From: Verrucomicrobiota bacterium | GTDB taxonomy: Bacteria; Verrucomicrobiota; Verrucomicrobiia; Palsa-1439 | Direction: 5' to 3' | Assembly (NCBI GenBank): GCA_016871575.1 | Contig: VHCW01000027.1 | Coordinates: 1 to 51,661, forward strand | DNA length: 51,661 nt | Part shown: piece by piece, positions 1 to 51,661 of the stretch | Position numbering within the stretch: the stretch's first letter is position 1 | How the letters are laid out: the number at the start of each line of letters is the position of its first letter | The notes under the pieces: model-generated | Database searches by the model: none | What the model was told of the DNA's origin: nothing | Seen by the model: only the letters and a program-made list of their open reading frames with translations | Made by a program: the position numbers and the translations under genes

Positions 1-114
1 GAGTTGTCCACGAGCGGTGCGCCAACCCGTGGGAAGTTGGCCCCGGTTGTTACGTCGCCAAGAATGGCAGGGCGCAATCCAATATGAAATCATCCCCAGC
101 AAAGAACGAAAAAT

Positions 115-453
115 CTAATCGGTATTGAGACTAACCTTGCCGCGCGCTTGCGGAGCGATTTCCACGCACACCGCGTTGGTGCTGCTCCAGCGGCCGACGA
201 ACTCGCCGTTGGTGATCAGCAAACCGGGAGCTTGCGCCTGCTCGACGACCACCGCCCGCTCGCACGAATCGGCGCCGAGGCCGAGAAAATTGCCGTTCGC
301 GCTACCCGCCTTCGTTTCGGAAAACTTGTAGCCGATGCCGTAGCCGAAACAGAACGTGTTGAACACGTAGTGCCAATCGGTGCGCGCAAGTTCAAAGGCG
401 ACACGCGGAATCAAGCGCGGAATCGTGGCGTTGACACGGGCGGTATTCGCCAT
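115..453 (-). pseudogene. fragment of a secreted beta-helix-like protein
   Basis: About 112 residues can be read from an ATG at 453. The text (GNFLGLGADSCERAVVVEQ, then APGLLITNGEFVGRWSS) looks like the rungs of a right-handed parallel beta-helix of the pectate-lyase type, but no signal peptide or catalytic region is present and the frame closes abruptly after VSLNTD. I infer a remnant of a longer gene. Bases 1-114 on the same strand contain an open stretch without a start (LRPAILGDVTTGANFPRVG) that could be a later piece of the same broken gene. Its start lies 14 bp from the divergent ferredoxin gene. The family assignment is tentative; it could be a small hypothetical gene. Confidence 0.35.
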
Positions 454-467
454 AGAATCCCACGCAG

Positions 468-1175
468 ATGGTCCAGATCTCCAAGAGCAAGTGCGTGTGC
501 TGTCACCGGTGCGCACTGTTCTGTCCTGTGGCGGCGATCCGTTCGGGACGGGATGGGGCGAGTTGGATTGATGAGGCGATTTGTGTCGAGTGCGGCGTGT
601 GCGTGCGCAACGGCTGTTTGTCGGGAGCGATCCGCCGGCGGAGAAGCCCGTGGCCGCGTTCGGTGCGCGCTTTGTTTTCCGATCCGGTTACGAAACATCG
701 TTCGACGGGTGTGCCGGGACGGGGAACGGCGGAATCGAAAACGAACGACGTGACGAATCGGATTCAGCCGGGGCAGGTGGGGTTGAATGTCGAACTGGGG
801 CGGCCGGGGGTTGGGACTTCGTTCCATCAGGTGCAGCAGGTCACGCGGCGGATGGCGAAGGCCGGCGCGGGATTTGAGGAGCAGAATCCGTTGACGCATC
901 TGATGTCGGACAGGCGCCGGGGGGTGTTTCCGCGGGAGTTGTGGCCGGAGCGTGTGTTGTCGGTGGTGGTGGAGGCGTCGCTGCCGCTGGAGGAGTTGGC
1001 AGGGGTGTTGAAGGAGTTGCGGGCGGTGGAGCGAAAAATCGGCACGGTGTTCAGTGTCAGCGTCTATTGCCGGTGGGCTGATCGCCGGCGGATGTTGGCG
1101 CTGGTGGATCGGCGCCGGTTGTTGCCGCAGGCGAAAGTGAACGTCGGGCTGGGACGCGCGCGGAGGCAACGCTGA
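468..1175 (+). CDS. 2[4Fe-4S] ferredoxin-domain protein with a C-terminal extension
   Basis: The 235-residue protein opens with two ferredoxin cluster motifs: C9-x2-C12-x2-C15-x3-C19-P and C39-x2-C42-x2-C45-x4-C50. Two [4Fe-4S] clusters are therefore expected, and there is no signal peptide, so it should act in the cytoplasm. The remaining ~170 residues contain a conserved-looking stretch (NRIQPGQVGLNVELGRPG) and an alternating beta/alpha region near the end that could be an ACT-like domain; I do not recognise it firmly. It starts a three-gene unit with the next two genes (4-bp gap, then an ATGA overlap), so its electrons probably serve the adenylate-forming enzyme or its product. The ribosome binding site is weak, so the start is not certain. 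Confidence 0.7.
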   Translation: MVQISKSKCVCCHRCALFCPVAAIRSGRDGASWIDEAICVECGVCVRNGCLSGAIRRRRSPWPRSVRALFSDPVTKHRSTGVPGRGTAESKTNDVTNRIQPGQVGLNVELGRPGVGTSFHQVQQVTRRMAKAGAGFEEQNPLTHLMSDRRRGVFPRELWPERVLSVVVEASLPLEELAGVLKELRAVERKIGTVFSVSVYCRWADRRRMLALVDRRRLLPQAKVNVGLGRARRQR

Positions 1176-1179
1176 TACG

Positions 1180-1764
1180 ATGTCGCACACGCTCCATCGG
1201 GAAGGACGACGACGGGATTTGCGGGGTGAGTTCATCGTGATGTCGATGGCGGCGAAAGGCATTAACGACGCCGGTGCGGGGCCGAAGCTGCGCCGGTTTC
1301 TGCGAATCGCGCGGAAACACGGGGCGGTCAGCGTCAGCGATGTGAAGTCGGTGATGCACGCGGTGTTCACGGATATCGGCGCGGTTGAGTCAGTCCTGCG
1401 GGATCTGCGGCGCGCCCGGCTGGGGCTGTCGGTGACGGTGACGGGATTGGTGGCGCCGATTCATCGGGCATGCTGTCGGTCGGAGGTGGCGGAAGAACCG
1501 CATACGGTCGCGCACTCGCTGGGCGTGTGGGGCAATCGTCGCCGGTTGCCGTCGGAAACGGTGCTGTCGGTGATGACGATGTGTGGACACAGTTTGGTGA
1601 GCGTGCCGTTGGTGGAGCAAGCGGTGGCGAGTGTGCGCGCCGGGGTCTGTTCGCCGCGGGCGGCAGCGGTGAAGCTGGCCGAGCCGTGCGTCTGCGGAAT
1701 TTTCAACGTGGATCGGGCAGCGCGTTTGATCGCGCGACTGGCGCGGTCGGGAAAGCGGCGATGA
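1180..1764 (+). CDS. Cys-rich conserved hypothetical protein
   Basis: This gene encodes 194 residues if the ATG at 1180 is used; a second in-frame ATG at 1240 would remove 20 very basic residues and may be the real start. The central part looks like a small helical DNA- or protein-binding region. The C-terminal half carries grouped cysteines (ACCRSE, MTMCGHSLVS, a lone C in RAGVCSPRAA and EPCVCGIFN) that could hold a metal or Fe-S cluster. No transmembrane segment or signal peptide is seen. It sits between the ferredoxin gene and the adenylate-forming enzyme and overlaps the latter by 4 bp, which suggests one functional unit. I cannot name the family. Confidence 0.55.
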   Translation: MSHTLHREGRRRDLRGEFIVMSMAAKGINDAGAGPKLRRFLRIARKHGAVSVSDVKSVMHAVFTDIGAVESVLRDLRRARLGLSVTVTGLVAPIHRACCRSEVAEEPHTVAHSLGVWGNRRRLPSETVLSVMTMCGHSLVSVPLVEQAVASVRAGVCSPRAAAVKLAEPCVCGIFNVDRAARLIARLARSGKRR

Positions 1765-3356
1765 ACCCCCGGACGCTGGCGATGGGAGCGGTGTTTTTCG
1801 GTCGGCTGCCGTTCGTGTTGCGAAAACCGCTGACGTTGGAGGAGTCCCAGCGCATCCTCCAGCAACGCCTGGCGGACCGGGAACAGATGTTCCTGTCGAA
1901 ATTGCGTCGCACTGTTTTCGAGCATGACAGCAGTCCCTACCGGCCATTGCTGCGGCGGGCGGGTTGCGAGTACGGTGACGTGGAGAACGGAGTGCGGCGC
2001 GACGGGATCGAGGAAACACTGCGCGCGTTGTTCCGCAACGGTGTGTATCTCACGGTGGACGAGTTCAAGGGCCGGCGCCCCGCGGCGCGCGGCGATCTTC
2101 GTGTCGAGGTGAATCCCGATCGGCTGCGCAATCCGTGCGCGGCATCGCACATGCCGCTAGCCAGCGGCGGCAGCCGGACCGGCGGCACGCCGGTGTTGAT
2201 GGATCTGGCGTTTATCCGTGGCTGTGCCGTGGATTGTCAGCTTTATCTTCACGCGCGCGGCGGTGCGCGCTGGCGCAAGGCCACGTGGGAAGTGCCCGGC
2301 GCCGGCGCCCGATTTCGCCTGATCAAGTTCGCGTGTTTCGGTGAGCCGCCGGCGCGGTGGTTCTCGCAAGTCGCGCCGGACGCGCCGGATCTTGACCCGG
2401 TGTTCCGTTGGAACACACGGGCGTTGTGTTGGTCGAGCCGGCTGGGGGGCGTGCCGTTGCCAGGGCCGGTCCACGCGCCGCTCGCCGACGCGCGGCCGGT
2501 GGCGGCGTGGTTGCAGGAGGAATTGCGGGCAGCACGCACGCCTCACCTGATCACGTTTACCAGCTCGGCGGTCGCTGCCTGTCGCGCAGCGGCGGAACAC
2601 GGCTTCGACATCGCAGGCGCACAGTTCACGCTGGGCGGCGAACCGATCACGGCAGCCCGGCTCGCGTCAGTGTCGAAGATGGGTGTACAGGCGTTGCCGC
2701 GCTACGGCAGCATCGAGTGCGGGCCGGTCGGCTACGGTTGCCTGAAACCATCGGAGTCCGACGACGTGCATCTGTTGACTGACCTGCACGCCTTGATCCA
2801 GGCCGGCGCGGATGGCGAAGCGCACGGTCTGCCTCGTGAGGCGTTGTTGATCACGGCACTGCATCCGAAATCGCCGTTCGTGATGTTCAACGTCTCGATG
2901 GGCGACCACGCCGTCATCGAGCGGCGCAGGTGCGGTTGTCCGCTCGAAGCGCTCGGCTGGCAGACGCATCTGCGCGCCATCGGCAGCTACGAGAAACTGA
3001 CCGGCGGCGGCATGACGTTTTCCGGCACGGACGTGATTCGGGTCTTGGAGCAAGTGTTGCCGCTGCGGTTCGGCGGGCTGCCGACCGATTATCAACTCGT
3101 CGAGGAAGAGGACGCCGCGGGACAACCGCGCGTGCGTCTGTTGGTCAGTCCGCGTGTCGGACCCGATGTGAACCCAACGGTCGTCGCAGAAGTTTTTCTG
3201 ACAGCGCTCGGCGACGGCCCGGTGACAAACCGCCTGATGGAACGGATGTGGCGCGAATCGAAGTTGTTCACCGTCGAACGCCAGACGCCCTACAGTACCC
3301 GCTCCGGCAAGGTGCTGCATTTCCACCTATTGCGCCAGGGCCATCCGGCCGACTGA
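1761..3356 (+). CDS. adenylate-forming enzyme, phenylacetate-CoA ligase-like
   Basis: The 531-residue protein resembles the PaaK branch of the ANL superfamily, which activates a carboxylate with ATP and usually passes it to CoA. The N-terminal region (RRAGCEYGDVENGVRRDGIEE is the family pattern near residues 70-95, read in part) and the glycine-rich segment TGGTPVLMD suit the ATP site. The motif RYGSIECGPVGYGC resembles the acyl-adenylate site of this family, and the C-terminal region has the small mobile-domain pattern. The start at 1761 is chosen because it gives an ATGA overlap with the upstream gene; an open frame continues upstream but is out of context. Pairing with a ferredoxin and a Cys-rich protein is unusual for PaaK. 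The substrate is unknown. Confidence 0.65.
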   Translation: MNPRTLAMGAVFFGRLPFVLRKPLTLEESQRILQQRLADREQMFLSKLRRTVFEHDSSPYRPLLRRAGCEYGDVENGVRRDGIEETLRALFRNGVYLTVDEFKGRRPAARGDLRVEVNPDRLRNPCAASHMPLASGGSRTGGTPVLMDLAFIRGCAVDCQLYLHARGGARWRKATWEVPGAGARFRLIKFACFGEPPARWFSQVAPDAPDLDPVFRWNTRALCWSSRLGGVPLPGPVHAPLADARPVAAWLQEELRAARTPHLITFTSSAVAACRAAAEHGFDIAGAQFTLGGEPITAARLASVSKMGVQALPRYGSIECGPVGYGCLKPSESDDVHLLTDLHALIQAGADGEAHGLPREALLITALHPKSPFVMFNVSMGDHAVIERRRCGCPLEALGWQTHLRAIGSYEKLTGGGMTFSGTDVIRVLEQVLPLRFGGLPTDYQLVEEEDAAGQPRVRLLVSPRVGPDVNPTVVAEVFLTALGDGPVTNRLMERMWRESKLFTVERQTPYSTRSGKVLHFHLLRQGHPAD

Positions 3357-3368
3357 CCATCAACAACA

Positions 3369-4451
3369 TCAACTTCTTTTCTTATGCTCTCCCAACCGTG
3401 ACCGGCGGATGGGACAACCGGGTTTAAGTAACGCCCCGCCGCGCGCCGCCGATTCATAGAGCGCGGTCAGAATCTGCACGTTCTTCTTGCCTTCGTGGCC
3501 TTCGACCATGCCGGGTTTCTTGTGGAGAATCGCTTCGATGACGCTGGCCAGATACGGCGTGTGGCCACGGCCATAGACGTTTGGTACGTCCTGCGAGAAG
3601 AGTTGGTGGATCTCGTCGTCCTCGGGGCGCGGCTCGTTGAAGCCCCAGTAGAGAATCTTGTTCACGGCGTGGCCGCCAAGCACCACGCTGCCTTTCTCGC
3701 CAAGCAAGCTCAGTGAACCTTCGAGGTCTTGCGGGCGCGTCGCAACCGTCGCTTCAAAGGCGCCGAGCGCGCCGTTCTTGAACTGGAACGTCGCCACCGC
3801 CGTGTCTTCGACTTCGATGTCGAGCAGGCGCGTCGCTGTCCGGCAATGCAGACTCTTGATCGGGCCGAGGAACCACTGGAGCAGGTCGAGATGGTGGCTC
3901 GCCTGTTGCGACATCACGCCGCCATCGAGCGCCCACGTGCCGTGCCAGTCGTCCTGCTCGTAATACTCCTGTGTCCGGCGCCAGCGCACACGCACCGTGC
4001 CCATCACCAGCTTGCCAAAACGGCCTTCGTCGAGCGCCTTGCGCGCCGCGACGACGGCGGGGTTGAACCGGTTCTGTTTCACGACAAACAACCGGCAACG
4101 ATTCTTCCGGCATGCCTTGATCATCCGGTCGCAGTCGGCAACGCGCAGCGCCATCGGTTTCTCGACAACGATGTGTTTGCCGTGGCGCGCGAGGTCAATG
4201 ACATGGTTCGCATGGTAGCCGGTTGGCGTGGCGACGTTGATCACGTCCGCGTCGGGGTGCGCCGCGAGCATGTCGTGATAGTCGGTGTAGAACGGCAGCC
4301 TGTATTTCTCGCCCTTCGCGCGGGCCTTCGCCTCGTCCTTGTCGCACACTGCCAGCAGTTCCGTCGGCAACTGGCCGCAGGTCAGCGCGCCGAGATGGTT
4401 CTCTGAGACGCGCCCGCAGCCGATCAACACAAATTTCAGTTTCCTGTCCAT
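3369..4451 (-). CDS. Gfo/Idh/MocA-family oxidoreductase
   Basis: This is a 360-residue NAD(P)-dependent dehydrogenase. The Rossmann motif VLIGCGRVSENHL is at residues 8-20 and the family signature VVEKPMAL is near residue 95-102. A C-terminal alpha/beta domain carries the substrate site, with DGGVMSQQASHHLDLLQW holding the usual histidine. The sequence has the look of the WbpB/WlbA group, which oxidises UDP-N-acetyl-glucosaminuronate in surface-sugar pathways; this is inference and no partner aminotransferase is nearby. No signal peptide, so cytoplasmic. It converges with the adenylate-forming gene (12-bp gap) and diverges from the beta-propeller gene at 4541. An ATG start at 4451 fits. Confidence 0.85.
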   Translation of the reverse strand: MDRKLKFVLIGCGRVSENHLGALTCGQLPTELLAVCDKDEAKARAKGEKYRLPFYTDYHDMLAAHPDADVINVATPTGYHANHVIDLARHGKHIVVEKPMALRVADCDRMIKACRKNRCRLFVVKQNRFNPAVVAARKALDEGRFGKLVMGTVRVRWRRTQEYYEQDDWHGTWALDGGVMSQQASHHLDLLQWFLGPIKSLHCRTATRLLDIEVEDTAVATFQFKNGALGAFEATVATRPQDLEGSLSLLGEKGSVVLGGHAVNKILYWGFNEPRPEDDEIHQLFSQDVPNVYGRGHTPYLASVIEAILHKKPGMVEGHEGKKNVQILTALYESAARGGALLKPGCPIRRSRLGEHKKRS

Positions 4452-4540
4452 GGCTGCGGACTCTCTCAGAAAACACCCGCCGGTTCAAGGTTGATAACCG
4501 CGCATTCTTGAGGCATGGTACGCAAAAATAGGAGACGATC

Positions 4541-5734
4541 ATGTTGAACCGACTGCTGACTGCTGCCGTTATTGTGACCGCCACCAACCTCTGCGCCGCC
4601 GATTGGCCGAACTTCCTCGGGCCCAACCGCGACAGCATTTCCACCGAAACCGGCCTCAACAAGAACTGGTCCTCCCAGCCGCCCCGCGAACTTTGGCGCG
4701 TCCCGATGAGCGACGACGGCTACGCCGGCCCCGCGGTCGCCAACGGAAAAGTTTTCATCATCAACCACGAAGGCGACAAGGACATCATCCGCGCCCTCGA
4801 CCTCAAAACCGGCAAGGACATCTGGACCCACACCTACGCCGACAAATCCAAACCCAATTACGGCTTCGCCCGCGCCACGCCCACCGTCGAGAACGGCAAG
4901 GTCTATACCGTCAGCCGGTTTGGCATCGTCAATTGCCTCGACGAAAAAACCGGCAAGCCAATCTGGACCAAGGACGTCGTGAAAGAGTTCAAGGGCGAAG
5001 TCCCGCGCTGGGAAATGGCCTGGTCGCCGCTCATTGACGGCGACAAACTCATCGTCCAGCCCGGCGGCCCCGGCGCTGCCGTCGCCGCCCTCAACAAAAA
5101 CACCGGCGTCACCCTCTGGAAAGGCGGCGGCAGCGACGCTCCCGGCTATGGCACCGCCGTTATCGCCACGTTCGCCGGCAAGAAACAGTATCTCGTCTTC
5201 ACCGCCAAACACCTCATCGGTGTTGACGCCGCCAACGGCAACCTCCTCTGGAAGGTTGCTTGGGAAACCAAGTACGACGTCAACGCCGCCACGCCGCTCG
5301 TCGTCGGCCCGAACAAGGTTTTCATTTCCAGCAACTACGCCCGCGGCTGCGCGATGGTCACCGTCACCGGCAACAACGCCTCCATCACGTGGGAGAACAA
5401 GGAACTCCAGTGCCATTTCAACTCGCCGATCCTCTACAAGAACAACATCTACGGCATCAGCAACACCCTCGTCTGCCTCGACCCGCAAACCGGCAACGTC
5501 CTCTGGAAACAACCCGGTTTCGAAAAAGGCGGACTCATCATCGCCGATGGCTGCATCATCGCCATGGACGGCGCGAAGGGTGACCTTGTCATCGCCGAGG
5601 CCAGCCCGCGCGCCTACCGCGAACTCGGCCGCGTCAAACCTCTCGGCGGCCAAAGCTGGACCGCGCCGATTCTCGCCGACGGGAAACTTATCATCCGCAA
5701 CAAGAACACCCTCGCTTGCCTCGCATTGAAATAG
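4541..5734 (+). CDS. exported PQQ-like beta-propeller protein
   Basis: The 397-residue protein has a clear Sec signal peptide ([20 protein letters not shown]) followed by [11 protein letters not shown], the usual opening of planctomycete and verrucomicrobial PQQ-repeat proteins. Repeats of the form [26 protein letters not shown] and [13 protein letters not shown] mark blades of an eight-bladed-type propeller. Such proteins often act as scaffolds or as outer-membrane assembly or polysaccharide-binding factors; there is no evidence that PQQ is bound or that it is a dehydrogenase. It is followed after 1 bp by a second propeller gene, so the two are co-transcribed. The start has a good GGAG-type site upstream (aaaatAGGAGac before ATG). 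Confidence 0.88.
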
Positions 5735-5735
5735 A

Positions 5736-6800
5736 ATGTTCCACGCGTTGCTATTGGCTGCTGCTGTTTTCCGCGGCGACCCCGCGCTCACCGGCGTCAC
5801 CACCAACGCGCTCCCGCCGCAGCTTGCGTTGCGCTGGACATTCAAAACCGGCGACGCAATCAAATCCTCGCCCGTCATTTGCGGCGACCGCGTCTTCATC
5901 GGTTCCGACGACGGCAAGGTGTACGCGCTCTCGCTCAAAACCGGTGCTCTCGCCTGGTCGTTTGTGACCAGCAACGCCGTCGAAGCCGCCCCCCTCGTCC
6001 TTGACGGCACCGTTTATGTCGGCTCCACCGACGACAACCTCTACGCGCTCAACGCCGCCACCGGCGCGCTCAAATGGAAATACGCCACCGACGCCAAAAT
6101 CCCCGGCGCCGCCAACTACTTCCGCACCGGCAAAGCGGCGCGCATCCTCGTCGGCAGCCACGACAACAAGCTCCACTGTCTCGACGCCGCCACCGGCAAA
6201 CCCGTCTGGACGTTCGACACCTCCAACTACATCAACGGCGCCCCGGCAGTCGGCGACAACAAAATCGTCTTCGGCGGTTGCGACGGCCTCCTTCACGTTC
6301 TCGATTTCGCCGGCAAAGAACTCGCCGCCATCGAAGCCGGCGCCTACGTGCCCGGCTCCGCCGCCATTCGCGACGGTCAGGCATTTGCCGGCCATTACGG
6401 CAGCGAAGTCATCTGCGCCGACCTCACCCGCACCAACGTCCTCTGGCAATACAAAGGCCGAGACGCTTTCTTCTCCTCGCCTGCTGTCACCGACAAACTT
6501 GTTGTCATCGGCGGTCGCGACAAACGCCTCCACTGCCTCGACCGCGCCACCGGCAAGCTGCTCTGGGCATTCCAGACGCGCGACGAGGTTGACTGCTCAC
6601 CGGTCGTTTCCGGCGACAAAGTCATCTTCGGTTCCGGCGACGGTCGCCTCTACTTGTTGAGCCTCGCCGACGGCAAACAACTCTGGAGCTACGACATCGG
6701 CAAACCCATCACCGGCTCGCCGGCGATTGCCGGTGGGCTTGTCGTCATCGGGGCCGAAGACGGCGTCGTGTATGCTTTTGGCGCGAAGCGGAGTCCTTGA
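5736..6800 (+). CDS. PQQ-like beta-propeller protein
   Basis: This 354-residue protein is made almost entirely of PQQ-like repeats, with at least seven copies of the pattern [15 protein letters not shown] / [15 protein letters not shown] / [15 protein letters not shown]. The N terminus ([21 protein letters not shown]) is short and hydrophobic and may serve as a minimal signal peptide. It is paralogous to the gene just upstream, though shorter and with a more regular repeat. It overlaps the glycosyltransferase start by one base (TGATG), so translation is likely coupled. Context suggests a cell-envelope role such as polysaccharide handling, which is inference. Confidence 0.85.
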
Positions 6801-8029
6801 TGCGCATCCTGCAGCTAACGCCCGGCACCGGCGCCTATCACTGCGGCGGTTGCCTCCGCGACCTCGCGTTGGTGCGCGCCCTCCGCGCCCGCGGCCATGA
6901 CGTGACGATGGTGCCGCTCTATCTGCCCATCGTCAATGACGCGCCGGTCGAAACCTCCGGCACGCCGGTGTTCCTGAGCGGTATCAGCGTGTTCCTCGAA
7001 CGAAAATTCCGCGTCCCGCGCTGGCTCGACCGCGTTTTCAGCGCGCCGGCGCTGTTGCGCGCCTCGGCAAAGCTCGCCCACCTCACCACCGCCAAGGACC
7101 TCGGCGAATCCGCCGTCGCCATGCTCACCGGTGCGCCGCCCGAACTGGATCGGCTCCTTGACTGGCTCCGCACGCAACCCCGTTTCGATGTCGTCTGCCT
7201 CTCCAATTCGCTGCTGACCGGCATGGCGCGCCGTCTCAAGCAGGAACTCCGCGCCCCGCTCGTCGCCACCCTCCAGGGCGAGGACACGTTTCTCGACGGC
7301 CTTGTCGAACCTTATCGCGCCCGTTCCTGGCAACTGCTTGCTGAACGCTCTGCCGATGTTGACCGTTTCATCGCCGTCAGCCGTTTCTTTGCCGACCTCA
7401 TGCGCCCGCGGCTCCACATCGCCGCCGACCGCGTCAGCGTCGTCCACAACGGCATCGCGCTCGAAGAATTCACTCCCGCCGCCCTGCCGCCGGCGGCGCC
7501 GACTGTCGGTTTCCTTAGTCGAATGCATCACGACAAAGGTCTCGGCCTCCTCGCCGACGCCTTCGCCGAGTTGAACATCCCCAACGCCCGCCTCCGCGTC
7601 GCCGGCGCGATGACCAACGCCGACAAGCCTCTCGTCGCCACGGTGCGCCGCAAACTCGGCGACCGTGTCGAGTTCCTTCCAAACATCGAGCGTGACGCCA
7701 AGATCGCGTTCCTCCAAAGTCTCAACGTCCTTTCCGTCCCAACACTCTACGCCGAAGCGTTTGGTCTCTACGTTCTCGAATCGCTCGCCTGCGCCGTCCC
7801 CGTCGTCCAACCGCGACACGGCGCATTTCCTGAGTTGATCGAGTCCACCGGCGGCGGCCTCCTTTGCGAGCCCAACGATTCCCATTCCCTCGCCGCCGCG
7901 CTCCGCGAACTCCTTGCCGACCCGGCGCGCGCCCGCGAACTCGGCCAAGCCGGTCGCGCCGCCGTCCAGGAGAAGTTCAGCGTTGAAAAAATGGCGCAAA
8001 GCATCGAAACCATTCTTCTGTCTGCGTGA
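6800..8029 (+). CDS. glycosyltransferase, GT4-type GT-B fold
   Basis: The 409-residue protein shows the GT-B architecture. The N-terminal domain starts with RILQLTPGTGAYHCGGCLRDLALVRAL, part of which is the glycine-rich acceptor loop. The C-terminal domain has VGFLSRMHHDKGLGLLADA for nucleotide-sugar binding and EAFGLYVLESLACAVPVV, which contains the E-x7-E motif of retaining GT4 enzymes. The ATG at 6800 shares its A with the previous stop codon; a TTG three bases upstream is also open but less likely. There is no signal peptide, so it acts at the cytoplasmic face. Acceptor and donor cannot be read from the sequence. It follows two propeller genes, which fits an envelope glycan locus. Confidence 0.88.
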   Translation: MRILQLTPGTGAYHCGGCLRDLALVRALRARGHDVTMVPLYLPIVNDAPVETSGTPVFLSGISVFLERKFRVPRWLDRVFSAPALLRASAKLAHLTTAKDLGESAVAMLTGAPPELDRLLDWLRTQPRFDVVCLSNSLLTGMARRLKQELRAPLVATLQGEDTFLDGLVEPYRARSWQLLAERSADVDRFIAVSRFFADLMRPRLHIAADRVSVVHNGIALEEFTPAALPPAAPTVGFLSRMHHDKGLGLLADAFAELNIPNARLRVAGAMTNADKPLVATVRRKLGDRVEFLPNIERDAKIAFLQSLNVLSVPTLYAEAFGLYVLESLACAVPVVQPRHGAFPELIESTGGGLLCEPNDSHSLAAALRELLADPARARELGQAGRAAVQEKFSVEKMAQSIETILLSA

Positions 8030-8047
8030 TAGCGCCGCCTCACCCCA

Positions 8048-8085
8048 TGCCACATCAATGTCATAGCTATGACATTGATGTGGCA
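8048..8085. repeat. perfect 38-bp palindrome
   Basis: The left arm TGCCACATCAATGTCATAG (8048-8066) is followed without a spacer by its exact reverse complement (8067-8085). It lies 18 bp after the glycosyltransferase stop and 51 bp before the preferred start of the radical SAM gene. It is much richer in A+T than its surroundings. There is no T-run, so it is not a classical terminator; an operator, cruciform or transposon scar is possible. Confidence 0.9.
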
Positions 8086-8136
8086 AAGGCAGAATCGCTG
8101 GCAAATGACAGCGGCTCTGTCAGAATGGGATCCAAC

Positions 8137-10107
8137 ATGAGCGACTACAGCCAGCCAGGACCACGACCTGACCCGATGTTCGGCAACCCGGACTTCACGG
8201 CTGCTACAACGCGCGTGTTGATCGTCCGTCTCTCGCCGTTCCGCGACGTTGACCGCTCGACCTCGCACCTGTTCCTCTTCGACGCCGTCCGCCGGGCCGA
8301 GCCGCGCGCCTATATTGACTTTGCGTTCTTTCCACTTTTCACCGGCATCCAGTCGTCACACCCCGCCAAGGATTTCGATCTCGTTCTCGTCTCGAATTCG
8401 TTCGTGCTGGAGATGTTGAACCTGCCATACATGCTCCGTCACTCCGGTTGGCCGGTGCTTGCGAGTGAACGCGCCGGAAAATTTCCGCCGGTCATCCTCG
8501 GCGGTTCCAACGCCAGCGCCGCGCAGTCGCTTGCGCCTTTCGTGGATGGCATCTTCGTCGGCGAAGCCGAGGAAGCGCTCGCCGAAATCATCCGCACACG
8601 GCGGGTTCCGTCTGCGCCGGTGAAACTCAAGCGCCCGCGCGCCGACCTCCTGCCGTTGCGCTACCCGATTCTCAACAGCCCCGAAGCCGGCACCGCGCGA
8701 CTCCAGATCACCTACGGCTGTCCATTTGCCTGCTCGTTTTGCTTCGAGGGTTTTGATCGCAAACCCTACCGCGAACTTCCCGCCGCCGATCTTATCGCCC
8801 ACGCCCGACGCCTCAAACAACAGACCGGCTGCGAGGAGATTGACTTTTTCAGTTTCAACTTCAACACCCACACCGACATCGCCCGGCTCATCATCGAGTT
8901 GAACCGCCTGTTCGACCGCGTCAGTTTCAAGAGCCAGCGCGTGGACCTCCTCGCGCAAACGCCGTGGCTGTTGCCGCTGGAAGTCGCCGCCGACAAACGC
9001 AGTTTCACGCTCGGCATCGAGGGCATCAGCGAGCGACTTCGCGACTTCCTCAACAAATCGCTCGCGACTGCCGATATCCGCGCCGTCCTCCAATCGCTGC
9101 TTCGCGAACGCATCCGCGAAATCAAACTCTTCTACATCCTCACCGGCCACGAGACCGACGCCGACCTCGCCGAGTTCCGCGAGTTCGTGCGCTGGCTGAA
9201 AGAGAAACGCCGCGCCGCGAACCCGAACCTGCGCATTGTTTTCAGCGCCGGGCTTCTCGTGCGGATGCCGGGCACGCCTTTGGAAAACGACCGCCTGTTC
9301 CTCGACGAAGCCGACTTCAAACCGATCCTCGGTCCGGTCAAATCGGCTTGCGAGACCAACAACTTCGAGTTTCGTCTCGCCGCATCGTGGACCGACTACG
9401 CCGCGACGCAAGTGCTGGCTCTCGGCGGTACGATCAATCCCGACGCCGACATCTGCTACGACACGGCGCTGCCGCCGTCCGCGTGGGAACAAATCAAAAC
9501 GTGGCAACAACCGCACGTCACGCGTCTCAAACCGCTTCGTCCGTCGAAACCAGTCGCGCGAAAACTCCGCCCGCCGGAAGATTTGCCGGCGTTCCGCGAA
9601 CTCATGGCGCGCAAGGCCCGGCTGAAACCGTTCTTCGTCCGCCTTCGCGTCCCACCTGAATGGTCTGGCGCAACCACCGAGTCGCTCAACGCCCGGATGT
9701 TCGCGCGCCTGCTCCAGCAACGCCCTGAGCTTACCGACAACCTCCTCTCCGTCCGCGAAGCCGCGTTCACCCCGCGCGGGTGGCAGGTCACCGGCGAAAC
9801 CGTCTTCGCCCTCAAGGCGTGGAAGAATTTTGGCGACACCATCGGAACCAACGAATTCCGGCAAGCCACCGTCGAACTCCGTCAGCCGGGCATCGGCGCG
9901 CGCGTGCAAGAGTGGCTTCGCGCCGAGCGTCTCGCGTTCAGCGCGCGCCGCGACAGCAACGGCTACCGGCTCGAACTTTCCGCCGACGCCCGCAAGAAAC
10001 GAATCGTGTTCGACGCCTACGTCGAAACCGATTTCGCGCGTCTTACCATCGGCTCAAAGTGCCGGCTTGATCTCGGACAGATCCACGTGACGGCGCTGGT
10101 CCTGTAG
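8137..10107 (+). CDS. B12-binding-type radical SAM protein
   Basis: Counting from the ATG at 8137 the protein has 656 residues. The N-terminal third resembles a cobalamin-binding (B12-BD) fold without an obvious DxHxxG, followed by ILGGSNASAAQSLAPFVDGIFVGEAEEAL, whose second half is typical of this class. The radical SAM motif C-x3-C-x2-C is C195-PFA-C199-SF-C202. A long C-terminal region with a TRAM-like end follows. Such enzymes do methylations, rearrangements or ring chemistry on unknown substrates. The open frame reaches back to 8026 through the 38-bp palindrome; ATGs at 8125, 8137 and 8176 are all possible and no strong ribosome binding site decides. The stop codon lies inside a palindromic repeat. 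Confidence 0.8.
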   Translation: MSDYSQPGPRPDPMFGNPDFTAATTRVLIVRLSPFRDVDRSTSHLFLFDAVRRAEPRAYIDFAFFPLFTGIQSSHPAKDFDLVLVSNSFVLEMLNLPYMLRHSGWPVLASERAGKFPPVILGGSNASAAQSLAPFVDGIFVGEAEEALAEIIRTRRVPSAPVKLKRPRADLLPLRYPILNSPEAGTARLQITYGCPFACSFCFEGFDRKPYRELPAADLIAHARRLKQQTGCEEIDFFSFNFNTHTDIARLIIELNRLFDRVSFKSQRVDLLAQTPWLLPLEVAADKRSFTLGIEGISERLRDFLNKSLATADIRAVLQSLLRERIREIKLFYILTGHETDADLAEFREFVRWLKEKRRAANPNLRIVFSAGLLVRMPGTPLENDRLFLDEADFKPILGPVKSACETNNFEFRLAASWTDYAATQVLALGGTINPDADICYDTALPPSAWEQIKTWQQPHVTRLKPLRPSKPVARKLRPPEDLPAFRELMARKARLKPFFVRLRVPPEWSGATTESLNARMFARLLQQRPELTDNLLSVREAAFTPRGWQVTGETVFALKAWKNFGDTIGTNEFRQATVELRQPGIGARVQEWLRAERLAFSARRDSNGYRLELSADARKKRIVFDAYVETDFARLTIGSKCRLDLGQIHVTALVL

Positions 10108-10169
10108 CCGCGAGCCTGCTCGCGGTATTCAGTGTCGCGTTGCCCACCGCGAGCAGGCTCGCGGCCACA
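10103..10169. repeat. REP-like palindromic repeat overlapping a stop codon
   Basis: Arms TGTAGCCGCGAGCCTGCTCG... (10103-10126) and its reverse complement (10146-10169) match at 23 of 24 positions, and each arm is itself partly palindromic. The TAG at 10105-10107 that ends the radical SAM gene is part of the left arm. The TGTAG opening resembles the repeats at 13196 and 26801. Confidence 0.9.
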
Positions 10170-10206
10170 GACTTGCCGGGTGTTTTCATTCTGGTATTCT
10201 GTCGCC

Positions 10207-10866
10207 ATGCTCCTCGAACTCCAACACGTTCACAAGGGTTACGCATCGCCGCCGGTCGAAGTGCTGCGCGACATCAACTTCCAGCTTGCCGACGGTGAAG
10301 CCGTCGCCATTGTTGGCCCGAGCGGCTCCGGCAAGAGCACGCTGCTGAACATCCTCGGCGCGCTCGACCGCCCGACGCAAGGCACCGCGCTCTTCGACGG
10401 TCGCGATCTCGCCACGCTGACCGAGCCAGAGCTTGCCGCCATCCGCAACCGCCAGATCGGTTTCATCTTCCAGCTTCACCATCTTCTCCCGCAATGCACC
10501 GTGCTGGAGAACGTGTTGATTCCAACGCTTGCCGGTCAGCCTGATGCGAACGCCAGCGACCGTGCCGTGAAGTTGCTGGAACGGGTTGGTTTGCAACACC
10601 GCTTGGAACATCGTCCCGGCCAACTTTCCGGCGGTGAATGCCAACGTGTGGCCGTCGCCCGCGCGTTGATCAACCAACCGAAACTCCTGCTCGCCGACGA
10701 ACCAACCGGCGCGCTCGACCACGCCAACGCCACCGGCCTCGGCCAATTGCTCATCGAACTGAACAAGGAACAAGGTGTCGCGCTCGTCGTCGTGACGCAC
10801 TCATTGGAACTGGCAAAGCGACTACCGAAGGTCGTGGAGTTACGCGACGGGGTGTTGAATGGATAA
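10207..10866 (+). CDS. ABC transporter ATP-binding protein, LolD/MacB-like
   Basis: The 219-residue ATPase has a Walker A motif (GPSGSGKST), Q-loop ([10 protein letters not shown]), ABC signature (LSGGECQR), Walker B ([12 protein letters not shown]) and the switch histidine (VVTHS). The LDRPT and [10 protein letters not shown] patterns place it in the LolD/MacB/FtsE group that powers FtsX-type permeases. Its partner is the double-FtsX gene at 11310. A GxxExxY gene with inverted repeats separates the two, and the TAA stop at 10864-10866 abuts the left inverted repeat, so the 3' end may have been reshaped by that insertion. Role: export or lipid/lipoprotein extraction from the inner membrane, inferred from the family. 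Confidence 0.92.
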
Positions 10867-11301
10867 TCCGCAGATTTCGCAGATGACACAGATTTTATGG
10901 AAACGGAGAAAAGAGACCCAAGAACCTACGCCATCATTGGAGCGGCGATGACGGTGCACCAAGAATTGGGGTGCGGCTTTCTGGAGGCGGTGTATCAGGA
11001 GGCGTTAGCACTGGAGTTCGCTGCACGCGGCATCCCCTACCAGCGCGAAGTTGAGTTGCCCGTCAGCTACAAAGGTCAACGGCTTAACACTGCTTACCGG
11101 GCCGACTTCATCTGTTTTGATTCTGTCGTGGTCGAGTTGAAGGCGTTGGCCAGACTCAGCGGCATCGAGGAAGCCCAAGTTATCAACTACCTCAAAGCCA
11201 CCGGCCTCACCACCGGTTTACTCCTCAACTTCGGTTCCCCCTCGCTCGAATACCGCCGTCTCATCCGTTCCCCATCTGCGCAATCTGTGAAATCTGCGGA
11301 T
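10866..11301 (+). mobile_element. GxxExxY cassette with terminal inverted repeats
   Basis: A left arm starting ATCCGCAGATTTCGCAGAT (10866) and a right arm at 11274-11301, whose reverse complement starts ATCCGCAGATTTCACAGAT, bracket a single GxxExxY gene. The arms match at 18 of the first 19 bases and then diverge. The unit sits between an ABC ATPase gene and its permease gene, which would normally be adjacent, so insertion is the simplest reading. No transposase is encoded, so any movement would need help in trans. Confidence 0.65.
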
Positions 11302-11313
11302 ACCAATTCATGA
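10897..11313 (+). CDS. GxxExxY protein
   Basis: The 138-residue protein belongs to the GxxExxY family, named for a motif seen here as [13 protein letters not shown]. The segment [16 protein letters not shown] holds D...ExK, the pattern of a PD-(D/E)xK nuclease-like core, and the family is thought to be related to that fold; its function is unproven. It lies in a pair of inverted repeats and its last codons overlap the permease start by 4 bp (ATGA), so downstream translation is preserved. The C-terminal tail ([14 protein letters not shown]) is encoded by the right repeat. The family is typically found as scattered copies in PVC and Bacteroidota genomes. Confidence 0.88.
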
Positions 11314-14300
11314 CCCTCGCCACCTTCATCCGCCGCAGCCTGCGGTTCTACTGGCGGACGCACCTCGGCGTCCTTGCCGGGGTGGCGGTGACGTGTGCGA
11401 TTCTCACCGGGGCGCTGGTTGTCGGCGACTCCGTGCGGTTCAGCCTCCGCCAACTCGCGCTCGCGCGTCTTGGCCGCGTGACGCACGCAGTCGCAACCGG
11501 CGACCGGTACTTTCGCGAGAAACTCGCCGACGAAACCGGCACGGCACCGGTGTTGATGGCGCGGGGCACGGTGTCGTTGCCGGACGGTTCGGCGCGCGCG
11601 AACGGGGCGCAGATTGTCGGCGTGGACGAGCGATTCTGGCGGCTCGGCGCGACGACGAACTTCACCGGCATCGTCCTCAACAAGCGGCTCGCGACGCAAC
11701 TGGGCGCGAAAGAGGGCGACCCGATTGTCGTGCGCCTGGAGCAGCCGTCGTGGGTGCCGCGCGATGCCCCGCTCTCCGGCAAGGCCGACGCGACGACGGC
11801 AATTCGCGGGCAGGTCAGCGCAGTGGTGGGCAGCCGGAATTTTGGCCGGTTCAGTTTGCAGGCGAATCAGGTGCCGCCGTACACGGTGTTCGTGCCGCTG
11901 GCGTTGTTGCAGAACGAACTGAAACGCCACGGACGAGCGAATGTGTTGCTGGCGTCGGGAAATGCTCCGGATTTGTCGCGGCACTGGACGCCGGCTGACG
12001 CGGAACTGGTTTTCTCCAACGGCCTGCTGACCACTTCGCGCGTTTTCCTTGATCCGAACATCAAGGCCGCGGGCGACGGCGTATTGACGTATTTCGCGAA
12101 CGAAATCCGACTCGGCGACAAGGCCACGCCGTACTCGTTTGTCACCGCATTCGGCAATGAGGACGGCATCACAATCAACTCGTGGCTCGCCGATGATCTC
12201 GGCGCGAAAGTTGGCGATGAGTTGACGCTGCGCTACTACGTCATCGGCGACCGGCGCGAACTGCGCGAGGAGTCAGCGAAGTTCCGGGTGAGCCGGATTG
12301 TGCCGACAGAGAAGGATGACTCGTTGATGCCGCCATTCCCGGGGTTGTCGGATGTGGACGATTGCCGGAAATGGGAACCGGGAATTCCGATCAACTTCGA
12401 CCGGATTCGCCCGAACGACGAAGCTTACTGGAAACAATATCGCGGCACGCCGAAGGCGTTTATTTCGTTGGCGGCAGGACAGAAGTTGTGGTCGAACCGG
12501 TTTGGCAGCCTGACGGCGGTCCGTCTTTCCGATGCGGTTGAGAAATTGAAGTTGGAGCCGCCGGCGTGGGTGCCGGTACGGGAACAGGCGTTGAAGGCGA
12601 GTGCGGAGTCGCAGGATTTCGGGCAACTGTTTATCGGGTTCAGTTTCTTCCTGATCGTGGCGGCGCTGCTGCTGACGGCGATGCTGTTTGTGTTCAACCT
12701 CGAACAGCGGCGCAGCGAAGTCGGGTTGCTGCGCGCGTTGGGGTTTGCGCCGCGCACGGTGGGGCGGTTGGCGTTGGCGGAGGGCGGCGCGCTGGCGTTG
12801 CTCGGCACACTGGTCGGTGTCGCGGCGGGCGCGGCGTACACGAAGCTGACGTTGCTCGGCCTGCAAACCGTCTGGCGCGGCGCGGTCGGCACGATGAGTT
12901 TTCAGTATCACGCTGAGCCGGGCACGCTTGTCATTGGCGCAGCGTCCAGCCTGGCGACGGCATTGGGCGCGATGTGGTGGGCGCAGCGGGGACAGATGCG
13001 GAGCGCGCCGGTGGAGTTGTTCGGCGAACAGAAGCGGACGAGCCGGCGGCTCATCCCTACCATTGCGATTGTCAGTTTGTTGGGAGCGGTTGCGTTGTTG
13101 ACGATGCGCAACGCAGGCGCGTTCTTTGGCGCGGGGGCGTGTTTGCTCGTTGCGGGCGTCGGGTTCGGCGATTGGCTGTTGCGATGGCTTGAGACTGTAG
13201 GCCGACTCTGTGAGTCGGCGAGTGAGGCGGACAAAACGCCGACTCGCAGAGTCGGCCTACAACAGTTTGGCTTGCGCAACGCGGCGCGGCGGCGCGGCCG
13301 GAGTTTGATGACGGTGGCGGTGCTGGCGAGCGGCGTGTTTCTGTTGGTGGCGGTGAACGCTTTCCACCAAGACCCGAAGCAGAACGCGCCGGGCACGGGC
13401 GGATTCGCCTGGTACGCGGAGACGACGTCGCCGGTGTACGAAGGATTGCCGGGCACACTGCCGATGCGGGTGCGCGAGGGCGATGACGCCAGTTGCCTGA
13501 ATTTGAATCGAGCGCAACAGCCGCGTTTGCTCGGCGTGAAGCCGGCAGAATTGGCGAAGCGCGGTGCGTTCCGGTTTGTGGGGCAAGCTTCCAGCTTGCC
13601 CGCTCACGATGGACGGACAACCAAGATGGTTGTCCCACAATGGGAGTTGCTGGACCAGCACGGCGACGCGGTGCCGGCGATTGGGGACGAGGCGACGGTG
13701 AAATGGGCGCTCGGCAAGAAACTCGGCGACACATTGCCGTACACCGATGAACGCGGCCGGACGTTCCAACTGCAAATCGTCGGCGTGCTGGCGAACTCGA
13801 TCCTGCAAGGCAGCTTGGTTGTCTCCGAGCGGAACTTCATCGAGAAATTTCCGTCGGCATCGGGCTACCGGGTGTTCCTGATGGACTCGATGCCGGAAGG
13901 GTTGGCGCGGACGCTGGAGGACAAAGGATTTGAGGCGGTGCCGGCATCGCGCCGGCTGGCGGAATTCTCGGCGGTGGAGAACGCGTATCTCGGAATCTTT
14001 CAGGCGCTCGGCGGCCTCGGGCTGCTGCTCGGCAGCGTCGGGCTGGCGATTGTGGTGTTGCGCAACGTGATGGAACGACGCGGCGAACTGGCGTTGTTGC
14101 AGGCGGTCGGCTTCGAGCGTCGCAAGCTGCGATGGCTGGTGTTGAGTGAACACTGGCTGCTCGTGTTGCTCGGCGTGGGGCTGGGCACGGGCGCGGCGTT
14201 GGTGGCGGTCTGGCCGCAACGCGCGCACGGCGTGCCGGTATTGACGCTGGCGTTGTTGGTGGCCGGCGGGTTATTCTGGAGTTGGCTGGCGGCGGCGGTC

Positions 14301-14342
14301 GCGTTACGCGGTCCGTTGTTGCCGGCGTTGCGGAATGAGTAA
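11310..14342 (+). CDS. ABC transporter permease with two FtsX modules
   Basis: The 1010-residue membrane protein has an N-terminal transmembrane helix (residues ~15-38), a large extracytoplasmic MacB-like domain, a group of helices around 430-560 ([19 protein letters not shown]), a second extracytoplasmic domain, and a last helix group near 890-1000. The motif [13 protein letters not shown] near 465 and [13 protein letters not shown] near 920 mark two FtsX cores. It pairs with the ATPase at 10207. Two palindromic repeats are translated in frame, at about residues 629-651 ([20 protein letters not shown]) and 756-777 ([20 protein letters not shown]). Neither breaks the frame. Substrate unknown; lipoprotein or macrolide-type export is the family norm. 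Confidence 0.9.
13196..13261. repeat. REP-like palindrome read in frame inside the permease
   Basis: Arms TGTAGGCCGACTCTGTGAGT... (13196-13220) and its reverse complement (13237-13261) match at 24 of 25 positions around a 16-bp centre. Each arm also contains a smaller hairpin (CCGACTC/GAGTCGG). It adds about 22 residues to the permease between a membrane helix and the next domain and introduces no stop codon in the gene's frame. Confidence 0.92.
13576..13640. repeat. second repeat class, read in frame inside the permease
   Basis: The 65-bp unit begins TTGTGGGGCAAGCTTCCAGC and ends GGTTGTCCCACAA. It contains two small palindromes (CAAGCTTCCAGCTTG and CAACCAAGATGGTTG). A second copy in the opposite orientation lies at 51261-51322 in a fadJ-like gene. 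Confidence 0.92.
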
Positions 14343-15539
14343 ATGATCATCCAGATGGCCAAACGAACGCTGTCCCACACCGACCTCCGGTTGTTGTGGA
14401 AGTTCGCCGTCAACTTCGGCCTGAAAGGAATGCTCTCGGTGCAGCGGTTCAAGCGGCGGATCAAACGCGGCGTCTGGTTTCCGCCGTTCCTGTACATCTC
14501 GATCACCAGCGCCTGCAATCTGCGCTGCACGGGCTGTTGGGCCGACGTGTCCGCGCCGCCGCGGCATCTCGGCCTCGACGACCTGAACCGGCTGATCGCC
14601 AGCGCAAAGCGGCACGGCAACAGTTTCTTCGGCATCCTCGGCGGCGAACCGTTCATGCACCCGCAACTGCTCGACGTCCTCGCCGCGCATCCCGACTGCT
14701 ATTTCCAAGTGTTCACCAACGGCCAGTTCCTCACCGACGACGTTGCCGCCCGGCTTCGCGCGCTCGGCAACGTGACGCCGCTCATCAGCATCGAGGGCAA
14801 CGAACCCGTCAGCGACGAGCGCCGCGGCCGCAGCAACGTCTTCCCGCACACGATGCGCGGCTTGGAAACCGCCGTCCGCCACCGCCTCATCACCGGCGTG
14901 GCGACCAGCGTGTGCCAGAACAACATCGCCGACCTGCTCACCGAGGCGTGGCTTGACGAACTGATTCGTCGCGGCGTGACCTACGTCTGGTTTTACACCT
15001 ACCGGCCTGTCGGCCCGCAACCCGCGCCGGAACTGGCGTTGACGCCGGAGCAGGTGTTGCGGGTCCGCCGGTTCTGTGTCGAAATGCGCAAACGTAAACC
15101 GATCGGCATCGTGGACGCCTACTGGGACGACCAAGGCCACGCGCTCTGCCCGGCGGTTACCGGCATCAGCCATCACATCGGACCAGGTGGCGACATCGAG
15201 CCATGCCCGATCATCCAGTTTGCCGGCGTAAAGATCACCGACAACAGCGGCGACATTTTCAAAACGATCGCCGAGGCGAAATATCTGGCCGACTTCCGCA
15301 AAACGGTCGCGAGCGCGACGCGCGGCTGCGTCGTGCTGGAACGGCCGGACCTGTTGCGGGAGTTGGTGGCGAAACACGGACTGCGCGACACAACGGCCCG
15401 GCAGACGGCCCTGAGCGAACTGGCGGCGATGAAGCCCCGCACCAGCCAACACAACCCCAGCAACGAAATCCCCGAGGAACACTGGGCCTACCGTTTCGCC
15501 AAGAAACATTGGTTCTTCGGCTTCGGAGCGTACTCGTGA
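14343..15539 (+). CDS. radical SAM protein (HpnH/SPASM-like)
   Basis: The 398-residue protein carries the radical SAM motif C58-x3-C62-x2-C65 (SACNLRCTGC), then GGEPFMHPQ, the usual GGEP segment, and a C-terminal cysteine cluster (GPGGDIEPCPI, with further Cys) that could hold an auxiliary Fe-S cluster. The N-terminal FGLKGMLSVQRFKRRIKRG and overall order resemble radical SAM enzymes such as HpnH, which modifies hopanoids, but identity with HpnH is not claimed. It starts directly after the permease stop (ATG at 14343, or at 14355) and overlaps the lipoyl-carrier gene by 4 bp. Together with the cyclases downstream this suggests modification of a terpenoid. Confidence 0.85.
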   Translation: MIIQMAKRTLSHTDLRLLWKFAVNFGLKGMLSVQRFKRRIKRGVWFPPFLYISITSACNLRCTGCWADVSAPPRHLGLDDLNRLIASAKRHGNSFFGILGGEPFMHPQLLDVLAAHPDCYFQVFTNGQFLTDDVAARLRALGNVTPLISIEGNEPVSDERRGRSNVFPHTMRGLETAVRHRLITGVATSVCQNNIADLLTEAWLDELIRRGVTYVWFYTYRPVGPQPAPELALTPEQVLRVRRFCVEMRKRKPIGIVDAYWDDQGHALCPAVTGISHHIGPGGDIEPCPIIQFAGVKITDNSGDIFKTIAEAKYLADFRKTVASATRGCVVLERPDLLRELVAKHGLRDTTARQTALSELAAMKPRTSQHNPSNEIPEEHWAYRFAKKHWFFGFGAYS

Positions 15540-16000
15540 CAGACAATCCACAAGGCGTCGTGACCGACCTCGGCGATTCGCTCTCGTATAGCCGGTGCAA
15601 GTTCTCCACCACGCTGCCGAAAAGTTATCGTTACACCCCCGGCCATTACTGGCTCTCACAAACGGCGCCGGGAGTGTGGCGGGTCGGGCTGACCCGGTTC
15701 GCGTTGCGGATGCTCGGCGATTTCGTCGAGATGCAACTCGATGCGAAACCCGGCGCGCCCGTGCAGGTCGGCGAGGAGATCGGCTGGTACGAAGGATTGA
15801 AGGCGCGGACGGATTTGTTTTGCGTCGTGGCCGGCGGGTTCGAGCGGGCCAATCCCGATTTGTCCGACCCGCGCGACGACCCGTACGGCGCGGGCTGGCT
15901 TTATGAAGTGCGCGGCACGCCCGATCCGCAGAGCGTGGACGTGCGCGGCTACATCGCCGTGTTGAATGCGACGATTGACAAGCTGCAAGAGGAGGACTAG
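15536..16000 (+). CDS. GcvH-like lipoyl-carrier protein
   Basis: The 154-residue protein, with a GTG start in a GTGA overlap with the radical SAM gene, follows the pattern of the glycine-cleavage H protein. It has YTPGHYWL, then VGLTRFALRMLGDFVEM, then GEEIGWYEGLKARTD, in which K89 occupies the lipoyl-lysine position, then DDPYGAGWLYEV. There is a 30-residue N-terminal extension with a Cys (C21). No glycine-cleavage P or T gene is nearby, so it is unlikely to work in glycine cleavage. Stand-alone H-like proteins can carry sulfur or acyl groups on lipoate; here it may hand groups to the neighbouring radical SAM enzyme. That role is inference. Confidence 0.82.
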   Translation: MTDNPQGVVTDLGDSLSYSRCKFSTTLPKSYRYTPGHYWLSQTAPGVWRVGLTRFALRMLGDFVEMQLDAKPGAPVQVGEEIGWYEGLKARTDLFCVVAGGFERANPDLSDPRDDPYGAGWLYEVRGTPDPQSVDVRGYIAVLNATIDKLQEED

Positions 16001-16011
16001 AGGAATCAGCG

Positions 16012-16377
16012 ATGAGTGGATGTAAAACCAAATCGTTTGACTTCGAGGAATGCGCCTGTTCGGGCCGGACCTTGGGCAAGCTCGTGCGGCCTTACATTCT
16101 GGCTCTGCTGGCCGACGGCCCGGCGCACGGTTATGCGTTGCTGGAGCAATTGTCCGAGGCCGGCATTGAGCCGGACCATTCCGTTGTGTACCGAGCGCTC
16201 AACAGCATGGAGAAAGAGGGCTTGGTGAGTTCGCGGAGGACGGCCGGCACCGGCGGCCCGACCCGTTGGGAGTACGAACTGACCCCGACCGGCCACGCCT
16301 GTCTTCGCCGCTGGCAACGTTCACTCACCCGCTACCGGGCCGCCATTGACAGCCTGCTCAAGCTAATTCGTTCTTGA
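16012..16377 (+). CDS. PadR-family transcriptional regulator
   Basis: The 121-residue protein has a winged-helix domain of PadR type: LVRPYILALLADGPAHGYALLEQL, then SVVYRALNSMEKEGLVSS for the recognition helix, and GPTRWEYELTPTGHACL for the wing. An N-terminal Cys group (C4, C13, C15 in EECACSG) may sense metal or redox state. It lies 11 bp after the lipoyl-carrier gene. Just downstream is an inverted repeat with ATGT and ACAT half sites, the type of sequence PadR proteins bind, although the spacing is 9 rather than the common 8. It is the likely local regulator of the terpenoid-like locus. Confidence 0.88.
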   Translation: MSGCKTKSFDFEECACSGRTLGKLVRPYILALLADGPAHGYALLEQLSEAGIEPDHSVVYRALNSMEKEGLVSSRRTAGTGGPTRWEYELTPTGHACLRRWQRSLTRYRAAIDSLLKLIRS

Positions 16378-16403
16378 CGACGGTTGTGTCTTTCCGCTAT
16401 GTG
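16374..16403 (+). promoter_or_regulatory. predicted promoter of the GTPase-aquaporin pair
   Basis: TTGACG (16374-16379) and TATGTG (16398-16403) are separated by 18 bp. The block GTCTTTCCGCTATGTGCAC (16388-16406) recurs, less one C, upstream of the ferredoxin gene at 18366. The -35 box overlaps the PadR stop codon region. Confidence 0.6.
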
Positions 16404-16418
16404 CACTGGACACATAGC
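16396..16418. promoter_or_regulatory. inverted repeat, candidate PadR operator
   Basis: GCTATGTG (16396-16403) and CACATAGC (16411-16418) form exact 8-bp arms around a 7-bp centre. The repeat covers the -10 box and probable start of transcription and ends 1 bp before the ATG at 16420, so a bound repressor would block expression. Confidence 0.6.
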
Positions 16419-16419
16419 A

Positions 16420-17541
16420 ATGAAACAATCGCAACCACGCTACATCATGGTCGGCGGTTTCCTCGGCGCCGGCAAGACGACGGCGATCCTGAAACTGGCG
16501 GAACATCTCAAGCGGCAGGGGCGGGCCGTCGGGCTGATCACCAACGACCAGGGCACCGGGCTGGTGGACACCGCGATGGCGCGGGCCAGCGATTTTCCGG
16601 TCGAGGAAATCTCCGGCGGTTGTTTCTGTTGCCGGTTCAATTCGCTGGTGGACGCCACGCGGAAATTGACGGCCACAACGCGTCCGGATGTGTTGATCGC
16701 GGAACCGGTGGGCAGTTGCACCGACTTGATGGCAACGGTCACCCTGCCGATGAAGCAGCTATACGGTGAGAACTACCGGATTGCGCCGTTGAGCGTGCTC
16801 GTTGATCCCATCCGCGCGATGCGCGTGCTCGGCCTCGGCGGCGGCCGTCAGTTCGCGCCGAAGGTGACGTACATCTATCGGAAGCAACTGGAGGAGGCGA
16901 ACCTGCTCGTCGTCAACAAATGCGAACTGCTCGATGCGACGCAAACAGCGAAGCTGGTGGCCGCGCTGAAACAGAATTTCCCTAAGGCCGACGTGTTCGC
17001 CGTTTCCGCACGCACCGGGGACGGACTTGCGGCGTGGTTTGACCGGATCCTGACCGGCGAACTCAGCGCGACCGACATCATGGACGTGGACTACATCACT
17101 TACGGCGTCGGCGAAGCGATGCTCGGCTGGTTGAACGCGACAGCGCGCCTGAGCGGTTCGCCTGTGGACGGCAACGAGTTGTTGTTGCGTATTGGTTGCG
17201 CGCTGCGCGACCGTCTCGCCAAGGCCGACGCGGAAATCGCGCATCTCAAGATGACGCTCACTGCGACCGGTGACGGACTCGACATCGCCGTGGCGAATCT
17301 TGTTCGCACCGACGCTGTGCCGGAATTGTCGTTCCGCCTCGCGGAACCGTTCACCGAGGGCGAACTGACCGTGAACCTGCGGGCGCAAGCCGAGCCGGCG
17401 TTGCTGGAGCGAATCGTGCGGGAAGTGGCTGGCGAGTGTGGCGCGGCGCTTGGAAGTCTCGCCAGCTTCAAGCCGGGGCAACCGAACCCGACACATCGGG
17501 TTGATGCGGGCGGTGTGGAGCACCGGCCGGTGTTGCCATGA
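16420..17541 (+). CDS. CobW/G3E-family metal GTPase
   Basis: The 373-residue protein has a P-loop (GGFLGAGKT, residues 12-20), the CxCC metal motif typical of CobW/ZNG1 GTPases (C68-F-C70-C71), a Walker B-like LIAEPVGSC and the guanine motif VNKCELL. G3E GTPases insert or deliver metals such as Zn, Ni or Co to client enzymes. The ATG at 16420 has no clear ribosome binding site and lies close to the predicted transcription start, so the leader may be very short. It overlaps the aquaporin gene by 4 bp. In this locus it may load metal into one of the enzymes, which is inference. Confidence 0.88.
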   Translation: MKQSQPRYIMVGGFLGAGKTTAILKLAEHLKRQGRAVGLITNDQGTGLVDTAMARASDFPVEEISGGCFCCRFNSLVDATRKLTATTRPDVLIAEPVGSCTDLMATVTLPMKQLYGENYRIAPLSVLVDPIRAMRVLGLGGGRQFAPKVTYIYRKQLEEANLLVVNKCELLDATQTAKLVAALKQNFPKADVFAVSARTGDGLAAWFDRILTGELSATDIMDVDYITYGVGEAMLGWLNATARLSGSPVDGNELLLRIGCALRDRLAKADAEIAHLKMTLTATGDGLDIAVANLVRTDAVPELSFRLAEPFTEGELTVNLRAQAEPALLERIVREVAGECGAALGSLASFKPGQPNPTHRVDAGGVEHRPVLP

Positions 17542-18308
17542 AGCTGGCCCGTTGGGTGGTTGGCGAATTCTTCGGGACATTCCTGCTGGTGTTTTTCGGT
17601 TGCGGCAGCGTCTGCGCGTCTGTCACGACCGGTGGGCAGGTCGGCGTGTTTCAAGTCGCCATCGTCTGGGGACTCGGCATCGCGACGGCGATCTACCTCA
17701 CCGGCGCGCTTAGCGGCGCGCACCTGAACCCGGCGGTGACGCTGAGCCTGTCGGTCTGGTCGGATTTTCCACGACGCAAAGTCCCGTCGTATCTTGCCGC
17801 GCAATTCACCGGCGCGTTCGCGGCGGCGGTCGTGTTGTATTTCATCTTCGGCGGCACGTTGGCGGCGTTCGAGCAGGCCAACGGCATCGTTCGCGGCCAG
17901 GCCGGCAGCGAGGCGAGCGCGAAGGTATTCGGCGAGTTTTATCGCCACCCACTGACTACAGCCCAGGCGTTCGGCGCAGAAGTCGCCGGCACGGCGGTGA
18001 TGTTGCTGGTGATTTTCTGCGTCACCGATGAACGCAACAAAGCCCGGCCACGAATCCTGACCGCCGCGACCATCGGCCTGACGGTGACGTTGCTGATCTC
18101 ACTGCTCGGCCCGCTGACGATGGCCTGTTTCAATCCAGCGCGCGACCTCGCTCCGCGATTGTTCTCGGCGCTGGCCGGCTGGGGCGCGGTGCCATTTCAG
18201 GTGAACGGCATCGGCTGGTTGACGGTCTATGTGGTCGCGCCGGTTCTGGGCGGATTGTTGGGTGGCGCGGTCTATCGGACGTTGTTCCGTGATGCATACG
18301 CCGGATAA
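17538..18308 (+). CDS. MIP-family channel (aquaporin/glycerol facilitator)
   Basis: The 256-residue membrane protein has six predicted helices and both half-helix motifs: SGAHLNPAVTLSL (first NPA) and MACFNPARDLAPRL (second NPA). The D after the second NPA-R is typical of glycerol-type channels, but an assignment to glycerol or water is not safe. The start at 17538 forms an ATGA overlap with the GTPase stop. Its place between a metal GTPase and a ferredoxin in a terpenoid-like locus is odd; it might move a small neutral substrate or product. Confidence 0.92.
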   Translation: MKLARWVVGEFFGTFLLVFFGCGSVCASVTTGGQVGVFQVAIVWGLGIATAIYLTGALSGAHLNPAVTLSLSVWSDFPRRKVPSYLAAQFTGAFAAAVVLYFIFGGTLAAFEQANGIVRGQAGSEASAKVFGEFYRHPLTTAQAFGAEVAGTAVMLLVIFCVTDERNKARPRILTAATIGLTVTLLISLLGPLTMACFNPARDLAPRLFSALAGWGAVPFQVNGIGWLTVYVVAPVLGGLLGGAVYRTLFRDAYAG

Positions 18309-18322
18309 ACACGCCGCGCTGC

Positions 18323-18351
18323 TTGACAGAGATGCGGTCTTTCCGTATGTG
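18323..18351 (+). promoter_or_regulatory. predicted promoter of the ferredoxin-cyclase operon
   Basis: TTGACA (18323-18328) and TATGTG (18346-18351) are 17 bp apart. The block GTCTTTCCGTATGTGCAC (18337-18354) is the partner of the block at 16388. A downstream CACAT (18362-18367) gives a looser inverted repeat with ATGTG at 18347. Confidence 0.6.
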
Positions 18352-18365
18352 CACAGGTGAAACAC

Positions 18366-19055
18366 ATGGCGATCATCTACTGTAATTGCGTCCATGCCAA
18401 AGTTCTTTCGCCCGACGCGAAAGAGGCAGCGTTGCGCCAACTCCGCGAGTCGGGCGAGCCCTTCGAGGTGGTCGCCGATCTCTGCGAGCTTGTGGCGCAC
18501 GGACAATTCACCGCCACCGAACCGCTGAAGGTTTATGCCTGTCACCCGCGCGCGGTGAAAAGCCTGCTGCCGAACGCCGCGGAGGTTGTGGATTTGCGCG
18601 GGCAAACCACGGCGACAGCCACTTCGCCGGGAGCGTGGTTCCCGGTGATTGACTTCAACCGGTGCAGCCATTGCATGCAATGCCTCAGCTTCTGCTTGTT
18701 CGGCGTGTTCGCGGCGACGGCGGGCAAGATCCGCGTCACGCAGCCGGACAACTGCAAGCCGAACTGCCCGGCCTGCGCGCGGGTTTGTCCCGAAGCGGCG
18801 ATCATTTTCCCGAAACATCCGGAGCCGATCATCCACGGCGGCGACGGCCAGCGCGAGAAGGTGGACGTGTCGGCGTTGCTCGGCGGCGATGTCTATCAGG
18901 CGTTGCGCAAACGGTCGCGCTTCGCCAAGGACCGCGACGCCGCGACGGCGCGCGCGGAACGTTGCCAGTGCATCGCCAAGCTCCAGAAACAGCTCGGCAT
19001 TCCCGATGAAGTTTTGCGCAACCTCAACGTCGAATCGCTACAAAAGGACAAATGA
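18366..19055 (+). CDS. 4Fe-4S ferredoxin-domain protein
   Basis: The 229-residue protein starts MAIIYCNCVHAKVLSP, a short N-terminal domain of ~80 residues, followed by two cluster motifs: CSHCMQCLSFCLFG and CKPNCPACARVCPEA. The first has a C-x2-C-x2-C-x3-C pattern and the second C-x3-C-x2-C-x3-C-P, so two [4Fe-4S] clusters are likely. It should be cytoplasmic. The ATG at 18366 has AGGTGA five bases upstream; a GTG at 18357 is also open. It overlaps the DUF116-synthase gene by 4 bp, and the cysteine-rich DUF116 part there is its likely redox partner. Confidence 0.8.
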   Translation: MAIIYCNCVHAKVLSPDAKEAALRQLRESGEPFEVVADLCELVAHGQFTATEPLKVYACHPRAVKSLLPNAAEVVDLRGQTTATATSPGAWFPVIDFNRCSHCMQCLSFCLFGVFAATAGKIRVTQPDNCKPNCPACARVCPEAAIIFPKHPEPIIHGGDGQREKVDVSALLGGDVYQALRKRSRFAKDRDAATARAERCQCIAKLQKQLGIPDEVLRNLNVESLQKDK

Positions 19056-20656
19056 AACTGCCGCGCCTTGCGCCGCCGCCCCGGTTCCGGCTGCCACAAC
19101 CGAACATTCCGCCGACGCTCCAGCAACGCGACGAGCTGGTGCAGTTCGCGCGCCGCTGGGTCAAGGAATGGGCGCCGGTGCCGCCGGTGCCGCTGGCGGA
19201 GTTGCGGGAGTTGGCCGACAAGGTCATCGCTGAAACCGGCACCGACGCGCAGTTCCGCGATTACGTTGCTGTGCTCATCAACAACGAACTCTGGCGCGAG
19301 ACGCTCGCCGCGATTCCGTACGAGCGCCGGCTGTTGCTGTTGCCGAAATGCCTCCGCGCCGAGGACAAATGCCGCGCTTCGATGGATGAGTTCGGCCTGC
19401 TCTGCAAACAATGCGGCCAGTGCACGATCCAGGATTTGCAGGTCGAGGCCGAGCGGCTCGGTTACGCCGTGCTCGTCGCCGAAGGCTCGGCGATGGTCAC
19501 GCAGATGATCCAGGCCGGCAAGATTGACGCCATCGTCGGCGTCTCCTGCCTGAACGTGCTGGAGAAAGCGTTCCCGTACATGGAAGCCGCCGCGATTCCC
19601 GGCTTCGGCATCCCGCTGTTGCAGGGCGACTGCGCCAACACGACCGTGGACCTCGATTGGGTCTGGGACATCATCCACCTCACCAGCGCCGACACCACGC
19701 GCCGGCTCGACCTGACGGCGTTGCGCGAGGAGGTCGAGACGTGGTTCACGCCCGACGCGCTCGCCCGCGTGCTCGGTCCCGCCGACGGCCAGACCGATCA
19801 ACTCGCCCGCGAGTGGCTCGCCCGCGCCGGTAAACGCTGGCGGCCGTTCCTGACCGTGGCGACCTATCAGGCGTTGCGCGACCGTTCCGGCGACGAATTG
19901 TCCGATGACCTCCGCAAGCTGGCCGTCGCGGTCGAGTGTTTCCACAAGGCGTCGCTCATCCACGACGACATCGAGGACAACGACGCCCGCCGCTACGACG
20001 ACCCGACGTTGCACGAACAGCACGGCGTCGCCATCGCGCTCAATGTCGGCGACCTGCTCATCGGCGAAGGCTACCGTCTGATCCGCGCGACGCAGGTTTC
20101 CCCGCTGCAGACCCCCGCGCTGTTGCACGCCGCCGTCGAAGGCCACCGGCGATTGTGCCTCGGCCAAGGCGAAGAACTTTTCTGGAGGCGGCATCCGTCG
20201 CCGCTGAGCGTGCGCCAGGTGTTGAACATTTTCCGGCAGAAAACCGCGCCGGCTTTCGAGGTCGCGTTGCGGCTCGGCGCGATTTACGCGGGCCGGCACG
20301 AGCCGGTCAGCGAGGCGCTCGGCGCGTACAGCGAAGCGCTCGGCATCGCCTACCAGATCCGCGACGACCTCGAAGACTTCACCGCCGGCAAGCTGGACGA
20401 GACGGAGCCGAACCTGTTGGTCGCTCTCAAGCACGAAAAGGTCAAAGACCCCGAAACGCGGGCGCGAGTGTTGTTGGAGAGTTACAAACAGGAAGCGATC
20501 CGGTCGTTGCGCGACGTGCCCAGCGCCAATCTCAAGGGATTGTTGCGCCGCGTCGTCGGCCGCATTTTCAACCACGCGGAAATCAAAGGCTGGTGCCATG
20601 AGTTTCAGGCTCGAAATGCTGCAAGCCGCGCGACGAGCGCCGGCGCGGCTGGGTGA
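19052..20656 (+). CDS. fusion of DUF116 domain and polyprenyl synthetase
   Basis: The 534-residue protein joins two domains. Residues ~25-235 match DUF116: LLLLPKCLRAEDKCR, then FGLLCKQCGQCTIQDL and VGVSCLNVLEKAFPYMEA, with several conserved Cys that could bind Fe-S. Residues ~245-520 are a trans-isoprenyl diphosphate synthase, with the first Asp-rich motif D305-D306-x2-D309 (HDDIEDND) and the second D438-D439-x2-D442 (RDDLED). This half should condense IPP with an allylic diphosphate. The fusion suggests that the Fe-S/DUF116 part acts on the same intermediate or partner. Tightly linked to the ferredoxin (ATGA overlap) and to the cyclase genes (59-bp overlap downstream). No signal peptide. 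Confidence 0.88.
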   Translation: MKLPRLAPPPRFRLPQPNIPPTLQQRDELVQFARRWVKEWAPVPPVPLAELRELADKVIAETGTDAQFRDYVAVLINNELWRETLAAIPYERRLLLLPKCLRAEDKCRASMDEFGLLCKQCGQCTIQDLQVEAERLGYAVLVAEGSAMVTQMIQAGKIDAIVGVSCLNVLEKAFPYMEAAAIPGFGIPLLQGDCANTTVDLDWVWDIIHLTSADTTRRLDLTALREEVETWFTPDALARVLGPADGQTDQLAREWLARAGKRWRPFLTVATYQALRDRSGDELSDDLRKLAVAVECFHKASLIHDDIEDNDARRYDDPTLHEQHGVAIALNVGDLLIGEGYRLIRATQVSPLQTPALLHAAVEGHRRLCLGQGEELFWRRHPSPLSVRQVLNIFRQKTAPAFEVALRLGAIYAGRHEPVSEALGAYSEALGIAYQIRDDLEDFTAGKLDETEPNLLVALKHEKVKDPETRARVLLESYKQEAIRSLRDVPSANLKGLLRRVVGRIFNHAEIKGWCHEFQARNAASRATSAGAAG

Positions 20657-21419
20657 GTCCGCCGGTCTCGTCCGCCAATTCGTCCGCGGCCAGCAACTTC
20701 CCGACGGCAGTTTCCGCGACCGCAGCGGGCGCAGCGACATTTACTACACCGTCTTCGGTCTCGGCTGCCTGCAAGCGTTGCAGGAACCGCTGCCGCCGAA
20801 TTTGGAACAATATCTTCAAAGTTTCGGCGACGGCGCACAACTCGACTTTGTTCACTTCACCTGCCTCGCCCGCTGTTGGTCTGTCCTCCAACCGCCGGCG
20901 AGCCTCGCGCAACGACTCGCCGCATTTCCGCCGCCACAAACCGTCTATGACTGCTATCTCGCCTGCGGCGCGCATCAGGATTTGCAGGCGCCATTGCCAG
21001 ACACCGGCCCGTGGCTGCGCTGCCTCGAATCGCTCCGCTCAGGTGACGGCGCGTACGGTAACGCGCCCGGCCTGCTGCTCGGCTCGACGCTCGCCACTGC
21101 CGCTGCTGCGATGTTGCTGCGGCACCTCGGCGTAGCTGTCCCCACCGAACTCGGCCCGTGGCTGCTGGCGCAGTGCCGGCCGGAAGGCGGTTTCGTCGCG
21201 ATGCCGCGCGCGCCGGTGCCGGATTTGTTGTCCACGGCCACGGCGTTGCACGCGCTGGCCGGACTGCGCGTCCCGCTTGATGGCATCACGGAACCGTGTC
21301 TCGATTTCCTCGACTCGCTCTGGAGCAACGAGGGTGGATTTCACGGCCACTGGGCCGATGAGCATCTCGACGTCGAGTACACCAGCTACGCGCTGCTGGC
21401 GCTGGGACATCTTGCATGA
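20598..21419 (+). CDS. prenyltransferase / terpene-cyclase-like alpha-barrel protein
   Basis: This 273-residue protein has repeats of the alpha/alpha-barrel type shared by protein prenyltransferase beta subunits and class II terpene cyclases: LPDGSFRDRSGRSDIYYTVF, GDGAYGNAPG, PEGGFVAMP and NEGGFHGHWADEHLDVEYTS, each close to a QW-like motif. It is less than half the size of a normal cyclase and has no DxDD motif. It may be a partner subunit that completes the barrel of the next gene product, or a separate prenyl-binding protein. The start at 20598 overlaps the synthase 3' end by 59 bp in another frame; it has a 4-bp overlap with the next gene. Confidence 0.78.
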   Translation: MSFRLEMLQAARRAPARLGESAGLVRQFVRGQQLPDGSFRDRSGRSDIYYTVFGLGCLQALQEPLPPNLEQYLQSFGDGAQLDFVHFTCLARCWSVLQPPASLAQRLAAFPPPQTVYDCYLACGAHQDLQAPLPDTGPWLRCLESLRSGDGAYGNAPGLLLGSTLATAAAAMLLRHLGVAVPTELGPWLLAQCRPEGGFVAMPRAPVPDLLSTATALHALAGLRVPLDGITEPCLDFLDSLWSNEGGFHGHWADEHLDVEYTSYALLALGHLA

Positions 21420-23029
21420 TTGCCAAAACTCTCAGTCGTGCTCGTGAACAGTTGTTGGCCGCCCGCGGTTCGCACGGCCACTGGGAAGGCGAACTCTCCG
21501 CGAGCGCGTTGTCCACGGCCACTGCCGTTGTTGCGCTTGCACTCGTGGACCGCGAACGACACAGCGTGTTGATTCGTCGCGGCCTCGATTGGCTGAAAAC
21601 ACACGCCAACGCCGATGGCGGCTGGGGCGACACCGTTCTCAGCGTCAGCAACATCAGCACCACCACGCTCGCGTGGGCCGCGTTCGGCCTCGCCGGCGAA
21701 CCGGCGCCGCGCGCGGAAGCGTGGCTTGCGAAACACGATGGCGGCGACCTGGTGCGGGCGATCATCGCCCGCTATGGCAAAGACCGTACCTTCTCCGTGC
21801 CCATCCTCACAACGTGCGCGCTAACCGGCCGGTGCGGCTGGGAACACGTGTTGCCATTGCCGTTTGAACTGGCGGTGCTGCCACCGGAACTTTTCAAATG
21901 GCTCAAGCTGCCAGTCGTCAGCTACGCCTTGCCGGCGTTGATCGCCATCGGACAAGTCCGCCATCACCATCAGCCCGCGCTCCGTCTGATTCGCAACCCG
22001 GTCCGTCGAGGTTCACTCCGTGTGCTGGAAAAAATCCAGCCGGCCAGCGGCGGTTTCCTCGAAGCGATTCCGCTGACCAGTTTCGTCACGATGTCGCTGG
22101 CCGGCATGGGACTCGCCCGGCATCCGGTTGCCGAACGCGGCGTGAAATTCCTCGTCGCTGCCGCGCGCCCCGACGGCAGTTGGGCGATTGACATCAATCT
22201 TGCCACGTGGGTCACAACACTCTCGGTCAACGCGCTCGGCGACAGCCTGCCGGAATCCGAGCGCGGTCCGATTCGCGATTGGCTTCTTGCGCAGCAGCAT
22301 CGCGAGTTGCATCCGTACACCAATGCCACGCCCGGTGGTTGGGCTTGGACTGATCTCAGCGGCGGCGTACCCGACGCCGATGATACCGCCGGTGCGCTGC
22401 TCGCGTTGAAAACGCTCGGCGTGACGGACTCGGCGGCAATGGCCGCCGGTACTCGTTGGCTGCTCGGCTTGCAGAACAGCGACGGCGGCATCCCGACGTT
22501 CTGTAAAGGCTGGGGCGCGCTGCCGTTCGACCGCAGCAGTCCCGACCTGACCGCGCATGCGTTGCGCGTGTTCCCCGAAGGCCGCGCCCGGCAGCGCGCG
22601 TTGAAGTATCTCGCGCGCGCCCAGCGTCCCGATGGCGCATGGGTGCCGTTGTGGTTCGGCAACCAACACGCACCCGGCGACGAGAACCTGACGTACGGCA
22701 CGGCCAACGTTGTTCGCGCATTGCCGGCAGGCCCGATGCGCGAAGCCGGCACCCGCTGGCTGTTGTCGGCCCAGAACGACGATGGGAGTTGGGGTGGCGG
22801 CGTACGCACGCTGCCGTCAATCGAAGAAACCGCCCTGGCCGTCATCGCTCTGGATGGAGAACCGGCGCGGCGCGGCGCGGAGTGGCTCGTGCGTGCGACC
22901 GACGAAGGCCGTGTGTTCCCGCCGGCGCCGATTGGTTTCTATTTTGCCAAGCTCTGGTACTACGAGAAACTGTATCCGCTGATCTTCACCGTGGCGGCGC
23001 TGAAAACAACCGGTTCCCCACCCGCATAA
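21416..23029 (+). CDS. squalene-hopene-cyclase-like class II terpene cyclase
   Basis: The 537-residue protein shows repeated QW-type motifs (ADGGWGDT, PDGSWAID, NSDGGIPTF, PDGAWVPLWFG, NDDGSWGGG) and the protonating motif DxDD as D320-A-D322-D323 (GGVPDADDTAGALLAL). It therefore has the acid needed to start class II cyclisation of an isoprenoid. It is about 100 residues shorter than bacterial squalene-hopene cyclases. The segment FELAVLPPELFKWLKL resembles the membrane-binding region of that family. It ends the operon, four bases overlapping the short barrel protein. Substrate could be squalene or the polyprenyl product of the fused synthase; no squalene synthase is in the window. Confidence 0.85.
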   Translation: MIAKTLSRAREQLLAARGSHGHWEGELSASALSTATAVVALALVDRERHSVLIRRGLDWLKTHANADGGWGDTVLSVSNISTTTLAWAAFGLAGEPAPRAEAWLAKHDGGDLVRAIIARYGKDRTFSVPILTTCALTGRCGWEHVLPLPFELAVLPPELFKWLKLPVVSYALPALIAIGQVRHHHQPALRLIRNPVRRGSLRVLEKIQPASGGFLEAIPLTSFVTMSLAGMGLARHPVAERGVKFLVAAARPDGSWAIDINLATWVTTLSVNALGDSLPESERGPIRDWLLAQQHRELHPYTNATPGGWAWTDLSGGVPDADDTAGALLALKTLGVTDSAAMAAGTRWLLGLQNSDGGIPTFCKGWGALPFDRSSPDLTAHALRVFPEGRARQRALKYLARAQRPDGAWVPLWFGNQHAPGDENLTYGTANVVRALPAGPMREAGTRWLLSAQNDDGSWGGGVRTLPSIEETALAVIALDGEPARRGAEWLVRATDEGRVFPPAPIGFYFAKLWYYEKLYPLIFTVAALKTTGSPPA

Positions 23030-23078
23030 ACCGCACGTTTTCCCGTCAATCTCCCCCATCCGATTTCCACGTTTTACG

Positions 23079-23107
23079 TGAAACAATTGTTTCAACCAAA
23101 ACGGAAA
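23079..23107. repeat. left flanking repeat of PaaX cassette 1
   Basis: A perfect 16-bp palindrome TGAAACAATTGTTTCA (23079-23094) continues into CAAAACGGAAA (23097-23107). The same unit recurs at 23946-23974 with 26 of 29 positions alike. It lies between the convergent ends of the cyclase and the PaaX-like gene. A short hairpin (CACG/CGTG, 23068-23080) overlaps its left edge. Confidence 0.88.
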
Positions 23108-23109
23108 AT

Positions 23110-23886
23110 CTAGACGCGGGTAAGTTCGCGGAGGCGACGACGCAGACAGGCGCGAAATGCGGCGTGCCGCTCTTCAACAGCAGGGCCGCGATAGGATTTT
23201 GGCCAGAGGGCACGCGGCAACAACGGGTCAAATGAGAAGGCGTACTGGTAGGCGTCTCGCTCGATTCGCGCGACGCGGGCCAGTTCTTGGAGGTTGGCGG
23301 CTCGATTGAGCGAAGCGGTGTTGGCCACTGCATGCTGGAGATAGCCTTGATGCTGGCGGTTGATCTCGTCAAAGTCCCAGGCGGTGACGACCAGTTCCTT
23401 GTCGTCGCAAAGAAACAGACGGCTGACTTCAAATCCGCAGAAACATTCGGGAATCCCGCGTGCTTGGATGATGTCTTTCAGGACTGGCTCGACCTCGTGC
23501 GGCCAGACCCACACGCTGCGCTGTAACAGGCCGAATTTGGCGGCTCGCAACGCGCGCCACAGGTTGCTGCGGTCCCGTCGCCGCGAGGTGGGCAGATCGA
23601 AGCTGAACACGCGCCATTTGCCGTCCCACGCCAAATCCCAGTTTCGCCCCGGTTCCCACACCGGCAGACGTTTCCGTCCCGCGTCGGTGATGCTGAAGTG
23701 CGCCGTCTTTCCGCGTCCGCGCTGCTGCACGAGGCGTTGTTGCCGCCAGCGATCCAGCAGCCGGTCGAGTTCCCGGTCGCTGCTGCAGGAACGGAAGCCC
23801 GCCAGGATCAATCCGCAATCCCGCCGCGAGAACACCTCCAGCCCCCACAGAAAAAACTCCAGCGCGATCTCGATCTCCAATCTCAT
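23110..23886 (-). CDS. PaaX-family regulator-like protein, copy 1
   Basis: The 258-residue protein has an N-terminal winged-helix region (LFFLWG-type start, EIALEFFLWGLEVFSRRDCG; then LDRLLDRWRQQRLVQQRGRG) and the PaaX central domain, of Cas2-like ferredoxin fold (WDGKWRVFSFDLPTSRRRDR, then LLQRSVWVWPHEVEP). A C-terminal domain follows (RIERDAYQYAFSFDPLLPRALWP). PaaX proteins repress catabolic operons in response to acyl-CoA. A close paralogue lies at 33420-34199. No catabolic genes are adjacent. The palindrome at 23946 lies between a TTGACT-like -35 and a GATAAA-like -10 on the minus strand, so self-repression is plausible. Confidence 0.8.
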   Translation of the reverse strand: MRLEIEIALEFFLWGLEVFSRRDCGLILAGFRSCSSDRELDRLLDRWRQQRLVQQRGRGKTAHFSITDAGRKRLPVWEPGRNWDLAWDGKWRVFSFDLPTSRRRDRSNLWRALRAAKFGLLQRSVWVWPHEVEPVLKDIIQARGIPECFCGFEVSRLFLCDDKELVVTAWDFDEINRQHQGYLQHAVANTASLNRAANLQELARVARIERDAYQYAFSFDPLLPRALWPKSYRGPAVEERHAAFRACLRRRLRELTRV

Positions 23887-23945
23887 GGTTCAGTCCTCCG
23901 CATGTTTATTCATCCAGTGCTCTGCAAGCCAATTACCGTTTATCA

Positions 23946-23974
23946 TGGAACAATTGTTTCAGTCAAAACGGAAA
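23946..23974. repeat. right flanking repeat of PaaX cassette 1
   Basis: TGGAACAATTGTTTCA (23946-23961) continues into CAAAACGGAAA (23964-23974). It is a direct repeat of 23079-23107, 867 bp away. On the minus strand it lies 60 bp upstream of the PaaX start, in the promoter position. Confidence 0.88.
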
Positions 23975-24035
23975 TTGGACAACTGGGACAGGAGGGCGGG
24001 CGAGCAGTGTAATGACGCGGGCACGGCCCGGTTGG

Positions 24036-27000
24036 CTACTTGACCTCCAGGGTGAAGCTCTCGCTGTGGCTGTTGAATTCGGGGGCGTACATGCACTGGA
24101 TCTCGGCGATGCCGGTCTGGTACTTGCCTTTGAGTTGGACGCGCGTCGAGTACTCGAACACATAGACGCCCTTCGGCAGGTAATCTATGAAGAAGTGGCT
24201 CGCAGTGTCGCGGGTGCTCTCGTAGTAGGCGAGGCCGTCCTGATACTTGTAGTGGCTCAGCACATTCACCGGCTCGGTGCCGCTGCCGCGCTGGTCTTTC
24301 ATGTGGACGTATTCCATGTCGCGGTCAGTCCGCAGCTCGATCCGCACGACCAACTCATCGCCGACTGACAACGCGCCGGTCACGGGCTTCAACACTTGGC
24401 CTTTCTTGGTCGTATCCTTGATCCAAAGGGTCTTCTTCAGTTTCAACGGCGTGCCTTCGTGTGGCGTGACCTTGGTCATGTCTTCGAGATACTGCCAGTG
24501 GACGCTGCCCCAACTGACACCTTCGTCCACCTTCTTCACCGTGACAGCGCCCATCGCGGGTTTGATCTCGGTGCGGAGGAAACGCTGCTCGTAGAAACCG
24601 GTGCCCGCTTCGACTTTCTCCGGCTTGATCCAATCGCCGGCGAGCGCGACTTCGACGAGCGCGTCGCTGGCGAGCTTGTTCGAGCCGCGCAGCAACAGCG
24701 CATAGACAGCGTCGGCAGTGGCTTTGGTCGTCTTCCAGTCCTGCGTCTGTTTCTGTTTCAAAAGCCAGACTTGGCAATCGTCCACGGCTTGCGCGTCGTT
24801 CGCGACCTCGGCGAACATCTCGATCATCATCGCCTGCGTCTCGATCGGTGCGCGATACCACCACCAACTCAGTTCGAGTTCGCGCCAGAACATGCCGAGT
24901 TCCTCGGTGCTGACGCTGCGTTCCTTGATGGACTTCAGGATGTCCTGCGGCGTCTGCTTGTCGCCGAACCGCTGCAACGCGATGGCCAGATGCGCCTGCG
25001 ACTGCCGGCAGTTCACCTTCAACCAGAACTTGCGCGACTGGCGCAGGAAGAAGTCCACCGCTTCTTGATGCTGCTTGGCGACGGGCTTGTCCTTGAGGAA
25101 GAAGCTGCGACCGTAGAGATAGAACGCGTCGGTGTAGCTCGGCACGTACAAGTCTTTGTTGATGATGCGCCGGTAGTGGTTGTCCATCCATGCGTCGAGC
25201 GCGGTGAGCGATTTGATGGCGGGTTTCACGTCAACCTCCACGCTCAGATGACGCAAACGCCCAAAGCCGGTCGTGATGTAGAGGCTGATGTATTCACTCG
25301 GCCGGCCGCCGGGGAACCACGGCCAGAGACCTTCGCTCAACTGCATCTCGGTGAGCTTCCGCAGTGTGCGCGCGGATTCTTCGTCGAGCCGGTTGGCGTC
25401 GAAAAGAATGCCGACGTTCTTGCGTGCCTGGCTTTCCTTCATCGCCTGACGGAGCCACGGCGTTTCTTCGAGCATCACCGATTTCAGGTCCTGGTTCTTT
25501 TCCAGAGGACTGTCGAGCGCGGGCGTGCCTTTCCAGAGATCGAAGATACGGCGGATCTTCGGGTCGGAGTTGGCGATGTGGCGGGCGAGCGCGTTGGCGT
25601 AGAGCCGGTTGAAGATTTGCTCGCTGCACTCGTAGGGGTACTCCATCAGGTACGGCAACGCCATCACCGCGTACCACGCCGGCTGCGAGACCATCTGTAC
25701 CGTCAACGACTGATTACGAAGAGTGTTGGATTTACCGGACTCCAGCAATTTCTTGAACTCGAACTGCTTCGTTACCTTACCGCGGATCGGCAACGGCAAC
25801 GATTCGGTGACGAGAATCCGCCGGCTCAGCACCGGTAAGAAACCTTCTTCGCCGTCGCTGGCTGCTGTAGTCGCACCGACAGCTTTGTAGGTGAGGAAAC
25901 CCATGCCGTCGGGCACGGCGATGCGCCACGAGTAGCTGCGCGATTGTTTGGCGGGCACGTCGAAGCTCTGTTCGGTCGCGCGGTTGCCGAGCGCGTCGTC
26001 AACGGGCTTGAGCGTCGCGGCATCGGCGAACGTGAGTCTGACTTTGCCGGTCTGCGGTTTGTCGGTCTGGTTGCTGACTTTGACCGTGAACTCGATCGCG
26101 TCGCCTTCGCGCACAAACCGCGGCGGGTTCGACTCGACCATCAGGTCTTTCGCCGTCACCGTCTTGTCGGTAAGGAACCCGGCGCGGAGTTGTTTGTCGT
26201 GGGCGAAGCCGAGGAACTTCCATTCGGTCAACGCCTCCGGCATCGTAAACACCATCTTCACGACGCCATCGTCGCCGGCGAGCAGGTGCGGGAAGAAGAA
26301 CGCGGTCTCGTTGAGGTTTTTGCGCGCAGTGACTTTGCTGAGGTCGGGCGCGGTCGCGACGCCGCCGCCGACTCCGGCTTCGTTTTTGTCTTTGGCAAGT
26401 TTTTGTGCCGCCACGAAGCTAAACGCATCTAGCGCCGTCGCAGAAGCTGGTACCGGTGCGGGTGTCCCCGCGAGCGCGGGCCGGCTCTCCGCCGCTGCAT
26501 CCACGGCGTACACCGACAGTTCGCCTTTTGCCATTCTGCGGCCGAAGTAACCGTAGCCCCAGAGGTTGGCGATGATGTCGGGCGGGAATGCGCGGTAACG
26601 CCAATCCACGCTGCGATGCGGCGTCTGCCACCAGCCTTGGATGTGCTGGAAATCGAGCTTGGCGTTCTGGAACTCGGCGTTGACCCGGTCAAACTCGTGC
26701 CGAAACACGTTGAACGCCCGCGGCCAGTTGTGCGGCAAATACTGGTCGAGCGAAGCGTCGTAGAGCGCCGCGACCATCTCGGCGGCGGCACGTTCCGGGT
26801 TGTAGGCCGCGTCACCTGACGCGGCGTTTCCCCCGGCGCCGCGTGGGGTCACGCGGCCTACAAGGCCCTTGGTGATTACGGCGGTCCACGTCTCTTTCTG
26901 GCCGGGCATGAGTTTGGAGCGGAAGCTTTCCCATTTCACAGTGAGAGTCTTGTTCGACCACGGCACCTGCACGACACTCTCGTTGAGGTAAGCGCGGTTC

Positions 27001-30000
27001 TCGCGGACGTAAGTGACGCGCAGCGTGAACCCGCCGCGCATCTCTTCGGTGACGGGCTGCTCGATGAGTTCCTGTGTCCGGTTGCTGACGGTCCAGTAGC
27101 TCTTCAACGGTTTGCCTTCGCACTCCAATTCGACGAACGCCCGGCCCGTGTCGTAGCCGGTGCCCCAGAGCGCGGTGAACTTGTCGCCCGGCTCGACCGA
27201 CCATTTCGGCGCGGCGAACCGATTCGCGATCTTGACCGGGTAGTGCCGCTCGCGCGGGTCAACGACCTGCACCGTCAATCGTGCCGTGACCTTCTTGCCA
27301 AACCGGTCCTTCGTCTCCAGCGACGCGCGGTAAATCCCCGCCTTCAATTTCAAATTGACCAGCGTCTTGCCGGTGGCGGCGTCGGTCTTGAACTCCTGTT
27401 CGGCAACGGCCTTGCCGAGTTCCCACGAATCGGGGTTCGACAGATCGGTTTTCGGTTCTTCGCCGCCCCACCACCAGTATTCGCGCTGCAACGCGGCGCG
27501 CTCGACCTTCGCCGGTTGTTTGAGCGCGTACAGCGTGAGCGTGCCGGTCGCCGGCTGCGCCACGCCGTCGAGCGACTTCGTTTCGACGGTGAACTCGACC
27601 GGTTTGTCCGGCTGCTGCCAGTTGTCCGCCACGAGCAACGCCTGCAACGCCGTGTACGCGGCGCGCACGGACTGCTGGTCGGAACGCGTTTCGCCGGTGG
27701 TGTCGGTTACGTCGGCGTTGATCGTGAAGACGAAGACGGGTTCGTTCTTCTCCGGCACGCTGCGGTCCGGCTCGGCGGTGAACGCGATCTTGAACGTGCC
27801 GTCGGCCTCGGTGACGGCGGTGCCGTGGGCGATGGCTTTGACGGCGGGTGGTTGCCACCACCAGCACCAGTACGGGAACTGCACGCCGCGGCTGACGCGC
27901 CATTTGACTTTCGCGCCGCCGATGGCTGCACCGGTGTAGGCGGTCGCTTTGCCGGTGAGATTCACCGTCGCGGCGAGTTTCGCGGCCTCGGTCGGCTTGG
28001 CGAGTTCGACTTGGAACTTCGGGCGTTTGTATTCCTCGACATTGAACGTGGAGGAGCCATTAGGACCGATAAGACTCATACGACCCATGACCCGGTCGCG
28101 CGGCGCAGTGAAACTGCCGCTGAACGCGCCGTAGTCATTACACGCGAGATCGGCTTTGGCGATTTCCTTGTTGTTCGGGTCGCGGAAGGTCACGGTCAGC
28201 TTCTGCCCGGCAACGGTTTCATAGTTGGCCGCGCCGCGGTCGTAGCGGAGATGAATGCCCTTGAAGTAAATGGTCTGGCCGGGGCGATAGAGCGCGCGGT
28301 CGGTGAAGAAGACGGTCTGTGTTCCGGTTTTGTTCCGGTCGCGGTTGCCCTGGCCCCAGAACTCGCGGTTGCTGGAAACGGCCTGGCCTTTGTGCTCGGC
28401 AAGCACGATGATGTTCTGGTTCTTGATCGAGAATTCGAACCGGCCGTTCTCGTCGGTCCTGGCCGGCTCGACGGGTTTGAACCAGCCTTCGCGGTCGCGC
28501 TGCCAGATGCGGACGGTCGCGCCGGCGACGGGCGTGCCGCTGTTGGATTTGAGAACGAAGCCGCTGTGCGGTTTGTTGTCGTTACGGAGTTGGACAACGA
28601 GCGCGAGGTCGCTGACCCAGACGGCGGCGACGCTGACCATGTTTTCCCTCTCGCTGAAATTATGGTCGTGGCTGGCAACGATAAAATAGAAACCCGGTTT
28701 CAGCTTCGTCGGCGCGGGAAGTTTCTCGGTGCGTTGTTTGTAGTCCTTTGTCGGCGGCAGGTCGGCGTTCCATTCGAGCACCGGCGTGGCGGCGAGGAGT
28801 TGTTTGCGCTGGTTGTCGTCGAAGCCGCCGAAACCCCAGCGCGTCCGCTTGATGTAATCCTCAAAATCCGCCGGCACGGCGCGGAAATAGACTTTCGTGA
28901 TGTTGCGGTAGGCGACATTGAGCGTCGGCCACGGCTCGTTCCAGACGCGCTCGGTGTCGAGATGGGCTGACTTCGCTTCGATCTGCTGGATGAGATTGAA
29001 ACACATCGTGCCGCCGGCGGAATTCGGGAAGGCGTCGAGGCCGCGCTGGGCCAGCTCGCGGGCTTTGACGGGATCGCCGTCTTGGTTGATTTGTGTGGCC
29101 AGCGCGGCGAGGGCGCGGGCGAAGACTTCGTGCTTGGCGGTGGCTTCAATGAAACGCTGGAGAGCGGCTTTGTAGCGGTCATTCTTATTCTCGCCGACAG
29201 CTTTGTTGTGGCCGTAGATGAGACGCGCGAGGTCGGCGTCGTAGAACGCCGAGCGGTCGGCATCGGCCTGATGGAACCGCAGCAAGTTCTGGTAAAGCGA
29301 GATTGCTTTGGAGTCTGCCGTGTTCCAATTCATGAACTCGTCGGCGTCGGCGAAGATCGGGCTGGCGGCGTCGAGTTCAAACTCGTCCTCGGCCTTGGTC
29401 GCGCCGTGTTCGCCGGCTTGGTAGAACTGGAGCGCTTCGTAGGCGAGGAAATCGAACATCGTCGGACGATAACTGTCGGGCACGCTGCCTTTGGTGAGGA
29501 GGTCGTTGTAGTCGGTGACGGGCGTGGCCTTGAGGACTTTCTCGTGGGCGAGCGCGGCGGTGAAATGTTTGTCAATCTCGGCGAGGATGCGGGCGAGGTC
29601 CCACGTCTGGATGTCCGGCCCCGGTGCGGCGGCAGTCTGGGTGCGTTGCATGAAACGCCAGCGGTTGTGTTGGAAATACTGCCAGTACCAATGCGCAAGG
29701 ATCGCTTCCAACGCGGGCTTCATCTCGGCCGGGTACTTGGCGATTTCGTCTTGAAGGCGGAAGATTTTTTCTTCGGGCTTGTTGCCTTGGATGTTGCCTT
29801 CGAGGGCGATTTTCCTGCCGATGGCCTTGATAGCCTCGGCCCAAGCTTTGTCGGCGAGCGCGCCTTTGATAATAGGCTCCAGTTCCTCGATGGCGGTCTT
29901 GGGCAGTCCTTTGTTGACGGCGTCGTCAACTTTTTTCCATTGCGCATCGCGCGACCCGGCGACGATGGCGGCGAGAAAACTCAGGCAAAGAATGGCGTGT

Positions 30001-30005
30001 TTCAT
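24036..30005 (-). CDS. very large bacterial alpha-2-macroglobulin with thioester
   Basis: The 1989-residue protein starts with a Sec signal peptide (MKHAILCLSFLAAIVAGSRD) without a lipobox, so it is probably periplasmic or secreted. Residues ~25-380 form a helical, TPR-like N-terminal region. A macroglobulin module has FFTDRALYRPGQTIYFKG near 565-583. The A2M domain has FFFPHLLAGDDGVVKMVFTM near 1232-1252. The thioester motif C-x-E-Q is intact as C1460-S-E-Q (YPYECSEQIFNRL), so the protein can trap proteases covalently. Bacterial homologues usually sit beside pbpC, which is not present here. A palindromic repeat is translated in frame at ~1048-1068. The start at 30005 has GGAG eight bases upstream. 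Divergent from carB1. Confidence 0.92.
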   Translation of the reverse strand: MKHAILCLSFLAAIVAGSRDAQWKKVDDAVNKGLPKTAIEELEPIIKGALADKAWAEAIKAIGRKIALEGNIQGNKPEEKIFRLQDEIAKYPAEMKPALEAILAHWYWQYFQHNRWRFMQRTQTAAAPGPDIQTWDLARILAEIDKHFTAALAHEKVLKATPVTDYNDLLTKGSVPDSYRPTMFDFLAYEALQFYQAGEHGATKAEDEFELDAASPIFADADEFMNWNTADSKAISLYQNLLRFHQADADRSAFYDADLARLIYGHNKAVGENKNDRYKAALQRFIEATAKHEVFARALAALATQINQDGDPVKARELAQRGLDAFPNSAGGTMCFNLIQQIEAKSAHLDTERVWNEPWPTLNVAYRNITKVYFRAVPADFEDYIKRTRWGFGGFDDNQRKQLLAATPVLEWNADLPPTKDYKQRTEKLPAPTKLKPGFYFIVASHDHNFSERENMVSVAAVWVSDLALVVQLRNDNKPHSGFVLKSNSGTPVAGATVRIWQRDREGWFKPVEPARTDENGRFEFSIKNQNIIVLAEHKGQAVSSNREFWGQGNRDRNKTGTQTVFFTDRALYRPGQTIYFKGIHLRYDRGAANYETVAGQKLTVTFRDPNNKEIAKADLACNDYGAFSGSFTAPRDRVMGRMSLIGPNGSSTFNVEEYKRPKFQVELAKPTEAAKLAATVNLTGKATAYTGAAIGGAKVKWRVSRGVQFPYWCWWWQPPAVKAIAHGTAVTEADGTFKIAFTAEPDRSVPEKNEPVFVFTINADVTDTTGETRSDQQSVRAAYTALQALLVADNWQQPDKPVEFTVETKSLDGVAQPATGTLTLYALKQPAKVERAALQREYWWWGGEEPKTDLSNPDSWELGKAVAEQEFKTDAATGKTLVNLKLKAGIYRASLETKDRFGKKVTARLTVQVVDPRERHYPVKIANRFAAPKWSVEPGDKFTALWGTGYDTGRAFVELECEGKPLKSYWTVSNRTQELIEQPVTEEMRGGFTLRVTYVRENRAYLNESVVQVPWSNKTLTVKWESFRSKLMPGQKETWTAVITKGLVGRVTPRGAGGNAASGDAAYNPERAAAEMVAALYDASLDQYLPHNWPRAFNVFRHEFDRVNAEFQNAKLDFQHIQGWWQTPHRSVDWRYRAFPPDIIANLWGYGYFGRRMAKGELSVYAVDAAAESRPALAGTPAPVPASATALDAFSFVAAQKLAKDKNEAGVGGGVATAPDLSKVTARKNLNETAFFFPHLLAGDDGVVKMVFTMPEALTEWKFLGFAHDKQLRAGFLTDKTVTAKDLMVESNPPRFVREGDAIEFTVKVSNQTDKPQTGKVRLTFADAATLKPVDDALGNRATEQSFDVPAKQSRSYSWRIAVPDGMGFLTYKAVGATTAASDGEEGFLPVLSRRILVTESLPLPIRGKVTKQFEFKKLLESGKSNTLRNQSLTVQMVSQPAWYAVMALPYLMEYPYECSEQIFNRLYANALARHIANSDPKIRRIFDLWKGTPALDSPLEKNQDLKSVMLEETPWLRQAMKESQARKNVGILFDANRLDEESARTLRKLTEMQLSEGLWPWFPGGRPSEYISLYITTGFGRLRHLSVEVDVKPAIKSLTALDAWMDNHYRRIINKDLYVPSYTDAFYLYGRSFFLKDKPVAKQHQEAVDFFLRQSRKFWLKVNCRQSQAHLAIALQRFGDKQTPQDILKSIKERSVSTEELGMFWRELELSWWWYRAPIETQAMMIEMFAEVANDAQAVDDCQVWLLKQKQTQDWKTTKATADAVYALLLRGSNKLASDALVEVALAGDWIKPEKVEAGTGFYEQRFLRTEIKPAMGAVTVKKVDEGVSWGSVHWQYLEDMTKVTPHEGTPLKLKKTLWIKDTTKKGQVLKPVTGALSVGDELVVRIELRTDRDMEYVHMKDQRGSGTEPVNVLSHYKYQDGLAYYESTRDTASHFFIDYLPKGVYVFEYSTRVQLKGKYQTGIAEIQCMYAPEFNSHSESFTLEVK
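26801..26862. repeat. REP-like palindrome read in frame inside the macroglobulin gene
   Basis: Left arm TGTAGGCCGCGTCACCTGAC... (26801-26826) and right arm (26837-26862, ending GCGGCCTACA) are inverted with three mismatches in 26. It encodes part of LVGRVTPRGAGGNAASGDAA in the protein without a stop. It shares the TGTAGGCCG edge with the repeat at 13196. Confidence 0.9.
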
Positions 30006-30117
30006 AATATGATCTCCATGCTTCCGACACCGAAAACTGCGATTTGTTCCGTGCAAAGATTACCAAAATCAGGATTGAATGGAAGCTGTCTCTATCATAG
30101 AGTCCGCCTCCAATACT

Positions 30118-33100
30118 ATGGCTAAACGAACTGATATCCACAAGGTCCTTATCATTGGAAGCGGCCCCATCGTCATCGGTCAAGCTTGCGAGTTTGACTA
30201 TTCCGGCACTCAGGCGTGCAAAGCACTCAAGAGTCTCGGCTACCAAATCGTGCTCGTGAATTCCAATCCCGCCACGATCATGACCGATCCCGGCATGGCC
30301 GACGCCACTTACATCGAGCCGCTCAACCTCGAACGGCTCACGCAAATCATCGAGAAGGAACGCCCGGACGCATTGCTGCCAAATCTCGGCGGCCAGACGG
30401 GACTGAATCTTTCCTCGGAGTTGAACAAGGCCGGCGTGCTCGCCAAGTACAACGTCCAGATCATCGGCGTGCAGGCCGACGCCATCGAGCGCGGCGAGGA
30501 CCGGCTGGCGTTCAAGGAGACGATGAAGAAGCTCGGCATTGACCTGCCGCAGAGCGATCTCGCCTACACGGTCGAGGAAGCGGAGGCTGTCGCGGCAAAG
30601 CTCGGCTACCCGGTGGTGATTCGTCCCGCGTACACGATGGGCGGCACCGGCGGCGGGATGGTGTTCAACGTCGAGGAACTCCGCGTGGTCGCGGCCCGCG
30701 GCATCACGGCGAGTTTGATCGGACAACTTCTCATCGAGGAATCAGTGCTCGGCTGGGAAGAACTCGAACTCGAGGTCGTCCGCGACTCGAAGAATCAGAT
30801 GATCACGGTTTGTTTCATCGAGAACATTGACGCGATGGGCGTGCATACCGGTGACTCGTTCTGCGCCGCGCCGATGTTGACGATTGATCCGAAGCTCCAG
30901 AAGAAATTGCAGAAATGGTCGTACGACATTGTCGAGGCTATCGGCGTCATCGGTGGCACGAACATCCAGTTCGCCCACGACCCGAAGACGGGCCGGGTGG
31001 TCATCATTGAGATCAACCCGCGCACGTCGCGTTCGTCGGCGCTCGCGTCGAAGGCGACCGGCTTTCCGATCGCGCGCGTTTCGACGTTGCTGGCGGCAGG
31101 GCACACGATGGACGAGATCACGTATTGGCGCGACGGCACGTTGGAGAAGTACACGCCGTCGGGCGATTACGTCGTGATCAAGTTTGCCCGGTGGGCGTTT
31201 GAGAAGTTCAAAGGCTCGATTGACAAGCTCGGCACGCAGATGCGCGCCGTCGGCGAGGCGATGAGCATCGGCAAGAATTACAAGGAAGCGTTCCAGAAAG
31301 CGATCCGCTCGCTCGAAACCGGCCGGCACGGGCTGGGGTTCGCGAAGGACTTCAACAAGAAGAGCCTGCCGGAGTTGATGAGCCTGCTCTGCCAGGCAAC
31401 GAGCGAACGCCAGTTCATCATGTACGAGGCGCTCCGCAAAGGCGCGGACGTCGAGGAGTTGTACAAGCTCACCTTCATCAAACCGTATTTCATCCAGCAG
31501 ATGAAGGAACTGGTCGAACTCGAAGAGCAAATCCTCAAGCACAAAGGCAAGGCGTTACCGGACAAGCTGCTCGTCCAAGCCAAGAAGGATGGGTTCGCCG
31601 ACAAGTATCTCGCGAAGATTCTCAGCGTGCCGGAGAAGACGATCCGCGACCAACGCCGCAAGCTCGGCGTCGTGGCCGGTTGGCATGCCGTGCCGGTCAG
31701 CGGTGTCGAGAACGCCGCGTACTACTATTCGACCTACAACGCGCCCGACCAGGCGCCGGTCAGCAAGAAACGCAAAGTCATGATCCTCGGCGGCGGCCCG
31801 AACCGCATCGGCCAAGGCATCGAGTTCGACTACTGCTGCTGTCACGCCGCGTTCATGCTCAAAGAGCAGGGCATCGAGACGATCATGGTCAACTGCAACC
31901 CCGAAACCGTCTCGACCGACTACGACACGTCCGACAAACTCTATTTCGAGCCGCTCACCGTCGAGGACGTTCTCGCCATCTACGAGAAGGAAAAACCGGA
32001 AGGCGTCATCTGCCAGTTCGGCGGCCAGACGCCACTGAACATCGCCGCCGAGTTGCAGGAGGCCGGTGTGAAAATTCTCGGCACGACCGTCGAGACCATC
32101 GCCGCCGCCGAAGACCGCGACCTGTTCCGCAAGATGATGGAGAAACTCGGCATCCCGATGCCCGAGTCCGGCATGGCCACGACGATTGACGAAGCCGTCG
32201 CTGTCGCCAACAAGATCGGCTATCCGTTGATGGTGCGCCCGTCGTTCGTGCTCGGCGGACGCGGCATGGAAGTCGTCCAAGACGAACCGATGCTCCGCGA
32301 ATACATGGCCGCCGCCGTGGACGTCACGCCCGACCGGCCGATCCTGATTGACCGGTTCCTCCAAGAAGCCCTCGAATGCGAAGCCGACGCGCTCGCTGAC
32401 GGCAACGACGTCTTCGTGCCCGCCGTGATGGAACACATCGAGCTTGCCGGCATCCATTCCGGTGACTCCGCCTGCGTCATTCCGCCGGTCACGATTCCGA
32501 AGAAGCACATCGAGACCATCAACGAATACACGCGCCGCATCGCGCGCGAGTTGAAGGTCGTCGGCCTGATGAATATCCAATACGCCATCGAGAACGACAA
32601 GGTGTACGTGCTCGAAGCTAATCCGCGCGCCTCCCGCACCGTGCCGATCGTGTCGAAAGTATGCGGGTTCAGCATGGCCCGGTCCGCCACGCAATTGATG
32701 CTCGGCGCGAAGCTCAAGGACCTGAACCTGAAACAGAAGTCGCCGAAGCACTTTGGCGTCAAGGAATCGGTGTTCCCCTTCAACATGTATCCCGAAGTGG
32801 ACCCGGTGCTCGGCCCCGAAATGCGTTCCACCGGCGAAGTGCTCGGCCTCGCCGACACCTTCGGCATGGCCTTCTTCAAAGCCGAAGAAGCCGCCAAGCC
32901 GTCCTTGCCGACCTCCGGCACCGTCCTCATCACGACGGTCGAAAAGAACAAGCAGTTGGTCGAAATCGCGAAGGGCTTCGACAAACTCGGCTTCAAGATC
33001 CTGGCCACCGAGGGCACACAAAAGTTCCTGACCGACCACGGTATTGCCAGCACGCATATCCGCAAGCAGTACGAGGGTCGCCCCAACATCACCGACGCGA

Positions 33101-33315
33101 TCACGAACAAAGAGATCCAGTTGCTGATCAACACCCCTGCCGGCAAGCGCAGTCGCACGGACGATTCGTACATCCGCAAGACCGCCATCAAGCACAAGGT
33201 GCCGTACATGACCACGTTGGCGGCTGCCTTGGCGAGCGTGCGCGGCATCGAAGCCGAGCGCGCCGGTCATGCCGGTGTCAAATCCCTCCAGACCTACCAC
33301 ACCGCCATTCAATAA
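30118..33315 (+). CDS. carB: carbamoyl-phosphate synthase large subunit, divergent paralogue
   Basis: The 1065-residue protein has the full large-subunit order: an N-terminal ATP-grasp synthetase half ([20 protein letters not shown]), an oligomerisation region, a second ATP-grasp half ([20 protein letters not shown]) and an MGS-like allosteric domain (residues ~930-1065). It makes carbamoyl phosphate for pyrimidines and arginine. In the first half it departs from the usual text (GDSFCAAPMLTIDPKLQKKL where typical CarB has [14 protein letters not shown]), whereas the copy at 35948 is canonical. The start is the ATG at 30118; an upstream in-frame ATG at 30079 is less likely. No carA is in the window. 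Confidence 0.93.
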   Translation: MAKRTDIHKVLIIGSGPIVIGQACEFDYSGTQACKALKSLGYQIVLVNSNPATIMTDPGMADATYIEPLNLERLTQIIEKERPDALLPNLGGQTGLNLSSELNKAGVLAKYNVQIIGVQADAIERGEDRLAFKETMKKLGIDLPQSDLAYTVEEAEAVAAKLGYPVVIRPAYTMGGTGGGMVFNVEELRVVAARGITASLIGQLLIEESVLGWEELELEVVRDSKNQMITVCFIENIDAMGVHTGDSFCAAPMLTIDPKLQKKLQKWSYDIVEAIGVIGGTNIQFAHDPKTGRVVIIEINPRTSRSSALASKATGFPIARVSTLLAAGHTMDEITYWRDGTLEKYTPSGDYVVIKFARWAFEKFKGSIDKLGTQMRAVGEAMSIGKNYKEAFQKAIRSLETGRHGLGFAKDFNKKSLPELMSLLCQATSERQFIMYEALRKGADVEELYKLTFIKPYFIQQMKELVELEEQILKHKGKALPDKLLVQAKKDGFADKYLAKILSVPEKTIRDQRRKLGVVAGWHAVPVSGVENAAYYYSTYNAPDQAPVSKKRKVMILGGGPNRIGQGIEFDYCCCHAAFMLKEQGIETIMVNCNPETVSTDYDTSDKLYFEPLTVEDVLAIYEKEKPEGVICQFGGQTPLNIAAELQEAGVKILGTTVETIAAAEDRDLFRKMMEKLGIPMPESGMATTIDEAVAVANKIGYPLMVRPSFVLGGRGMEVVQDEPMLREYMAAAVDVTPDRPILIDRFLQEALECEADALADGNDVFVPAVMEHIELAGIHSGDSACVIPPVTIPKKHIETINEYTRRIARELKVVGLMNIQYAIENDKVYVLEANPRASRTVPIVSKVCGFSMARSATQLMLGAKLKDLNLKQKSPKHFGVKESVFPFNMYPEVDPVLGPEMRSTGEVLGLADTFGMAFFKAEEAAKPSLPTSGTVLITTVEKNKQLVEIAKGFDKLGFKILATEGTQKFLTDHGIASTHIRKQYEGRPNITDAITNKEIQLLINTPAGKRSRTDDSYIRKTAIKHKVPYMTTLAAALASVRGIEAERAGHAGVKSLQTYHTAIQ

Positions 33316-33372
33316 CCACGCCAGACCCCAACCGCCTTCCCATTCCACGCCCGCCCAACCAGTCTGTCCTCT

Positions 33373-33416
33373 TTCGCTCATTTCACTGCAACAATTGTTT
33401 CAGTGAAATGAGCGAA
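33373..33416. repeat. 44-bp near-perfect palindrome, left repeat of PaaX cassette 2
   Basis: Arms pair at every position from 33373/33416 inward except 33389/33400, around the core AACAATTGTT (33390-33399). The part 33387-33415 is repeated directly at 34266-34294 with 26 of 29 positions alike (TTTCAGT then AATGAGCGA). It lies between the convergent ends of carB1 and the PaaX-like gene and could also act as a bidirectional terminator. Confidence 0.92.
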
Positions 33417-33419
33417 GTA

Positions 33420-34199
33420 TTAGGAAGGGGTGTGCAGGTCGAGCAGCCGACGACGGAGCATCGCGCGGAATGTTTGGTGGCGTTCTTCCACATCCGCGCC
33501 ACTGTAGGACCTGGGCCAGAGTTCGCGCGGCAACAGCGGATCGAGTGAGAACGCGTATTGGTACGCCTCGCGTTCGATGCGCGCGAGGCGGGCGAGTTCG
33601 GTCAGGTCGCGCGCCCGTTTGACGGAGGACGGGTTGGCCACGAGATGACGGAGGTAGGTGGTGTGTCGCCGTCCGATCTCTTTGAAGTCCCATGCCGTGA
33701 CCACCACCTCGGCGTCATCGCACAGAAACAGACGGCTGGCCTCAAACCCGCAGAAGCATTCCGGTATTCCCTGCGCTTGGATCGTCTCGCGCAACAACGG
33801 CTCCACTTCGTGAGGCCAAACCCACACGCTGTATTGCAAACAGCCGAGCTTCGCGTTGTGCAGCGCCCGCCAAAGACGGGTGCGATCCTTGCGACGGTCG
33901 GTCGGCAGGTCGAAGCTGAACACCCGCCACTTGCCGTCCCATGGTTTCGTCCAATGCCGGTTCGGGTCGAACACCCGTACGCGCGCCCGGCCGCGTTCGG
34001 TGATTGTGAAGTGGGCGTTTCGTCCGCGACCGTGTCGCGAGACGAGTTGCTGTTGGCGCCAACGGTCCAGCAACTGGTCGAGGTTGCGTCCGCCGGGCGT
34101 GTCGCGGAAGCCGGCGAGGATCAGGCCGCAGTCGCGCCGCGAAAACACTTCCAGCCCCCAAAAGAAAAACTCCAACGCGATTTCGCACTCCAGTCTCAT
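33420..34199 (-). CDS. PaaX-family regulator-like protein, copy 2
   Basis: The 259-residue protein is co-linear with the copy at 23110 over its whole length: EIALEFFFWGLEVFSRRDCG, LDQLLDRWRQQQLVSRHGRG, WDGKWRVFSFDLP, YSVWVWPHEVEPLL, IPECFCGFEASRLFLCDD and YQYAFSLDPLLPRELWP. The domain order is winged helix, Cas2-like fold, C-terminal domain. The frame is open far upstream of the ATG at 34199, but that extension runs antisense to the DUF1846 gene and is not coding. It sits between carB1 and the DUF1846-carB2 pair and is bracketed by direct repeats 879 bp apart. Confidence 0.8.
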   Translation of the reverse strand: MRLECEIALEFFFWGLEVFSRRDCGLILAGFRDTPGGRNLDQLLDRWRQQQLVSRHGRGRNAHFTITERGRARVRVFDPNRHWTKPWDGKWRVFSFDLPTDRRKDRTRLWRALHNAKLGCLQYSVWVWPHEVEPLLRETIQAQGIPECFCGFEASRLFLCDDAEVVVTAWDFKEIGRRHTTYLRHLVANPSSVKRARDLTELARLARIEREAYQYAFSLDPLLPRELWPRSYSGADVEERHQTFRAMLRRRLLDLHTPS

Positions 34200-34265
34200 C
34201 GTGCACCTCGCTTTTCTCTCTACCATGACGGGTCGCGTGGGGCAACCGATAATTGCTGATAAGCG

Positions 34266-34294
34266 CGCAACAATTGTTTCAGTATAATGAGCGA
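34266..34294. repeat. right flanking repeat of PaaX cassette 2
   Basis: AACAATTGTTTCAGT (34269-34283) continues to AATGAGCGA (34286-34294) and is a direct repeat of the left copy at 33387-33415. It lies between the divergent PaaX-like and DUF1846 genes and includes a TATAAT (34283-34288) that could be a plus-strand -10 box. Confidence 0.88.
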
Positions 34295-34388
34295 TATCAA
34301 AGTGGATGAAAAACAGGGATGAAAAACGTGCGTGCTTCCGGCGCAGGCAAGCGATTATAGTGCGCGACACTGGAAGGAAGAAATCAGC

Positions 34389-35918
34389 ATGACCGGCAAA
34401 ACCAATTCGCCCTGCTTTGACAATGAGAAATACCTGGCCGAGCAAACCGCGGCCATCCTGGACCGTGTCGGGCGGTTCGACAACAAATTGTATCTCGAAT
34501 TTGGCGGCAAGATCGTGTTCGACCTGCACGCCTCGCGGGTGTTGCCGGGATTCGACCCCAACGTGAAGATGCGCCTGCTGCAGAAGCTCCGCGACAAGGC
34601 CGAGATCATCCTTTGCATCTACGCGGGCGACATCGAGAGCCGCAAGATGCGCGCGGACTTCGGAATCACCTACGACGCGGACGCGTTCAAGTTGATTGAC
34701 GATCTGCGCGACTGGGGACTCGACGTGTCGGCGGTGGTCATCACGCGGTTCACGGGGCAACCGGGGGCCGCCGGGTTCAAGACGAAGCTGGAGCGGCGGG
34801 GCGTGCGCGTCTATACGCACGGGCCGATTGCCGGTTATCCGACGGATGTGGAACGGATTGTCGGCGAGCAAGGGTTCGGCGGCAATCCCCACATCGAAAC
34901 GACTCGTCCGCTGGTGGTGGTGACGGCGCCGGGGCCGAACAGCGGGAAACTGGCAACCTGCCTCTCGCAAGTCTATCACGAACACAAACGCGGCGTTCAC
35001 GCCGGGTATGCGAAGTTTGAGACGTTCCCGATCTGGAGCCTGCCGTTGCGCCACCCGGTCAACGCCGCGTACGAGGCCGCGACGGCGGAGCTGAAGGACG
35101 TCAACATGATTGACCCGTTCCACCTCGAAGCCTACGGGCAGACGGCGATCAATTACAACCGCGACGTCGAGGCGTTCCCGGTCTTGCGCCGCATCCTGGG
35201 CCGCATCACTGGCTCGGCGGATTTCTACCAATCGCCAACCGACATGGGGGTCAACCGCGCTGGGTTCGCCATCATCAACGACGACGGCGCGGCGGCGGCC
35301 GGGAAACAGGAGATGTTGCGCCGGTATTTCCGTTACCAGTGCGAATACGCGGTGGGCACGCTCGACCATGAACCGGTCCAGCGCATCGAGCGGTTGATGG
35401 AGGAGTTTGCCATCCGACCCGATGACCGTCCGGTGGTTCCGGCCGCGCGGCACGTGGCGGCGATCGCTGAGGGCCAGCCTGACAAGGGCAGCTTTGGCGT
35501 CTATTGCGGCGCGGCGATCCAGTTGCCTGACGGGAAGGTCGTGACCGGCTGTAATTCGCCGCTGCTGCACGCCACGCCGAGCATGGTGCTTAACGCCATC
35601 AAGCATTTGTCCGGCATCCCGCATCATTTGCACCTGCTCAGCCCGATCATTGTCGAGGCGGTGGCCAATCTGAAGAAGGACATTCTTCATCGCAAGACCA
35701 TCAGCCTTGATTTGGAGGAGACGTTCATCGCGCTGAGCATCAGTTCGACGACCAACCCGGTCGCTCGGACGGCGATGGAGCAGTTGCCCGCGCTGACTGG
35801 TTGCGAAGTTCATCTCACTCATCTGCCGACGCCCGGCGACGAGGCCGGCCTGCGCCGTCTGGGCGTCAACCTGACCTGCGACCCGCAGTTTGCCACCAAT
35901 AAATTGTTCGTCAGTTGA
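34389..35918 (+). CDS. DUF1846 domain-containing protein
   Basis: The 509-residue protein matches the DUF1846 family over its full length, with [22 protein letters not shown] near residues 35-55, [20 protein letters not shown] near 180-200 and [15 protein letters not shown] in the middle. Solved members have a multidomain fold with a P-loop-like segment; the function is not established. The ATG at 34389 is chosen because GGAAGGAAG lies eight bases upstream. Its stop lies 29 bp before carB2, so the two are probably one transcript. Cytoplasmic, no signal peptide. Confidence 0.88.
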
Positions 35919-35947
35919 CACCGGTTGGTGTAGTTTCCCGCCCCGGT

Positions 35948-38900
35948 ATGCCCAAGCGAACCGACATCCAAAAGGTTCTCATCATCGGCGCCGGCCCGAT
36001 CGTCATCGGGCAGGCGTGTGAATTTGACTATTCCGGCACGCAAGCCTGCAAGGCGTTGCGCGAGGAAGGCTACAAGGTCGTGCTCGTGAACTCCAACCCG
36101 GCCACGATCATGACCGACCCGGAGTTTGCCGACGCGACCTACATCGAGCCGGTCACGCCGGAGGCGGTCGAGAAGATCATCGAGAAGGAACAACCGGATG
36201 CGTTGCTGCCGACGCTCGGCGGCCAGACCGGGTTGAACACGGCGATGGCGTTGTGGCGCAAGGGCGTGTTGCAGAAACACGGCGTTGAGATGATCGGCGC
36301 GAAGGCCGAGGCGATTGAGAAAGGCGAGGACCGGTTGAAGTTCAAGGAGGCGATGCTCAAGATCGGCCTCGATTTGCCGCTCAGCGGCGTGGCGCACCAT
36401 TTGGAGGAGGCGCGCGCGATCTCGAAAAAGATCGGGCGGTTCCCGGTCATCATTCGCCCCGCGTACACGCTCGGCGGCACCGGCGGCGGCATCGCGTACA
36501 ACCGGGAGGAGTTCGACGCGATGGCGCAGAAGGGCCTCGAAGCGTCACCGGTCACGGAGATCCTCGTCGAGGAATCGCTCATCGGCTGGAAGGAGTTCGA
36601 GACCGAGGTGATGCGCGACAAGAACGACAACTGCGTCATCGTCTGCTCCATCGAGAACCTCGACCCGATGGGCGTCCATACCGGCGACTCAATCACGGTC
36701 GCGCCGGTCCAGACGTTGACCGACAAGGAATGGCAGATCATGCGCGATGCCAGCTTTGCCTGCATCCGCGAGATCGGCGTCGAGACCGGCGGGAGCAACA
36801 TCCAATTTGGCGTGAACCCTGAAAACGGGCGGATGGTCATCATCGAGATGAACCCGCGCGTCAGCCGCTCGAGCGCGCTCGCATCGAAGGCGACCGGGTT
36901 TCCGATTGCGAAGATCGCCGCCAAGCTGGCCATCGGCTACACGCTCGACGAAATCCCCAACGACATCACCAAGTCCACGCCGGCCTGCTTCGAGCCGTCG
37001 ATTGACTACGTCGTTACCAAGATCCCGAGGTTCGCGTTTGAGAAATTCCCGCAGGCGGATCCGACGTTGACGACGCAGATGAAATCGGTCGGTGAAGTGA
37101 TGGCGATCGGGCGGACGTTCAAGGAGAGTCTGCAAAAGGCTTTGCGCGGTCTCGAAATCGGCGTTTCCGGTTTGTATGGTGGCCGGTGGGGCGGTGCGCG
37201 TGAGATTCGCGACCGCGACGAGATCGAGCGCAAACTCATCACGCCATGTGCCGAGCGCATTTTCTACATCCGTCACGCCATTCGCGCCGGTTTCACGCTC
37301 GACGAAATCCACAAGCTCTCCAAGATTGACCCGTGGTTCCTCCAGCAGATCAAGGAGATTGTCGAGACAGAAGACCGTGTGGTCGCTGAGGGAATCGAGA
37401 ACGGATTATTGCCAATAGCGAAGTCGCTTGGTTTCTCTGACCGGCAACTGGCTACGTTGACAGGCTCGACTGAGGATTCCGTGCGCGCGCTGCGAAAAAA
37501 ACGAAAAATGTTGCCGAGTTACCGGCTCGTGGACACATGCGCGGCGGAGTTCGAGGCGTACACACCATATTATTATTCCACCTACGACACGGGTGACGAC
37601 GAGGTCCGCAAGACCGACAAGAAAAAAGTCATGATCCTGGGCGGCGGCCCGAACCGGATCGGGCAGGGCATCGAGTTCGACTACTGCTGCGTCCACGCGG
37701 CGTTTGCGATGAGAGAACTTGGATTCGATTCCATCATGGTCAACTCGAACCCGGAAACTGTTTCGACCGACTACGACACGTCGGACAAATTGTTTTTCGA
37801 GCCGCTCACGCTGGAAGATGTGCTTCACATCTACGAGCGGGAAGGTTGCTGGGGCGCGATTGCGCAGTTTGGCGGCCAGACGCCGTTGAACCTGGCGCTC
37901 GGCCTCCAGAAAAACGGCGTCAACATCATCGGCACCTCCCCGCAGAGCATCGAGATCGCCGAGGACCGGAAACTGTTCGCGGCGATGCTCGACAAACTTC
38001 GCATCCCGCAGCCGCCCAACGGCCTCTCCACCAATGAAGACGAGGCGCTCGCCGCCGCGAAGAAGGTCGGGTACCCGGTGCTGGTGCGCCCGTCGTTCGT
38101 GCTCGGCGGTCGCGCCATGCAGATCGTCTATGCCGACGAGGAACTCCGCTACTACATGCGCCACGCCGTCGAGGCGTCACCGGAGCGGCCGGTGCTCGTG
38201 GACAAGTTCCTCGAAGAAGCGATTGAAGTGGACGTGGATTGCATCGCTGACATCGGCATCGGGGGCGAGACCATCGTGATCGGCGCGTTTCTGGAGCACA
38301 TCGAGTTTGCCGGCTGTCACAGCGGCGACGCGGCGATGGTGTTGCCGCCGCACTCGCTCGACAAGGACGTGATCGAAACCATGCGCCAGTACACGCACGC
38401 GATGGCGCGCGAACTGAAAGTGGCTGGCTTGATGAATGTGCAGTTCGCCGTCAAGGGCAAGGACGTGTGGGTGCTCGAAGTCAACCCGCGCGCATCGCGC
38501 ACCGTGCCGTTTGTCAGCAAGGCGATTGGCCGTCCGCTGGCGAAGCTCGCGGCGAAAGTGATGACCGGCAAAACACTGGTCGAACTCGGCTTCACCGGGG
38601 AAATCTGGCCGAAATATTTCTGCGTCAAGGAATCCGTGTTCCCGTTCAGCAAGTTCCCCGGCCAGGACATCCTGCTCGGCCCCGAAATGCGCTCCACCGG
38701 CGAGGTGATGGGCATCGGACGCGACTGGGGCATGGCCTACGCGAAATCGCAAATGGCCGCCCAGCCGGCGTTGCCGATGTCCGGCAAGGTGTTCTTCAGC
38801 GTGCGCGACTCCGACAAACCGCGCGCCGTGAAGATCGCCAGGGACCTCGTCGCCCTCGGATTTGAATTGTGCGCGACCAACGGCACGGCGCAGGCGCTCG

Positions 38901-39196
38901 AAACCGACGGGCTGAAGGTGCAACGGCTTTTCAAAGTCCAGGAAGGCCGGCCCAACGTTCTCGACCTGATCAAGAACGGCGAACTCCAGATGATCATCAA
39001 CACCCCTTCCGGCCAGACGCCGCGCGCCGACGAGGTGAAGATTCGCACGGCAGCCGTGATGCACCGCATTTCGATCATGACCACGCTGGCCAGCGCCAAG
39101 GCCGCCGTCATGGGCATCAAGACGCTGCGCGACCGCGGCTTGAAAGTGCATTCCCTCCAGGAATTTCACGCCCGCACACGGAGTGGAACAGCGTAA
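35948..39196 (+). CDS. carB: carbamoyl-phosphate synthase large subunit, canonical copy
   Basis: The 1082-residue protein has the standard CarB text: [60 protein letters not shown], the second synthetase half ([20 protein letters not shown]) and a C-terminal MGS-like domain. It condenses ammonia, bicarbonate and ATP to carbamoyl phosphate with a small glutaminase subunit (CarA), which is not in the window. It begins at the ATG at 35948, 29 bp after the DUF1846 stop. The paralogue at 30118 is more divergent, so this copy is the better candidate for the housekeeping enzyme. Confidence 0.95.
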
Positions 39197-39203
39197 GAGG
39201 AGA

Positions 39204-39707
39204 TCAGACTGCGCTGCCGATCAACTTCTGGAAGTCCGGGAGGCGATGCAGATTTTCCAAATCCGGTTCCGCCTTCGCCAGGTCGCGCAGCTTCGGATCC
39301 AACGACAGGGCGTTTTTCAGGAGCGTCAACGCTTCTTCGGGCCGGTTTTGCACGGCGCGATAGCAGGCCATGTTGAAGTGCGCCAGCGGGTCCTTCGGGT
39401 TCGCGTCGAACGCGTGTTGCAGCGTTTCCACGGCGGCGTCCAGCGAATGCACGCGCCGGCGGATGTACGCGAGGTTGACCCAGATGCCGGAGTCGCGCGG
39501 GTTCATTTCCGCCAACTCCGCGATGAACGGCTCGGCTTCCTGGAGCCGGTTCTGGTGCCAGAGGATTGCCGACTTCATCGCTATCGCGCGCGGATGATGC
39601 GGATCCAGCGCCAGCGCGGCGTCAGTCTCGCGCAACGCGTCTTCGAGCATCTTCAAGTCAAGATAACCCGACGCGTACTCCACATGCTTTTGAACTTCTG
39701 CGTTCAT
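39204..39707 (-). CDS. small TPR protein
   Basis: The 167-residue protein consists of about four tetratricopeptide repeats, for example YLDLKMLEDALRETDAALAL, AIAMKSAILWHQNRLQEAEP, WVNLAYIRRRVHSLDAAVET and ACYRAVQNRPEEALTLLKNA. Such repeats bind other proteins. There is no signal peptide or membrane segment, so it is probably cytoplasmic. It lies tail to tail with carB2 (7-bp gap) and diverges from the pyrK-like gene with 52 bp between the starts. Its partner is unknown. Confidence 0.85.
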   Translation of the reverse strand: MNAEVQKHVEYASGYLDLKMLEDALRETDAALALDPHHPRAIAMKSAILWHQNRLQEAEPFIAELAEMNPRDSGIWVNLAYIRRRVHSLDAAVETLQHAFDANPKDPLAHFNMACYRAVQNRPEEALTLLKNALSLDPKLRDLAKAEPDLENLHRLPDFQKLIGSAV

Positions 39708-39759
39708 CTGCGCCTAATATAGCAGGCACTTGTGTTGTTTGCCAAATCGCGTTAGAAGA

Positions 39760-41118
39760 ATGAGCGTGTTGCCGACCCAGATCAAGAATCTTCTCGACCG
39801 CGACAACTGGTTTCGCCGCGGCCGGCGGATTTCCTTTTTTACCGGCCCCAGCCCTGAGATCGCCGCCATCGAGCGGCGCGACCGCAACGCCTTCCGCCAC
39901 ATCGCCGTCGTCATTGCGCCGACCAACGCCGCGATGGAACGCCTCCGCGCCCCGTCCAACGCCGGCAAATTTCCGCGCGCTCTGTTCCTCTCGCTGGAAG
40001 AACTTGCAGGGACAGCCTCAATGCCGCGACCGGGCATCTCCTCCTTCAGCGCCGAAATCCTTTCCAACACGCCCGTCGGCGACGCGCACTACCAGCTCGC
40101 GTTCAAGGCTCCCGCGCTCCGGGATTTTCGCGCGCCGCAGTTCTTCATGATGGACGTGAAACCGCAACGCGCGCCGTTCGGCGCGCGCGCCGTGCGTCGC
40201 AACGCCTGGCACGACGCCGTTGATTGGACGCCGCAGCCGCTTCTCAAACGCCCGTTCGGCATCTGCCGGGATTTTCATCCGCGTTTTCCGTCAGACTACC
40301 TCAAACGCCTTGTGCTTCCGCCATCGCTTGCGCCGTTCCTCCATCTGCCCACGCCCGACCACTTCGACGCGCTCTACAAAGTGTTGCCGGACGGCATCGG
40401 CACACCGATGATGACGCGGCTGAAACGCGGCGACCGCGTCCACATGATTGGTCCGCTCGGCCAGCCGTTTGATGTCCGCCAACTCCGCGCCGCCGGAGTC
40501 GAGGAAGTCCACGTCATCGGCGGTGGCGTCGGCATGGCGCCGCTGATCACGCTGATCGAGGCGTTGCGGTTCCACTCGTTCCGATTGAAAGTCTTTCTCG
40601 GCATCGCCACGCTCGAATCGCTCCGTTACCGCGACGAACTGGCCGCCACGTTCGGCGAAAAACCGCGCGATGCCTACGTCTATGTGGATGACCTCCTCGC
40701 CGCCGGCGTCCCGCCGCGCGACATCTTCCTCTCATTCGACCGCGCCATGCCGCGTCGCGTCCGCACCATTTCGCGCGAAAACTTGTTTAGCGGTTTGGTG
40801 CCTGAACAGTACCGGAATACAATTTCCAAACCGACAAACACCATCGCCTTTACCTGCGGCCCGAACCGGATGATGGAGATGATGGACGGCATCTGCCGGC
40901 GCGCCGGTATGCCGTTGAAGGTGCTGATGGAGAAACGAATGGGCTGCGGCATCGGCGTCTGTTTCTCGTGCGTCCAGAAAGTCCGGCGCTCCGACGGCTC
41001 GGAAGATTACGTTCGCGTCTGCAAAGACGGACCCATTTTTGACGCAAAGGACATCGTATGGAACCCAAACGACTCGAAACAACCATCGGCAACTTGCGGC
41101 TGCGCTCCCCGCTGCTGA
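39760..41118 (+). CDS. dihydroorotate dehydrogenase electron-transfer subunit-like protein (PyrK-like)
   Basis: The 452-residue protein ends with a ferredoxin-reductase module: EEVHVIGGGVGMAPLITLIEAL for NAD(P)H binding, AFTCGPNRMMEMMDGIC, and a [2Fe-2S] site CGIGVCFSC...VCKDGPIF, as in PyrK. PyrK passes electrons from class 1B PyrD to NAD+. It is longer than typical PyrK (~250-300); the first ~130 residues and an insertion in the FAD domain are extra and not recognised. It overlaps pyrD by 61 bp in another frame, which supports the pairing. The tail after the Fe-S site (KQPSATCGCAPRC) is Cys-rich and may reflect the overlap. Confidence 0.85.
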   Translation: MSVLPTQIKNLLDRDNWFRRGRRISFFTGPSPEIAAIERRDRNAFRHIAVVIAPTNAAMERLRAPSNAGKFPRALFLSLEELAGTASMPRPGISSFSAEILSNTPVGDAHYQLAFKAPALRDFRAPQFFMMDVKPQRAPFGARAVRRNAWHDAVDWTPQPLLKRPFGICRDFHPRFPSDYLKRLVLPPSLAPFLHLPTPDHFDALYKVLPDGIGTPMMTRLKRGDRVHMIGPLGQPFDVRQLRAAGVEEVHVIGGGVGMAPLITLIEALRFHSFRLKVFLGIATLESLRYRDELAATFGEKPRDAYVYVDDLLAAGVPPRDIFLSFDRAMPRRVRTISRENLFSGLVPEQYRNTISKPTNTIAFTCGPNRMMEMMDGICRRAGMPLKVLMEKRMGCGIGVCFSCVQKVRRSDGSEDYVRVCKDGPIFDAKDIVWNPNDSKQPSATCGCAPRC

Positions 41119-42032
41119 CCGCCTCCGGCACGTCGGGCAGCGCCGACGAACTCGCGAGCCTCGGCAACTGCGCTGCGATTGCGAAGACGCTCGGCGCATT
41201 CGTCACCAAGGGAGTCACGCTTGCGCCACGCCAGGGAAACCCCGAACCGCGCATCATCGAGACGCGCGCCGGTATTCTCAACTCCATCGGCCTCCAGAAC
41301 AAAGGATCTGACCGGTTTCTGAAAGAAGACATGCCAAAGCTCCGGCAATACGGCCTCCCTATCATCGTCAACATCTCTGCCAACACCGTTGAGGAATACG
41401 GCGCGCTTGCCGCGCGCATACTCGAAGGCGCGCCCGATGTTGCCGGGCTGGAGATCAACGTTTCCTGTCCGAACATCAAGCACGGCGGCGTCAGTTTTGG
41501 GATAGACCCGGTTGCGATTGAACGAATCGTTCGCGCCGTAAAGAAGAAATCCGGGGACACGGTGATTATCACCAAGCTCACGCCGAACATCACCGACATC
41601 ACCGTTGCCGCCCGCGCCGCCATCGCCGGTGGCACCGACGCCCTTTCGATGATTAACACATTGCGCGGCGTGGCGATTGATATTCGCGCCCAGAAACCCT
41701 ATTTCGCCAATGTCTCCGCCGGTCTCTCCGGTCCTGCTGTGAAGCCGGTCGGCTTGTGCATGGTCTGGGATTGCTTCGCGAAGACTCCGGAGTGTCGGAG
41801 CCGGAAGGTGCCGATCATCGGCATCGGCGGCATTTCCACGTGGCAGGATGTCGTCGAGTATCTCCTCGCCGGCGCGAGTGCCGTGCAGGTGGGAACGGCG
41901 TGGTTCGTGTATCCGGATGTGTTTGTCGGGATGAAGAAGGGGCTGGAGAAGTATTTGGAGAAGAACAAGACAACGGTCCGGAAATTGATCGGCAAGGCGC
42001 ATGAAGAAAAAAACATCAATGGATGCAAGTGA
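41058..42032 (+). CDS. pyrD: dihydroorotate dehydrogenase, class 1B type
   Basis: The 324-residue enzyme oxidises dihydroorotate to orotate with FMN in pyrimidine synthesis. It has the TIM-barrel pattern SPLLTASGTSGS near the N terminus, the substrate loop NSIGLQNKG, the catalytic cysteine in NVSCPNIKHGG (class 1 uses Cys), and the FMN phosphate-binding IIGIGGISTWQDVVEYLLAGA at the C-terminal side. Class 1B enzymes work with a PyrK partner, and a pyrK-like gene overlaps its start. The 3' end overlaps the next TPR gene by 32 bp. Cytoplasmic. Confidence 0.95.
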   Translation: MEPKRLETTIGNLRLRSPLLTASGTSGSADELASLGNCAAIAKTLGAFVTKGVTLAPRQGNPEPRIIETRAGILNSIGLQNKGSDRFLKEDMPKLRQYGLPIIVNISANTVEEYGALAARILEGAPDVAGLEINVSCPNIKHGGVSFGIDPVAIERIVRAVKKKSGDTVIITKLTPNITDITVAARAAIAGGTDALSMINTLRGVAIDIRAQKPYFANVSAGLSGPAVKPVGLCMVWDCFAKTPECRSRKVPIIGIGGISTWQDVVEYLLAGASAVQVGTAWFVYPDVFVGMKKGLEKYLEKNKTTVRKLIGKAHEEKNINGCK

Positions 42033-42855
42033 GCCGCCAGACTGGAGGGATTGGGCAAGGCGCATAGAAGATTTGTATGAGAAAGGGCATCTGTTTCATC
42101 AACTTGGCCATGAGGAGGAAGCGTTAGCCAGTTACAACCAAGCCGCGGCGCTCTGCCATGCACACTTTAGCCAATGGGAATGGGGTGGAGTTTTCCTAGG
42201 GTTAGCCTTGAACTTCAAAGCTTGCGCGTTGGTGGATTTGAATCGGATGGAAGAAGCGATTCCGGTCTTTGATGAGGCGATTCGATCTCGTGAACAACAT
42301 GTGCGAGGCGATGGTTTTGTTTGGGATGCACACGATATTGCGGTCTTTGTGCGAAACAAGGGTCTCGCACTCATGCGTCTCGACCGGCACAGCGAGGCGC
42401 ATGCCTGTTTTGAGACCGCCCTTGAAGCTTTTACAAGTTGTGATCAGAAGGAAGAAATGGCCTGCACTTGGATCAACTTTGGATCATTGTATACCCGACA
42501 GGGGCGTTTGGATGCCGCACTGGCCACATTTGAAGAATCCCTCAAACTGAGGGAGGAGAGTCTTGCGGGCGAGACGGATATTGCAAAGGCTGATTATGCT
42601 TACACCCAGTTTTGCAAAGCGGAGACCCTCTTCAAGTTAGGGCGCTCCTATGAGGCACTTGAGGCGATAACACACGCAATCCCCCTCCAACGTTCCATAC
42701 AGAGCCAAACACGCGATCCGAGTGACCGTGAACATCTAACGGACACATTGACACTTCGCGGGGAGATTCTGGCAAGACTGGGCCAAGTCGAAGAGTCAGA
42801 GGAATGCCTTTGTGAGGTTGCACGGTTGAAGAAACAGCAGGTCAGAGGCGATTAA
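42001..42855 (+). CDS. TPR protein
   Basis: The 284-residue protein has five or six TPR-type repeats, such as YEKGHLFHQLGHEEEALASY, FKACALVDLNRMEEAIPVFD, KGLALMRLDRHSEAHACFET and FGSLYTRQGRLDAALATFEE. Its base composition is clearly lower in GC than the neighbouring genes, which hints at separate ancestry. The ATG at 42001 overlaps the end of pyrD; a second ATG at 42019 is possible. It is probably cytoplasmic. Function unknown; a protein-binding scaffold is likely from the repeats. Confidence 0.85.
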   Translation: MKKKTSMDASEPPDWRDWARRIEDLYEKGHLFHQLGHEEEALASYNQAAALCHAHFSQWEWGGVFLGLALNFKACALVDLNRMEEAIPVFDEAIRSREQHVRGDGFVWDAHDIAVFVRNKGLALMRLDRHSEAHACFETALEAFTSCDQKEEMACTWINFGSLYTRQGRLDAALATFEESLKLREESLAGETDIAKADYAYTQFCKAETLFKLGRSYEALEAITHAIPLQRSIQSQTRDPSDREHLTDTLTLRGEILARLGQVEESEECLCEVARLKKQQVRGD

Positions 42856-42950
42856 ACAAGTCGCTTTAGCTCTTTTAGGACAGCCGGAGTTGATTCGGGA
42901 CGTACAGTTCGAACCGGAGACATTTTCAGGTCGTGGCCATGAGTAAGGCC

Positions 42951-43136
42951 TCACTTGTTTGCGGTTTGCCGACCCACTTTGTAATTCTTACCGTCGAACT
43001 CTGCGAGCACCACTACCTTGGAAAGCAGCTTGGAAAGCAGCTTGCTTTGTTCTCGATCTCCGCAAATGACAATGTCTATTCCACCTTCCCGGCCCGCACA
43101 GAAATGCGCATTCCAATCTTGGTATCCAGAAGCTAG
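42951..43136 (-). pseudogene. 3' remnant of an unidentified gene
   Basis: Reading the minus strand, an open stretch without a start ends at a TGA at 42951-42953. It gives text such as GYQDWNAHFCAGREGGIDIV and LAEFDGKNYKVGRQTANK. The composition is coding-like but the 5' part is missing. A 12-bp tandem repeat duplicates KLLS within it. The rest of the 437-bp gap from 42856 to 43292 holds only the fragment below and short spacers. Confidence 0.4.
43018..43041. repeat. 12-bp tandem repeat, two copies
   Basis: TTGGAAAGCAGC occurs twice in a row. In the minus-strand fragment it encodes a repeated KLLS. Confidence 0.85.
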
Positions 43137-43276
43137 CTGCTGCGTTGAAGGCTGCCGAACCGATCAAAGCAGCGCAGGATCACCGACTCCGCTGCCAGAT
43201 CCGTGAATTGGATGGCCTCATCAAGACCGTAACGGAAAAGGCGGACGGTATTCGCAAGATACTGAGAACGCTCTGA
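43130..43276 (+). pseudogene. 3' remnant of a coiled-coil protein gene
   Basis: Plus-strand text ending at the TGA at 43274-43276 reads KLAAALKAAEPIKAAQDHRL, then IRELDGLIKTVTEKADGIRK. The heptad-like spacing suggests a coiled coil. No start codon or ribosome binding site precedes it, so it is taken as a gene remnant. Confidence 0.35.
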
Positions 43277-43292
43277 GGGGGTACGAACTTGC

Positions 43293-43875
43293 TCAGGATT
43301 CTCGTTTGACACGATACTGGGCGGCGCGCTCCCGAACTTGGAAACCGATTTGTTTCTTCTCCGGCTCTGGTTCCGGTGGCGGGTTCAGCAGGTCTTGCAT
43401 CTGGCGCAACAGGTGAACCATGGCTTTCTCCTGCAGGTCGAGCCGGTCAGACAGCTTTTTCTCCAGTTCCGCCAGCTTCGCGGCGAATTGACGATTCTGG
43501 CCAAGCTCCTGCCGCAGTTTCACGAACGCACGGACTGCGCAACACATTCGCCGCCATGATCGCGCCCTGCTCGGTAAATGCTTGCGGCAAGTGCCGGATG
43601 TTCCGCTTGAATGCGGTCACAAATTGTGACCGCATAGATTGGGATGCGGCGCCAAACTGGCACCGCATGGCTTGCATTCATCCGCTGTGAGCGTGAAGCA
43701 GAAGTCCTGTGGAAACCGGCCGGCGTTGCGTTTCACAGCTTGGTTACGCGCCTTGGTCGGCACGCCGTAGATGGCAGCAAGGTCGAAGTCCAAAAATGAC
43801 CTTCTCGCCCCGCACAGTGAAGATGACTCTCTCAATGGGCTGAATCGCTTGGTGGGTGATCTTGGTTTCTGTCAT
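43293..43875 (-). pseudogene. ORF6N-domain gene broken by frameshifts
   Basis: Four pieces in different frames, in order along the minus strand, join to an ORF6N protein. These are TETKITHQAIQPIERVIFTV (from ATG 43875), DFDLAAIYGVPTKARNQAVK plus RFPQDFCFTLTADEC, then QFVTAFKRNIRHLPQAFTEQ plus GAIMAANVLRSP, then RAFVKLRQELGQNRQFAAKL with a C-terminal coiled coil. ORF6N is a KilA-N-type DNA-binding domain found in phage and mobile elements. At least three frameshifts separate the pieces, so the gene is dead unless sequencing errors are present. It lies next to a Gfo/Idh gene and near a RAYT transposase. Confidence 0.85.
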
Positions 43876-43882
43876 TCGAAGG

Positions 43883-45175
43883 TCAGATCCTCCAAGGTTC
43901 GCGGTAGGCGCGGGAGCGGAGACGGTTGGCTTCATCGTCCCCGTGAAATGTTTCGGCAACCGGATCCCATTTCAGGGACCGGCCGAGTTTGTAGGCGATG
44001 GCTGTCAGGTGGCCGAGCGACGCGGAGCGGTGGCCGATCTCGGCGTGCGAGCTCGGCAGCGACCGGGTCCGGATGCAGTCGAGCCAGTTCGTGTGATGAT
44101 TATTGGAACCATCAACCTCGCGGCGTTCCATTTCGAGTTCATCGAAAATGGCGTCCGGGCCGCCTTGGATTGGCCCGCCGCCGTACATCGTCGTGATCCA
44201 GCCGCGTTCACCCACGAACAGGCCGCCGAAGAGACCGTCCAAGCGGGCGGTAACGGGAACGACGTTGTAAAGTTTGTGGACCATGTTCCAGTTCTCGACC
44301 AGATGCAGCCGCGTACCGTTCGCGTACCGGCAGGTCAACGTCGGAAATTGGCCGCTGCTCGGGTGAATGATCTCCACCGGGCCGCCAGTCTCGATGCCGA
44401 GCGCGTATTGAATCACGTCTGCCGCGTGTGAATGATAGCCGGTGATCGCGGCGGCGCCAAAGGCTTCGCAGAACGACCACGGCACGACGCCGGGCACCGG
44501 GTTGCGGTGGTAACGATGGTTGTACGGATGCCACGCCGCCGGGCCGACCCACAAATCCCAATCAAGCCCCTCCGGCACCGGCTCGGCGGGCAACACCGGA
44601 TCGCCCGGCACGTAAGAGTCACCGCTCTTGGCCCAGATCGTGAACACGGATTTGATGCGACCAAGTTTCCCGGCGCGGATGAACTCGCAAATCTTGTGTA
44701 TCGTCCGCATCGAGCGATACTGCGTGCCGGTTTGAAACACGCGACCGTAACGTCGCATCGTGTCCGCCATCTGCCGGCCTTCGTGGATTGTGAGCGAGAC
44801 CGGTTTCTCGCAGTAAACATCCTTGCCGGCCTGCGCGGCGTGGATGGACTGCAACGAGTGCCAGTGATCCGGCGTGGCGATGACCACAGCGTCAATATCC
44901 GGCCGCGCCAGCACTTCGCGGTAATCGTTGTAACCAGCGCAATTCGCTCGCTGTTTGGCTTCGTCGCAGCGCACGCGATCAACGTCGCAGACCGCCACGA
45001 GTTGAACCGACGGATACCCGGCCAGCAGCGCGAGGTGCCCCCGTCCCATCGCGCCGATGCCGATCAGGCCGATGGTGATTCGCTCGCTCGGCGCCACGCG
45101 CCACGCCGTGGCGAGTATGGCGGAGGCCGCAAGAAAAGTACGCCGCGAGAGGAGCGGAGGGTCAACTCTACACAC
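43883..45175 (-). CDS. Tat-exported Gfo/Idh/MocA oxidoreductase
   Basis: The 430-residue protein begins with a Tat signal (SRRTFLAASAILATAWRVA), then a Rossmann motif IGLIGIGAMGRGHLALL, the family signature YCEKPVSLTIHEGRQ, and a C-terminal domain with AAITGYHSHAADVIQYALG. This type is common in PVC bacteria, where it is exported and thought to oxidise sugars or polyols. The only usable start is GTG at 45175, and the first residues (MCRVDP) are encoded by the tail of the RAYT unit, whose stop overlaps the start by 8 bp. The original start may have been lost and replaced. Its 3' end lies near the ORF6N pseudogene. Confidence 0.88.
   Translation of the reverse strand: MCRVDPPLLSRRTFLAASAILATAWRVAPSERITIGLIGIGAMGRGHLALLAGYPSVQLVAVCDVDRVRCDEAKQRANCAGYNDYREVLARPDIDAVVIATPDHWHSLQSIHAAQAGKDVYCEKPVSLTIHEGRQMADTMRRYGRVFQTGTQYRSMRTIHKICEFIRAGKLGRIKSVFTIWAKSGDSYVPGDPVLPAEPVPEGLDWDLWVGPAAWHPYNHRYHRNPVPGVVPWSFCEAFGAAAITGYHSHAADVIQYALGIETGGPVEIIHPSSGQFPTLTCRYANGTRLHLVENWNMVHKLYNVVPVTARLDGLFGGLFVGERGWITTMYGGGPIQGGPDAIFDELEMERREVDGSNNHHTNWLDCIRTRSLPSSHAEIGHRSASLGHLTAIAYKLGRSLKWDPVAETFHGDDEANRLRSRAYREPWRI
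45160..45169. repeat. 3' inverted-repeat end of the RAYT unit
   Basis: GGTCAACTCT here is the reverse complement of AGAGTTGACC at 46161-46170, on the other side of the transposase gene. It overlaps the RAYT stop codon (45168-45170). Confidence 0.7.
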
Positions 45176-46118
45176 TGCACACCTGATTTTTGAGATGTTC
45201 CATTCTTAGTCTCAGTTCGTCATCTTCCTTGGCGTATTGCTCCAACCGTTTCACCACCTGACCGACTCCACTCTGATTCCGATAGCCAAATGCTCGCGCC
45301 ACATCCACGGATCTTTCTCCGCCAAGTTTCACGCGAGCCCAAATCTTCATTCGATCATCCGTCTCTCCCGCCACCAACTGTCGCACTCGGTCCCGCAATG
45401 TTCCCGCTGCCTGTTGCGTTGTCCAAAGCGCCTCATCTGCGCCCTGTTTTTCCAAAACTAGATCCTTCGCCTTTTTCCACAGCATTTCCCCACCCAACAC
45501 CAACCCCCCGCGCAAACTCTCCCATGGACTTGTCTTCTCCCCTTCAAACCACCTGCCAATCTCCGTACGGTAAGCTTCCTGCGCTGCGATCTTCTTCTTA
45601 CCCCAATAAACCAACCAATCCAAGCACAACCACTCCGTTGCCTTGCTGCGCAACCCCGCGTAATCCCGGTGACTGCTCCATTCGTATCCATCCAACTCTC
45701 CAGCGCGTTCTGCCGCCAACGCGTCGTTCTTGCGCCGTGGACGCACCGGGTTCAAATGCACATACTCCACCAACCACTGCCCGTACTCGTCTGCCTCCAC
45801 CAACTGCGCCTTGAATCTCCCCTGAAACAAATGCCCGCTCCGCCGATGTCGCGCGTTGAACCGCGCCGTGTACGTCAACTGCAACCAACCTGCCGCCGCC
45901 GACAGATTCCCGCGCGGCGTCCCCACCACCAAATGATAATGATTCGGCATCAGGCAATACGCCATCACACGCACGCCAAACCGCGCCACCATTTCCCCGA
46001 CCGTCGCAAGAAACACCTCCCGATCCTCGTCAGAAAAGAAAATGGCGCGCCGCTCATTGCCGCGCGCCGTCACATGATAAACCGCGCCTTCAAACTCCAC
46101 TCGTATCGGTCTGGCCAT
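45168..46118 (-). CDS. REP-associated tyrosine transposase (RAYT, Y1_Tnp)
   Basis: The 316-residue protein has the Y1 transposase core: ARPIRVEFEGAVYHVTARGN at the N terminus, the HUH-type motif MPNHYHLVVGTP, and the downstream FNARHRRSGHLFQGRFKA with YVHLNPVR, typical of RAYTs. RAYTs act on REP hairpins using a tyrosine nucleophile and single-stranded DNA. A C-terminal region (~residues 190-316) includes a helix-turn-helix-like segment VDVARAFGYRNQSGVGQVVK. It is the only transposase gene in the window and could mobilise some of the palindromic repeats seen elsewhere, but no repeat next to it matches them. ATG at 46118. Confidence 0.95.
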   Translation of the reverse strand: MARPIRVEFEGAVYHVTARGNERRAIFFSDEDREVFLATVGEMVARFGVRVMAYCLMPNHYHLVVGTPRGNLSAAAGWLQLTYTARFNARHRRSGHLFQGRFKAQLVEADEYGQWLVEYVHLNPVRPRRKNDALAAERAGELDGYEWSSHRDYAGLRSKATEWLCLDWLVYWGKKKIAAQEAYRTEIGRWFEGEKTSPWESLRGGLVLGGEMLWKKAKDLVLEKQGADEALWTTQQAAGTLRDRVRQLVAGETDDRMKIWARVKLGGERSVDVARAFGYRNQSGVGQVVKRLEQYAKEDDELRLRMEHLKNQVCSV

Positions 46119-46136
46119 GCACCGCAGACTACCGAC

Positions 46137-47852
46137 TCAATCCCTACCTGTCAACTGTCGAGAGTTGACCCCGGAGTCCCCGGAGTTTGACCGGAGTCCC
46201 CCCCCGGAGTCCCCCCCCCCGGAGTCCGGGAACAACTCGTCCCAGGTGTATTTCACGTACGGCTTGTCGCAGGCCGGCTCGTGACGCGAAGCGTGTGTGA
46301 TCCAGAGCGTCAACGCCGGCGGCTCGAAGATCGCGTTGTGAAGGTTCGATTTCATTGCCACGCCGCGCGCGATGATGCGCTGCATTTCTTCCGTGCCAAT
46401 TTGCCCGTGAAGGTTGCGCACGCGTTCGACCAGTTCCGTGTACCGGTCTTCGGCGCTGAGCAGCACCGTGTCCTCGACCGGTTCCGGCAACAGCGGCACC
46501 GCCTCGCCCGGCTTGACCACCTCGAACTTTTTCGACGTGGCCGCCACGCCGCGCGCAGTGCGCGATTTGCCGTCGCTGATCACGTAGTAGTACTCGCAAG
46601 TCCTCGGACGCCGTCGCATGTAATCGAGTGCCTCCTCCAACGTGTCGCAGTTCTCCAGCGCGCCGCGCAACAGTTGCGCCATCGGCGTGCCATCCCAGTC
46701 GCCTTCGCCGCGACCGCCCATCTCGCCGATGGCCACCTGTTTCTCGTTCATGCCCGTGACAGAGCCGATGAACCCGGCGTAACTGACATTGACAAACCGC
46801 CTCGCGCCTTCGCGTTCGACGGCCATTGTCACCGCTTCGTCCTGGAGGCCGACCTCGGTCATGTAATCAAGCACGCGCGCGTGAAACAACCTGCCATCGC
46901 GCGTGGCTTTCCCGAACACGGCCACGCCGCTGCAATGGAAAAACTCCGGAAAAATGTTCGCCGCCTGCGCCAGCGCCACCGGCAGCCCGGCCCCGTCGGC
47001 CAGTCCGCGCATCTCCTCGAAATACTCCGGCGCGATGAATGGCCGCTGGCGTTCGACCAGTTTCGCCGCCTCATCGAGGAACCACTGGCCTTTCTCGATG
47101 GAGTAGTAAAAACCGACGCCATAGACAATGCGCTCGCACAATCTGTGAATGTTCGGCGCCAGCAAGCGGCCATGCTGGAAGCCGATCTCATACGGCTTGC
47201 CGCGCAAACGGAGGATGCGATGCCCGTTCTTGATTTCCAGCGATCCGTTGCCTTCGCGGCGCCGCGTGTCCGGCTCGCGCGGCACCTCGACCAGTTGCAG
47301 CGCCAGCACGCGCAACACGGCGGCAAGACTTTTATCGAGGTCTCGCGCCTCAACGCGAACCGGTGTGCCCGTTGGGACACCGGCGGGCGGCGCGCGACGG
47401 AACGTCGCCAGCACGTTCCGCCAACGAATCTCGCGCGGCAATCCATCGCGAACTGCGACGGCGACGCGACCGCCGGCGAAACGGATGCTCCAGCACCGTT
47501 CGCCCTGTGCGGTCGTCACGCCGGTCACGAACGGACGCAACCACAGCGCGGCCAAGAATCGTTTCGACACGGGGACTGCGTTGGCCATGCTGGACAGCGC
47601 CTGCCGGGTTTCCGAAAAATCGCAGGCGCCACCGGCAAAATGCGCCTTCGATTGGGAGGCCGTGAGGTGCGTTTCGACGCCGGACGTCAGCTCGAAAACA
47701 TGTTTGTCGTGGTTGACAGCCAGGCGGAACGCCGGCGAAAACAGATTCCCGAGCCGGTCGCAGCGTGACCACAGAATCCAGTTTGCTGCCGCCCAATTCA
47801 GCGCAATGATTCCCAGCACTGCAGAAAACAGAATGACGATTCGACGTTTCAT
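46137..47852 (-). CDS. C45-type autoproteolytic peptidase/acyltransferase
   Basis: The 571-residue protein starts with an N-terminal membrane anchor or signal (MKRRIVILFSAVLGIIALNW). After a ~200-residue N-terminal region the C45/AAT-like domain begins (GNGSLEIKNGHRILRLRGKP, then YEIGFQHGRLL). The likely nucleophile is C307 (FFHCSGVAVFGKATRDGRLF). This family cleaves itself and then acts on amide bonds, as in penicillin acyltransferase. The 3' end runs into CCGGAGT repeats, giving a low-complexity tail after YTWDELFPD; the native end was probably near 46232. The RAYT gene follows. ATG at 47852 is preferred over the longer frame that overlaps the divergent hydrolase. Confidence 0.82.
   Translation of the reverse strand: MKRRIVILFSAVLGIIALNWAAANWILWSRCDRLGNLFSPAFRLAVNHDKHVFELTSGVETHLTASQSKAHFAGGACDFSETRQALSSMANAVPVSKRFLAALWLRPFVTGVTTAQGERCWSIRFAGGRVAVAVRDGLPREIRWRNVLATFRRAPPAGVPTGTPVRVEARDLDKSLAAVLRVLALQLVEVPREPDTRRREGNGSLEIKNGHRILRLRGKPYEIGFQHGRLLAPNIHRLCERIVYGVGFYYSIEKGQWFLDEAAKLVERQRPFIAPEYFEEMRGLADGAGLPVALAQAANIFPEFFHCSGVAVFGKATRDGRLFHARVLDYMTEVGLQDEAVTMAVEREGARRFVNVSYAGFIGSVTGMNEKQVAIGEMGGRGEGDWDGTPMAQLLRGALENCDTLEEALDYMRRRPRTCEYYYVISDGKSRTARGVAATSKKFEVVKPGEAVPLLPEPVEDTVLLSAEDRYTELVERVRNLHGQIGTEEMQRIIARGVAMKSNLHNAIFEPPALTLWITHASRHEPACDKPYVKYTWDELFPDSGGGDSGGGLRSNSGDSGVNSRQLTGRD
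46150..46169. repeat. hairpin at the 5' end of the RAYT unit
   Basis: GTCAACT (46150-46156) and AGTTGAC (46163-46169) form a 7-bp stem with a 6-base loop. The AGAGTTGACC part is inverted at 45160-45169 beyond the other end of the gene. Confidence 0.75.
46171..46230. repeat. CCGGAGT repeats with long C-tracts
   Basis: Five CCGGAGT copies lie in this stretch, separated by C-runs of up to 8 and 10 bases (46198-46205 and 46211-46220). It forms the 3' end of the C45 gene, encoding SGGGDSGGG. Long homopolymers of this kind change length readily by slippage. Confidence 0.85.
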
Positions 47853-47976
47853 GGCAAACAGTGCGGCGAGTATAGCCGCCGACGTTGATTCAGCAACGGA
47901 AAACGCCCGCGGATGAAATGAACACGACAACGCGCTGGTGAGTGTGATAAAACACATTCCCGGAAGGAAAACCGAC

Positions 47977-49563
47977 ATGACGATGGATCGCCGAACTTTT
48001 CTGAAACAACTCGGGTATGGCGTGGCGGGAACCGGGTTGCTGTCGCTGGTGCCCGGCTGCCGGACGACGGGACCGGCGCTGAACGCCAACAGCCTGCCCC
48101 GAAGCACGCCGGAAGCGCAGGGCGTGTCCTCGGCTGGAATTCTCGCGTTCCTCGACGCCATCGCCAGCAGCACGCATGAACTGCACAGCTTCATGCTCGT
48201 CCGGCACGGACGCGTCGTGGCCGAGGGCTGGTGGACGCCGTACGGGCCGCGCTTTAATCACACGATGTATTCGATGAGCAAAAGCTTCACCTCCACAGCA
48301 GTTGGGTTCGCCGTGGCCGAAGGCCGGCTCACCGTGAACGACAAAGTAGTAAAATTCTTTCCGAATGATCTCCCCGACAAAGTCAGCGACAACCTCGCCG
48401 CGCTGCGCGTTCGCGATCTTCTCTCGATGTCCGCCGGCTGCGCCAAGGAACCGACCCGCAGCGTTGTGCAGGACGAGAACTGGGTTCGCGCATTCCTCGC
48501 CATGCCGTTCGCGCACCAGCCGGGCACCCAGTTCATGTACAACAGCGCCGCCACCTACATGTGCTCGGCCATCGTCCAGAAACTCACCGGCCAGAAGATC
48601 ATTGATTACCTCACGCCACGGCTGTTCGAGCCGCTCGGCATCGAAGGCCCGACGTGGGAAGTCTGTCCGCACGGCATCAACACCGGCGGCTGGGGCTTGA
48701 GCATCCAGACCGAAGGACTCGCCAAGTTCGGCCAGCTCTACCTCCAACAAGGCCGGTGGCAAGGTCGCCAGATTCTGCCCGCGTCATGGGTGCAGGAAGC
48801 GACGACCTTCAAGATTCAACAGCCCGCGCCTGCCAAGCCGGCTCGTCCGAACGCGCAGAACGACTGGCTCCAAGGCTACTGCTACCAATTCTGGCGCAGC
48901 ACCCACAACGCTTTCCGTGGCGACGGCGCCTTCGGCCAGTTCACTATCGTCATGCCTGAGAAAGACGCCGTGCTGGTGATGACCGGTGAAAGCAAGAGCA
49001 TGCAAGGCGAACTCGACCTCGTCTGGGAACACATCCTCCCGGCGATCAAAGACTATCCGCTGTTCGTTGACCGCGCGGCTCATGCGCAACTCCAACAAAC
49101 GCTCTCGTCGCTGGCCCTGCCGATGCCGAAAGGCCAAAGCTCCACGCCATTCACCGCAAAAACCTTCAAACTCGACGCCAACGACCTCGGCCTCCAAACG
49201 GTTTCGTTCGCGTTCCAGAACAACGGTGCCGCAATCACATTCCGCGACGCCAAAACCGAACATCCCATCGCGTCTGGCCTCTCGCGCTGGCAACGTGGCG
49301 AGACCGCCCTGCCCGGCACACCGCCGCGGCTCATTCACGGCGGCGCGCCGAAGCCCGGCACCAAGTTCAAGATCGCCACCAGCGGCGCATGGACGGACGC
49401 AAACACCTTCGAATTCATGATGCGCTTCTACGAAACTCCGCATCACGACACCGTGACCTGCCGTTTCGACGGCGACAAGGTGAAGATCACCTTCCTGAAC
49501 AGCATCACCGGCATGAACCCAACCGCCAAAGACAAACGTCCCGTGCTGCAAGGCCGCTGTTAG
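47977..49563 (+). CDS. serine hydrolase, beta-lactamase/class C family
   Basis: The 528-residue protein starts with a Tat-type signal (DRRTFLKQLGYGVAGTGLLS) that ends in a lipobox-like LVPGC, so it is probably an exported lipoprotein. The catalytic motifs are S99-M-S-K102 and Y188-N-S. The fold is that of class C beta-lactamases, DD-peptidases and esterases; its substrate is not known. A ~130-residue C-terminal domain follows. The ATG at 47977 has GGAAGG nine bases upstream. It diverges from the C45 gene (124 bp between the starts), so the two may share regulation. Confidence 0.88.
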   Translation: MTMDRRTFLKQLGYGVAGTGLLSLVPGCRTTGPALNANSLPRSTPEAQGVSSAGILAFLDAIASSTHELHSFMLVRHGRVVAEGWWTPYGPRFNHTMYSMSKSFTSTAVGFAVAEGRLTVNDKVVKFFPNDLPDKVSDNLAALRVRDLLSMSAGCAKEPTRSVVQDENWVRAFLAMPFAHQPGTQFMYNSAATYMCSAIVQKLTGQKIIDYLTPRLFEPLGIEGPTWEVCPHGINTGGWGLSIQTEGLAKFGQLYLQQGRWQGRQILPASWVQEATTFKIQQPAPAKPARPNAQNDWLQGYCYQFWRSTHNAFRGDGAFGQFTIVMPEKDAVLVMTGESKSMQGELDLVWEHILPAIKDYPLFVDRAAHAQLQQTLSSLALPMPKGQSSTPFTAKTFKLDANDLGLQTVSFAFQNNGAAITFRDAKTEHPIASGLSRWQRGETALPGTPPRLIHGGAPKPGTKFKIATSGAWTDANTFEFMMRFYETPHHDTVTCRFDGDKVKITFLNSITGMNPTAKDKRPVLQGRC

Positions 49564-49727
49564 TTCAGTTGGTGAAATGTTCCGGTTTTGTTCCGGATAG
49601 TATGGATAAATCCGAGATTCGAATTGCCGCTTTGGTTATTCGGATTTGTTTCGGATTTCGGGATTCGGATTTTTCGCCTCAGGCGTTAGCTTGACCGTCG
49701 GTTGACCGCCTTGTATGGTTGCCAACC
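49564..49727. other. AT-rich spacer with TTCGGATTT repeats
   Basis: A stretch clearly richer in A+T than the flanks holds several copies of CGGAT/TTCGGATTT-like words (about 49640-49672) and ends in GCGTTAGCTTGACCG. No open frame or clear promoter is seen. It separates the hydrolase from the dehydrogenase gene. Confidence 0.6.
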
Positions 49728-50684
49728 ATGAGAGCCATTCAGTTTGTTGCACCGAGGAAAATCGCTTTTGTGGACGCGCCCATGCCGACGTTGCAGGACG
49801 GCGACGTGATGGTGCAGTGCAAGTGGGTCGGACTGTGCGGCAGTAACATGGGCCAGTACGCCGGCGATGGAATCTTTGCGAACATCAAGAACCCGCCGGG
49901 CTGGGCCGGGCATGAGAACATTGGCACCATCGTCGAGTCGCGTTGCCCGGAATGGAAAGTGGGACAACTGGTGTTGGCTCAACCGGAAGGCTACTTCGGT
50001 TTCGCCGAATACTTCCGCACCAAGCCGCCGGGTATCGCGGCGTTGCCCAAGGACGCGCCCGACATCCCGGCATTCATGATGGCCCAGCCGCTTGCCACGG
50101 TCCTGCGGGCGATGACGCAGACCGAGAACGTCATCAACCAGCGTTGCGCCGTGATCGGCGCGGGGCCGATGGGATTGATCTGGATCCATCTGCTCCGCCA
50201 ATTCGGCGCGCGCCAAATCATCGCCACGGATATTATCGACTGGCGGTTGACGTGGGCCAAACGAATGGGCGCCGACACCGTCATTGATGCCTCGAAGGAG
50301 AACGTCGCCGATGTCGTGCGCGAACTGACCGGCGGGAAGATGCTCGACTTCGTGGCCACCGCCACCACGTCGGCGGAAGCGCTCGCCTCCAGCGTCCCTT
50401 TGCTCCGGCGTGACGGCCGGCTGTTCGTGTTCGGGATGCCGCACCACAACGACCAGAAGTTCCCGTGGTACGCGGCGTTCCGCAACGAGTTGAAGATGAT
50501 CTGCTCGGTCGGGCCGGAGTGCGCTGCGTTCTTCCAGATCGCGATGGACATGATGGTGGATGGCCGGGCCAGCATACTTGGCGAGGCGGTCACGCCACGA
50601 ATGCGGTGGGATGAGGCGGAGAAAGCTTTCGAGATGTACCACCTCTGCGCGCGCGACTCGCAGAAGCTCGTGCTGGAGCTATGA
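49728..50684 (+). CDS. medium-chain zinc-type dehydrogenase
   Basis: The 318-residue protein follows the MDR/alcohol-dehydrogenase pattern: GLCGSNMGQY for the catalytic zinc Cys, GWAGHENIGTIVES for the GHE motif, and the Rossmann AVIGAGPMGLIWIHL. It uses NAD(P) to oxidise an alcohol or polyol. The structural-zinc four-Cys lobe is not evident. The ATG at 49728 is preferred to an in-frame TTG nine bases upstream. It overlaps the next gene by 4 bp (ATGA), so it may act in the same pathway, possibly oxidation of a hydroxy compound before beta-oxidation; this is inference. Confidence 0.88.
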   Translation: MRAIQFVAPRKIAFVDAPMPTLQDGDVMVQCKWVGLCGSNMGQYAGDGIFANIKNPPGWAGHENIGTIVESRCPEWKVGQLVLAQPEGYFGFAEYFRTKPPGIAALPKDAPDIPAFMMAQPLATVLRAMTQTENVINQRCAVIGAGPMGLIWIHLLRQFGARQIIATDIIDWRLTWAKRMGADTVIDASKENVADVVRELTGGKMLDFVATATTSAEALASSVPLLRRDGRLFVFGMPHHNDQKFPWYAAFRNELKMICSVGPECAAFFQIAMDMMVDGRASILGEAVTPRMRWDEAEKAFEMYHLCARDSQKLVLEL

Positions 50685-51661
50685 GTCTTGTGGACTACGA
50701 GCGACGCGGCGACATCGCCGTGTTGCGGCTGAACGCGCCTCCCGTCAACGCCATTACCTTTGCCGCGCTCGACGAACTCCGCGCCGCTGTTCGCCGCGCC
50801 AACGCCGATCCTGAAGTGCATGGCCTCGTCATCACCGGCAATGATCGCCACTTCAGCGCCGGCGCGGACGTGACATTGCTCCGTGACGGCGAGCCTGTCG
50901 AGACTTCGCGCCGATTTCAGGAAGCGTTTCAAGAAGTTGAGGACTCCGCCAAACCGGTTCTTGCCCGCGTTGCCGGCAACGTGTTCGGCGGCGCGCTCGA
51001 ACTGGCGATGGCCTGTCACTTCCGCGTCTGCGCGCCGGGTTCTCGGTTCGCGATGCCCGAAGTGAAGCTCGGCATCATTCCCGGCGCCGGCGGCACGCAA
51101 CGGCTGGCGCGATTGGTTGGCGCTGGCCCGGCGCTGAAGATGTTGCTCACCGGCGATGTCATCAAGGCTGAGGAAGCTTTGGCGTTGGGGCTGATTGACG
51201 CGATCGGCGAGTTTGAGTGGATTAACAAGCCAATTGTCCGGACGCGGAATCGCGATCAAAGTGGGGCAACCATCTTGGTTGCTCATTCTTCAGGAGTGGA
51301 CAAGCTGGAAGCTTGTCCCACATTGATCGCGCCGTCGCGAATCATCGCCGCAGTCAAAGCTGAATCCTACGAAGCCGGGCTTCGCGCGGAACAAACCGGC
51401 TTCGCCGACTGCATGAAAACGCTGGCGACACAGAACAAGATTTACATGTTCTTTGCCACGCGCGAAACGGCGAAGGTGCCGCCAGTGAAGGTCGCTCTGG
51501 CCGGCGTTGTCGGTATGGGTTCGATGGGCGCGGGTATCGCGCAGGCGCTCGTCAATGCTGGGGTGCCGGTCATGGTGTTTGATGAGAACACGGCGGCGGT
51601 CCAGAAGGCGTTGAACCAGATCAAGAGCCGCGACGAGAAGTTGCTCGGACTGGTTCGCGTG
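50681..51661 (+). CDS. FadJ-like enoyl-CoA hydratase/3-hydroxyacyl-CoA dehydrogenase, 5' part
   Basis: This frame is open to the window edge (327 residues, incomplete). Residues ~1-190 are a crotonase domain with the oxyanion-hole segments HFSAGADVTLL and GNVFGGALELAMA and the acid/base motif EVKLGIIPGAGGTQRLARLV. A linker leads to a hydroxyacyl-CoA dehydrogenase domain that begins KVALAGVVGMGSMGAGIAQAL at about residue 275. This is the architecture of the fatty-acid oxidation alpha subunit. A palindromic repeat is read in frame at residues 194-214 (QSGATILVAHSSGVDKLEAC). Start: ATG in a 4-bp overlap with the dehydrogenase. Confidence 0.92.
   Translation, partial: MSLVDYERRGDIAVLRLNAPPVNAITFAALDELRAAVRRANADPEVHGLVITGNDRHFSAGADVTLLRDGEPVETSRRFQEAFQEVEDSAKPVLARVAGNVFGGALELAMACHFRVCAPGSRFAMPEVKLGIIPGAGGTQRLARLVGAGPALKMLLTGDVIKAEEALALGLIDAIGEFEWINKPIVRTRNRDQSGATILVAHSSGVDKLEACPTLIAPSRIIAAVKAESYEAGLRAEQTGFADCMKTLATQNKIYMFFATRETAKVPPVKVALAGVVGMGSMGAGIAQALVNAGVPVMVFDENTAAVQKALNQIKSRDEKLLGLVRV
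51261..51322. repeat. second copy of the GTGGG...CCCAC repeat, in frame
   Basis: This unit starts GTGGGGCAACCATCTTGGTT and ends AAGCTTGTCCCAC. Its reverse complement matches the repeat at 13576-13640 over both palindromic blocks; only the spacer differs. It adds about 21 residues between the crotonase and dehydrogenase domains. Confidence 0.92.

Follow-up and report, generated by a model that had tools for sequence, protein, structure and literature searches.

Gene content of the locus

A gene encoding a GcvH-like lipoyl-carrier protein (H) was analysed together with its neighbours in the window, the whole stretch of 51,661 nucleotides under study. The gene follows that of a radical SAM protein (rSAM) and is surrounded by genes with the following coordinates, strands and products.

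5736-6800, + strand: PQQ-type beta-propeller protein; matching places in loci L296 and L310 and in the type B clusters described below
6797-8029, + strand: GT4 glycosyltransferase; associated with the cluster in the same way as the beta-propeller (L296, L310, type B)
10132-10866, + strand: ABC transporter ATPase; syntenic in L296, present in L310
11310-14342, + strand: FtsX-type ABC permease; syntenic in L296, present in L310
14343-15539, + strand: rSAM, 398 aa; CxxxCxxC and four more invariant cysteines (C191, C269, C288, C329)
15536-15539, + strand: GTGA overlap joining the end of the rSAM gene to the beginning of H (translational coupling); ATGA in its place in L297 and L298
15536-16000, + strand: H, 154 aa, GTG start; K89 is codon 15800-15802
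16012-16377, + strand: PadR-family regulator between H and CobW; its place in the cluster is not conserved elsewhere
16384-17541, + strand: CobW-family GTPase with a GGCFCC motif; ortholog in 31/31 genomes with H
17538-18308, + strand: MIP/aquaporin-family channel; also found with CobW, but not near H, in L282 and L283
18357-19055, + strand: fusion of a small N-domain (CxC...DLCE...AC.PRA) with a 4Fe-4S ferredoxin domain; most relatives encode the two as separate genes (FdxN, FdxC)
19052-20656, + strand: DUF116 domain-polyprenyl synthetase fusion; both DDxxD motifs kept
20598-21419, + strand: prenyltransferase-type alpha-toroid protein (PTr), 273 aa
21416-23029, + strand: squalene-hopene/class II terpene cyclase-like protein; DADDT acid motif

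Several other features of the window were recorded. A second radical SAM protein (8026-10107; Radical_SAM_N2, B12-binding-like) is encoded inside the cluster and had no counterpart among the relatives examined. The gene of a GxxExxY PDDEXK-type protein (10897-11313) lies between those of the ABC ATPase and the FtsX permease and has the same place in L296, a locus from another class. Two PaaX-like regulators (23110-23886 and 33435-34199) are 72% identical and are encoded on the same strand. The CobW-aquaporin pair (16384-18308) stands alone in L282 (genome G013) and L283 (G243), with no H or rSAM gene nearby, and may be a separate module.

Seven cysteines are invariant in the rSAM alignment. 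The protein scored 30.4 bits against TIGR03470 (HpnH), under the cut-off of 225.05 bits, and its nearest solved structures include SkfB, BlsE and PqqE, which are modifiers of peptides or sugars. The coupling of H to the rSAM gene through GTGA, as described in the first-pass annotation, was confirmed as an overlap at the junction of the two genes. In L296-L298, which belong to a family (f66) of another class than that of the window, H likewise lies immediately 3' of the rSAM gene, and the ATGA of L297 and L298 is a 4-nt overlap like the GTGA of the window. Two loci of family f27 (L268 and L273) likewise have H next to rSAM. In many genomes H adjoins CobW, not rSAM, and adjacency to CobW is the commoner arrangement.

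The GcvH-like protein and the lipoylation genes of the genome

H matches the Pfam family GCV_H (E = 8.8e-13, 48.7 bits against a cut-off of 22.2). It also matches two NCBIfam GcvH models, far under their curated cut-offs (61.1 bits against 117 and 54.5 against 115.85). In a sequence comparison with proteins of solved structure, GcvH chains came closest (1.5e-15). An AlphaFold2 model based on an alignment of 25 relatives reached a pLDDT of 95.5, and all 21 significant matches in a structure search with this model were GcvH proteins. The model superposes on GcvH chains, including those in complexes with LplA (3a7a) and LIAS (9c19), and places K89 in a hairpin turn between strands 81-87 and 91-95, within the E-x-x-K-A turn of the family. 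K89, E86 (three residues before K89) and A90 are invariant in 32 of 32 aligned close relatives. The kept fold and lipoyl lysine noted in the first-pass annotation are borne out by the Pfam match, the model and the alignment. The GTG start is supported by the N-terminal extension of H, which is conserved in L296-L298.

H resembles GcvH (PF01597, TIGR00527) in its fold (TM-score up to 0.71 by query length), in the E-x-x-K-A turn and in the conserved residues H37, W39, N106 and GW120-121. It differs from GcvH in its identity of only about 30-35%, scores under the equivalog cut-offs, N- and C-terminal extensions, a basic helix at 54-59 (TKFATRMLG) and the absence of linkage to gcvT or gcvP. The sequence ESVKA of canonical GcvH is replaced by EGFKA in the H family, and Pro97, present in 100 of 102 canonical GcvH proteins, is mostly lost. 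Positions 58 and 59 are R and M in 32/32 members, and position 54 is K or R in all of them.

The description of H as an orphan with no glycine-cleavage genes holds for the window, where a search found nothing related to the gcvT and gcvP genes of this genome. It does not hold for the genome, in which gcvT, gcvH and gcvP are contiguous on another contig (C82) and include a canonical GcvH. The view that the organism is without glycine cleavage was rejected on account of this complete locus, and H is a second GcvH-type protein, apart from the first.

The first-pass annotation would have given up its reading had the genome lacked a lipoate ligase or octanoyltransferase; two genes of the LplA/LipB family are present, as is lipA (373.9 bits). 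No extra PF21948 gene was found in genomes with H (0-2 copies, versus 1-2 in those without H). A dedicated lipoate ligase was rejected, since the LplA/LipB gene count in genomes with H is no higher than in relatives lacking it. Neither a ligase nor an E3-type reductase was found within the cluster. One genome with H (G228, 91% complete) gave no LplA/LipB-family match.

Distribution and conservation of the cluster

A profile built from five close relatives of H was run over 286 genomes of the window's class. An ortholog of H was found in 31 of these genomes, which belong to 13 families. The scores were bimodal, with the 31 genomes at about 127-270 bits and then a gap down to 91 bits and below, where ordinary GcvH proteins lie. 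In a tree of H and GcvH sequences (95 rows, 122 columns, long branches), a branch with an SH-aLRT of 94 separates the H clade from canonical GcvH. A smaller group, termed type B and mostly from family f4, has a branch of its own (SH-aLRT 99) and may be the sister of the H clade, a placement weakened by the long branches and few columns. K89 is also kept in 6/6 type B relatives.

The neighbourhoods of H in about 30 genomes share a recurrent order: NifS / H-CobW-FdxN-FdxC-rSAM-DUF116/polyprenyl synthetase-toroid protein-DxDD cyclase. The same gene order recurs across families, and no further gene is equally recurrent in these neighbourhoods. The NifS-type cysteine desulfurase gene is divergent beside H in about 15 loci and is absent from this place in the window and in L296-L298. 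Of the 31 genomes with H among the 286, all carry CobW, 30 the DUF116-polyprenyl synthetase and 27 rSAM; the Fisher p values of about 1e-28 or smaller ignore shared ancestry, though H spans 13 families. The DADDT motif is intact in all 11 cyclases checked, and DDxxD is present in all nine polyprenyl synthetases checked, with two copies in all but one. In L270, L271, L272 and L274 (family f27), a lone H lies beside a PQQ-type beta-propeller related to that at 4541-5734 of the window, away from the remaining cluster.

The gene pair that the first-pass annotation proposed to seek in other genomes does recur, both as the adjacency in L296-L298 and as the presence of rSAM in most genomes with H. 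The association of H with a radical SAM enzyme is real and conserved. The pair as a unit overlooked a larger cluster, which adds CobW, ferredoxin, the DUF116-polyprenyl synthetase, the toroid protein and the class II cyclase-like protein, and the setting is a terpenoid cluster.

The nearest relative of the window is L296, with 76% identity for rSAM, 55% for H and the same gene order bar a few insertions. No match to rSAM, CobW or the DUF116-polyprenyl synthetase was obtained at the thresholds used in a genome of the same genus and nine genomes of the same family. Because the nearest relative belongs to another class and the three genes gave no match in these close relatives, sequence comparison suggests horizontal gain of the cluster.

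The rSAM family occurs in 60 of 388 genomes of the phylum. Outside the class, H was found in only 5 of 53 rSAM genomes when whole genomes were considered, and the rSAM clusters lacking H are otherwise alike (Fdx-rSAM-DUF116/PPS-toroid-cyclase). Since most rSAM clusters outside the class are without H, it is an accessory part of the pathway in some lineages, and another thiol or an ordinary GcvH could stand in for it where it is absent. In type B clusters, the radical SAM protein encoded beside H is another one, 525 aa long and of the B12-binding type (best match TIGR04013). The type B loci (L121-L124 and L281) keep H, ferredoxin, the cyclase and the DUF116-polyprenyl synthetase, whereas rSAM is swapped. 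Like the clusters without H, they point to a supporting role of H. The DUF116-polyprenyl synthetase match in L281 is spread over two frames. In L324 (G461), a complete ordinary gcvT-gcvH-gcvP set lies less than 4 kb from the rSAM gene of the cluster; its GcvH was rejected as a member of the H clade, being the ordinary GcvH of a canonical glycine cleavage locus.

Proposed role of H and alternative explanations

H is probably a paralogue of GcvH that acts as the dedicated lipoyl carrier of a conserved terpenoid cluster of Verrucomicrobiota, and not of glycine cleavage. As a dithiol/disulfide, a lipoyl arm is able to transfer electrons or hydrogen, to carry sulfur or to hold a bound intermediate; the last two were the roles suggested in the first-pass annotation. 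A dithiol redox relay, in which the dihydrolipoyl arm of H serves rSAM and the Fe-S enzymes, is favoured because a single cluster encodes a cyclase and a radical SAM enzyme along with ferredoxin domains, and it is proposed tentatively.

In the proposed pathway, K89 of H would be lipoylated by the housekeeping LipB/LplA and LipA enzymes. As their intact motifs suggest, the DUF116-polyprenyl synthetase would form a prenyl diphosphate and the DxDD cyclase would cyclise a polyprenyl chain. The cyclised lipid would then be modified by the radical SAM enzyme with electrons from ferredoxin. The dihydrolipoyl arm of H would dock on rSAM and the Fe-S proteins as a donor of electrons or hydrogen atoms, and H would be re-reduced by dihydrolipoamide dehydrogenase. 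Against this, rSAM chemistry can proceed where H is missing, or with other thiols or an ordinary GcvH in its place. The dedicated carrier together with this pathway and the redox relay is the best explanation as a whole, and it is held with slightly less than even confidence. A possible but doubtful reading is that a carrier protein with a lipoyl group is the dedicated donor of a dithiol (or of sulfur) to the radical SAM enzyme of a bacterial terpenoid pathway not yet described.

The main rival is an LbpA-like sulfur carrier, whose dihydrolipoyl arm would accept persulfide sulfur from NifS and offer it to the rSAM, ferredoxin or DUF116 proteins to be built into the lipid product or a cluster. 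LbpA of sHdr sulfur oxidation is associated with hdr-like genes and a dedicated LplA-like ligase and has two strictly conserved cysteines near its N- and C-termini (PMC6067878). It provides a precedent for sulfur carriage and, like H, is a GcvH-like protein outside glycine cleavage that is encoded beside radical SAM and Fe-S proteins. The cluster of H, unlike that of LbpA, contains terpenoid genes and no hdr genes, LplA or RadSAM1/2 pair. Cysteine columns of the H family are not invariant (21/33 and 19/33 in the best two), and H was rejected as an LbpA because the hdr genes, the dedicated ligase and the invariant cysteines are all missing. The divergent NifS genes favour a sulfur carrier, but they are missing from that position in L296-L298 and in the window, and may simply supply Fe-S assembly. 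FdxN is faintly similar to the N-domain of HdrA (NCBIfam, E = 0.0099), and four HdrA chains were among the top matches of its structure search at E values of 0.04-0.12, a fold likeness below significance; an FdxN profile run against the PDB gave chance matches only. A sulfur-carrying role is considered unlikely.

H might instead be a protein substrate of rSAM, either as octanoyl-H that is converted to lipoyl-H by a private lipoyl synthase or through a modification of the peptide type. The adjacency and translational coupling of the two genes, the structural proximity of rSAM to SkfB, BlsE and PqqE, and the precedent of LipS1/S2 for GcvH-like proteins (PMC10332631) speak for this role. A canonical LipA is nevertheless present in the genome, no ligase is encoded in the cluster, and an rSAM ortholog was not seen in four genomes with H. 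The absence of any H from most rSAM genomes outside the class also argues against H as the substrate and for a replaceable supporting role, which leaves the substrate reading improbable.

It is very improbable that H is a second GcvH for glycine cleavage or a lipoyl relay that lies in the cluster by chance: its fold and lysine are those of GcvH, and GcvH acts in lipoyl relay in Bacillus (PMC6067878), but H forms a separate clade with the family-wide surface changes at positions 58, 59 and 97, a canonical gcvH already accompanies gcvT and gcvP, and H co-occurs strongly with the cluster. An unlipoylated scaffold or regulator recruiting CobW and rSAM would fit the unbroken link of H to CobW (31/31) and the lack of an LplA/LipB-family match in G228, yet it would need neither K89 nor E86, both absolutely conserved, and is equally hard to credit.

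The dedicated carrier was also compared with two other systems. GcvH-L of the macrodomain operons of Staphylococcus and Streptococcus is likewise a GcvH-like carrier outside glycine cleavage and was a weak structural match (5a35, E = 2e-3), but it is far more distant from H than GcvH is, and no macrodomain or sirtuin genes were seen here. The hopanoid pathway with HpnH, an analogy only, is likewise a lipid pathway in which a cyclase of the squalene-hopene type works alongside radical SAM and glycosyltransferase enzymes. HpnH pathways are not known to contain a lipoyl carrier, DUF116 or CobW.

Squalene-hopene cyclase clusters of Verrucomicrobiota have been counted (PMC8692599), and the excerpted text of that paper holds no match to the present gene set. 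A search of the open literature, with subscription papers outside its scope, yielded no description of the gene set and nothing relevant on DUF116, and a lead to a CobW-related selenoprotein was rejected as a single table line that gave no function. The cluster is widespread and apparently undescribed.

Protein-bound lipoate is known from a handful of systems, the latest being that of LbpA, a GcvH relative that had been masked by annotation. The clade of H, which accompanies a cluster of radical SAM and terpene cyclase genes across 13 families of a single class, hints at a further lipoate system in lipid biosynthesis, and the plain label GcvH is probably wrong for one of the two copies in genomes with H. 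The cluster offers a defined set of about nine genes for a product of which no description was found, and it makes testable the idea that a dihydrolipoyl arm serves radical SAM chemistry. If this is true, protein-bound lipoate would function in the biosynthesis of isoprenoids, a setting apart from both sulfur oxidation and central carbon metabolism.
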